NCBI GenBank assembly: GCA_007129945.1 | Contig: SKUN01000114.1 | Coordinates: 1-39,156 of the forward strand | Source: Bacteroidales bacterium | Lineage (GTDB): Bacteria > Bacteroidota > Bacteroidia > Bacteroidales > UBA7960 | DNA: 39,156 nucleotides | Direction of reading: 5' to 3' | Shown: piece after piece, positions 1 through 39,156 of the stretch | Layout of the letters: every line of letters starts with the position of its first letter | Position numbering within the stretch: position 1 is the first letter of the stretch | Notes under the pieces: model-generated | The model's database searches: none | What the model was told of the DNA's origin: nothing | Seen by the model: only the letters and a program-made list of their open reading frames with translations | Position numbers and translations under genes: made by a program

Positions 1-680
1 ACCCGGGCACGCAACTCATCATCGGAAGGATCCACTGAAAAACGGTCAATCACAATGGATGAAACCGATTCTTCACCACCGGATTCCAGGAAGGACTCAA
101 TTCGTTCTACACGCCCGTTGACTATCACCCTGGTAAACCCCTGCTGAAGCAGGACAGAAAGCTGTTGTTCTGTTGTACGATCCTCAATTCCGACCAGGGG
201 TGCGGTAAGCATCACCATGGTTCCTTCGGGCAATGACAGGCAATGATTGACCACATCACCAACCGTGTCGCGCTGCACCAATTGACCGGATACGGGGGAA
301 TAGGTTTTTCCGATACGGGCGTAGAGCAGTTTCAGATATTCATAAACCTCAGTGGATGTCCCTACTGTAGAGCGTGGATTTCGGGTATTCACCCGTTGCT
401 CGATGGCTATGGCAGGCGAAATTCCCCTGATATAATCCACTTCGGGTTTGTGCATGCGCCCAAGGAACTGCCTTGCATAAGCACTCAGACTCTCCACATA
501 ACGACGCTGCCCTTCCGAGTAAAGGGTATCAAAGGCCAGGGAGGACTTTCCCGAACCAGACAAGCCAGTAAACACCACCAGGCGGTTGCGTGCAATAGCC
601 ACATCCACCCCTTTCAGGTTGTGCACCCGGGCACCTTTAATGAGAATCCAGGATTTGCTGTCGAGGTGGTCAATATTCAT
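1..680 (-). CDS. uvrA: UvrA, excinuclease ABC subunit A (N-terminal part, runs off left edge)
   Basis: This is the DNA-damage-recognition ATPase of nucleotide excision repair, which loads UvrB at lesions. Only the first 226 codons lie in the window; a complete UvrA has about 940 residues. Reading leftward from the ATG at 680, the protein has the first ATP-binding domain with Walker A GLSGSGKSS at residues 39-47. It is followed by the UvrA-specific stretch YVESLSAYARQFLG (61-74), the IAIEQ segment (91-95) and RSTVGTSTE (103-111), all hallmark UvrA sequences. A TAACTTTG -7 element lies about 30 bases upstream, so it is probably transcribed on its own, divergently from the acyl-CoA ligase gene. 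No defect is seen in the visible part. Confidence 0.95.
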   Translation of the reverse strand, partial: MNIDHLDSKSWILIKGARVHNLKGVDVAIARNRLVVFTGLSGSGKSSLAFDTLYSEGQRRYVESLSAYARQFLGRMHKPEVDYIRGISPAIAIEQRVNTRNPRSTVGTSTEVYEYLKLLYARIGKTYSPVSGQLVQRDTVGDVVNHCLSLPEGTMVMLTAPLVGIEDRTTEQQLSVLLQQGFTRVIVNGRVERIESFLESGGEESVSSIVIDRFSVDPSDDELRAR

Positions 681-711
681 ACACACAGGTAAGCTGATAT
701 TTTTGAATCTG

Positions 712-719
712 CAAAGTTA
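712..719 (-). promoter_or_regulatory. Candidate -7 promoter element for uvrA
   Basis: Read on the minus strand this is TAACTTTG, an exact match to the Bacteroidota TAnnTTTG -7 consensus, 31 bases before the uvrA ATG. A TTTG that could serve as the -33 element sits at 744-747, but the 24-base spacing is somewhat long. Only the -7 match is convincing. Confidence 0.5.
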
Positions 720-752
720 CAATTTATTTACCGGCCGAACCTGCAAAGATGC

Positions 753-785
753 TTTTGTCCTTTGTCATTATTGATCATAAATTCG
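753..785 (+). promoter_or_regulatory. Candidate promoter for the acyl-CoA ligase gene
   Basis: TTTTG at 753-757 is followed after 20 bases by TAAATTCG at 778-785, one mismatch from the Bacteroidota TAnnTTTG element. It lies about 60 bases before the ATG at 845 and faces away from the uvrA promoter. Confidence 0.4.
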
Positions 786-844
786 TACATTGCATGAATA
801 TTTACAATAAAACAACCGTTTAATCGCATAAAAAGCTTGATGTC

Positions 845-2506
845 ATGATGCAGGAAACCCTTGCCGGTATTATCCGGAAAGCGATCCGGAATAACTGGAA
901 AAACCAGGCGCTGGCCGACTATCGCGGCAAAAGTTACACCTATAGTGAAGTGGCCGGTCACATCATCCATTTGCACACACGCTTCGAAGCTTACGGGATC
1001 AAAAGGGGTGACAAAATTGCCCTGCTGGGCAAAAATTCGGCAAAATGGGGCATTTCTTATCTTGCTGTGGTAACATACGGCGCAGTGGTGGTTCCCATTC
1101 TTCCCGATTTCAAGCCCAACGATGTACACCACATTGTAAACCATTCAGATTCAAGGCTTCTGCTCGCATCCGACACACTATTTGACGCCCTGGACACTGA
1201 AAAAATGAAAGGCCTGCTGGGGATCGTTTCCCTGAATGACTTTTCCATCCTGTCTGAGAATGAAAACCATCCACTGAGCGGCAAAGCTGAAGAGGTGGAA
1301 AACCTCTACCAGAAAAAATACCCTTACGGGGTACAGTCTGATAATTTAAATTTTCCGGATATTTCCAATGATGAACTGGCCGTGATCAGTTATACCTCCG
1401 GCACAACCGGTTTCACCAAGGGTGTGATGATTCCGCATAACAGTCTGGTTGCCAATATCATTTACGCCAATAACAATATGCCCCTTGACCCGGGCGATGC
1501 CATCGTTTCCTTCCTTCCGCTGGCTCATGCCTATGGCTGTGCTTTTGAATTTCTGTGGCCTTTCACACTGGGATGCAATATTACCCTGCTCACCAAAACA
1601 CCCTCACCACAGGTCATTCTGGAAGCATTCAGAAAGATCAGACCGCGGCTTGTGCTGGCCGTTCCGCTGATTATCGAAAAAATCTACAAGAAGCAAATAT
1701 TGCCTGCAATACAAAAGCCGCATATGAAGGCGCTGATGAACACCCCATTGCTGAACCGTATCCTATACAGGAAAGTCAAAAGCAAGCTGGTGGATGTTTT
1801 CGGAGGCAACTTCCATGAGGTGGTTATCGGAGGTGCACCCCTCAACAAAGAGGTGGAACTTTTCCTGAATAAAATCGGATTCCCCTATTCCATCGGCTAC
1901 GGGATGACGGAATGCGGACCCCTGATCAGCTATGCCAACTGGAAGAAAACCAGACCAGGCGCTGCCGGTAAGTTGGTCGATACACTGGAGGCAAAAATTG
2001 ACAGCCCTGACCCGCAGAATATCGTCGGGGAAATCCTGGTAAGGGGAGAAAACGTAATGGCCGGGTATTTTAAAAACAAGGAAGCGACCGACAATGCCCT
2101 TGACGAGGAAGGATGGCTCCACACCGGCGACCTGGGATTGCTCGATAAAGATGGCTACCTTTACATAAAGGGCAGAAGCAAGAGCATGATACTTGGTCCG
2201 TCCGGCCAGAATATTTACCCGGAAGAGGTTGAAGCCAGGCTGAATAACAAGCGCTTTATCCAGGAATCACTGGTCATCGACAAGGATGGCATACTTGAGG
2301 CACTGGTTTACCCTGATTATGAATTGATTGACCAGGAAGGTGTCAGCGAAGCAGGACTGAACCATATCCTGGATCAGTACAAAACCGAACTTAACAATGG
2401 TATCCCGGCCTATATGAACATTTCCCGGATCAGGATTTTTCCTGAAGAGTTCGAGAAAACACCTAAGAAAAGCATTAAACGCTTTTTATACACGATGAAC
2501 CGTTAA
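845..2506 (+). CDS. AMP-binding acyl-CoA synthetase (probable long-chain fatty-acid CoA ligase)
   Basis: This is a 553-residue ANL-superfamily adenylate-forming enzyme. It activates a carboxylic acid with ATP and transfers the acyl group to coenzyme A. It shows the phosphate-binding motif YTSGTTGFTKG (about residues 182-192), the GYGMTECGP motif (about 351), the ATP-binding GWLHTGDLG (about 423) and the hinge region GRSKSMILGPSGQNIYPEE (about 443). The conserved C-terminal lysine lies in TPKKSIKRFLY near the end, so both domains are complete. The motif pattern (IYPEEVE, KRFLY) resembles long-chain fatty-acyl-CoA ligases, but the acid used cannot be read from sequence. ATG 845 is followed at once by a second ATG; either could be used. 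It stands alone, divergent from uvrA. Confidence 0.9.
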   Translation: MMQETLAGIIRKAIRNNWKNQALADYRGKSYTYSEVAGHIIHLHTRFEAYGIKRGDKIALLGKNSAKWGISYLAVVTYGAVVVPILPDFKPNDVHHIVNHSDSRLLLASDTLFDALDTEKMKGLLGIVSLNDFSILSENENHPLSGKAEEVENLYQKKYPYGVQSDNLNFPDISNDELAVISYTSGTTGFTKGVMIPHNSLVANIIYANNNMPLDPGDAIVSFLPLAHAYGCAFEFLWPFTLGCNITLLTKTPSPQVILEAFRKIRPRLVLAVPLIIEKIYKKQILPAIQKPHMKALMNTPLLNRILYRKVKSKLVDVFGGNFHEVVIGGAPLNKEVELFLNKIGFPYSIGYGMTECGPLISYANWKKTRPGAAGKLVDTLEAKIDSPDPQNIVGEILVRGENVMAGYFKNKEATDNALDEEGWLHTGDLGLLDKDGYLYIKGRSKSMILGPSGQNIYPEEVEARLNNKRFIQESLVIDKDGILEALVYPDYELIDQEGVSEAGLNHILDQYKTELNNGIPAYMNISRIRIFPEEFEKTPKKSIKRFLYTMNR

Positions 2507-2528
2507 TTTCATTTTTTTATCGATTTTT

Positions 2529-2560
2529 TTTGAGCGTTATCAAAAATTATTCTATATTTG
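2529..2560 (+). promoter_or_regulatory. Promoter for the ECF sigma-factor gene
   Basis: TTTG at 2529-2532, a 20-base spacer and TATATTTG at 2553-2560 match the Bacteroidota housekeeping promoter (TTTG / TAnnTTTG) with no mismatch. Transcription would start near 2567, leaving a leader of about 110 bases before the ATG at 2675. This is one of the two best promoter matches in the window. Confidence 0.65.
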
Positions 2561-2674
2561 TCTGGTTCCGGCATAAACGGATCAATAAGCATCAATTTCT
2601 CACCCATAAACATGGAGGGCAGACTATCGAATAGACTCTTACGCTAATTGAAACAACATACGGAGGCCATTATT

Positions 2675-3262
2675 ATGAATGACCGCATAACGATTAGCGA
2701 TCAGGAGTTGATACGTCAGTTCATTTCCGGGGATCACAATGCGCTGGAATTATTGATCAACCGCCATCAGCGAAAGCTGTTTTCCTATATCATGATTATC
2801 ATCAAGGACAAGCACCTGGCGGAAGATATATTCCAGGATGCATTCATAAAAATCATTAACACCCTGCGTTCAGGCAACTACAACGAGGAAGGCAAATTTC
2901 TTCCCTGGGCCATGCGCATCTCACACAACCTGATCATTGACTATTTCAGAAGGTCAAAACGAATGCCCATGCGGGAAAACAGCGAGGAATACGACCTTTT
3001 TGAAACACTCAAAGTCTACGATGAAACCATCGAAGACCGGATCATCACGGGCCAGATTCACGATGATGTCAAAAAACTCATTGAGCATCTTCCGGAAGAA
3101 CAGAAGACCGTGCTGAAAATGCGCCATTACCAGGAAATGAGTTTCAAAGAGATCGCTCAGCAAACCGATGTCAGCATCAACACCGCCCTGGGCAGGATGC
3201 GATATGCCCTGATCAACATACGGAAAATGATCGATGAAAAAAACATTGTCCTGACCCGCTGA
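2675..3262 (+). CDS. RNA polymerase sigma factor, ECF (sigma-70) family
   Basis: This 195-residue sigma factor should direct RNA polymerase to a subset of promoters. Region 2 is visible as the stretch from LINRHQRKLFSY through HLAEDIFQDAFIKI to RISHNLIIDYFRRSKR. Region 4 (LPEEQKTVLKMRHYQEMSF, then KEIAQQTDVSINTALGRMRYAL) is the helix-turn-helix that binds the -35 type element. The ATG at 2675 is chosen over the upstream TTG at 2648 because CGGAGG sits at the proper distance before it. There is no anti-sigma gene next to it, since murB follows, so how its activity is controlled is not visible. Length and layout fit a stand-alone ECF factor of Bacteroidota. Confidence 0.9.
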   Translation: MNDRITISDQELIRQFISGDHNALELLINRHQRKLFSYIMIIIKDKHLAEDIFQDAFIKIINTLRSGNYNEEGKFLPWAMRISHNLIIDYFRRSKRMPMRENSEEYDLFETLKVYDETIEDRIITGQIHDDVKKLIEHLPEEQKTVLKMRHYQEMSFKEIAQQTDVSINTALGRMRYALINIRKMIDEKNIVLTR

Positions 3263-3300
3263 TTCTTTCCGGGAAATCTTTCCGAGAACACTTTTTGCAT

Positions 3301-3308
3301 TAACTTTG
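3301..3308 (+). promoter_or_regulatory. Candidate -7 promoter element for murB
   Basis: TAACTTTG matches the TAnnTTTG -7 element 54 bases before the murB ATG. The -33 region (TTTC at 3279-3282, 18-base spacing) is a weak match. Confidence 0.45.
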
Positions 3309-3362
3309 CCTGATGGCCGGGATGGCCTGATTGAATTCTAAAGCAAAGCCCCTTAAAACCTT

Positions 3363-4376
3363 ATGTTACTCCAGGAAAGTTATCCCCTAAAGCACCTGAA
3401 TACCTTTGGCATGGATGTCTCTGCGAGGTATTATGCCGAAATTACTTCACGGGATGACCTGTCAGTAATCTTTGATGATCCGGGGTTCGCCGCCAACCCT
3501 CACCTGGTGCTTGGCGGAGGAAGCAATCTCCTGTTCAGGGGGAATTATGACGGCACCATACTGCACATCCGCCTCAGGGGAAAAGAAATCGTGGCAGAGA
3601 ACAAAGACAACGTTTTCCTGAAAGCAGCTGCAGGTGAGCCCTGGGACGAGCTGGTGGCTTTTTGTGTAGAAAACGGCTGGGGCGGACTGGAAAACCTGTC
3701 GCTGATCCCCGGCCAGGCAGGAAGCAGTCCCATTCAAAACATCGGGGCTTACGGGGTGGAACTCAAGGATCATTTTCACAGCCTTGAGGCCTGGTGCAAA
3801 AAAACCGGTGAAGTGAAAATATTCAACCGGGAAGATTGCCGTTTTGCTTATCGCAACAGTTTTTTCAAAGGGGAAGGAAAAGGCAAATACATCATCCTGT
3901 CAGTCACCTTTTGCCTGGACAAGAATCCGGTGATCCGGACCGAATACGGGGGACTGATGGGGGAGCTGGAAAGTATGGACTGCAGCAGTCCTGACATTGC
4001 CGATGTCAGAACTGCGGTTTGCAAAATAAGGAAAAGCAAGCTGCCTGACCCTGAAATAACGGGCAACGCAGGTAGTTTTTTTAAAAATCCTGTGGTACCG
4101 GAAAAAACCTATCGCCAGTTAAAAAAGACCCATCCGGGCATCTTTGCGTTCCCGGATAGCGGCGGCATGAAACTTGCGGCCGGCTGGCTGATAGACCAGG
4201 CAGGATGGAAGGGCTACAGAGACGGAGATGCGGGCGTTCACCCCAAACAAGCCCTGGTCCTGATCAACCACGGAGAGGCTACCGGTACCGACATTCTGAA
4301 TCTGGCCAGCCGGATACAGGAATCAGTAAAAAAACACTTCGGGGTCGCACTGGAACCCGAAGTGAACATTGTGTAA
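3363..4376 (+). CDS. murB: UDP-N-acetylenolpyruvoylglucosamine reductase MurB
   Basis: MurB uses FAD and NADPH to reduce UDP-GlcNAc-enolpyruvate to UDP-MurNAc, an early cytoplasmic step of peptidoglycan synthesis. The 337-residue protein has the FAD-binding GGGSNLLF (about residues 48-55) and IPGQAGSSPIQNIGAYGVE (about 118-136). It also has YRNSFFK and GNAGSFFKNP (serine near 237, the proton donor of the family), and the C-terminal EPEV with the catalytic glutamate. Presence of the YRNSFF-type loop and total length fit the type I (E. coli-like) enzyme. A small membrane-protein gene starts 9 bases downstream and is probably co-transcribed. No oddities. Confidence 0.97.
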   Translation: MLLQESYPLKHLNTFGMDVSARYYAEITSRDDLSVIFDDPGFAANPHLVLGGGSNLLFRGNYDGTILHIRLRGKEIVAENKDNVFLKAAAGEPWDELVAFCVENGWGGLENLSLIPGQAGSSPIQNIGAYGVELKDHFHSLEAWCKKTGEVKIFNREDCRFAYRNSFFKGEGKGKYIILSVTFCLDKNPVIRTEYGGLMGELESMDCSSPDIADVRTAVCKIRKSKLPDPEITGNAGSFFKNPVVPEKTYRQLKKTHPGIFAFPDSGGMKLAAGWLIDQAGWKGYRDGDAGVHPKQALVLINHGEATGTDILNLASRIQESVKKHFGVALEPEVNIV

Positions 4377-4385
4377 GCTTAATCG

Positions 4386-4994
4386 ATGATGAAACAACGA
4401 GATACCCTGATCAATAAACTGGAGAAGGCAGGAGTGGTAACGGTTATCGCCGTATGGATTCTGAGGATCTTTCTGGGGCCGGTGCTGAATTTCGCGCTGC
4501 TGGTAACCACGACCCTGCTGGCCATCTACTACCTGTGGTTTGGCTTTTTCATCTTTAACAAACTCCAGCCCCTACAGCTTCTTTACATGGAAGTCCGGCA
4601 ATCCATCACCCCATTCCGGATCATCCCCACCATCCTCATGGGAATCATTTCCTCCTATGCATTGATCGCCGTATTGTTCGGGTTCTTCTTCTATCCGGGG
4701 GTGCAGTTCATGCTGGCATCCGCCCTGATCCTCCTTGTTTTGTTTACCGGTGTGATGATCGGAATTCAATACATTAAAAAGAAGTTCGATCCCATTTGCC
4801 CCCGAATGTACCTCAGGGCAACCGGGCTCTTCATTATTTTGCTGATCCTTTGGGCACCTCCTGTGGAAGACCGGTTAAACATTCTGTTCAGTGACCATCC
4901 CGAATTCATCGAAGCCTACCTGGACTACCGTGAAAACCCCGACGACCCGGAAAACATCCAACGCCTCCGGGAGCAGAGAAGCCGGTTCAGGTAG
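4386..4994 (+). CDS. Uncharacterised multi-pass membrane protein
   Basis: I do not recognise this 202-residue protein. It has about five hydrophobic segments, at roughly residues 15-37, 40-58, 77-100, 105-127 and 144-158. They are separated by short charged loops such as the basic YIKKKFD near 128. It ends in a hydrophilic tail rich in Asp, Glu and Arg (DDPENIQRLREQRSRFR). No signal peptide or catalytic motif is evident, so an inner-membrane location is the only inference. It starts 9 bases after murB, which suggests one transcript, and its stop lies 2 bases from the stop of the convergent phosphohexomutase gene. Two adjacent ATGs (4386, 4389) are possible starts. Confidence 0.8.
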   Translation: MMKQRDTLINKLEKAGVVTVIAVWILRIFLGPVLNFALLVTTTLLAIYYLWFGFFIFNKLQPLQLLYMEVRQSITPFRIIPTILMGIISSYALIAVLFGFFFYPGVQFMLASALILLVLFTGVMIGIQYIKKKFDPICPRMYLRATGLFIILLILWAPPVEDRLNILFSDHPEFIEAYLDYRENPDDPENIQRLREQRSRFR

Positions 4995-4996
4995 GT

Positions 4997-6736
4997 TCAC
5001 CCTTCATCCAGCCCCATTTCCTTTCTGATCCTTTCAATGCGCTCCAGCAATTCGGCACGCTTTCCTTCATAACTCGCTGCGTCACCCAGGGCAGAACCAC
5101 AACCGAAGTAAAACTTGATTTTCGGTTCTGTACCGGAGGGCCGCATAGTGATGCGGGTCCCATCCTCCAGGATAAACTGAAGCACATTGGATTTGGGAAG
5201 GTCAATTTGCGCAGTTTCATTGAGAAACATATCCTTGTCGGTACCTTCCTGGTAATCCAGCACACGGGCCAGGGCTTTCCCATCCAGGCTTTCCGGCGGA
5301 TTATTGCGAAAGTTATCCATCATCTCCCGGATCTCCTCACCCCCTTCAATCCCCTTCCGGGTGATCGACATCAGGCTTTCAACCCACAAGCCATACTCCT
5401 TGTATATCTGCACCATCAAGTCATACAGCCCCATCCCGTTCTCACGGGCCCAGGCTGCCGTCTCCGCGATCATACAGCAGGCAATAACGGCATCCTTATC
5501 ACGCACAATATCTCCCACCAAAAACCCGTAACTCTCTTCACCACCACACAGGAATCGTTGCTCCCCTTCCCGCTGCCGGATCACCTCGGCAATATACTTG
5601 AACCCCGTCAGCACATTCACGGATTCCACATTAAAAGAAGCGGCAATTTCAGACAGCAACTCCGTGGTCACAATGGTTTTGACAATATAGTCTCCGGAAG
5701 CAAGCCTGTTTTGCTCCTTCATTTGCCTCAACACATAATAGGTAAGGATGGTGGCCATCTGATTTCCGTTGAGCAACATAAAGCTGCCTGAGGAATCCTT
5801 GATCGCCACACCAAGACGATCCCCGTCAGGATCCGTTGCCATCACCAGTTCGGCATTCACACTGCGGGCCTTGTCAAGGGCCATCTCAAAGGCCGCTGCC
5901 TCTTCCGGATTGGGTGATGCCACAGTCGGGAAATCCCCGTCAGTCTTGTCCTGCTCGGGCACGTTGTATACCCGCCGGAATCCGAATGCTTTCAGTGCCG
6001 CTGGAACAATTTTAACTGTGGCCCCGTGAATGGGGGTAAACACAATACGCAGATCCTTATGGCGCTTTACCACCTCAGGGAGCAGAGACAGTGTGCGTAG
6101 CCGTTCCAGGTATATCTGGTCGAACGCATCATCGAGTATTTTGATCTTTGCCTCTTTGGCACTGAACCTGATCTGATCCACCGTGATCTTCTCCACTTCC
6201 AGGATCACATTCTTGTCATGGGGGGCCACGAGCTGGCCGCCGTCTTCCCCATATACCTTATATCCGTTATACTCTTTTGGGTTATGGGATGCAGTGATAA
6301 CCACCCCGGCCTGGCACTTCAACTCCCGCACGGTAAAAGACAAAAGCGGAACCGGGCGCAGATTGTCGAAAATATACACACCGATGCCATTGGCAGACAG
6401 GACTTCGGCCGTTACATGGGCAAAGTAATTGCTATTATGGCGGCAATCGTATGCAATGGCCACATGCAACTCTTTCCCCGGAAATTCCTGATGCAGGTAA
6501 TTGGCCAGTCCCTGGGTGGCCATACCAACCGTATACCTGTTCATACGGTTGGTACCCACACCCATGATGCCACGTAATCCGCCCGTACCAAATTCCAGGT
6601 GACGGTAAAAGGCCTCTTCCAGTGCCTTCGGATCTTCATCCATCATTTTTCTGACTTCCCGCCGGGTTTCATGGTCAAAACTGTCATCCAGCCATGTCCG
6701 GGCTCTTTCAAGAATTTTCGGATCAATTTTTTTCAT
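4997..6736 (-). CDS. Phosphoglucomutase / phosphomannomutase family enzyme
   Basis: This is a 579-residue alpha-D-phosphohexomutase that interconverts hexose 1-phosphate and 6-phosphate, feeding sugar-nucleotide synthesis and glycogen or central carbon metabolism. All four family signatures are present. These are the phosphoserine loop ITASHNPKEYNGYKVY (serine near residue 148), the Mg-binding DPDGDRLG (near 302), the sugar-binding GGEESYG (near 397) and the phosphate-binding RPSGTEPKIKFYF (near 530). The length, longer than the 450-residue PMM/PGM type, fits the PgcA-like group found in Bacteroidota and Firmicutes. The specific sugar cannot be decided from motifs. It is transcribed leftward just downstream of the S9 peptidase gene (55 bases). 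Confidence 0.93.
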   Translation of the reverse strand: MKKIDPKILERARTWLDDSFDHETRREVRKMMDEDPKALEEAFYRHLEFGTGGLRGIMGVGTNRMNRYTVGMATQGLANYLHQEFPGKELHVAIAYDCRHNSNYFAHVTAEVLSANGIGVYIFDNLRPVPLLSFTVRELKCQAGVVITASHNPKEYNGYKVYGEDGGQLVAPHDKNVILEVEKITVDQIRFSAKEAKIKILDDAFDQIYLERLRTLSLLPEVVKRHKDLRIVFTPIHGATVKIVPAALKAFGFRRVYNVPEQDKTDGDFPTVASPNPEEAAAFEMALDKARSVNAELVMATDPDGDRLGVAIKDSSGSFMLLNGNQMATILTYYVLRQMKEQNRLASGDYIVKTIVTTELLSEIAASFNVESVNVLTGFKYIAEVIRQREGEQRFLCGGEESYGFLVGDIVRDKDAVIACCMIAETAAWARENGMGLYDLMVQIYKEYGLWVESLMSITRKGIEGGEEIREMMDNFRNNPPESLDGKALARVLDYQEGTDKDMFLNETAQIDLPKSNVLQFILEDGTRITMRPSGTEPKIKFYFGCGSALGDAASYEGKRAELLERIERIRKEMGLDEG

Positions 6737-6791
6737 CGCATCAATATTTTTTCAGACTGCCCCTGCAATAGGGCGTAACTTCAGCAACCTG

Positions 6792-9395
6792 TCATCGGTT
6801 ACGCTGATTACTGGGGTTCATCTTATGTTCACGGCGCATTTCAAAAATATCGGTTGAAATAGACCAGTCACCGATCAGGTGTTTGGCAAAATAATCAGCC
6901 GTCAGCCAGAAGTTATATTCATTGTAAGGACCGTAACCGTGACGCTGTCCGGTAAAAATAAACATATCAAACCGTTTATTTGCCTTAATGAGTGCATCAG
7001 CCATACGGTAAGTGTTCGCCGGATTCACATTGTTATCACGATCACCCGTTGTCAGCAACAACTTTCCTTTGAGGTTTTTCGCCAGCTCAGAATTGGTTTC
7101 GATGTCATAGACAAACTTCACCTCTCCTTCGTTGTTCACGATCTCTTTTACACCGTGGTGCTTCTCACTCCACCAGCGGTTGTATATATTATTTTCATGG
7201 TTGCCGGCGCTTGAAACGGCCACTTTGAAAAAGTCAGGATACTGCAGCATGGCGGCTGTAGACATGAAACCACCACCGGAATGTCCGAAGATACCGACTT
7301 TATCAATATCGACAAAATCGTGCCTGTCGGCCAGCTGCTCTGCCGCATACTTTTTATCGGCCAGTCCGTAGTCGCGCAGATCGCCATATCCGTAATTGTG
7401 GTACCACTTGGAACGATTGGGATGCCCCCCCCGGTTACCGATACTTACTACAATAAAGCCCAGCTGTGCCAGGCGGTCCGTACGATCCATCGCCGAAGAG
7501 AACCGGGTATTGACCGCTTCGGTTTGGGGGCCGGGATATACATACATGATAATCGGATATTTCTTATCGGGATCAAAATCAAACGGCTTGTACATTACCC
7601 CGTAAAGATCAGTCACCCCGTCAGCCGCTTTCACCGTATATGGCTCAGGAAACTGGTAACCCGCATTCTTCAGGTTCGACAGGTCCGCAGTTTCAAGCTC
7701 CATGACCATTTCACCACGGTTGTTCCGTATTTCCGAACGTGGCACGGCATCAACCCTGGAATAATTATTCACAAAATAATTATAGGAATCACTCATCACA
7801 GACTGGTGGTCATAGTTCCCCGGGTTGAGCAGGCGCAATCCGCTTCCGTCCAGGTTTATACGATAAGTGTGCCCGTAATAAGGGTTCTCCCCTTCTTCCC
7901 GGCCCATGGCCACGAAATACATCACACGGTTTCTTTCATCCACTTCAAGGATACGGTTGGCATGCCAGGGGCCGGTGGTGATCTGTTGCTGCATATTTCC
8001 GTCTGCGTCATACAGGTAAAAGTGGGCCCAGCCGTCCCGCTCCGACCATTGAATGATCTCACCCGTATTGCGGATCAGATGAGGAGAACGGGTATCCACA
8101 TAGGTGTTCATGCGCTCTTCGATGAGTACATCCACTTCTTTGGTCTCCAGGTTTACACGACACACATCATAGCGTTTCAGGTCACGGCTGATGCGCGTAA
8201 AATACAGTTCATCAGATTCGGGTGAAAGCCAGATGGCCGGTGTATGGTCTTCAAGCTGCTCCTTATTGGAAAGGGGCATCCGTGGAACGGAGAGGGTCTG
8301 ATTCTTGAAAGCCACCACAGGGATGGTATCTCCCGCTTGTTCCTCCATGTCAAACACCCATAATTCAGATTCAGCAGGGTGCTCTTCACCCGGCATCTGG
8401 TATTTATATGTCTGCAACTCCGGACGGGGATCAGAGAGGGAGTTGATCACCCAGAAAAAACTGATCTCGCGGGTATCGTTGCGGGTAAGGGCAAAACGAC
8501 GGGAGTCAGGAGACCACAGAATGTAGGCACCACGGCGCTTTTCCTGCTCTTCCTGGATTTTCTCCTCGTCATCGTTCATATCAGGAACATAACCGCCGCC
8601 AAAGGCATAATACATCTCACCTTCAGTTGTCAGCTGATGTTCCACAATGGTGGAATCATTCTCGTCTTCAAGGGCTTTCAGGTAATTTTCCTTGTCCATC
8701 CAGAACAGGTTGAAATCACGTGAAAAAACAACGTAGGTGCTGTCGGGCGACACATTGGCCCAGCTGGCCGGCTCGGGCTCTTCCTCTTCTTCTATCTCAT
8801 ACAATTCACCGGTAGCCATATTGTATTCCAGGAAAAATTCCTTTTCCTGCTCACGCGTCGGACGGGGGCGATCTTCCTCTTCTTCATCGATCTCTTCATC
8901 GATCTCCTCCTCCATTTCCATGTCGTCTTCCTGCTCACCATTCTCTTCTTCGCCATTCTCTTCCTCGTCTTCTTCCACTTCCATGATCTGCTTACTGGTC
9001 ACGGTAAAACGAAAGAACTGGTCATTCCGGACAAATTCCGGCTGAATCCTGGGCAGGTTCTGGTGATCATAAGGATCAGTGGTGATCAGGGTCAGCTGCC
9101 TGGCCATTTCATGGTTGTCAAATAATGGTTCTTTGGTTTCCTCTTCCAGATCAACCAAATAATAAAACGTACCGTCCGATGTCCGGTAATTGTACCAGAA
9201 CTTATCCCCGGTTTTCATCCAGTTTGGAGAAACTGTGGTACTGAAAACCATACGGTTAATCTTGGTCGGTGAGAAACGTTCGGCCAGACGGTAGTTACTC
9301 TCCGTAACGGGCTCATTTTTTGCAGAGGCATTGCCGGAAAGCAACAACCCCGTCATCAAAACAAATAAAACTGTTGATTTTTTTAAAAAACACAT
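6792..9395 (-). CDS. Secreted S9 family peptidase (dipeptidyl-peptidase IV-like) with acidic insert
   Basis: This is an 867-residue serine peptidase of the prolyl-oligopeptidase clan. A signal peptide (residues 1 to about 25, ending SGNASA) sends it to the periplasm or outside. The N-terminal part is a beta-propeller (DPPIV_N-like) with repeats such as LWSPDSRRFALT and VSPDSTYVVFS. The C-terminal alpha/beta-hydrolase has the nucleophile in GHSGGGF (serine near 706), an aspartate in TTGDRDNNVNP (near 787) and the histidine in GQRHGYG (near 817). So the catalytic triad is intact. Between residues 139 and 175 there is an unusual run in which 27 of 37 residues are Asp or Glu, plus a second acidic patch at 201-209. 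The paired glutamates that mark true dipeptidyl peptidases in DPP4 could not be assigned, so exact specificity is open. Confidence 0.92.
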   Translation of the reverse strand: MCFLKKSTVLFVLMTGLLLSGNASAKNEPVTESNYRLAERFSPTKINRMVFSTTVSPNWMKTGDKFWYNYRTSDGTFYYLVDLEEETKEPLFDNHEMARQLTLITTDPYDHQNLPRIQPEFVRNDQFFRFTVTSKQIMEVEEDEEENGEEENGEQEDDMEMEEEIDEEIDEEEEDRPRPTREQEKEFFLEYNMATGELYEIEEEEEPEPASWANVSPDSTYVVFSRDFNLFWMDKENYLKALEDENDSTIVEHQLTTEGEMYYAFGGGYVPDMNDDEEKIQEEQEKRRGAYILWSPDSRRFALTRNDTREISFFWVINSLSDPRPELQTYKYQMPGEEHPAESELWVFDMEEQAGDTIPVVAFKNQTLSVPRMPLSNKEQLEDHTPAIWLSPESDELYFTRISRDLKRYDVCRVNLETKEVDVLIEERMNTYVDTRSPHLIRNTGEIIQWSERDGWAHFYLYDADGNMQQQITTGPWHANRILEVDERNRVMYFVAMGREEGENPYYGHTYRINLDGSGLRLLNPGNYDHQSVMSDSYNYFVNNYSRVDAVPRSEIRNNRGEMVMELETADLSNLKNAGYQFPEPYTVKAADGVTDLYGVMYKPFDFDPDKKYPIIMYVYPGPQTEAVNTRFSSAMDRTDRLAQLGFIVVSIGNRGGHPNRSKWYHNYGYGDLRDYGLADKKYAAEQLADRHDFVDIDKVGIFGHSGGGFMSTAAMLQYPDFFKVAVSSAGNHENNIYNRWWSEKHHGVKEIVNNEGEVKFVYDIETNSELAKNLKGKLLLTTGDRDNNVNPANTYRMADALIKANKRFDMFIFTGQRHGYGPYNEYNFWLTADYFAKHLIGDWSISTDIFEMRREHKMNPSNQRNR

Positions 9396-9479
9396 AGATT
9401 CAGAGTTAAATTAAAAGGAGATTGATATTCGGATGCTATATTAGGCAAAAAAAACGAAAACCACCCGCGATAAAATAAA

Positions 9480-9512
9480 AAAAGGCCACTCCTGAAACAA
9501 GAATGACCTTTT
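9480..9512 (-). terminator. Rho-independent terminator after the tRNA-Leu pair
   Basis: On the minus strand, two 15-base arms (9512-9498 and 9494-9480) pair fully, with three G-U wobbles, around a 3-base loop. The hairpin starts 2 bases after the 3' end of the first tRNA-Leu gene. The distal arm ends in a T-rich run continuing to 9471. It would end the tRNA transcript and separate it from the S9 peptidase gene. Confidence 0.8.
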
Positions 9513-9514
9513 AG

Positions 9515-9598
9515 TGCCCGGAGCAGGACTCGAACCTGCACGATGTTACCATCACTAGTCCCTGAAACTAGCGCGTCTACCAATTTCGCCATCCGGGC
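9515..9598 (-). tRNA. tRNA-Leu (anticodon CAG)
   Basis: The 84-base gene folds as a class II tRNA. Acceptor arms GCCCGGA and TCCGGGC pair completely with discriminator A. The D-arm carries AAATTGGTAGAC, the anticodon loop TTCAGGG gives CAG (9562-9564), and there is a long variable arm and a GGTTCGAGTCC T-arm. Anticodon CAG reads the leucine codon CUG. The CCA end is not encoded. It forms a tandem pair with the next tRNA-Leu, 46 bases upstream on the transcript. Confidence 0.96.
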
Positions 9599-9644
9599 AA
9601 TAATTTGCTGAAATCAGTAAGTTTAAGATCGTTATGCCAGACAG

Positions 9645-9728
9645 TGCCCAGGACAAGAGTCGAACTTGCACGGCCTTGCGGCCACTACCCCCTCAAAGTA
9701 GCGTGTCTACCAATTTCACCACCTGGGC
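9645..9728 (-). tRNA. tRNA-Leu (anticodon GAG)
   Basis: This is an 84-base class II tRNA with acceptor arms GCCCAGG and CCTGGGC, discriminator A, anticodon loop TTGAGGG (anticodon GAG at 9692-9694), a variable arm with GCCGCAAGGC and the T-arm loop GTTCGACTC. It reads CUC and CUU leucine codons. CCA is not encoded. It is the first gene of a two-tRNA transcript and has close sequence similarity to the second, which suggests an old duplication with anticodon divergence. Confidence 0.96.
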
Positions 9729-9739
9729 AAATGGTGTGG

Positions 9740-9747
9740 CAAAACTA
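9740..9747 (-). promoter_or_regulatory. Candidate -7 promoter element for the tRNA-Leu operon
   Basis: On the minus strand this reads TAGTTTTG, matching TAnnTTTG, 12 bases before the 5' end of tRNA-Leu(GAG), the short leader distance usual for tRNA genes. A TTTTTTG run ending at 9771 could act as -33 with 23-base spacing. Confidence 0.55.
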
Positions 9748-9843
9748 CAAAAAATCTTTTTGAATTTCATCAAAAAAGCACAACCTTTGCTTAAGTTTTT
9801 CAAAAAATAGTCATACAGCTCTTAACTATCAATCAGTTATTAC

Positions 9844-10392
9844 ATGGAAAAAAATCAACCGGAAGATATCACTGTTTCCGCGGCCGTACTCGAAATGCTT
9901 ACCGTGGCCAATGAATATTGCCTGTTTTACGAAAAAGCAGACGGCTATGCCATGCAGGAAATCCTGGATTATTTTCACAAAATAGCCCCGCTTATCTACC
10001 TGAAAGGCTCACTGCTTCCGGGTGTTCAGCCGGAAGATCCCGGGCCGGGCGACCGTTTCGTAACGGAAGAACAATGGGAGGGCATATTCAAAACACTTCG
10101 GGAAAAATTCGGTAATAATGATGTCTATTATACACACGACCACAACCATGATTCTGTTGAATCCAGCTTGTCGGATAACATGGCCGACATCTACCAGGAC
10201 ATGAAGGATTTTGTGATGCTGTACCAGAAAAACACCGTCACTGCCCGCCAACAGGCCATTATCCTAATCAGAGACCTCTACAAATCAAGGTGGGGCGTTG
10301 CTTTACTGAACGGACTTACCGCCGTACACCAGATTATTTTCCACGAAAACATCAGTCCCGACCTTTTACAGGACGAAGGCGGATGGCTTTAG
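9844..10392 (+). CDS. DUF5063-like protein of unknown function
   Basis: This is a 182-residue soluble, acidic, mostly helical protein with no signal peptide or membrane segment. The layout resembles the DUF5063 family of Bacteroidota: an N-terminal helical block (VSAAVLEMLTVANEYCLFYE), then the middle stretch IAPLIYLKGSLLP. It is followed by a conserved aspartate-rich DMKDFVMLYQK segment near 122 and a WGVALLNGLTAVHQ motif near 152. That assignment is from memory and not certain. The function is unknown. The next gene, a TlpA-like lipoprotein, starts 31 bases downstream on the same strand, so they may share a transcript. A short His/Asp cluster (THDHNHDS, about residues 97-104) is a possible metal-binding patch. 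Confidence 0.75.
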   Translation: MEKNQPEDITVSAAVLEMLTVANEYCLFYEKADGYAMQEILDYFHKIAPLIYLKGSLLPGVQPEDPGPGDRFVTEEQWEGIFKTLREKFGNNDVYYTHDHNHDSVESSLSDNMADIYQDMKDFVMLYQKNTVTARQQAIILIRDLYKSRWGVALLNGLTAVHQIIFHENISPDLLQDEGGWL

Positions 10393-10423
10393 TAACAGCT
10401 GTATACCTAACCTCAACAACAAG

Positions 10424-11848
10424 ATGAGACACCTGATCCTTCTTTTTGCCCTGCTCATGTTTGCCACCGGATGCTTTTCCCGGACCGGGCACCGGATTAC
10501 TGTGCGGTTCAAAGAAACGCAGGACACGGAATGCTACCTGGCCTATCATTTTGGTAACCAGCAGTACCTGAAAGATACGGCTTATGTCAACCGCCAGGGG
10601 GTGGCCGTTTTTGAAGGTGAAGAAAGCCTGGATCCGGGGATCTACCTTGTGGTTCTTTCCGATGAGCGGAACATGGAAGTCATTGTGGATGCCAATCAAC
10701 ATTTTGAGATCCATGTTGATCCGGATGATTTTATTGGGACCGCCGAATTTACCGGATCTCCCGATAACGAGGTTTTTTATGAATACCTGAACTTCATCCG
10801 CGAAAAAAACCGGCAACGCCAGGAAATTGAAGCAGCTCTTCAATCACCGGATACCGGCCAGGAGAAAAGGCCCGGATTACAGCAGGAACTCAGGCAGATG
10901 GACGAGGAGGTCCGGGAGTTGCAAAAAAAGATCATTGCAGATGACCCGGAAGGCCTGCTCTCCAGAGTACTGATGGTTCAGAGAGACCCGGAACTGCCCG
11001 AGCCTCCGATCAGGGCAGACGGCAGTTACGACAGGGAAGCCATGTACAACATCTATACCCGGCACTTCTTCGACAATATTGATTTTTCAGACCAGCGACT
11101 GCTCTACACACCGGCCTACCACGGCAGACTACGGTTGTTCTTCAACAACGTACTGGCGCAGCATCCCGACTCAATCATTCAGGCAGCTGACCGGGTACTT
11201 GAAAAATCCATGGCCAGTGAAGAAGTTTTTCGTTACACCCTGTGGTTTTTGACCAATCACGCGCAAAGTTCCATGGTAATGGGAGCAGATGCCGTGTTTG
11301 TTCACCTTGTGGACAATTACTATCAAACGGGAGAAGCATCCTGGGTTGACGAAGAAAGGCTGAAAACCCTCGCCGGAAGGGCAGAAGAGCTAAGGCCATT
11401 GCTGCTGGGGAATGTAGCGCCCGACATTGAGGTATACGATCCGGCCGGAAACCCGGTCACCCTCCATGAAGTGGAAGCCGATTACCTGATCCTTTATTTT
11501 TGGGAATCGGACTGCCCATACTGCAAAGAAGCTTATCCGGTACTGGATGAAACCGTCAGGCAGCTTGAAGAAACGGACGTAAAAGTTTTTGCCGTGAATA
11601 CGGAGCCCGGCAGCGAGGAGTGGCTCAATGCACTTGAGGAATACAATGCCTTCAAAGAATACCAGGATAACTGGATCCATGTTAACGATACAGCCAACAC
11701 CTCAGGGTTCCTTGACAAATACCAGATCTACAGCATTCCCAAAATATTCATCCTTGACAGCGGGAAGAAGATCCGGGCCAAACAGATCAGTGCAGAGCAG
11801 GCAGGCAACTTCATCCGCCAGGACATGCAGGAAAGAAGCAGTCAGTAA
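10424..11848 (+). CDS. Thioredoxin-like (TlpA/ResA-type) thiol-disulfide oxidoreductase lipoprotein
   Basis: This is a 474-residue envelope protein. The N-terminus MRHLILLFALLMFATGC is a lipoprotein signal with lipid-modified Cys at residue 17. An N-terminal beta-rich region (about 25-110) looks like DUF4369, followed by a charged helical linker (about 125-165, EALQ/ELRQMDEEVRELQKK). A middle helical region precedes a C-terminal thioredoxin fold with the active site WESDCPYCKEAYP (cysteines about 365 and 368) and the cis-proline segment YQIYSIPKIFILD. It probably reduces or isomerises disulfides, or matures cytochromes, in the periplasm. Its client is not shown by context. It converges with the DUF4301 gene, with 4 bases between stops. 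A second gene of this architecture lies at 16230-17408. Confidence 0.88.
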   Translation: MRHLILLFALLMFATGCFSRTGHRITVRFKETQDTECYLAYHFGNQQYLKDTAYVNRQGVAVFEGEESLDPGIYLVVLSDERNMEVIVDANQHFEIHVDPDDFIGTAEFTGSPDNEVFYEYLNFIREKNRQRQEIEAALQSPDTGQEKRPGLQQELRQMDEEVRELQKKIIADDPEGLLSRVLMVQRDPELPEPPIRADGSYDREAMYNIYTRHFFDNIDFSDQRLLYTPAYHGRLRLFFNNVLAQHPDSIIQAADRVLEKSMASEEVFRYTLWFLTNHAQSSMVMGADAVFVHLVDNYYQTGEASWVDEERLKTLAGRAEELRPLLLGNVAPDIEVYDPAGNPVTLHEVEADYLILYFWESDCPYCKEAYPVLDETVRQLEETDVKVFAVNTEPGSEEWLNALEEYNAFKEYQDNWIHVNDTANTSGFLDKYQIYSIPKIFILDSGKKIRAKQISAEQAGNFIRQDMQERSSQ

Positions 11849-11852
11849 TCAC

Positions 11853-13394
11853 TTATTCACCCTGATGCCCGTCGCGTAACAGATCATTGATGGTTTTCAC
11901 CGGGTTAAAAGTGCCCAGGGGCACCTCCACGAATACCGTATTCCACCGGGCCATGGCCCCATTCCATAAACCGGGCCGTTCCAGGGCCTTCAGGTCGCGA
12001 CCGTCTTTTGATTTATAGCTGATGAAACCTGTTTCCGGATCGATATATTCTTTGAGATCAAAAGCCTGCCCTTTATAGTCTTTCACAGCACATACCAGGT
12101 CAACCGGGTTAAAATGGGTGGCCCTTTCCACGGCAGCTTCCTGCTGCGGATCTTTTCTGTTGATCTGTGACATCTCTACAATCTGCAATGACAGGCTGCC
12201 ATCCTCAGGATCTTTCACCCAGAAAGGCCCGCCGCCAGGCTCACCTTCATTCTTGACCATGCCGCATACCCGTAAAGGACGGTTCAGTTTATCATGCAAC
12301 ACCTTCTGGCCTTCCTCCGGATCTTCCGGAAGAAATGACCGGTGAATGTTCAGACTGTTCACGGCAAAATCAACGACCTGGGTATATTCCAGTTCACTCA
12401 GGCGTCCTTTGTCAATCCGATGCAGCCAGGCAAAGGCCTCTTTCTGAAGCTCCAGCATGAGACCGCCAAGCACTTTTTTGTACAGCAGGGTCTCCGGCTT
12501 CAGCCTGTCAGGTACCACATTATCAATATTTTTTATAAAGATCAGGTCATCTTCATGTTCATTGAGGTTGTCGATCAGGGCACCATGGCCACCGGGACGA
12601 AATACCAGCGAACCGTCTTTCTCACGGAACGGCAGGTTGTCTTTGCCGACCGCAATGGTATCAGTAGAAGGCTTTTGAACCGAATGCGCAATCTCGAAGT
12701 TCACACCAAAGTTCTCCTCAAACCAGGGTTGAACCTTCTTCAATCGCTCCCTGAAAGGCTGGATGTGTTCGGGTGAAAGGGTAAAATGCAGCCGCACTTT
12801 CTTCTGAATATCACAGGCATAATCCGCTCCTTCTACCATGTGCTCTTCCAATGGAGTCCGGTAACTTTTGCCATACCTGTGGAAAGCTATCAGTGCCTTC
12901 GGCAGGCTTGCATAGTCCAGACCATAATCAAACAGCAGATAGTCCAGTACAGGCAGATAATTCCGTTGTTCCAGCAAATGCTCCGCAACCAGGTCATCTT
13001 TGTCAAGAGCCAGTGCAAGGTCATCCCAGAAAGCAAAATCACTGATCCGCTCAAAAAACATCCTGGCTTCCGGCTTGGACGAGAGCAGGCTTTCAACCTC
13101 CACACCCGCCGCAATCAAGTCCCTCCAAACAAACACATCCCTGAACATCCGGGTGGCCGCCCCGCTGGCGGGAATGAATTTGGTAATACGGTAACCGCCG
13201 GCTTCCTTACTGAAGTGATCAGCCAGCCATTTCACTTTCCGGTCCTGCACCCGGAGAATGCCGTCACCCACAGTGGCAGGGCGGTCTAAATCCAAAGGCG
13301 GAAATCCTTTTTTAAAATGATCTATTTGCCTGAGGAAACCCTCTTTGGTGATCCCCTTCTCGTTGAGTTGTTGAATGTCCTTTTCGTTCAGCAT
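11853..13394 (-). CDS. DUF4301 family protein, possible nucleotidyltransferase fold
   Basis: This 513-residue cytoplasmic protein matches the DUF4301 family of Bacteroidota by its start (LNEKDIQQLNEKGI), the GDGILRV motif near residue 43 and overall length. Function is not established. I see features resembling UDP-sugar pyrophosphorylases. FIPASGAATRMFRD (73-86) sits where a glycine-rich nucleotide loop would. GKDNLPFRE (about 250) is followed by FRPGGHGALIDNLN (about 264-277) and IFIKNIDNVV (about 284-293), which parallel the PPGHGD and N-DN segments of that fold. The match is by eye only. It is transcribed alone from a TATATTTG -7 element at 13422-13429, divergent from the sensor kinase gene. 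Confidence 0.85.
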   Translation of the reverse strand: MLNEKDIQQLNEKGITKEGFLRQIDHFKKGFPPLDLDRPATVGDGILRVQDRKVKWLADHFSKEAGGYRITKFIPASGAATRMFRDVFVWRDLIAAGVEVESLLSSKPEARMFFERISDFAFWDDLALALDKDDLVAEHLLEQRNYLPVLDYLLFDYGLDYASLPKALIAFHRYGKSYRTPLEEHMVEGADYACDIQKKVRLHFTLSPEHIQPFRERLKKVQPWFEENFGVNFEIAHSVQKPSTDTIAVGKDNLPFREKDGSLVFRPGGHGALIDNLNEHEDDLIFIKNIDNVVPDRLKPETLLYKKVLGGLMLELQKEAFAWLHRIDKGRLSELEYTQVVDFAVNSLNIHRSFLPEDPEEGQKVLHDKLNRPLRVCGMVKNEGEPGGGPFWVKDPEDGSLSLQIVEMSQINRKDPQQEAAVERATHFNPVDLVCAVKDYKGQAFDLKEYIDPETGFISYKSKDGRDLKALERPGLWNGAMARWNTVFVEVPLGTFNPVKTINDLLRDGHQGE

Positions 13395-13421
13395 ATCCCG
13401 TGTTTTTTAATGCGCTTCTTA

Positions 13422-13429
13422 CAAATATA
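13422..13429 (-). promoter_or_regulatory. Candidate -7 promoter element for the DUF4301 gene
   Basis: The minus strand reads TATATTTG, an exact TAnnTTTG match, 27 bases before the ATG at 13394. No clear TTTG -33 element precedes it. Confidence 0.5.
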
Positions 13430-13472
13430 CAAAGCCGGGGCCGAGAAAATAAGTCCCTGTACAAGTTTTTTG

Positions 13473-13480
13473 TAAATTTG
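13473..13480 (+). promoter_or_regulatory. Candidate -7 promoter element for the sensor kinase gene
   Basis: TAAATTTG matches TAnnTTTG and lies 22 bases before the ATG at 13503, which would give a leader of roughly 15 bases. The -33 region is poor. It is divergent from the DUF4301 promoter 43 bases away. Confidence 0.45.
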
Positions 13481-13502
13481 CCGGTACAATAACGCTTCCG
13501 GT

Positions 13503-14609
13503 ATGTTTGACCCTGCCATAAAAAATAATCCCGCCATACTGAAAAGACAGGCATCCCTTATTCTGAAAAGCGGTATGTTCCCGGAGTTGCTGCGCGACAC
13601 CCCCAATATTATCATGATACTGAATATGCACCGCCAGGTGGTCTACCTGAATCGCCATCCGGTGGCCCGGGAAGAAGTGATAACAGATCAGCCTTCCGGG
13701 CAGCGCCCCGGTGAGTGCCTTGGCTGCATCAACACTGAAGAGGGGGGGCTGGGGTGCGGTTCCTCCGAGTTTTGTAAGGTCTGCGGATTCAACCTTGCCC
13801 TGTCTGCCAGTGAAGAGGGTCAGCAGGGTAAAGAAGAATGCAATATATCACTGGCAAACGGTGGTTCACTGACACTTAGCGTATTCACCAAACCGTTCGA
13901 ATACCTGGGTGAACTGTTCATTTTTGCTGCCCTGGAAGACATCAGTGACCGTAAGCGGAGGCAAATGCTTGAAAACGTTTTCCTTCATGACATCATGAAC
14001 TCTGCAGCCATCCTTCAGGGGCTGAATGAGGCATTTGAAGAACTGTCAGAAACCAGGATCAAACAAATACTCAACGATGTGTCTGCAGCCATATCCGATG
14101 AAGTGCAATCTTACCGTTTGATCAGTAACGTCGAAACCCAGACCCTCAGGTCAAATTATGAAGCGGTGAACATCGGGGAGATCACCGAAGAAGTGGTCCG
14201 GTCATTGGGAAATATGCAAAAATTCAGCAAAAGGAAAGTGGAACTGCAAAAATCCGGGGAAAATATCATCACGGAACGGACCCTTCTTCGCAGGGTGTTG
14301 ATCAACATGGTCAAAAACGCCCTCGAGGCCACAGGCAATCGCGACCCGGTAAAGGTGATTTCCGGTTATGATCCACAAACCCGAAGCGCCTGGTTCACTG
14401 TAAAAAACCCACAGTTCATCCCCCGTTCCTCACAGCTGAGGCTTTTCCAGAAGGCCTATTCCACCAAAGGCGAAGGAAGAGGCTGGGGAGCTTACAGCAT
14501 CAAGGTTCTGACCGAAAAGTACCTGCAGGGGGTTGTCCGCTTTCAGTCGAATGAGCAGGAAGGGACGACCTTCACCATCACCATCCCGTCCATGGCGAAG
14601 AAACAATAG
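13503..14609 (+). CDS. Orphan sensor histidine kinase with Cys-rich PAS-like domain
   Basis: This is a 368-residue soluble kinase with no membrane segment. Residues about 25-150 look like a PAS-type sensor domain containing five closely spaced cysteines (72, 75, 85, 91, 94) in a C-x2-C-x9-C-x5-C-x2-C pattern, which could hold an Fe-S cluster or other metal. The phosphoacceptor region is FLHDIMNSAAILQGL (His162). The ATPase domain has an N-box (LINMVKNALEA) and a G2-like STKGEGRGWGAYSIKVL. The usual DxGxG of the G1 box is replaced by VKNPQFIP, which I recall as normal for kinases of this kind rather than a defect. No response regulator gene is adjacent, so its partner is elsewhere. It ends 8 bases from the convergent lpxH stop. 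Confidence 0.87.
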   Translation: MFDPAIKNNPAILKRQASLILKSGMFPELLRDTPNIIMILNMHRQVVYLNRHPVAREEVITDQPSGQRPGECLGCINTEEGGLGCGSSEFCKVCGFNLALSASEEGQQGKEECNISLANGGSLTLSVFTKPFEYLGELFIFAALEDISDRKRRQMLENVFLHDIMNSAAILQGLNEAFEELSETRIKQILNDVSAAISDEVQSYRLISNVETQTLRSNYEAVNIGEITEEVVRSLGNMQKFSKRKVELQKSGENIITERTLLRRVLINMVKNALEATGNRDPVKVISGYDPQTRSAWFTVKNPQFIPRSSQLRLFQKAYSTKGEGRGWGAYSIKVLTEKYLQGVVRFQSNEQEGTTFTITIPSMAKKQ

Positions 14610-14617
14610 AGAAGTAA

Positions 14618-15376
14618 TTATTGCGGATCCTTGTATCTCTTCAGGGTTAATAGCTCTCCGTCAAAAACGGCATACGAAAAGTGGTTGATCCAGTCACCGG
14701 TATTCACGTATTGAACACCCGGGCGGACTTCAATATGCAGGGGCAGATGGCGATGGCCGAATACGAAATAATCGAACTGCCGGGTCTTTGACACCTCTAT
14801 ACAATATTGAACAAGCCTTTCCTTATCCTCACCAAGATATACTTCGTCCTTTTCGGCATTTGCCGCACGGCTTCTTCGCGACCACAAACGGGCGAGCCGT
14901 ATTCCCAGCCCGGGATGTAACCATGAAAACATTTTCTGGCAAAAACGGCAAGAAAAAAAGGCCTTCAGCATTTTGTAGCCGGCCTCTCCCGGGCCAAGCC
15001 CGTCGCCATGCCCGATATAAAAACGTTTACCTGACAAGGTATACTCCACCGGCTGTCGATGAATTTTCATTCCCAGTTCTTGCTCAAAATACTGAAATGT
15101 CCACATGTCATGATTGCCGGTAAAATAATGAATGGGAATACCCCTGTCGGAAATTTCCGCAAGCTTACCCAATAGTCGCACATGCCCTTTGGGAACCACA
15201 GTCGAGTATTCAAACCAGAAATCAAAAATATCCCCCAGCAGGTAAATGGCAGAAGCATCAGGGCTGATCTCCTCCAGCCACTTAACGAACAATTTCTCCC
15301 GCGCCATACTGGACTCCCTGTCGGGAACGCCCAGGTGGCTGTCTGAAATAAAATACACCTTTCCGGTATCTGACAT
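14618..15376 (-). CDS. lpxH: UDP-2,3-diacylglucosamine diphosphatase LpxH
   Basis: This calcineurin-like metallophosphoesterase hydrolyses UDP-2,3-diacylglucosamine to lipid X in lipid A synthesis, at the inner face of the membrane. Metal ligands are seen in ISDSHLG (near residue 10), LLGDIFDFWFE (near 45), TGNHDMW (near 84), GHGDG (near 118) and FGHRHLPLHI (near 211). This is the full dinuclear metal set plus the LpxH-type DFWFE stretch. I place the start at ATG 15376 (MSDTGKVYF, 252 residues) because the longer frame begins with a TTG five codons earlier. A TATATTTG -7 element lies at 15446-15453. It shows that the organism makes lipid A, hence a Gram-negative envelope. Confidence 0.92.
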   Translation of the reverse strand: MSDTGKVYFISDSHLGVPDRESSMAREKLFVKWLEEISPDASAIYLLGDIFDFWFEYSTVVPKGHVRLLGKLAEISDRGIPIHYFTGNHDMWTFQYFEQELGMKIHRQPVEYTLSGKRFYIGHGDGLGPGEAGYKMLKAFFSCRFCQKMFSWLHPGLGIRLARLWSRRSRAANAEKDEVYLGEDKERLVQYCIEVSKTRQFDYFVFGHRHLPLHIEVRPGVQYVNTGDWINHFSYAVFDGELLTLKRYKDPQ

Positions 15377-15445
15377 TTGCCTGGCATCCAATTTTCAGAT
15401 GAAGTAAATCACCGGCCTTCGGAGCATATCCCGCCGGATTATTGC

Positions 15446-15453
15446 CAAATATA
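15446..15453 (-). promoter_or_regulatory. Candidate -7 promoter element for lpxH
   Basis: The minus strand reads TATATTTG, matching TAnnTTTG, 69 bases before the chosen ATG. The -33 region shows no TTTG. Confidence 0.4.
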
Positions 15454-15625
15454 CAGAAAAACACTGACCCTCCATCCGGGATCCGGATTATGGAAGTGAA
15501 AATAGCCTTTACATTGCTTAAGTTTCCTCAGATTGTAGTATATTTAACCTCGGAAAACATCACAACGTAAAAAACACAGGTTCACCCTACAAATAACAAA
15601 TTATCAAAAAAATAAACCCATCGCA

Positions 15626-16213
15626 ATGAACAATTTACTGGATGTTTTAAAGAAACTGGACTCGAAGAAACCGGACCCTCAGGACATCAAAAATGCACTT
15701 GCATCAGTTGAACTGACTAAACTGTCCTACGAAGAATATATCAAGGGGCATGACCTGGGCAAATACAACCGGATAAAGCTCATGGAAGAACCTTTCCAGG
15801 TTTTTATCATGACATGGCCACCCCAGTTTTTACTACCCATTCATCAGCATAAAAATTTCTGGGGATATGTGGTTCCCCTCCAGGGCATTGTCGCTGAAAC
15901 CCTCTATGGATATGCCTCCAGAAAGAAAAAAGTGTTTTTACATCCGACCAAAACCTTCAAACCGGGCGAAATCATTTATGAGCCCTATAACGTCATACAC
16001 AAACTGCAAAACACTTCACCCCTGGATCCGACGATCAGCCTGCACATCTATTACCCGCCCACGTATAACTACGAAGGCACCATGATATTTGATGCACAAA
16101 ACAGGAGAATGGCCGTTCTGAACGAAAAAGCAGAAATGCTGAGCTGGGACCTGCCTGCCGACCACTACGATTCAATTACGGAAGATGCGTACGACGTGGA
16201 AAAACTCTGGTAA
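15626..16213 (+). CDS. Cysteine-dioxygenase-like cupin protein
   Basis: This 195-residue cytoplasmic protein has a single cupin domain of the cysteine/thiol dioxygenase type. The metal-binding part is PIHQHKNFWGYVVPLQG (His about 72 and 74), matching the family's H-x-H. The third histidine sits in SLHIYYPP (about 139), matching the family's SLHxYSPP. Enzymes of this fold oxidise the thiol of cysteine or a related small thiol to the sulfinate using Fe(II) and O2. The cysteine that forms the Cys-Tyr crosslink in mammalian enzymes is not seen where expected, as in many bacterial homologues. The true substrate is unknown. It is a single gene, convergent with a TlpA-like lipoprotein gene 16 bases away. 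Confidence 0.75.
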   Translation: MNNLLDVLKKLDSKKPDPQDIKNALASVELTKLSYEEYIKGHDLGKYNRIKLMEEPFQVFIMTWPPQFLLPIHQHKNFWGYVVPLQGIVAETLYGYASRKKKVFLHPTKTFKPGEIIYEPYNVIHKLQNTSPLDPTISLHIYYPPTYNYEGTMIFDAQNRRMAVLNEKAEMLSWDLPADHYDSITEDAYDVEKLW

Positions 16214-16229
16214 GTAACATTCTGGCTGT

Positions 16230-17408
16230 TCAGCTACCGAATATGCCTGCCAGTACATTTTCCAGTTCACTGACTGACAAACCTTTATGAATGATCCGGC
16301 CCTCCGGGTCTATCAAAACGGCATATGGAATGCTCTCCACGTTGTATAAGCTCACAACGGGAGAGCTCCAGAACCGCAGATCACTCACCTGCGTCCAGGT
16401 TAAAGAATCCTCTTCAATTCCCTGCAACCATTGATTTTGAGTCCGGTCCAGGGAAATGCCGTAGATCTCAAACCCCTGTGGCTGGTAGGTATCATAAATC
16501 TCCCTTAAGCGGGGATTTGCTTCACGGCAGGGGGTGCACCATGAAGCCCAGAAGTCGATCAATACATAATTACCACGCAAGTCAGACAATGCTTTCATAT
16601 TCCCCTGAGGATCGGGGAGTACAATTTCCGGTGCTTCAGCACCTATGGCCATACTTTCCTCAGCAGCCTTTCTTCGTTCTTCATCACGCCTGTGCCGGCT
16701 TACCCGGCGTTTCAGATCCATCACATGCCTGTTGGTGGGATAACGTTTTGACAGGGATTCACTCAGCTTCACAAAATACTCAAAATCCTCGCTTTCACTC
16801 AACAGCAAGTGGTTGCCAAAAAACTGGTAAAGCGCAATGATGGAGGCCAGAGAATGTGTATTCTCACTGATGAAGGATTTCACATACGCCTGGTGGCTTT
16901 CGAAAATTTCATTGTACGCCTGGTTAAGCCGCTCCCTTACTTCCGGGAAACTATCTGTATACTGGCTGGCCTCAAATACTGCAGCCAGGGAGTCAACCCT
17001 TTCATAGCTCCTCCTGAGACGGGTATTCAATTCATATAAAAGCACAGATCCCTCAGACCCTTCCACCGAATAGGTATCCTGCAAATTGGAAGCATCACCC
17101 TGCAAAATAATTTCCTCTCCCGGTTCAATCACCAGGGTGACATTGCCGGCCTCTCCGGCCCTCAGAATATAGAAGCCTGCCTCATCAATTGTTCCGCGGT
17201 AGGAAAAGCTTCCATCCGGATTGGTCTCAATGGTATCCAGCGGAATGAGGTCGTTGGTGGTCAGTTCCTGAATTTCCAGCCGGTTACCGGGGGCATTCTC
17301 CAGATTGCCTTCCAGCAGAAATTGATCGGCCTCGCCTTTCTGGCCACCCGGCCAGCAGGAATTCAACAAAACACCTATAGAAAAGAATATCAGAAATTTG
17401 CGAAACAT
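16230..17408 (-). CDS. TlpA-family thiol-disulfide oxidoreductase lipoprotein with DUF4369-like N-terminus
   Basis: This is a 392-residue envelope protein. The N-terminus FRKFLIFFSIGVLLNSC is a lipoprotein signal, with Cys18 the lipidation site. A DUF4369-like beta domain follows (about 30-120, with GSFSYRGTIDEAGFYILR and VIEPGEEIILQGD). A helical region (about 125-250) ends in a basic, charged stretch. The C-terminal thioredoxin domain has the active site DFWASWCTPCREANP (cysteines near 286 and 289) and the cis-proline loop ESIPYAVLIDPEGRII. It should act on periplasmic disulfides as a reductase. It has the same architecture as the gene at 10424. It lies downstream of mreD but has its own TAACTTTG element in the 99-base gap. 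Confidence 0.9.
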   Translation of the reverse strand: MFRKFLIFFSIGVLLNSCWPGGQKGEADQFLLEGNLENAPGNRLEIQELTTNDLIPLDTIETNPDGSFSYRGTIDEAGFYILRAGEAGNVTLVIEPGEEIILQGDASNLQDTYSVEGSEGSVLLYELNTRLRRSYERVDSLAAVFEASQYTDSFPEVRERLNQAYNEIFESHQAYVKSFISENTHSLASIIALYQFFGNHLLLSESEDFEYFVKLSESLSKRYPTNRHVMDLKRRVSRHRRDEERRKAAEESMAIGAEAPEIVLPDPQGNMKALSDLRGNYVLIDFWASWCTPCREANPRLREIYDTYQPQGFEIYGISLDRTQNQWLQGIEEDSLTWTQVSDLRFWSSPVVSLYNVESIPYAVLIDPEGRIIHKGLSVSELENVLAGIFGS

Positions 17409-17437
17409 AATAACGGAGTGGCCATCATTGAACCACT

Positions 17438-17445
17438 CAAAGTTA
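17438..17445 (-). promoter_or_regulatory. Candidate -7 promoter element for the TlpA-like gene
   Basis: The minus strand reads TAACTTTG, matching TAnnTTTG, 30 bases before the ATG at 17408, with TTTC at 17464-17467 as a weak -33 (18-base spacing). It suggests transcription independent of mreD. Confidence 0.5.
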
Positions 17446-17507
17446 TAAACATTTATTTCAGCAGAAATCCTTTTAAGATTTTTTAACCAGCTACCCGCCT
17501 TTGAAAA

Positions 17508-18026
17508 TCAACGTTTTGCCGTCGGACTGTTAAACAGGACAAACCCTATGATTACAAACAGGAGGGTAAGTCCGCCGCTGAGAACCACACGAACAATGGT
17601 TTCGGTAAAATCACGGAAATGAAACATTTCCATAAAGAAAAGTACCAGGTGGTGAATCAGAATCAGGATCAGGCTGTAAACAAGCAGGGTCATGGTTCCA
17701 AGGGTACGGAAAGAAGGCACGTCACCGGCATCATCAGGTTGCTTGCCGGTCAGCAGCCTCAGAACAAAAGGTCTGGCAAAAGCCAGCATCACCGTTGAAG
17801 CAGTATGTATTGCAATGGAATCTTCAAACACATCGATCAGCATCCCAAGGAAAAAGGCCAGCAACAACAAGTGCCATCCACGAGTGCCAAAGGGGAGGAT
17901 CAGCACAAACAACACATACACCTGGGGGTTGATATAGCCACCAAGATAGACATTGTTCAATATCAGCACCTGTAACAACACAATTGCAAAGAACATTAAA
18001 AGCAGCTTCCAGCGGAACATTACCAT
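17508..18026 (-). CDS. mreD: Rod shape-determining protein MreD
   Basis: This 172-residue integral membrane protein has about five hydrophobic segments: residues 7-24, 31-45, 50-68, 98-125 and 140-165. The opening RWKLLLMFFAIVLLQVLILN and the NPQVYVLFVLILPFG segment are typical for MreD of Bacteroidota. It belongs to the elongasome that positions lateral cell-wall synthesis together with MreB and MreC. MreD proteins diverge strongly, so much of the call rests on position: it starts 5 bases after the mreC stop. The genes for PBP2 and RodA, which usually follow in related genomes, do not follow here. Confidence 0.88.
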   Translation of the reverse strand: MVMFRWKLLLMFFAIVLLQVLILNNVYLGGYINPQVYVLFVLILPFGTRGWHLLLLAFFLGMLIDVFEDSIAIHTASTVMLAFARPFVLRLLTGKQPDDAGDVPSFRTLGTMTLLVYSLILILIHHLVLFFMEMFHFRDFTETIVRVVLSGGLTLLFVIIGFVLFNSPTAKR

Positions 18027-18031
18027 AAGGT

Positions 18032-18871
18032 TTAAAATTGAATATCCCCGGGAACAGCAGATTCCAATTCTTCATGCTCTTCCCTCATGAGATTTTTAAC
18101 CACATATACTAAAGAAAGCTTGTTATGATCGATGGCCATCTTCACCGTGGCAGTAAAGAAATTCTCGCCCCTCCTGACCTCCCAGTCTTCGATGGTCCCC
18201 ACAAATACATTTTCGGGAAAAACCCTGGAGTGCCCGCTGGTAAAAATTGAATCCCCCTCACTCAGATCCACATGCGGCGGGATGTAAGACATTACCGTTC
18301 TGCGGTAATCTCCTCCCTCCCATTGAAGTGTTCCGATATGATTGTTCTTGCCGATTTTTACACTCACCAGCATATCACTGTGCAGCAGCGACATCACGGA
18401 GCTGAAATTGTCAGACACATACATTATAATTCCGGCCACACCATTACCGGTAATCACACCCATATCGGGTTCAATCCCGTGCCGCCGCCCTTTGTTAAGC
18501 GTCATATAGTTGTTGCGCCGGTTCACCGATTTGTTGATCACCCCCGCATTCAGGTAAGTATACCTGCGCTGGTAAACACTGTCTTCATGCTGGAATACCT
18601 GCTGATCCGTTATCAGGAAATTCTCCCTGTTTCGCTCCATCAACCGTCTGTTATCCTCCAGCAATTGTTCGTTGACATCCCTGAGATACATATAATTGCT
18701 GACACTGTGGTAGGTTCGGTATACATACCCGGACAACGTATTACTCGAATGAAACAGGTAAGCCTGTTGAAAATGCTGGCTGCTGAGGGTCAAAAAAAGC
18801 GCCACTACCTGTAACACCAGGAAGAAAAAGAAAAAGTGATACCGTCGTATGAACCGAAACAGGTTGCGCAT
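18032..18871 (-). CDS. mreC: Rod shape-determining protein MreC
   Basis: This 279-residue bitopic inner-membrane protein has a single transmembrane helix at about residues 12-32 (FFFFFLVLQVVALFLTL). A coiled-coil stretch (about 60-90) is followed by the periplasmic beta domains, with GVAGIIMYVSDNFSSVMSLLH and LSEGDSIFTSG. MreC links the MreB cytoskeleton to peptidoglycan synthases in the periplasm. It lies between mreB (74 bases upstream) and mreD (5 bases downstream), in the usual order. Length is typical. Confidence 0.93.
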   Translation of the reverse strand: MRNLFRFIRRYHFFFFFLVLQVVALFLTLSSQHFQQAYLFHSSNTLSGYVYRTYHSVSNYMYLRDVNEQLLEDNRRLMERNRENFLITDQQVFQHEDSVYQRRYTYLNAGVINKSVNRRNNYMTLNKGRRHGIEPDMGVITGNGVAGIIMYVSDNFSSVMSLLHSDMLVSVKIGKNNHIGTLQWEGGDYRRTVMSYIPPHVDLSEGDSIFTSGHSRVFPENVFVGTIEDWEVRRGENFFTATVKMAIDHNKLSLVYVVKNLMREEHEELESAVPGDIQF

Positions 18872-18945
18872 ACCGGGATGTTCGGTTTAAGGTCCGTATT
18901 AAAAAAGATGTGCCGGCTGATAAAGGCTTTACCCGGGCAGTAGCA

Positions 18946-19968
18946 TTACTTGATCAGGAAGGGGAATTTATCAAAATTCTTCAGGGCAATTCCCGTTCCC
19001 CTGGCTACCGCCCGCAGCGGATCCTCTGCTACATGGACTTTCAGCTTGGTTTTTAAAGCCAGCCTTTTATCCAGACCGCGCAACAGCGAGCCACCACCGG
19101 CCATATAAATCCCTGTCCGGTAGATGTCAGCTGCCAGCTCCGGGGGTGTCATCTCGAGGGCATTCATCACTGCCGCCTCAATTTTGGTCAGTGACTTATC
19201 CAGGCAATGAGCCACTTCCGAGTAAGATACACTGATCTCTTTGGGAACACCCGTCATCATATCCCTTCCGTGCACGGCGTAATCATCCGGCGGATTGTCA
19301 TACTCCGTCATGGCTGTTCCCACTTCAATCTTAATCCTTTCTGCGGTGCGTTCACCGATCAGAATATTGTGCTGCTTACGCATGAATTCCATGATGTCGG
19401 TGTTGAAATCGTCACCGGCAATGCGTATGGATTTGTTACAGACAATGCCTCCCAGTGCAATCACCGCGATTTCAGTGGTACCGCCCCCGATATCGATCAC
19501 CATGTTACCAACAGGTTCCAGTACATCAATTCCGATACCGATAGCGGCAGCCATGGGCTCATGAATCAGTCTGACCTCTTTGGCTCCGGCCTGTTCGCAA
19601 CTGTCACGCACTGCCCTTTCCTCCACCTCCGTAATTCCGGAAGGAATACAGATCACCATTTTCAGTGAGGGGGGAAATAACGGCTTTTTTGTCTCTGTCA
19701 TTTTGATCATTGCCCGGATCATTGCCTCCGCAGCCTGAAAATCCGCAATAACCCCGTCGCGAAGCGGTCGCAATGTTTTTATATTTTCATGGGTTTTGCC
19801 ATGCATCATCAATGCCTGCTTCCCCACTGCAATCATCTCACCGGTTGTGCGATTCATCGCCACTATCGAAGGCTCCTCCACCACCACTTTGTCATTGTGA
19901 ATGATGATGGAATTAGCCGTGCCAAGGTCAATCGCGATCTCCTTGGTCAAAAAAGAAAATAATCCCAT
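18946..19968 (-). CDS. mreB: Rod shape-determining protein MreB
   Basis: This is the bacterial actin homologue, 340 residues, which polymerises under the inner membrane and guides lateral wall synthesis. The actin-fold nucleotide motifs are intact: phosphate-1 EIAIDLGTANSII (residues 10-22), phosphate-2 MVIDIGGGTTEIAVIALGG (about 157-175) and the adenosine motif MAGGGSLLRGLD (about 289-300). The N-terminal MGLFSFLTK could be the amphipathic membrane anchor. It begins 17 bases after the purH stop, so it is likely read from the purH transcript. Confidence 0.97.
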   Translation of the reverse strand: MGLFSFLTKEIAIDLGTANSIIIHNDKVVVEEPSIVAMNRTTGEMIAVGKQALMMHGKTHENIKTLRPLRDGVIADFQAAEAMIRAMIKMTETKKPLFPPSLKMVICIPSGITEVEERAVRDSCEQAGAKEVRLIHEPMAAAIGIGIDVLEPVGNMVIDIGGGTTEIAVIALGGIVCNKSIRIAGDDFNTDIMEFMRKQHNILIGERTAERIKIEVGTAMTEYDNPPDDYAVHGRDMMTGVPKEISVSYSEVAHCLDKSLTKIEAAVMNALEMTPPELAADIYRTGIYMAGGGSLLRGLDKRLALKTKLKVHVAEDPLRAVARGTGIALKNFDKFPFLIK

Positions 19969-19985
19969 TGTATCTTAAAGATTAA

Positions 19986-21518
19986 TTAATGTTTAAAATG
20001 TCTGTTCCCGGTGAAGGCCATGGCCATCCCCGACTCGTTGCAAAAATCCACAGAAGCCTTGTCTTTCACCGACCCGCCGGGTTGCACCACCGCACGAATG
20101 CCATGCCTGTGGGCAATTTCCACGCTATCGGGGAAGGGGAAAAAGGCATCGGAGGCCATGACGGCCCCCTGAAGATCATGCCCCTGCGATTGTGCCTTTT
20201 CAATCGCCTGCTTCAGGGCGTCAATGCGGGAGGTCTGTCCCATACCCGAACCCAGCAGCATCGCATCCTTCACCAGTGCAATAGCATTGGATTTCAGATG
20301 TTTAACCACAGAATTTGCAAAAACCAGGTCTCTTTCTTCCTCTTCCGAGGGATGGCGGACGGTTGCCATTTGCCATTGGTCAGGCAGGCTGTTCTTGTGA
20401 TCCTGTGTTTGCCACAACACCCCGTTCAGGATAGAACGATAGCGTACCTCAGGCGTAATGAATGATTTGGTACGCAACAATATGCGGTTCTTTTTCTTCG
20501 TGAGCACCTCAATGCTCTTCTCGTCAAACCCGGGGGCGATCAGCACTTCAAAAAACAAATCGCTGATCTGCTCTGCCATCTCTCCCGAAATATCCCTGTT
20601 GGCGATCAGGATTCCGCCGAATGCAGAAACCGGATCCCCGGCAAGGGCATCACGCCATGCCTCGTCAATGGAGGGCCTGGATGCCACTCCACACGGATTT
20701 GTATGTTTGATGATCGCAAAGGTAGGGGCATAATATTCAGCCATCAGGCCCATGGCCGCATCCACGTCCAACAAGTTATTATAAGACAGAGGTTTGCCGC
20801 TGATCTGCTCGAAAATTTCCTCCAGTTTTCCGTAAAAACAACCTTGCTGATGCGGGTTTTCCCCGTAACGAAGCGGGTGGGCATCAGGAATACTTTCCTT
20901 GAACACATCCAGTTCGCCATTATTCATATAACCAAAAATCGCTGTATCGTAATGGGAAGACACATGAAAAGCCACAGCAGCCATTTTACGACGCACAGCC
21001 GGAGAGATAACCCCTTCATGGACTTCTACAAGTTTCGTGATCTCACCAAAATAATCCGATGAAGGCACCACCAGCACATGCCTGAAGTTTTTCGCCGCAG
21101 CCCGGATCAGTGAAATGCCGCCAATATCAATTTTCTCGATCAGTTCATCATGGCTTCCGCCCGACAACAAAGTCTTCTCAAACGGATACAGATCAACCAC
21201 CACCATATCGATGGCATGAATATGATATTCGTTCAACGCCTCATCGTCCGTTTCAGTGCCGGGACGGCACAAAATACCTCCAAAAACCGCCGGATGCAGG
21301 GTCTTGACCCGGCCGCCCAGAATTGACGGATAAGTAGTCAGTTCCTCCACGGGTGTAACGGGAATATCCAGTTCATCCCGGATAAATTGCATGGTTCCCC
21401 CGGTGGAAATAATTTCGACATTTTGTGCATGCAGGGCTTTTACCAGTTCCCTTGCCGGTTCCTTGTCATATACCGAAATCAGAGCCCTGGAGAGCTTTTT
21501 GTTGATATGTGTTTCCAT
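19986..21518 (-). CDS. purH: Bifunctional AICAR transformylase / IMP cyclohydrolase PurH
   Basis: PurH performs the last two steps of IMP synthesis: formylation of AICAR with 10-formyl-THF, then ring closure. The N-terminal MGS-like cyclohydrolase domain shows ALISVYDK, ISTGGTMQF and GGRVKTLHPAVFGGIL (about 10-80). The C-terminal transformylase has FAIIKHTNPCGVA (Lys-His near 267, catalytic) and SAFGGILIAN. I use ATG 21518 (510 residues); the longer frame starts with TTG two codons earlier. It is the first gene of the purH-mreB-mreC-mreD cluster, an arrangement common in Bacteroidota, although purine synthesis and cell shape have no obvious link. Confidence 0.96.
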   Translation of the reverse strand: METHINKKLSRALISVYDKEPARELVKALHAQNVEIISTGGTMQFIRDELDIPVTPVEELTTYPSILGGRVKTLHPAVFGGILCRPGTETDDEALNEYHIHAIDMVVVDLYPFEKTLLSGGSHDELIEKIDIGGISLIRAAAKNFRHVLVVPSSDYFGEITKLVEVHEGVISPAVRRKMAAVAFHVSSHYDTAIFGYMNNGELDVFKESIPDAHPLRYGENPHQQGCFYGKLEEIFEQISGKPLSYNNLLDVDAAMGLMAEYYAPTFAIIKHTNPCGVASRPSIDEAWRDALAGDPVSAFGGILIANRDISGEMAEQISDLFFEVLIAPGFDEKSIEVLTKKKNRILLRTKSFITPEVRYRSILNGVLWQTQDHKNSLPDQWQMATVRHPSEEEERDLVFANSVVKHLKSNAIALVKDAMLLGSGMGQTSRIDALKQAIEKAQSQGHDLQGAVMASDAFFPFPDSVEIAHRHGIRAVVQPGGSVKDKASVDFCNESGMAMAFTGNRHFKH

Positions 21519-21532
21519 TGCCAAAAACAGTT

Positions 21533-21540
21533 TATCTTTG
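21533..21540 (+). promoter_or_regulatory. Candidate -7 promoter element for the YitT-family gene
   Basis: TATCTTTG matches TAnnTTTG 42 bases before the ATG at 21583. The -33 region overlaps the start of purH and is a poor match. Confidence 0.45.
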
Positions 21541-21582
21541 CAGCCTTAAAAATCCCCACGAAGTTACGCTAAATTTTCAGAA

Positions 21583-22476
21583 ATGACTTTTGCAGGCAGA
21601 GAAAAAAATTTTTCACGTAAGTGGTTCATATCCTATAGCCTGATCACAATCGGTGCCTTTTTACTGGCAGCAGGCTACGTATTATTTATCAGCCCCTACA
21701 AGATCGTTCCCGGCGGGGTATACGGGATCGGGATCATCATGTACCACCTGGTCGGATTTCCGGTGGGTCTTACGGGGCTCATCCTGAACATTCCCTTGAT
21801 GATCATCGGGTTACGCATACTCGGGCCACGTTTTGGGATTAAAACCGTAGTGGGGTTCGTTCTTACTTCCGGTTTCATTGACGGGCTCACCCTCATATAC
21901 GGCGACGCCCCACTGGTAAAGGACGACCCCCTGCTGTCAAGTATTTTCGGCGGGGTGTTGCTCGGCCTGGGGCTTGGAATGGTTTTCAAGGCCAAAGCCA
22001 GTTCCGGGGGAAGCAGCATCATCGCCATGGTGATCACCAAATATACCCATATCCCGCTGGGGCAAAGCATTATGATCATCGATGCCCTGATCGTACTTTT
22101 CGGTCTCCTTTCGTTCGGTGACTGGACCATCCCGCTCTACTCCCTGATTGCCATCTTCATCACCGGCAAGGTGATCGATGTGGTACTGGAAGGCTTCTCT
22201 TATGAGAAAACCCTGTTTATCATTTCTGACAAATACGAGACCATCGCCGACAAGATCCTGACAGACCTCAACCGCGGTGGTACCCTGATCGATGCCAAAG
22301 GAATGTACAAGAAAGATGAAAAGAAAATCATCTTTGTCAATGTTACCCGGCGGGAAGTGGCGGTGCTCCAGGATTTCATTCACCAGATCGATCCGGATGC
22401 ATTTGTCACGGTCATTGAAGCCACTGAGATCCTCGGTAAGGGCTTTCGATCCCTGCCGGAAAAAGTGAACGACTAG
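21583..22476 (+). CDS. YitT family membrane protein (DUF161/DUF2179)
   Basis: This is a 297-residue protein. The N-terminal two-thirds has five to six membrane helices (about 14-35, 42-60, 65-82, 88-107, 125-143, 165-195). Family motifs include VPGGVYGIGII, LNIPLM and FKAKASSGGSSIIAMVI. The C-terminal soluble DUF2179 domain (about 215-290) starts with GFSYEKTLFIISDK and includes the VTRREVAVLQDFIHQIDPDAF segment. YitT proteins are widespread with no settled biochemical function; a transport role is often supposed. Single gene, divergent from purH and convergent with the outer-membrane barrel gene. Confidence 0.9.
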   Translation: MTFAGREKNFSRKWFISYSLITIGAFLLAAGYVLFISPYKIVPGGVYGIGIIMYHLVGFPVGLTGLILNIPLMIIGLRILGPRFGIKTVVGFVLTSGFIDGLTLIYGDAPLVKDDPLLSSIFGGVLLGLGLGMVFKAKASSGGSSIIAMVITKYTHIPLGQSIMIIDALIVLFGLLSFGDWTIPLYSLIAIFITGKVIDVVLEGFSYEKTLFIISDKYETIADKILTDLNRGGTLIDAKGMYKKDEKKIIFVNVTRREVAVLQDFIHQIDPDAFVTVIEATEILGKGFRSLPEKVND

Positions 22477-22497
22477 GCCGTCCTGACCGATCTCATC

Positions 22498-22551
22498 CTG
22501 CATCTCTGCTTCCCCGTGCCTTTTACGGATGAGGAAGCGAAGTCATTGCAG
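22498..22551. other. Nested hairpin between convergent genes
   Basis: GCTTCC plus CCGT (22508-22517) pair with ACGG (22525-22528) and GGAAGC (22533-22538) around a TTTT-containing loop, leaving a 4-base bulge. An outer CTGCA/TGCAG pair (22498-22502, 22547-22551) closes the structure. It fills the 80-base gap between the yitT-like and outer-membrane barrel genes, so it may end transcription from both sides, but it lacks a T-run and the role is a guess. Confidence 0.35.
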
Positions 22552-22556
22552 GCCCC

Positions 22557-25049
22557 TTAATCAATTTCATCCAGAATGGATCCTTCACGGTCTCTCTCGG
22601 CACGCTGCCTGTATTCATTGAAACGCCAGGTGAAACCGATAAACAAAGCCCGGCTGTCGCGGCGCCGGACAAGGTCGGCCGTGAAAGACTCCCCGTAGGT
22701 GTACATGTCAAACGTTCGTGACTGAAACACATCATTCAGTCTCAGGGATATGGTACCATCCCCGTCGAGCACACTCACTCTTACCCCCAGGTCCAGGAAA
22801 TACATGTCATCCAGCACACCCTGCCCCCCGTGCTGCTGACAACCTCCGCCACTGGTCCGGCCGGCAGTGACCTCCTCGCTGCGGTAATTGAAACGCGCCT
22901 GGGCACTGATCCGGTCTGTCACATTCCACTCAGATGAAGCCTGGACCATCCATGAATCACCGCTGTAATCCCAGTCAGGTAAGCGCTCATCTTCCAGTTC
23001 ACGGTAAAAGTAACTGAAATTGCCTGTCAGCCGCCACCAGGGGAATAAGGGATAGTTCACCGTGGTTTCCAGCCCGTAAGATGTGGACGACTGAAGATTC
23101 TCAAAAGTGGTTCTTGACTGCATATCATCGCCGGTGGGAAGACTCATCTCGCGGGATATGACATCTTCTGTTTCCCGGTAAAACAGGGTAGCCGTAAAAG
23201 CCTTCCGGTTTTTTGTAAACTGATATCCGGCTTCATAGGAATCGATGAACTCAGGCCTCAGATCAGGGTTTCCATAGGAAATATTCATCGGGTCACTGTA
23301 GTTTACAAAAGGATTCAGCAAGGAAATGCCCGGCCTGTTGACCCGCTGACTGTAATTCAGGAAAAGGGCATGATTGTCAGCCACAAAATAACGCATGTGG
23401 GCACTTGGAAAAAGATTTCTTAAAGAACGGTCAAACTCATCGCCGGTGGTCCGTTGCTCGGCATCAATGTCGTGCTGTTCTGCCCTCAGTCCGGCTTGTA
23501 CCTGGAGGGGTCCCAGGGTGAAAGCATAGATACCATAAAGAGAATGAATGGCTTCACTGAAAAGAAAATAATTACTGTACCCCGGGTTCAGGCTCTCCGA
23601 ACCACTTGCTTCATCCACGTCAAAAAAGCGGAAATCATCCTCCACATCCCGGAAAATACTCTTCACCCCCACCTCAAACCGGCTGTGGTCGTTCCAGGGA
23701 TGCACATAATCGGCCTGCAGGGTGATCACCCTGCCCGGGGTGGATGACTCCACTGACTGCAGCTGCCTTCCGTCCGGGGCTCCAAGTGTGTCCACAAGGA
23801 TGTCACGCACAGTTTCTCCGCTGGTGACAGCATAAAACACATCTGCCATCAGCTCCCGGCCTTCCCGGTCAAAGTCTCTGGTATAATTCAGCACATACTC
23901 CCTTCCAAAACCCTCAAAACGACGCTCCATCTCAGTGTTCAATTGCCGGGAAGCAGGGAGAAACAGGTCTACATCGGAGTAATTGCGCGGACGGGTATCC
24001 CGCAGGTTGAATGTGCCGCTGAAAGTCAGTGTAGTCTTCTCATCAACAAAAAAATCTGTTCCAAACCTGAAATTGTTGAAATACCCCCTGCGGAAAAAAT
24101 CTTCGTACTGATACAGTTGCCGGAGGGTATCCCCCCCGCCGGTTATCCTGTCACGATTGGTCACATTGTAGCCTTCCATCCCGTGGATCCGGAAATCGTA
24201 ACTCCCGAAGAAATTCCAGCGATCAATCCTGTGATTGACATGTACAGATCCGTCATATTTGCTGCCGGTTCCCATATTGGCACTTACCATTCCATTGGTT
24301 CCTTGCTGGCGGTCACGCTTCATCACCACATTGATAATTCCGGCTGTCCCGTCCGGATCGTGTCGGGCGGAAGGATTTGTGATCACTTCAATCTGGTCAA
24401 TCATCGAAGCGGGCAACTGATCAAGGCTTTCAAGGTAAGAAGGGCGTCCGTCGATCAAAATGGTCACATTGCCGCTGCCCCGAAGGCTGACATTTCCGTC
24501 ATAATCCACAGTGACCGAAGGGATCGACTCCATGACGTCAATGGCAGATCCGCCCGTGGCTGTCATGTCCCTGCCCACGGTAAATACCGTTTTGTCCAGG
24601 TTCAGCAACAGCATCTCCCGGTCAGCGGTTACCGTTACCGACTCCATCATTTCTTCGGTGGGATCAATCCGTAAGGTCCCCGTGTCTTTCTCCGGCTCCT
24701 CACTGGTGATCGTTATCCCTTCAAGACGGTGGGTCTGAAAACCAATAAAAGACAGCCTTATGTCATACGTACCTGCCGGAATATTTTCAATACGAAACAT
24801 CCCGTTTTCATTGGTAATTCCCCCTGTGATCATCTCATCCGATCCGGTCGGAAATATCGCAACATTCACATATTCAACCGGCTGGTCACTGACCGACTCC
24901 ACCACCCTGCCGGTCAGCACTCCCCCGTTCATTCGGGGAGCGTCTTCTGAACGGAAATTCAGCTCCCCGGCCATGGCGGCTGCTGACACTGAAAATATTA
25001 TAGCTGTGGCCAGAAAAATGATGTACAGGATTCGGGTTAATGGTCTCAT
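22557..25049 (-). CDS. Outer-membrane TonB-receptor-like beta-barrel protein
   Basis: This is an 830-residue outer-membrane protein. A signal peptide (about 1-28, IIFSVSAAAMAG) is followed by a carboxypeptidase-regulatory-like domain (about 43-125, GVLTGRVVESVSDQPVEYVNVAI). A plug-like domain (about 135-235) contains VDYDGNVSLRGSGNVTILIDG and ITNPSARHDPDGTAGIINVVM. The long beta-barrel ends in FIGFTWRFNEYRQRAER. This is the layout of the OMP_b-brl_3 / TonB-dependent receptor group of Bacteroidota. No SusD partner is adjacent, so a polysaccharide-uptake role is not supported, and the ligand is unknown. One odd segment, SGGGCQQHGGQG (near residue 735), puts a cysteine and glycines in a barrel loop. 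Confidence 0.88.
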   Translation of the reverse strand: MRPLTRILYIIFLATAIIFSVSAAAMAGELNFRSEDAPRMNGGVLTGRVVESVSDQPVEYVNVAIFPTGSDEMITGGITNENGMFRIENIPAGTYDIRLSFIGFQTHRLEGITITSEEPEKDTGTLRIDPTEEMMESVTVTADREMLLLNLDKTVFTVGRDMTATGGSAIDVMESIPSVTVDYDGNVSLRGSGNVTILIDGRPSYLESLDQLPASMIDQIEVITNPSARHDPDGTAGIINVVMKRDRQQGTNGMVSANMGTGSKYDGSVHVNHRIDRWNFFGSYDFRIHGMEGYNVTNRDRITGGGDTLRQLYQYEDFFRRGYFNNFRFGTDFFVDEKTTLTFSGTFNLRDTRPRNYSDVDLFLPASRQLNTEMERRFEGFGREYVLNYTRDFDREGRELMADVFYAVTSGETVRDILVDTLGAPDGRQLQSVESSTPGRVITLQADYVHPWNDHSRFEVGVKSIFRDVEDDFRFFDVDEASGSESLNPGYSNYFLFSEAIHSLYGIYAFTLGPLQVQAGLRAEQHDIDAEQRTTGDEFDRSLRNLFPSAHMRYFVADNHALFLNYSQRVNRPGISLLNPFVNYSDPMNISYGNPDLRPEFIDSYEAGYQFTKNRKAFTATLFYRETEDVISREMSLPTGDDMQSRTTFENLQSSTSYGLETTVNYPLFPWWRLTGNFSYFYRELEDERLPDWDYSGDSWMVQASSEWNVTDRISAQARFNYRSEEVTAGRTSGGGCQQHGGQGVLDDMYFLDLGVRVSVLDGDGTISLRLNDVFQSRTFDMYTYGESFTADLVRRRDSRALFIGFTWRFNEYRQRAERDREGSILDEID

Positions 25050-25176
25050 TATTTATGAAATTCATGATTTATACTGATTTAACTGCGGTTGTTTGACCCG
25101 CTGAAACAGTTTTGGTTTAACCTCCCGGCAGAAAAAGTTTATCATTAACAATCACTTAACAACCATTGACCTGTTA

Positions 25177-25208
25177 TTTGTGATACAGGGATTTGTTTTA
25201 TAAATTTG
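25177..25208 (+). promoter_or_regulatory. Promoter for the MBL-fold lipoprotein gene
   Basis: TTTG at 25177-25180, a 20-base spacer and TAAATTTG at 25201-25208 fit the Bacteroidota promoter without mismatch. The element overlaps a TTG at 25206 that begins the longest open frame, which argues that translation starts instead at the ATG at 25269, about 55 bases after the expected transcription start. Confidence 0.65.
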
Positions 25209-25268
25209 ACGCGCTCTGACAGCCCAAACCCCCTGACCACTGGCATACAATTTGATCGGTACTTATAT

Positions 25269-26204
25269 ATGAAAACAACCTTTTATCAACGGCTTGTGAA
25301 CCGGCAGGCCGGAGTAACCCGCTCCGTCAGCATCCACCACATCGGCCGCCTGGCAGGCACGCTCTTCCTGCTCGCTTTCTTCCTGGCAGTTCCCCTATCC
25401 TGTGAAACAGAAGAAAATGAAATATTCCCGGATGCGGAATTCGTTTACGAAATTCACTTTATTGATGTGGGGCAGGGAGATGCCATTCTTTTTATTTCAC
25501 CGGATGTCACCATGCTGGTGGACGGAGGAACCCGCTGGGGAGGCGTAACCGGATACCTTGACCAGCAGGGGATCGAAGAGATCGACATTGTGATCGGCAC
25601 CCACCCGCACGCCGATCATATCGGAGGCCTGATCGCGGTATTTGAAAACTACACGGTGGGTGAGGTCTATGACCCTGGTGTAATACACACCACCCTCACC
25701 TTTGAGGACTACCTAAGGGCCATTGATGAGTACGAAATTCCATTTACTGTGGCCCGCCGGGGGATGGAGCGGACACTTGGTGACGATGTCCGCATGACCA
25801 TCCTGCACCCGCCTGACAACCCGGAGGGAAGCCTGAACAACAGTTCTGTAGTGACACGGATCACTTTCGGTGAACTGAGTCTGTTGCTTACAGGCGACCT
25901 GGAGATGGAAGGCGAGCTGGAACTGATCAGCACTTTCGACAATCTGCAAAGCACCATTCTGAAGGCAGGTCACCACGGCAGTTACACCAGTTCAACCACC
26001 CGGTTTCTTAATGAGGTGAAACCCGAGGTGAGCGTCATCATGTGCGGAAGGGACAACCAATACGGCCACCCCCACGGGGCCGCGCTTGCCCGGCTGGAAT
26101 CCGCCAGCAACGAAGTGTACCGGACTGACCTGCACGGACACATCCTCATTGAATCCAATGGTTACGAATATACCGTGACCACCAGCATGAATGAATCAGA
26201 ATAA
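25269..26204 (+). CDS. ComEC-like MBL-fold hydrolase, exported lipoprotein
   Basis: This is a 311-residue metallo-beta-lactamase-fold protein of the type found in the C-terminal part of ComEC, but free-standing. The ATG at 25269 gives a basic stretch, a hydrophobic segment (GTLFLLAFFLAVPLSC) and a lipobox Cys near residue 45, so it is anchored in the envelope. The fold begins HFIDVGQGDAILF. It continues with the metal motif THPHADHIGG (about 113-122), then LLLTGDLE (about 208-215), KAGHHGSYTSS (about 234-244) and NQYGHPH. All these are ComEC-type signatures. Such proteins probably cleave nucleic acid or another phosphodiester; substrate unknown. A DUF3006 gene follows 20 bases later. Confidence 0.87.
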   Translation: MKTTFYQRLVNRQAGVTRSVSIHHIGRLAGTLFLLAFFLAVPLSCETEENEIFPDAEFVYEIHFIDVGQGDAILFISPDVTMLVDGGTRWGGVTGYLDQQGIEEIDIVIGTHPHADHIGGLIAVFENYTVGEVYDPGVIHTTLTFEDYLRAIDEYEIPFTVARRGMERTLGDDVRMTILHPPDNPEGSLNNSSVVTRITFGELSLLLTGDLEMEGELELISTFDNLQSTILKAGHHGSYTSSTTRFLNEVKPEVSVIMCGRDNQYGHPHGAALARLESASNEVYRTDLHGHILIESNGYEYTVTTSMNESE

Positions 26205-26224
26205 ACTTCCCAAACTTACTTAAC

Positions 26225-26443
26225 ATGAAGGCTGTAGTTGACAGGATCATGGACGGCATCGCGGTGATCCATTTTGAAAAACAGGACACAGAATTACACG
26301 TACCCATGGAGCACCTTCCGGAAAACACCCGTGAAGGAAGCTGGCTGAAACTGAACTTCGTCCCGGACGAAGACCAGACCAACCAAATGTACAACCGTAT
26401 CAGGGATCTGCTCGAAAAGGTCAAAGGCAGGCAAAAGAAGTAG
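26225..26443 (+). CDS. DUF3006 family small protein
   Basis: This is a 72-residue protein. The layout is AVVDRIMDGIAVIHFEKQDTEL, then the VPMEHLPENTREGSWLKLNF stretch and a basic helical tail. It fits DUF3006, a small beta-barrel-like family whose members often sit beside ComEC-like MBL hydrolases in Firmicutes. That is exactly the position here, 20 bases after the MBL gene and almost surely on the same transcript. It has no signal peptide although the MBL partner is exported, so direct contact between the two in the envelope is not implied. The function is unknown. Confidence 0.8.
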   Translation: MKAVVDRIMDGIAVIHFEKQDTELHVPMEHLPENTREGSWLKLNFVPDEDQTNQMYNRIRDLLEKVKGRQKK

Positions 26444-26511
26444 GGTGTTGCTGTAATCCCCCGGAAGCGGCTGGCTACCTGACAACACACAGGGTTGTGC
26501 TGCACGCGAAA

Positions 26512-27114
26512 TTATTCACGAATCCCTTTGATATAATCCAGATAGGCTGACCGCCGGTTCAGGTTGTGGTACCATTGCCCGTGATCAAAATCCACCAGTT
26601 TTACCCGGGCGTGGGCAAACAAGTCGATAATACGGCGCCGGTCGTTATCCAGCAATGTTTTAATGGCAGCGGTCACCGACTTCCTGTACACCGCGTACAA
26701 GGGTTCATATTTGTCACCCTTACTCACCGGCATCACAATATCCGCTTCGTCAGAAAGGCTGATCATCTCATGGATCAAACCAGGGTTCATTTCAGGGATG
26801 TCGCAGGCAGTTACAAAATTCACGTCACTGTGTGATGCAAGCAGGCAGGAATAGATTCCCATCAGGGGGCCTTTCCCTGCATCCAGGTCGGGCACCACCC
26901 TGCAATTAAGAAATTCATATTTTTCGCTGCTTCCGGCTCCGATGATGATTTCATCAAAATCGCTCTCCAGCTGACGCTTGATATGGGCAATAAGGGGCTC
27001 CCCCTTTCTGTCAAGCATCCCCTTATCGGCACCTCCCATGCGGGAGCCCTTACCGCCGGCCAGGATAACGGCAGAGGCGTTGTACGTATGCTTCTTTTGC
27101 CCATCTGTATTCAT
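26512..27114 (-). CDS. mobA: MobA-like molybdenum cofactor guanylyltransferase
   Basis: This is a 200-residue member of the NTP_transf_3 group. The nucleotide-binding AVILAGGKGSRMGGADKGML (about 15-34) is the MobA signature. Next come the PLIAHIKRQLE segment, DLDAGKGPLMGIYSCL (about 91-106) with the GPL motif, and the metal-binding TACDIPEMNP (about 116-125). MobA attaches GMP from GTP to molybdopterin to make the guanine dinucleotide cofactor used by, for example, formate dehydrogenases. No other molybdopterin gene is in the window. It lies divergent from hypF, so it is probably a separate unit. A related nucleotidyltransferase with another substrate cannot be excluded. Confidence 0.85.
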   Translation of the reverse strand: MNTDGQKKHTYNASAVILAGGKGSRMGGADKGMLDRKGEPLIAHIKRQLESDFDEIIIGAGSSEKYEFLNCRVVPDLDAGKGPLMGIYSCLLASHSDVNFVTACDIPEMNPGLIHEMISLSDEADIVMPVSKGDKYEPLYAVYRKSVTAAIKTLLDNDRRRIIDLFAHARVKLVDFDHGQWYHNLNRRSAYLDYIKGIRE

Positions 27115-27130
27115 TCTGCGTGCTTTTCCG

Positions 27131-27138
27131 TATCTTTG
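27131..27138 (+). promoter_or_regulatory. Candidate -7 promoter element before hypF
   Basis: TATCTTTG matches TAnnTTTG in the gap between mobA and hypF, about 140 bases before the hypF ATG. TTTTG at 27095-27099 is too far away (31 bases) to be a good -33 element. It is the only -7-like element in the gap. I saw no clear NikR-type palindrome here. Confidence 0.35.
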
Positions 27139-27276
27139 TATTCTTAAAAAACCGGAGATTCAGTACACTGTGGTTCAAGCGACAAAACAAGCCGAACCTG
27201 CATCCGGAATGTGGCGGAATGCAAGGTCAGACTGCAGCGCACCAAAAAAACAGGGCATACCAGGTTTTGTTTGAAA

Positions 27277-29559
27277 ATGACTGTAAAATTACACACATTA
27301 TACAACACTTTCCGCATTCAGGTTCAGGGAAGGGTGCAGGGGGTCGGTTTCCGACCGTTTATATACCGTCTGGCAAGTGAGCTCAAGCTCAACGGCCAGG
27401 TGGAGAACCGCAACGACGGCGTACTCATCCTGCTGAACTGCCAAAACGGTGAACTGGAAAAGTTCGTTGACCAACTGCGGGCATTGGCCCCTCCGGCATC
27501 ATTCATCGATTCCATCCGCACCGAACAAGTAGGTCACATTCCTTTTGAAGGTTTTAAAATTGTAAAGAGCAGCTCCGTTTCCGATACGGTTACGGAAGTC
27601 AGCCCGGACATCGCCGTATGCCCCGAATGCCTGGAAGATATGAAAACCCAGGCGAACCGTATCGATTACCCCTTTGTCAACTGTACCAACTGCGGGCCGC
27701 GATTCACCATTATACAGGACCTGCCTTACGACCGGGCCAAAACCACCATGGCGCCCTTTGAGATGTGCCCTGAGTGTCACAAAGAATACACTGATATTTT
27801 CGACCGGCGATTCCACGCCCAACCCGTGGCATGTGTCCGGTGTGGTCCCTCCTATCGCCTGCATACTGCCGGCGGGGATATCACCGACCCGCAGGAGGTC
27901 GTCGAACACACAGCCCGCTTGCTGGCAAACAAAGGAATTGTGGCGATCAAAGGGCTGGGGGGCTTTTTTATCGCCTGCGATCCGCTTTGTGCGGATACGG
28001 TTACCCGGCTCAGGCAACTGAAAAGCCGCGAAGGAAAACCCTTTGCCGTCATGTTTCGCGACACGGAAACCCTGCGGCAGTTCGCACATACCAGCCAACA
28101 GGAGGAAGCCAGCCTGCAGTCACTCAAGCGCCCCATCGTGCTCCTCAAAGACAAGGGAAAGCTTGCCCCGTCGGTCAACATGGGGTTCAATACTATCGGG
28201 GCCATGCTCCCTTACATGCCGCTGCATCACCTGCTGTTCCAACAATCCAGGCTTCCGGCCATGGTACTTACCAGCGGCAACATTTCCGATGAACCCATTA
28301 TTACAGACAACGATGAAGCTGTGAAGGTGTTGGGAAGAATCTGCGATGCGGTACTGACCTACAACAGAGAGATCCATAACCGGACCGACGATTCAGTGGT
28401 CCGTGTGATCCGGAAAAAAGAAAGGGTTTTCAGACGCTCCAGGGGCTATGCACCCATCCCTGTCAAGGTGAGCCGGCAGGTGGAGGGGATCCTGGCCACA
28501 GGCGCCGAACTGGTTAACTGCTTCTGTATCGGAAAGGGCAACCAGGCTTTGCTCAGCCAGCATATCGGTGACCTGAAAAACATGGAAACCTACAACTTTT
28601 TCACAGAGTCCATCGACAAGTACAAACAGCTTTTCCGCTTTGAACCGGCACTGATCGCTGCCGATTTGCATCCAAACTACCTGTCATCCCGGTATGCGGA
28701 AGACCATGACCTTCCGGTGGTACACATTCAGCATCACCATGCCCACATTGCCTCCTGTATGGCTCAGCACAGTCTGGATGAAAAGGTGATCGGCGTGGCC
28801 TTTGACGGCACTGGTTACGGCGATGACGGGCATATCTGGGGCAGCGAATTCATGGTGTGCGACTTCAACGACTATCAAAGGATCACCCATTTTGACTATA
28901 TGCAAATGCCCGGGGGCGATAAGGTAACCGGGGAACCCTGGCGTATGGGCGTTTCCCTGTTGTACAACACCTATGGCTGGGATTTTCACCGCCCGGACCC
29001 GGATTTCTTAAAAGGCATCGACAAGCAGCAGATAGACATTTTGTGCCAGGCCATGGACGAAGGCATCAACACACCATTATCGTCAAGTGCCGGAAGGCTG
29101 TTTGACGGGGTGAGTGCCATGATCAACCTGTGTACCCACAGCCGCTTTCATGCTGAAGCCCCCATGCGCCTGGAGTCGGTGATCGATGAAAGCATTACGG
29201 ATACCTACCCTTTCCATGCAGGAAAAACCATATCTTTCGGGCCGACAATTGACAACATCCTTTATGACATGGAAGAACGGCAGCCGGCTTCAGTCATTTC
29301 TGCCCGCTTCCACAATACCATTGTGAATGCAGTTGAGCAGACCGTCCGGAGAATCAGCGACGAGTACGGCCTGCACAAAGTGATCTTGTCGGGAGGTACA
29401 TTCCAGAATAAGTACCTGGGTGAAAAGCTGGAAACCCGCTTGCTGAAGGCAGGCTTCGAGGTCTATTCCCATGGCAGCGTCCCCGCCAATGACGGGGGAA
29501 TCGCCCTGGGTCAATTAATGATCGCTGCAGCAAAAAGAAACAAGATGAATAACCAATAA
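27277..29559 (+). CDS. hypF: Carbamoyltransferase HypF (hydrogenase maturation)
   Basis: HypF turns carbamoyl phosphate and ATP into carbamoyl-AMP and passes the carbamoyl group to the C-terminal Cys of HypE, starting synthesis of the CN ligands of the [NiFe] site. All parts are present: acylphosphatase domain (RIQVQGRVQGVGFRPFIYRL, 13-32) and zinc-finger region with CPECLEDM, CTNCGP, CPECHKE and CVRCGP (about 114-190). A YrdC-like domain follows (KGLGGFFIACD, SREGKPFAVMFRD, LTSGNISDEPI), then a Kae1-like domain (HHHAHIASCM, VAFDGTGYGDDG, LSGGTFQN). I choose the ATG at 27277 (760 residues), since the frame extending to a GTG at 27211 adds 22 unconserved residues. First gene of the hyp operon, 10 bases before hypC. 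Confidence 0.96.
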   Translation: MTVKLHTLYNTFRIQVQGRVQGVGFRPFIYRLASELKLNGQVENRNDGVLILLNCQNGELEKFVDQLRALAPPASFIDSIRTEQVGHIPFEGFKIVKSSSVSDTVTEVSPDIAVCPECLEDMKTQANRIDYPFVNCTNCGPRFTIIQDLPYDRAKTTMAPFEMCPECHKEYTDIFDRRFHAQPVACVRCGPSYRLHTAGGDITDPQEVVEHTARLLANKGIVAIKGLGGFFIACDPLCADTVTRLRQLKSREGKPFAVMFRDTETLRQFAHTSQQEEASLQSLKRPIVLLKDKGKLAPSVNMGFNTIGAMLPYMPLHHLLFQQSRLPAMVLTSGNISDEPIITDNDEAVKVLGRICDAVLTYNREIHNRTDDSVVRVIRKKERVFRRSRGYAPIPVKVSRQVEGILATGAELVNCFCIGKGNQALLSQHIGDLKNMETYNFFTESIDKYKQLFRFEPALIAADLHPNYLSSRYAEDHDLPVVHIQHHHAHIASCMAQHSLDEKVIGVAFDGTGYGDDGHIWGSEFMVCDFNDYQRITHFDYMQMPGGDKVTGEPWRMGVSLLYNTYGWDFHRPDPDFLKGIDKQQIDILCQAMDEGINTPLSSSAGRLFDGVSAMINLCTHSRFHAEAPMRLESVIDESITDTYPFHAGKTISFGPTIDNILYDMEERQPASVISARFHNTIVNAVEQTVRRISDEYGLHKVILSGGTFQNKYLGEKLETRLLKAGFEVYSHGSVPANDGGIALGQLMIAAAKRNKMNNQ

Positions 29560-29569
29560 AATAATTTTT

Positions 29570-29806
29570 ATGTGTCTTAGCATTCCCGGAAAAATCATAT
29601 CCATTGACGGCGACAAAGCCATTGTCTCTGTGGGCGGTACAGAATCAGCAACCTCACTGCAACTGCTGGATGATGCAGTTGTGGGCGACTACGTACTTAT
29701 CCACACCGGTTTCGCCATCCAAAAGATCAGCGAAGAGGAAGCCGCCGAAACACTCCGGTTATTCAACGAACTGGAGGAATTCAATAAGCAGGAAGAGGAA
29801 GAATGA
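29570..29806 (+). CDS. hypC: Hydrogenase maturation chaperone HypC
   Basis: This 78-residue protein opens with MCLSIPGKI, the HypC signature; Cys2 holds the iron during assembly of the Fe(CN)2CO group with HypD and later docks to the large subunit precursor HoxH. The core (GDYVLIHTGFAIQKISEEEA, about 41-60) is conserved. The tail is acidic (EEFNKQEEEE). The last 4 bases overlap the hypD start, so translation of the two is coupled. There is no second HypC/HybG-type gene in the window. Confidence 0.95.
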   Translation: MCLSIPGKIISIDGDKAIVSVGGTESATSLQLLDDAVVGDYVLIHTGFAIQKISEEEAAETLRLFNELEEFNKQEEEE

Positions 29807-30882
29807 AATACATCGATGAATACCGAAACAAGGAGCTGGTAAAAAACCTGGTGAACAAAATCGGGGAGATTGCCCACAGGGAAGTCTCCCTGATGGAGGT
29901 CTGCGGGGGTCATACCTGGGCCATCCAGAAGTTCGGGATCCCTTCCCTGCTGCCTGAAAACGTACGGTTGCTTTCCGGGCCCGGTTGCCCCGTCTGCGTC
30001 ACAAGTAAACGCTTCATCGACCAGGCAGTGGCTTACAGCCGGATGGACGATGTGATCATCACCACCTTCGGCGACCTGATCAGGGTACCGGGATCCACCT
30101 CTTCACTGGATAAGGAAAAAAGCAAAGGGGCCGACGTACGCATGGTGTATTCCGTGATCGATGCCCTGGACATTGCGAAAAAACACCCGGACAAAAAGGT
30201 GATCTTCCTGGGGATCGGGTTTGAAACGACCGCACCGGGTACGGCAGCAGGCATTAAAAATGCCGCCGAACAGCAGCTGGACAATTTTTTCGTACTGAGT
30301 TCACACAAAGTGATGCCCCCGGCCATGGGTGCCCTGATCGATGAAGGGGTGAAGATCGACGGATACATTGCACCCGGGCACGTCAGCACCATTACCGGAT
30401 CGGGGATCTATGCCGATATTCCTGAAAAATACGGGGTAGCCTGCGTCATTTCCGGGTTTGAACCTGTGGACATCCTGCAATCAGTGTACATGCTGCTGCA
30501 ACAGATCAACAAGCAGGATTACAAAGTAGAGATCCAGTACAGCCGTACCGTCAAACCCGAAGGAAACCCCTTGGCGCTTAAGATCATGAACGAGGTGTTT
30601 GAGCCGGTAAACGACTGGTGGCGGGGGTTCGGGATGCTGCCTGAGAGCGGACTGGGCATCCGGGGTGATTTTGCCCGTTTTGATGCCGACCGGATGATCG
30701 CCGTGGAAGTGGAAGAAACAGCAGATGAAAAAGGCTGTATCTGCGGGGAGATCCTCAAGGGACTGAAAAAGCCCCACGACTGCAGGTTGTTCGGAAAAGT
30801 TTGCAACACCACAAACCCTGTAGGTGCCTGCATGGTATCCCATGAAGGTGCCTGTAATGCTTACTTCAGATTCAACGCATAA
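29803..30882 (+). CDS. hypD: Hydrogenase maturation protein HypD
   Basis: HypD is the Fe-S scaffold on which, together with HypC, the iron receives its two cyanides and one carbonyl. In this 359-residue protein the conserved motifs are EVCGGHTWAI (Cys34), GPGCPVCVT (Cys62 and Cys65) and FGDLIRVPGS. GFETTAPGTAAGI (about 144-156) and the Cys-rich C-terminus that ligates a [4Fe-4S] cluster (GCICGEILKG, PHDCRLFGKVC, GACMVSHEGAC) complete the set. Its start overlaps hypC by 4 bases and its stop overlaps the hypE start by one base. Length and all key cysteines are normal, so it should be functional. Confidence 0.97.
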   Translation: MKYIDEYRNKELVKNLVNKIGEIAHREVSLMEVCGGHTWAIQKFGIPSLLPENVRLLSGPGCPVCVTSKRFIDQAVAYSRMDDVIITTFGDLIRVPGSTSSLDKEKSKGADVRMVYSVIDALDIAKKHPDKKVIFLGIGFETTAPGTAAGIKNAAEQQLDNFFVLSSHKVMPPAMGALIDEGVKIDGYIAPGHVSTITGSGIYADIPEKYGVACVISGFEPVDILQSVYMLLQQINKQDYKVEIQYSRTVKPEGNPLALKIMNEVFEPVNDWWRGFGMLPESGLGIRGDFARFDADRMIAVEVEETADEKGCICGEILKGLKKPHDCRLFGKVCNTTNPVGACMVSHEGACNAYFRFNA

Positions 30883-31895
30883 TGGAAAAAAATATACTAC
30901 TCGGACACGGAAGCGGAGGCCGTCTGATGCACTCCCTGATCCGCGACCTGTTTATCAAATACTTTGACAATCCTTTCCTGGCACAGCAAAGCGACTCGGC
31001 CATTTTAGACCTTCCCCCCGGAAAAACCGCATTTACCACCGATTCTTATGTGATCGACCCGGTCTTCTTTCCCGGCGGAGACATCGGAAAGCTGGCCGTC
31101 TGCGGGACGGTAAACGACCTGGCTGTGGCCGGGGCCACCCCGCGCTATATCACAGCCGCATTCATCATTGAGGAAGGCCTGCCGATGGAGGAACTGGAGC
31201 GCATCGTTGCCTCCATGGCCGAAGAAGCGAAAAAAGCCGGGGTGCTGATCGTTACCGGCGACACCAAGGTGGTGAACAAGGGCCAGTGCGACAAACTCTT
31301 CATCAATACCGCCGGCATCGGCGAACTGGAGACGGCCCATGCCCCCATCGGAACCGGGGAACACATAGCGGCGGGAGACAAGATCCTCCTCAACGGCCCC
31401 ATTGCCCAGCACGGCATGGCGATCATGGCGGTAAGGAATTTCGGCAACTTCAATACCAGCATTCAGTCAGACTGCAGCTGCCTCAACCACATGATCCGGG
31501 AGGTACTCGACACCGGCGCCAGGGTGAAATTTATGCGGGATGCCACCAGGGGCGGCCTGGCCACCGTCATGTGCGAAATGGCCACCCAGAGGGGCCTTGG
31601 CGTGGAAGTCAATGAAGAAGATGTGCCTGTGGATGACAATGTGCGCGGGATGTGCGAATTGCTCGGGTTCGATCCTTTTTACGTGGCCAACGAAGGAAAA
31701 CTGGTGATGGTGGTGCACCCGGAAGATGCGGAAATGGTCATCCAGACCATGAAAAACAACCCGCTGGGACGGGATGCAGCAATAATCGGCGAACTGACCG
31801 GGAATCACCCCGGAAAGGCCGCCCTGCAAACCGCCATCGGGGGCAAACGCATCATGGATATGCTGGCCGGAGAACAACTCCCCAGGATCTGCTAG
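30882..31895 (+). CDS. hypE: Hydrogenase maturation protein HypE (thiocarbamate dehydratase)
   Basis: HypE (337 residues) takes the carbamoyl group from HypF on its C-terminal Cys and uses ATP to dehydrate it to thiocyanate, the cyanide donor for HypC-HypD. The N-terminus ILLGHGSGGRLMHSLI (5-20) and FTTDSYVIDPVFFPGGDIG (about 48-66) are typical. CGTVNDLAVAGATPRYI (about 70-86) forms the ATP-binding PurM-like domain. The protein ends PRIC, with the essential C-terminal cysteine in place. It starts 1 base inside hypD's stop and precedes hypA by 21 bases. Confidence 0.97.
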   Translation: MEKNILLGHGSGGRLMHSLIRDLFIKYFDNPFLAQQSDSAILDLPPGKTAFTTDSYVIDPVFFPGGDIGKLAVCGTVNDLAVAGATPRYITAAFIIEEGLPMEELERIVASMAEEAKKAGVLIVTGDTKVVNKGQCDKLFINTAGIGELETAHAPIGTGEHIAAGDKILLNGPIAQHGMAIMAVRNFGNFNTSIQSDCSCLNHMIREVLDTGARVKFMRDATRGGLATVMCEMATQRGLGVEVNEEDVPVDDNVRGMCELLGFDPFYVANEGKLVMVVHPEDAEMVIQTMKNNPLGRDAAIIGELTGNHPGKAALQTAIGGKRIMDMLAGEQLPRIC

Positions 31896-31916
31896 AAAAA
31901 CAGAAAGGTAAGAATC

Positions 31917-32258
31917 ATGCATGAGCTATCCATCGTCTCCAATATTTTTGACATTGTTGAAGAAAACGCAGTCAAACACCAGGCCACCATTATCCACGAA
32001 ATTGAAGTGGATGTCGGAGAACTTGCCGGGGTCGAATTTGATGCCCTGGAGTTTGCCCTGGAAAACGCACCGCGAAGCAAGATGCTCAAAGATGCCCGTG
32101 TGATTATCAATAAAGTTCAGCCCACAGCTGAATGCGAGGATTGCCATCACCGCTTCATCACCGTGGAGTATGCCGCTACATGCCCCCGCTGCACTTCAAC
32201 ACGGACAAAGATCATCAGCGGGCATGAATTGAAAATCAAGTCATTCAGAATGGATTAA
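31917..32258 (+). CDS. hypA: Hydrogenase nickel incorporation protein HypA
   Basis: HypA (113 residues) delivers Ni to the hydrogenase large subunit with HypB. The N-terminal MHELSIV carries His2, the nickel ligand. The zinc site uses four cysteines in CEDC (73, 76) and CPRC (89, 92). A purine-rich AAAGGTAAG stretch lies just before the ATG and may help ribosome binding. It is followed by a 65-base gap containing a TAACTTTG element, so hypB may also be transcribed separately. Confidence 0.96.
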   Translation: MHELSIVSNIFDIVEENAVKHQATIIHEIEVDVGELAGVEFDALEFALENAPRSKMLKDARVIINKVQPTAECEDCHHRFITVEYAATCPRCTSTRTKIISGHELKIKSFRMD

Positions 32259-32288
32259 TATAACAGCATAAATGTAAAAATTCCGTAT

Positions 32289-32296
32289 TAACTTTG
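32289..32296 (+). promoter_or_regulatory. Candidate internal -7 promoter element before hypB
   Basis: TAACTTTG matches TAnnTTTG in the hypA-hypB gap, 27 bases before the hypB ATG. There is no TTTG at the -33 distance. If active it would let hypB, nikR and the fusion gene be expressed apart from hypFCDEA. Confidence 0.45.
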
Positions 32297-32323
32297 TGAC
32301 TAACCTCAAAAAATTTGACCAAT

Positions 32324-33097
32324 ATGTGCGATACCTGCGGCTGCGACCACCCAAACAGCACCACCTTTACCATCCCCGGTCAGGAACACAAACATGACCA
32401 CGCCCATAGCCATGACCACGACCATGATCACGAGCACCCCCGCAGCGGCTCAAAAGAAGTGCAGCTCGGGCAGGACGTACTTTCGCAGAATAACCTGCTG
32501 GCCGAAAGAAACCGTGGTTATTTCGAGGCCAAAAACATCATTGCCCTCAACATGGTCAGTTCACCCGGTTCGGGAAAAACCACCGTGCTTGAAAAAACCA
32601 TTACCGACCTCAAGGCGGCCCACGACTTTTTTGTGATAGAAGGAGATCAGCAGACACTGAACGATGCCAACCGGATCAAGGCAACGGGTGCCCCCGTTAT
32701 CCAGGTGAATACCGGAAACGGCTGCCACCTGGACGCCGATATGATCAACAAATCGGTGAAGCAGCTCGGTGTAACAGAAAACGCCATCCTGGTGATCGAA
32801 AACGTAGGCAATCTGGTCTGCCCTGCCATGTTCGACCTGGGTGAATCGCAGCGGGTGGTGATCATCAGCGTCACCGAGGGGGAAGACAAGCCGCTCAAAT
32901 ACCCCGGCATGTTCCACTCATCCGACATCTGCCTGATCAATAAAACTGACCTGCTTCCCTATGTGGATTTCGACGTGGAAAAAGCCAAAGAATATGCCCT
33001 GCAGGTAAACCACCACCTCCGGTTTTTTGAGATCTCAGCCAAAACAGGTGAAGGAATGGACACCTGGTATGAATGGCTGAATAATTTCAAAAAATAA
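32324..33097 (+). CDS. hypB: Hydrogenase nickel incorporation GTPase HypB, with His-rich nickel store
   Basis: This 257-residue GTPase loads Ni onto HypA and the hydrogenase large subunit. The start is ATG 32324, since it gives MCDTCGC, the N-terminal CxxCxC (Cys2, 5, 7) seen in HypB; the frame otherwise reaches a TTG three codons earlier. Residues 22-38 hold nine histidines in strict alternation (HKHDHAHSHDHDHDHEH), a nickel-binding or storage stretch. The G domain has a P-loop SSPGSGKTT (79-87), NKTD (206-209) and the metal site residues Cys134, His135 and Cys166. It is followed 32 bases later by nikR. Confidence 0.96.
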   Translation: MCDTCGCDHPNSTTFTIPGQEHKHDHAHSHDHDHDHEHPRSGSKEVQLGQDVLSQNNLLAERNRGYFEAKNIIALNMVSSPGSGKTTVLEKTITDLKAAHDFFVIEGDQQTLNDANRIKATGAPVIQVNTGNGCHLDADMINKSVKQLGVTENAILVIENVGNLVCPAMFDLGESQRVVIISVTEGEDKPLKYPGMFHSSDICLINKTDLLPYVDFDVEKAKEYALQVNHHLRFFEISAKTGEGMDTWYEWLNNFKK

Positions 33098-33129
33098 CCA
33101 GGGATGATTCAACTTTAAACTTCAGCGCC

Positions 33130-33531
33130 ATGAATATTCGCAGATTTGGTGTTTCCGTGGAAGAAAACATTCTCAGTGCCCTGGACACTTACGTGAAAAA
33201 GCACAGCTTTCCGAACCGTTCGCGGGCCATTCGCCACCTGATCAAAAGTACCCTGGTGAACGAGAAAGTGGATGAAAACAAAATGGTTGCCGGTGCCATT
33301 GTGATTGTGTATGACCATCATCACAGGGAACTGAACAGTAAACTGATGCATGTACAGCACGAGTACCACGACGCCATTCTGTCCACCCAGCACGTTCACC
33401 TGGAGCATGACCTTTGCCTGGAAACCATTGCCGTAAAAGGTAAATCCAAAACCCTGCAGGAGCTTGCAGACAGGATCATCGGCACCAAAGGGATCAAGCA
33501 CGGTAAGCTGGTCATGACAGATATTGAATAA
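33130..33531 (+). CDS. nikR: Nickel-responsive transcriptional regulator NikR
   Basis: This 133-residue ribbon-helix-helix regulator has an N-terminal DNA-binding part (IRRFGVSVEENILSALDTYV, then NRSRAIRHLIK). The C-terminal ACT-like nickel domain keeps all four high-affinity Ni ligands of E. coli NikR: His77, His88, His90 and Cys96 (motif QHVHLEHDLCLETIAVKG). Ni-bound NikR normally represses nickel uptake genes. Here it sits inside the hydrogenase maturation operon, 32 bases after hypB, so it may control this operon, the hox genes, or an importer elsewhere. No nickel transporter is in the window. An NikR operator was not recognised in the visible gaps. Confidence 0.95.
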   Translation: MNIRRFGVSVEENILSALDTYVKKHSFPNRSRAIRHLIKSTLVNEKVDENKMVAGAIVIVYDHHHRELNSKLMHVQHEYHDAILSTQHVHLEHDLCLETIAVKGKSKTLQELADRIIGTKGIKHGKLVMTDIE

Positions 33532-33573
33532 AGCAGGGCACAAACCCGCAATCAGCACAAATAAACAGCCGAC

Positions 33574-34695
33574 ATGGAACAATACACGTTCTCACCCGTG
33601 GGGGTCATTCGCAATCATATCAACGAACCGGACGATTACCGCAAAATCAAGGGAAAGCCCAGCATTATTGAGATTTTCGATGAGTATTCCGGGGCACTTC
33701 TGGGCATCGAATCCAATGATTACCTGGACATCATTTTCCATTTTCACCAGTCCACCCCTGCCCTTCAAACCGCCACCCACACCAACCCGGGGGTGCTTCG
33801 CGGAGTATTTGGCAGCCGGAGCCGGAAACGACCCAACCTTATCGGAAGTACCACGGTAAAACTGCTGGAGCGTAAAGGAAACAGCCTGGTGGTAGAGGGG
33901 CTGGATGCGATCAGCGGCACCCCCGTGCTGGATATTAAAAACTGCGACACCTCGATGTTTGCCTATGAACAGGATCAAAACCCGATCCACCAGGGGAAAC
34001 TGAAAAGCAACCCGCGCATCGACATCCGCAACGAAATATATGCCCGCCGCACGGAGTCCCTTATGATCAAGGCCGGGCAGATCCACGGACATTATTGCCC
34101 CGGGCTGGCCCTGGGCATCATGGCAGCCACACATGCAATGAACCATCTGGAGGCAGAGAGCGATGGCATGGAAGATTTGCTGGCCATCACCGAAACCAAC
34201 AACTGTTTTTCTGACGGGGTGCAGTTTGTTACAGGATGCACTTTCGGGAATAATGCGCTGATATTCAATGATATCGGAAAAACCGCCTTCACACTCACCC
34301 GCCGCAACGGCAAGGGAGTACGGGTGGCCACCCGCCCGGAATCCCGGCAGGTGATTCAGGAGGCCTTCCCTGATTTCGGGGAATTGTACAAAAAAGTGGT
34401 GGATGAACAGGACCATTCACCCGAAATGGTGAGCGCTTACAAAAAGAAAGCACTGGATCGCTCGTTCGGCACCCTGGGCCTGGATTTTGACAAATTGTTC
34501 AAGTTAGAAGAAGTGGATATTGAGATCCCGGACTATGCAAAGATCCACGAGAGTGTAATCTGCGACCGTTGCGGGGAAAGCATCATGAAAACCCGTGCCG
34601 TGAACACGACAGACGACAACTGGCGCTGCCTCCCATGCGGGGAGTACCCCCGTAATACACTGGACGGCAATGGCATTCATTGCCATGAAACATAG
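33574..34695 (+). CDS. TrmO(TsaA)-FmdE fusion protein with C-terminal zinc ribbon, function unknown
   Basis: This 373-residue protein joins three parts. Residues about 5-135 look like the TrmO/TsaA fold (UPF0066), with FSPVGVIRN, GVFGSRSRKRPNLIGSTTVKLL and VEGLDAISGTPVLDIKNC. TrmO uses S-adenosylmethionine to methylate t6A37 of tRNA. Residues about 165-290 look like FmdE, named after a formylmethanofuran dehydrogenase operon, with GHYCPGLALG, CFSDGVQFVTGCTFGNNAL and GKTAFTLTRRNGKGVRV. The C-terminus has a zinc ribbon made by CDRCG (about 329) and CLPCG (about 352). It lies 42 bases after nikR at the end of the hyp operon, which hints at a role in metal or hydrogenase cofactor handling. That is inference; the substrate of either domain is not known. 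Confidence 0.85.
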   Translation: MEQYTFSPVGVIRNHINEPDDYRKIKGKPSIIEIFDEYSGALLGIESNDYLDIIFHFHQSTPALQTATHTNPGVLRGVFGSRSRKRPNLIGSTTVKLLERKGNSLVVEGLDAISGTPVLDIKNCDTSMFAYEQDQNPIHQGKLKSNPRIDIRNEIYARRTESLMIKAGQIHGHYCPGLALGIMAATHAMNHLEAESDGMEDLLAITETNNCFSDGVQFVTGCTFGNNALIFNDIGKTAFTLTRRNGKGVRVATRPESRQVIQEAFPDFGELYKKVVDEQDHSPEMVSAYKKKALDRSFGTLGLDFDKLFKLEEVDIEIPDYAKIHESVICDRCGESIMKTRAVNTTDDNWRCLPCGEYPRNTLDGNGIHCHET

Positions 34696-34717
34696 CCGCC
34701 CTCTCCCTCAAACATTA

Positions 34718-35188
34718 TCACGAATCATTTCTCCTAACTTGCTTAAAAAAATCCTTCAGGTAAGCGAAAGCGGCATGCATGTTTTCCGCTGCTTTCGGGG
34801 TCAGCTCTTCCTTAAAGTCGTATTCATAGCCCCTGATGTGCAGCACACATGCCTTCGGACTTTTATTGTAAATTTTCTGACAAAGATCCACCACGTAGGA
34901 AACTGACACCGCATGCATGGTGAATTCGATCCGGGCATCATCAGGCTCCACCGTTTCCAGCTTGAAATTTTCCAGATCCTCCACCACACTGGCATCCACA
35001 AAGACAACAGTATCGTACCCGGCAATCTCTGCCGCATCCTCGATATTCAGCTGGTAATTGGTATCCGTGAACATATGGGTCAGGTTTTGTTCCCTGATCC
35101 AGGCATCACACAGTTCAATAAAGCGGGGACCCAGGCCGTCATCCTGACGTCCCGGGTTTCCATACCCGTAGATCAGTATTTTTTGCAT
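34718..35188 (-). CDS. Hydrogenase maturation protease (HoxW/HycI type)
   Basis: This 156-residue endopeptidase trims the C-terminal tail of the hydrogenase large subunit after nickel insertion. Nickel-sensing residues are seen as Asp16 or 17 in GYGNPGRQDDGLG (8-20), Asp65 in FVDAS and His92 in MHAVS, as in HycI. The neighbouring hoxH encodes a 24-residue tail after its L2 motif, the likely substrate. It is transcribed in the hox direction but separated from hoxH by a strong hairpin terminator (35211-35241). No consensus promoter is seen in the 47 bases before its ATG, so it may rely on read-through or a weak promoter. Confidence 0.9.
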   Translation of the reverse strand: MQKILIYGYGNPGRQDDGLGPRFIELCDAWIREQNLTHMFTDTNYQLNIEDAAEIAGYDTVVFVDASVVEDLENFKLETVEPDDARIEFTMHAVSVSYVVDLCQKIYNKSPKACVLHIRGYEYDFKEELTPKAAENMHAAFAYLKDFFKQVRRNDS

Positions 35189-35210
35189 TTGTCTAATGGT
35201 ATTAATTAAA

Positions 35211-35241
35211 AAAAAGTCCGTCAGGGGCTGACGGACTTTTT
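35211..35241 (-). terminator. Strong rho-independent terminator after hoxH
   Basis: A perfect 14-base-pair inverted repeat (35211-35224 with 35228-35241) surrounds a 3-base GGG loop. On the minus strand it follows hoxH by 19 bases and runs into nine T residues, the classic terminator for the hox operon. It could also end transcripts of the plus strand. It stands between hoxH and the protease gene. Confidence 0.9.
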
Positions 35242-35260
35242 ATCTTATCCGGATCAACAC

Positions 35261-36712
35261 TTATGATTTGTAGTGATCCAGTTCTTCGTCATCAGGGCCA
35301 TATAGTTTGATGTCCAGGGGCATCTTACCCAGTGCGTGGGTCGCACAACTCAGACAAGGGTCATAAGCCCGGATGGCCACTTCAACCGCATTCTTCATGG
35401 GTTCGGTGATCACCGCCTTGCCCGTCATCATGTTTTTGGACACCATATTCACGGAGCGGTTCATCGGCTCGTTGTTATTGGTGGTGGAAACGATGAGGTT
35501 CGCCATGGTGATCTGATCGTCATCGTTGATCTTATAGTGATGGAAGAGCGTGCCGCGGGGGGCTTCAATCAGGCCGACACCCTCATTGCCCTTCTTCCCT
35601 TTCACCACGAGATCGTCTTTCTGCAGATCCGGATCTTCCAGCAATTCTTTGATCACCTCAGCCGAGTGCAGCAGCTCGATCAGCCGTGCCCAATGGGTAT
35701 GCAGGCAATAATTGTTCGGTTTTCCGTTGGTATGTGCCCTGAATGCTTCAAACTCCTTCTGCGCCTTTGGCGTGGGAATGAAGTCACAGCAATTAAGACG
35801 TGCCAGCGGACCCACACGGTACCAGCCCTTGTCCTTGCCAAGGTGTTTCATGTAGGGGAACTTCATATAGCTCCAGTTCTTCACCTCTTCTTCGATATGC
35901 TTGTAATAATCCTGGTAGTCCACATCATCGAGTACCCTGTTGCCTTCAGAATCCACTGCACGCATCACCCCGTGATAGAAATCCAGTGCACCGTCTTCCC
36001 TGACAAGGCTCAGGTGATTGGATGGGAAGTGGGCAAAGTTGTCCACAAACTCACGGTTTTGCATATAGTAATCCTTAAACAGGTTTACGGCGTCACCTGC
36101 CCATTCGATCATCTTATCCACATTCATCGGGTCATCGCCCTTGAGCAGGAAATCACGTTCTTCGATGCTGAGGTTTTTATTGATACCGCCCGGGATCGCT
36201 CCGGTACCGTGGATCTTCTTCCCGGCGGTAAAATTGATCACTTCCTGACCAAACTTACGCATCAGCACGCCCTGGGTGGCCAGCTCCGGAAACTTCTGGG
36301 CAACTCCGACCACGTTACGTATTGCCGGATCGGCATCGTAACCCAGGAGAAAATCGGGTGAAGAAAGATGGAAAAAATGCAGCGCATGCGACTGGAACAT
36401 CTGCCCGTAGTGCATCAGCCTTCTCATTTTCTCACCGGTGGCGGTCAGTCCTTTGCCGGTTCCTGCGCCCACAATCACGTCAAGGGCCTTCGCAGCAGCC
36501 AGGTGGTGACTTACGGGGCAAATTCCGCAGAGGCGCTGAACAAGCACAGGTGCTTCCCAATAAGGCCTTCCCTGCACAAAACGCTCAAAACCACGGAATT
36601 CCACAATGTGCAGCCGTGTTTGCTGCACGTTCATTTTACTGTCGAGATGAATGGTCACCTTACCGTGACCCTCAACCCGCGTTACAGGTTCTATTGTTAT
36701 TTTTTGTGCCAT
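35261..36712 (-). CDS. hoxH: [NiFe] hydrogenase large subunit HoxH
   Basis: HoxH (483 residues) carries the Ni-Fe active site that oxidises or forms H2. The N-terminal motif RLCGICPVSHH (Cys62, Cys65) and the C-terminal DPCLSCATH (Cys453, Cys456, His459) give the four cysteine ligands. The VSHHLAAAKA continuation is characteristic of the HoxH family. After His459 there are 24 further residues starting ALGKMPLDIK, the extension removed by the maturation protease. It lies 15 bases after hoxY, with AGAGGAAT before the ATG. Together with HoxFUY this points to a bidirectional NAD-linked enzyme of group 3d type. Confidence 0.96.
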   Translation of the reverse strand: MAQKITIEPVTRVEGHGKVTIHLDSKMNVQQTRLHIVEFRGFERFVQGRPYWEAPVLVQRLCGICPVSHHLAAAKALDVIVGAGTGKGLTATGEKMRRLMHYGQMFQSHALHFFHLSSPDFLLGYDADPAIRNVVGVAQKFPELATQGVLMRKFGQEVINFTAGKKIHGTGAIPGGINKNLSIEERDFLLKGDDPMNVDKMIEWAGDAVNLFKDYYMQNREFVDNFAHFPSNHLSLVREDGALDFYHGVMRAVDSEGNRVLDDVDYQDYYKHIEEEVKNWSYMKFPYMKHLGKDKGWYRVGPLARLNCCDFIPTPKAQKEFEAFRAHTNGKPNNYCLHTHWARLIELLHSAEVIKELLEDPDLQKDDLVVKGKKGNEGVGLIEAPRGTLFHHYKINDDDQITMANLIVSTTNNNEPMNRSVNMVSKNMMTGKAVITEPMKNAVEVAIRAYDPCLSCATHALGKMPLDIKLYGPDDEELDHYKS

Positions 36713-36727
36713 TATTCCTCTTTTTGT

Positions 36728-37276
36728 TTAATCAAACTTAACTAATTCGTAGGGGATCTTCAGCTCATCGCCGGTAACAAGTGCCACAACGGCTTCCCAG
36801 ATCAGGTCAGCACGCGGAGGGCAGCCGGGAAGGTAATAATCCACCTTCACGATTTCGTGCAGGGGATATACCTTGTCCAGAATGATCGGCAACTCCTCAT
36901 CGTTGGGCATGATCTTCTCTTTGTTCTCCCCGACGGTTATTCCGTCGCAATAGGCTTCGTCCAGGCATTCCTTTACGGGGATCCCGTTTCGCAATGCCGG
37001 CAAACCGCCCATAATGGCGCATTCACCCAGTGAGATCAGTATATCACATTTATCCCTGAATTCTTTGAGCACTTCCACATTCTCGGTATTACAGCATCCG
37101 CCTTCGATGATGCCGATGTTGCATCTTTGTGAAAACTCCTTGATATCAGTGATGGGTGATTTATTGAAATCAACAAGCTCGATCAGTTTTAAAATCCTGT
37201 CGTCGATATCCAGAATCGACATATGGCATCCGAAACATCCTGCCAAAGAAGCTGTTGCTATGATAGGTTTACTCAT
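36728..37276 (-). CDS. hoxY: [NiFe] hydrogenase small subunit HoxY
   Basis: HoxY (182 residues) carries the proximal [4Fe-4S] cluster that passes electrons from the Ni-Fe site to the diaphorase. The ligands are Cys14 and Cys17 in LAGCFGCHMS, Cys86 in LGECAIMGGLP and Cys152 in LPGCPPRADLIWE. The EGGCCNTENV motif (about 58-67) is typical. It has no twin-arginine signal, so the enzyme is cytoplasmic. It is much shorter than membrane-bound small subunits because the medial and distal cluster region is absent, as in other HoxY. A strong AGGAGG (37285-37290) stands 8 bases before the ATG. The gene starts 17 bases after hoxU. Confidence 0.95.
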   Translation of the reverse strand: MSKPIIATASLAGCFGCHMSILDIDDRILKLIELVDFNKSPITDIKEFSQRCNIGIIEGGCCNTENVEVLKEFRDKCDILISLGECAIMGGLPALRNGIPVKECLDEAYCDGITVGENKEKIMPNDEELPIILDKVYPLHEIVKVDYYLPGCPPRADLIWEAVVALVTGDELKIPYELVKFD

Positions 37277-37293
37277 TTTGTTTTCCTCCTTTT

Positions 37294-37998
37294 TTATTTT
37301 TGAGAACTTTCAACATCAGAGCCAATGGGCATCTTGTCATACTTCCGGGTTCCGATTGGCTTCGCGAAACCAACTTCCTTGCGGAGAATGGCTCCGACAG
37401 GACAAATATCCATTGCTTCCTGTGCGAGCTCTTCGCTCATGTTTTTGGCAAGTTCCTTATCCATGGAAATTTCGAGGTCTTTGCCCCGGTATTTGAAAGC
37501 AAAATAGCTTTTGCCCTGCTCATCCTTGATCATGCGGATGCAGCGCTTGCAAAAGATGCAGCGGTTCTTCTCAAGGAAGATCTTCGGAGAAGCCGCATCC
37601 AGCTCCCTGCGTTCAAACGCATAGGGGAAGCGGGGAACCATCATCTGGTAACGGTACCCGAGCCCCTGCAGGTCACAGTCTCCGCTTTTCTCACAGGCCG
37701 GGCAGAAATGATTGCCCTCCACAAACAGCATCTCCACGATGGCTTTTCTGATATCCTGGATTTCTTCGGTTTCACTTTCCACTTCCATGCCGTCCTCAAG
37801 GGGTGTGGTGCAGGCCGTCATAAAACGCCCATTTACCTTCACAGAGCATATCCGGCAGGATCCGGAAGGAGTTACATCTTTCCAGTGGCAAAGAACCGGA
37901 ATATAAACGCCGTTTTCGGCAGCCGCGTCAACAATAAACTGCCCCTTGGTGCCTTCAAACTCTTTGCCATCAATTGTGAATTTTACTTTTTCACTCAT
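37294..37998 (-). CDS. hoxU: HoxU, diaphorase small subunit with Fe-S clusters
   Basis: HoxU (234 residues) relays electrons between HoxF and HoxY. An N-terminal [2Fe-2S] ferredoxin domain uses Cys37, Cys48, Cys51 and Cys63. A His-Cys3 cluster uses His97, Cys99, Cys102 and Cys108 (NHFCPACEKSGDC), and a further [4Fe-4S] uses Cys147, Cys150, Cys153 (CIFCKRC) and Cys199 (CPVGA). The start is the ATG at 37998 (MSEKVKFTIDG), because a GTG eight codons upstream adds only unconserved residues. It is homologous to the N-terminal part of complex I NuoG. It lies 36 bases after hoxF. Confidence 0.94.
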   Translation of the reverse strand: MSEKVKFTIDGKEFEGTKGQFIVDAAAENGVYIPVLCHWKDVTPSGSCRICSVKVNGRFMTACTTPLEDGMEVESETEEIQDIRKAIVEMLFVEGNHFCPACEKSGDCDLQGLGYRYQMMVPRFPYAFERRELDAASPKIFLEKNRCIFCKRCIRMIKDEQGKSYFAFKYRGKDLEISMDKELAKNMSEELAQEAMDICPVGAILRKEVGFAKPIGTRKYDKMPIGSDVESSQK

Positions 37999-38034
37999 TG
38001 TATATTGGTTTTTTCTGATCACTACATTGATTGA

Positions 38035-39156
38035 TTAATGAACCCTGGCCGGACGTCCGACAGCTTCAGCTGCTTCGGCAATGGCTTTCTCCATGTTGAA
38101 GTCGCTGGTAAACGGCTTGTCCTTTACTTTAGATTCATATACTCCGGGGAAGTTGGAGATGGTGCCCGAAACGGGGTTACCGGAGGTCTGCCCGAGGCCG
38201 CAGCGGCTTGTCTTCCGCATGATCTCCGCCCACTCCTTCATATTATTGATGTCAGATTTGATGGCAAGTCCATCAATGACCCGTTTCACCTGCCTGGTGA
38301 GGATCATATTGAATGAACGGCAGGTCACACAGGAGCCGCAGGATTCATCCTCGAAGAACTTCATAAAATTGAGCACCACGTCCTTCAGCAGGTCGCGGTG
38401 TTTGCCGATCACGATCATGGAACCACCGGTGGCCAGGTCCTCCAGGGCGATCTTCCGGTTGAACTGCGAGGGAGGCATGCAAACACCAGCCGGACCGGCC
38501 ACCTGAATGGCCTGTACATCTTCGGTTTTGGCACCAGCCATCATCAGCATTTCATCGAGGCTCATTCCCCATTCGATTTCATACACGCCCGGCCGTTCAC
38601 AGTCACCGGAAATACTCAGCAACTTGGTTCCGGACGACTCTTCTGTTCCCATCTTTGTGTACCATTCTGCACCATTTTCCACAATTTTCAATGCAGAGCA
38701 GAACGTTTCCACATTGTTGATCACCGTGGGTTTCTGGTTATACCCTCGCTGGGTCGGGAAAGGAGGACGGTTACGCGGTTCTCCGCGTTTACCTTCGGAC
38801 GACTCGATCAGGGCTGATTCTTCCCCGCATACATAAGCGCCCGCTCCGTACTGAATCCGGATGTCAAAGTCAAAGCCTTTGCCCAGAATATTCTTTCCGA
38901 GCAGGTTTTTCTTCCTGAGATCGTCCAGTACACCCTCCAGGAATTTTTCCAGGTACTTGTATTCATACCTGATATACAAAATGCCTTCTTTGGATCCAAG
39001 GGCCCAACCGGCAATGGTCATACCTTCAAACAACATGTCCGCCCTTTCTGTCAGCAGCACCCTGTCTTTGAAAGTACCCGGCTCACCCTCATCGGCATTA
39101 CACATGACATAGGGGGCCTCCTTTTCCATGGAGCAGAACAGCCACTTAAGACCGGT
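38035..39156 (-). CDS. hoxF: HoxF, NAD-binding diaphorase large subunit (5' part outside window)
   Basis: This is the flavoprotein that exchanges electrons with NAD(H). The frame is open from the right edge (first codons TGLKWLFCS) for 373 residues to the stop, so the start of the gene lies beyond the window; the first in-frame ATG at 39129 is internal. FMN and NADH binding are visible in CNADEGEPGTFKDR, GAGAYVCGEESALIESSEG and PTVINNVETF. The [4Fe-4S] (N3) cluster ligands are in ESCGSCVTCR and SRCGLG. These are NuoF/HoxF signatures, and the hoxU-hoxY-hoxH order that follows identifies it as HoxF. Whether a hoxE gene precedes it cannot be seen. Confidence 0.94.
   Translation of the reverse strand, partial: TGLKWLFCSMEKEAPYVMCNADEGEPGTFKDRVLLTERADMLFEGMTIAGWALGSKEGILYIRYEYKYLEKFLEGVLDDLRKKNLLGKNILGKGFDFDIRIQYGAGAYVCGEESALIESSEGKRGEPRNRPPFPTQRGYNQKPTVINNVETFCSALKIVENGAEWYTKMGTEESSGTKLLSISGDCERPGVYEIEWGMSLDEMLMMAGAKTEDVQAIQVAGPAGVCMPPSQFNRKIALEDLATGGSMIVIGKHRDLLKDVVLNFMKFFEDESCGSCVTCRSFNMILTRQVKRVIDGLAIKSDINNMKEWAEIMRKTSRCGLGQTSGNPVSGTISNFPGVYESKVKDKPFTSDFNMEKAIAEAAEAVGRPARVH

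Follow-up and report, generated by a model that had tools for sequence, protein, structure and literature searches.

A TrmO-like/FmdE/zinc-finger fusion protein with a putative function in nickel acquisition

Introduction

FmdE proteins were named from a methanogen operon and, to our knowledge, have had no settled function since. The 39,156 nucleotides of Bacteroidales DNA analyzed here (the window) contain an FmdE domain fused to a TrmO-like domain and a zinc finger, in a gene that closes a run of hydrogenase maturation genes, which raises the question of what such a protein does there. An initial annotation had proposed a metal-handling or SAM-dependent step linked to the [NiFe] enzyme or, alternatively, a coupling of nickel status to tRNA modification. 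Our analysis indicates that the fusion most likely handles nickel just after its import and does not serve the building of hydrogenase.

The TrmO-FmdE architecture is itself already on record. In Axelrod et al. 2010 (PMC2954224), a fusion of FmdE to UPF0066, which is TrmO_N, is already listed (PF02663+UPF0066), and most FmdE genes are reported to be neighbors of genes for metal-ion transporters. A 2024 survey (PMC11237513) placed the fusion, as archaeal cluster 663.1, in four Methanosarcinales and three Archaeoglobales assemblies and suggested a role around formylmethanofuran dehydrogenase. These fusions have the two-domain architecture and the His/His/Cys/Cys site in common with that of the window, but neither report names nickel import, NikR, LarBCE, Hyp linkage or a bacterial distribution, and our literature search found no paper tying the fusion to nickel or NikR. 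What is new here is the genomic context in nickel uptake.

Domains, fold and active-site residues

The gene and its parts are as follows.

33574-34695, plus strand: TrmO-like/FmdE/zinc-finger fusion gene; ATG start, 373 aa; AlphaFold2 model with a mean pLDDT of 89.9
33643-33939, plus strand: TrmO_N (UPF0066) beta-barrel, residues 24-122, SAM contacts R82, D111 and K122 (Pfam PF01980, fold match to 2nv4, conservation)
34081-34500, plus strand: FmdE domain, residues 170-309, metal ligands H171, H173, C175 and C211 (Pfam PF02663, fold matches to 2gvi and 2glz, ligands invariant in 59 fusions)
34561-34638, plus strand: C-terminal zinc finger C330, C333, C352 and C355 (all four Cys in 58 of 59 homologues; 2gvi match)

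Both Pfam domains score above their curated cut-offs (TrmO_N: E 9.7e-21, 74.6 bits against 26.8; FmdE: E 4.8e-34, 117.7 bits against 22.9), and the initial description of a single frame with TrmO/TsaA-like, FmdE-like and C-terminal zinc ribbon parts is borne out to the exact coordinates. The motifs quoted there, GHYCPGLALG, GCTFG, SGTPVLDIKNC and the CxxC pairs, are all found in the protein, with the zinc-finger cysteines spaced C330-x2-C333 / C352-x2-C355. As full-length homologues with 38-79% identity exist in several phyla, a chance frame is ruled out. In the AlphaFold2 model, for which 59 homologues served as input, the barrel is best matched in fold by 2nv4, which is AF0241 with SAM (Z 17.5, rmsd 2.2, 128 aligned), while the second half resembles the FmdE proteins 2gvi (Z 17.7) and 2glz (Z 15.7), the former match extending to residue 358.

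Assignment of the FmdE metal ligands followed PMC2954224. H171, H173, C175 and C211 are invariant in the alignment of 59 fusions, and the 36 residues separating C175 from C211 equal the Cys19-Cys55 spacing of 2glz, whose His15/His17/Cys19/Cys55 site held mixed Zn/Ni (PMC2954224). For the barrel, the SAM-contact residues were taken from the mapping of AF0241 and E. coli TrmO (PMC4132733). R82 is kept in 58/59 fusions, and D111 and K122 in 59/59, over many phyla, which suggests a working SAM site under selection. Only the Gln contact (Q22 in AF0241, Q25 in E. coli) is not conserved, its column reading E, K, V or Q in the fusions, in a loop whose alignment is uncertain; several standalone Bacteroidota TrmO proteins read MPIQ in this region. 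It had been argued from the SGTPVLDIKNC motif that methylation may be lost. This argument fails, since R82, D111 and K122, the last being the K of LDIKNC, are all kept.

The hyp-nikR-hox neighborhood

The genes surrounding the fusion in the window are listed below.

27211-29559, plus strand: hypF, start uncertain (sequence, operon position; the ORF is 66% identical in G014)
29570-29806, plus strand: hypC (sequence, operon position)
29803-30882, plus strand: hypD (sequence, operon position; 78% in G014)
30882-31895, plus strand: hypE (sequence, operon position; 72% in G014)
31917-32258, plus strand: hypA (sequence; clusters with PF01155 matches)
32315-33097, plus strand: hypB with a His-rich nickel-binding stretch (PF02492, sequence)
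33130-33531, plus strand: nikR, nickel-responsive repressor (PF08753, E 6.7e-32; NF003381, 152.8 bits against a cut-off of 105)
34718-35188, minus strand: hoxW-type hydrogenase maturation protease, convergent with the fusion (TIGR00072, 70.6 bits against a cut-off of 47.45)
35261-36712, minus strand: hoxH, [NiFe]-hydrogenase large subunit (PF00374, E 7.7e-35)

The order is hypF-hypC-hypD-hypE-hypA-hypB-nikR-fusion, so that the fusion lies, as initially annotated, directly behind nikR and the hyp genes as the last gene of a tight run (gaps of -4 to 56 bp; 42 bp from nikR to the fusion). On its 3' side, in convergent orientation, follow hoxW, hoxH, hoxY, hoxU and hoxF. A MobA-like NTP transferase gene (26512-27114, minus strand) is divergent from the hyp run. 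No importer gene is found next to the fusion within the window, the FecBCD-type set being absent there, and neither the window as a whole nor the region 5' of the fusion contains a perfect NikR site.

The slot between nikR and hoxW can be followed in relatives. In the same-genus genome G014, hypF-(hypC)-hypD-hypE-hypA-hypB-nikR, with a NikR-type site before nikR, is followed by a NikMQO-like set and then by hoxW, the hoxH region, hoxY, hoxU and hoxF. The set filling the slot (L148, G014:C51, 5855-9090) encodes first a protein resembling NikM/CbiM and a small exported one, then a CbiQ-like component and an ABC ATPase; NikM and NikQ are names that we assigned from sequence. The slot before hoxW holds permease-ATPase-fusion in G015, L049 and L050, and the fusion alone in the window.

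Gene context of the fusion in relatives

Neighboring genes of the fusion loci were translated, clustered and mapped, and representatives were checked with Pfam and NCBIfam. This confirmed the families Peripla_BP_2, FecCD permease, ABC ATPase, TonB receptor, NikR, HypA, LarC, LarE and LarB near fusions. It should be considered in all of the following counts that the 76 loci, which come from at least seven phyla, are not independent, many being from related Bacteroidota, and that FmdE-domain motifs were the basis of their selection. At least two of the substrate-binding protein (SBP), FecCD permease and ABC ATPase are present in 59/76 loci, and in 52 of the 76 the fusion is directly 3' of the ATPase on the same strand, with a gap of at most 60 bp in 39 of these 52. 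NikR is nearby in 25/76 loci, and at least one nickel gene in 38/76, the kinds including NikR, LarC/E/B, HypA/B and NicO-type. Altogether, 72/76 loci contain a transporter or nickel gene, while the remaining four sequences begin at the fusion and have no upstream side.

The usual order is nikR-TonB receptor-SBP-permease-ATPase-fusion. In two Spirochaetes loci, L105 (8001-11901) and L113 (8001-12016), the run reads SBP-permease-ATPase-fusion-larC-larE-larB, with overlapping or near-touching genes, and connects the importer with the pathway of the nickel-pincer cofactor. A NicO-type transporter gene is located 3' of the fusion in seven loci, where the name is given mainly by sequence appearance; of the members checked, one had no Pfam or NCBIfam match and another a weak nickel/cobalt efflux match. 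In four Balneolota loci (L081, L082, L087 and L098), a gene that by eye is ChrA-like (chromate transporter family) is immediately 5' of the fusion. In L095 (8001-9579), the fusion is accompanied by another FmdE-like ORF, and a further importer set is present as well.

FmdE-only proteins occupy comparable NikR/importer loci (L120-L124). The TrmO domain is therefore dispensable in some loci, and these versions show the FmdE part to be the core. In a Thermoplasmatales-labelled locus (L116, 4475-6380), nikR, a separate FmdE-only gene and an ABC-3-like transporter are found beside the fusion. A split arrangement of fmdE, metM and hemABC is listed for Clostridium (PMC6615313) and was not seen in the one clostridial record examined (L161).

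NikR-type operators

The NikR sites predicted by Rodionov et al. 2004 (PMC545781) have the form GTGTTAC-N13/14-GTAACAC or the reversed GTAACAC-N13/14-GTGTTAC. Our search used the half-site RTRRCAC in any orientation with N13/14, where R for A was allowed after inspection of upstream regions. Over the 1.08 Mb of fusion loci it yielded 40 predicted sites as compared to 0.8 in mononucleotide shuffles, a figure that includes related, non-independent loci. Most predicted sites lie no further than about 70 bp from where nikR, FmdE, the SBP gene or the TonB receptor gene starts, and they occur before fusion operons in Bacteroidota, Spirochaetes and archaea. Across loci L047-L125, the half-sites are mostly direct and not inverted repeats, an arrangement that is not among the forms given in the part of the 2004 paper drawn on here.

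Contig C61 of the window's genome (G000) contains an operon of the FecBCD type (10255-12600 and beyond; L044 6256-9309), directly behind GTAACACGATTAATATAATGGTGTTAC, a consensus palindrome GTAACAC-N13-GTGTTAC. As one palindromic match to the reversed control pattern was likewise obtained in this genome, assignment of the C61 operator is based on the exact consensus and the place before an importer, and not on rarity. The SBP and permease of C61 are closest to fusion-linked Spirochaete sets (43-57%), more than to Bacteroidota sets, and this resemblance suggests that the importer may have been acquired by transfer. It is the probable cognate importer of the window's fusion, the simplest reading being that the two would act in trans.

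Distribution of the fusion

Among 98 genomes of relatives, the window's own included, 6 contain the full fusion, and a phylum-wide sample of 394 genomes contains it in the window's genome and one other (G295), so that the distribution is patchy. A gene of the [NiFe]-hydrogenase family (PF00374) is present in all 6/6 fusion genomes among the 98 relatives, compared to 28/98 overall (P 3.6e-4), and NikR in 4/6 compared to 19/98 (P 0.012). These figures are supporting only, as NuoD-like relatives also match PF00374 and the genomes are related to one another. A wider scan, with one genome per species, returned 80 loci, five of them FmdE-only, from Bacteroidota, Balneolota, Spirochaetota, Bacillota, Methanobacteriota, Promethearchaeota, Thermoplasmatota and a deltaproteobacterium-labelled MAG. 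Balneolota fusions in L075, L076, L081 and L082 are 463-489 aa long, about 90-110 residues more than the others, and the fusion in L051 (5864-6973) has an in-frame stop. No relative was found in the viral contigs searched, and the plasmid records searched gave only single-domain or partial-coverage matches. Two plasmids carry FmdE-only genes, one from Deinococcus near a molybdopterin oxidoreductase (L163, 5971-12513) and one from Citrobacter near arsenic/CDF genes (L159, 6010-12597). FmdE outside the fusion group thus also adjoins nickel-unrelated genes and as a family is not confined to nickel, so that the FmdE site need not be nickel-specific.

Proposed role and mechanism

We consider that the fusion probably handles nickel in the cytosol, as the partner of a FecBCD-type (NiuBDE-like) importer that is under NikR control and takes up nickel, itself probably in the form of a chelate. 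This proposal is based on what could be computed, namely domains and fold, conservation of the SAM and metal residues, linkage in operons and sites of the NikR type. Nickel, probably as a chelate, would enter through the importer, and the incoming Ni(II) would be taken up at the His-His-Cys-Cys site of FmdE, at which we infer nickel rather than another metal. It would then be handed to the cell's own nickel pathway: HypA/HypB and HoxH in the window, LarC elsewhere. The TrmO-like barrel, judging by its conserved contacts, is predicted to bind SAM, and may methylate the imported organic ligand such that the metal is freed to the adjoining FmdE site. Redox-based release, as for iron siderophores, offers no obvious route for nickel. 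The more specific form of the proposal, nickelophore processing in which SAM-dependent methylation lowers the nickel affinity of the chelator and the Ni(II) so released is captured by the fused FmdE site, is put forward tentatively, as a possibility we would not bet on.

Known systems provide partial parallels. That importers of the FecBCD type can transport nickel, with TonB receptors controlled by NikR, is established for Helicobacter NiuBDE in a work (PMC5140060) that also discusses nickel-histidine and possible nickelophores. The FecBCD-type importer, the TonB receptor (FrpB4/NikH) and NikR control are as at the fusion loci. In the part of that work drawn on here, however, no FmdE- or TrmO-like partner is met, whereas the importer at fusion loci typically ends with the fusion. 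The NikMNQO/NikKMLQO systems of delta-proteobacteria (PMC545781) have NikR half-sites and spacing as found here, and a NikMQO-type set fills the G014 slot, but they are of another transporter class and lack a fusion protein.

Alternative explanations

The fusion could instead be a pure nickel chaperone or store, with metal carriage left to FmdE and the TrmO-like barrel serving, without methyl transfer, as a scaffold that binds SAM or a sensor of SAM status. We regard this as rather unlikely: the FmdE-only versions at the NikR/importer loci L120-L124 and the unconserved SAM-contact Gln are in its favor, but the invariant D111 and K122 and the nearly invariant R82 suggest a SAM site that works.

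A second alternative keeps the role and changes the cargo to cobalamin, heme, another tetrapyrrole or another metal, with the NikR linkage being regulatory only. Indeed, the permease and TonB receptor match B12, siderophore and heme models best, although all of these scores are under the cut-offs. Against this, NikR, LarC/E/B, HypA/B and NicO-type genes are co-located with the fusion, NikR sites are in front of such genes and NikMQO-type genes replace the module in G014, so that we find another cargo improbable.

That the fusion is a dedicated [NiFe]-hydrogenase maturation factor would fit its place in the window, after hypB-nikR and beside hoxW-hoxH. The PF00374 genes of all 6/6 fusion genomes among the relatives would fit it as well. 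Across genomes, Hyp/hox genes are beside the fusion at only about 9-10 of the 76 loci, the usual partner being the FecBCD-type importer; Spirochaete loci have larC-E-B instead, further loci have just the transporter, and the G014 slot is occupied by a nickel transporter. The direct link to hydrogenase maturation thus falls and this explanation is highly improbable, while the metal-handling and nickel part of the initial proposal is strongly supported, through uptake of nickel by way of NikR, the FecBCD-type importer and the TonB receptor.

The remaining alternative is a TrmO-type tRNA t6A37 N6-methylase tied to nickel status through FmdE. Like the class VIII methyltransferase TrmO/YaeB/TsaA (PMC4132733), the fusion has an intact UPF0066 barrel with the Arg/Asp/Lys SAM contacts, and no second TrmO was seen in about 20 of the fusion genomes searched. 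In contrast to TrmO, it scores under the equivalog cut-off (TIGR00104, 89.4 bits against 93.25), does not conserve the Gln and appears to lack the DPRxxY domain. The C-terminal DPRxxY is needed in E. coli TrmO, the domain being reportedly confined to gamma/beta-proteobacteria and mammals (PMC4132733); the fusions carry an invariant Pro147-Arg148 after the barrel, whose homology to DPRxxY is uncertain. In a tree with 10 standalone rows and 133 columns, the TrmO domains of the fusions form their own branch apart from the relatives' standalone TrmO-type proteins (support 100/99). The gene context differs as well: when the surroundings of 19 standalone TrmO-type relatives were inspected to 1.5 kb, neither nickel nor importer genes could be recognised. 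With a separate, canonical-looking TrmO also kept in about a dozen fusion genomes, the suggested coupling of nickel status to tRNA modification finds no support and we hold it to be very doubtful indeed.

Implications

Broad genomic evidence moves the role of the fusion from hydrogenase to nickel acquisition, as a putative function. The tie to NikR operators, FecBCD-type importers and larC-E-B/hyp genes in both bacteria and archaea points to a concrete role for FmdE after nickel import, and how nickel leaves an imported chelate is a question that the fusion could answer. If nickelophore processing should prove true, it would be a non-reductive, methylation-driven release of metal, a parallel for nickel to siderophore reductases, and FmdE proteins would thereby gain a defined role for the first time.
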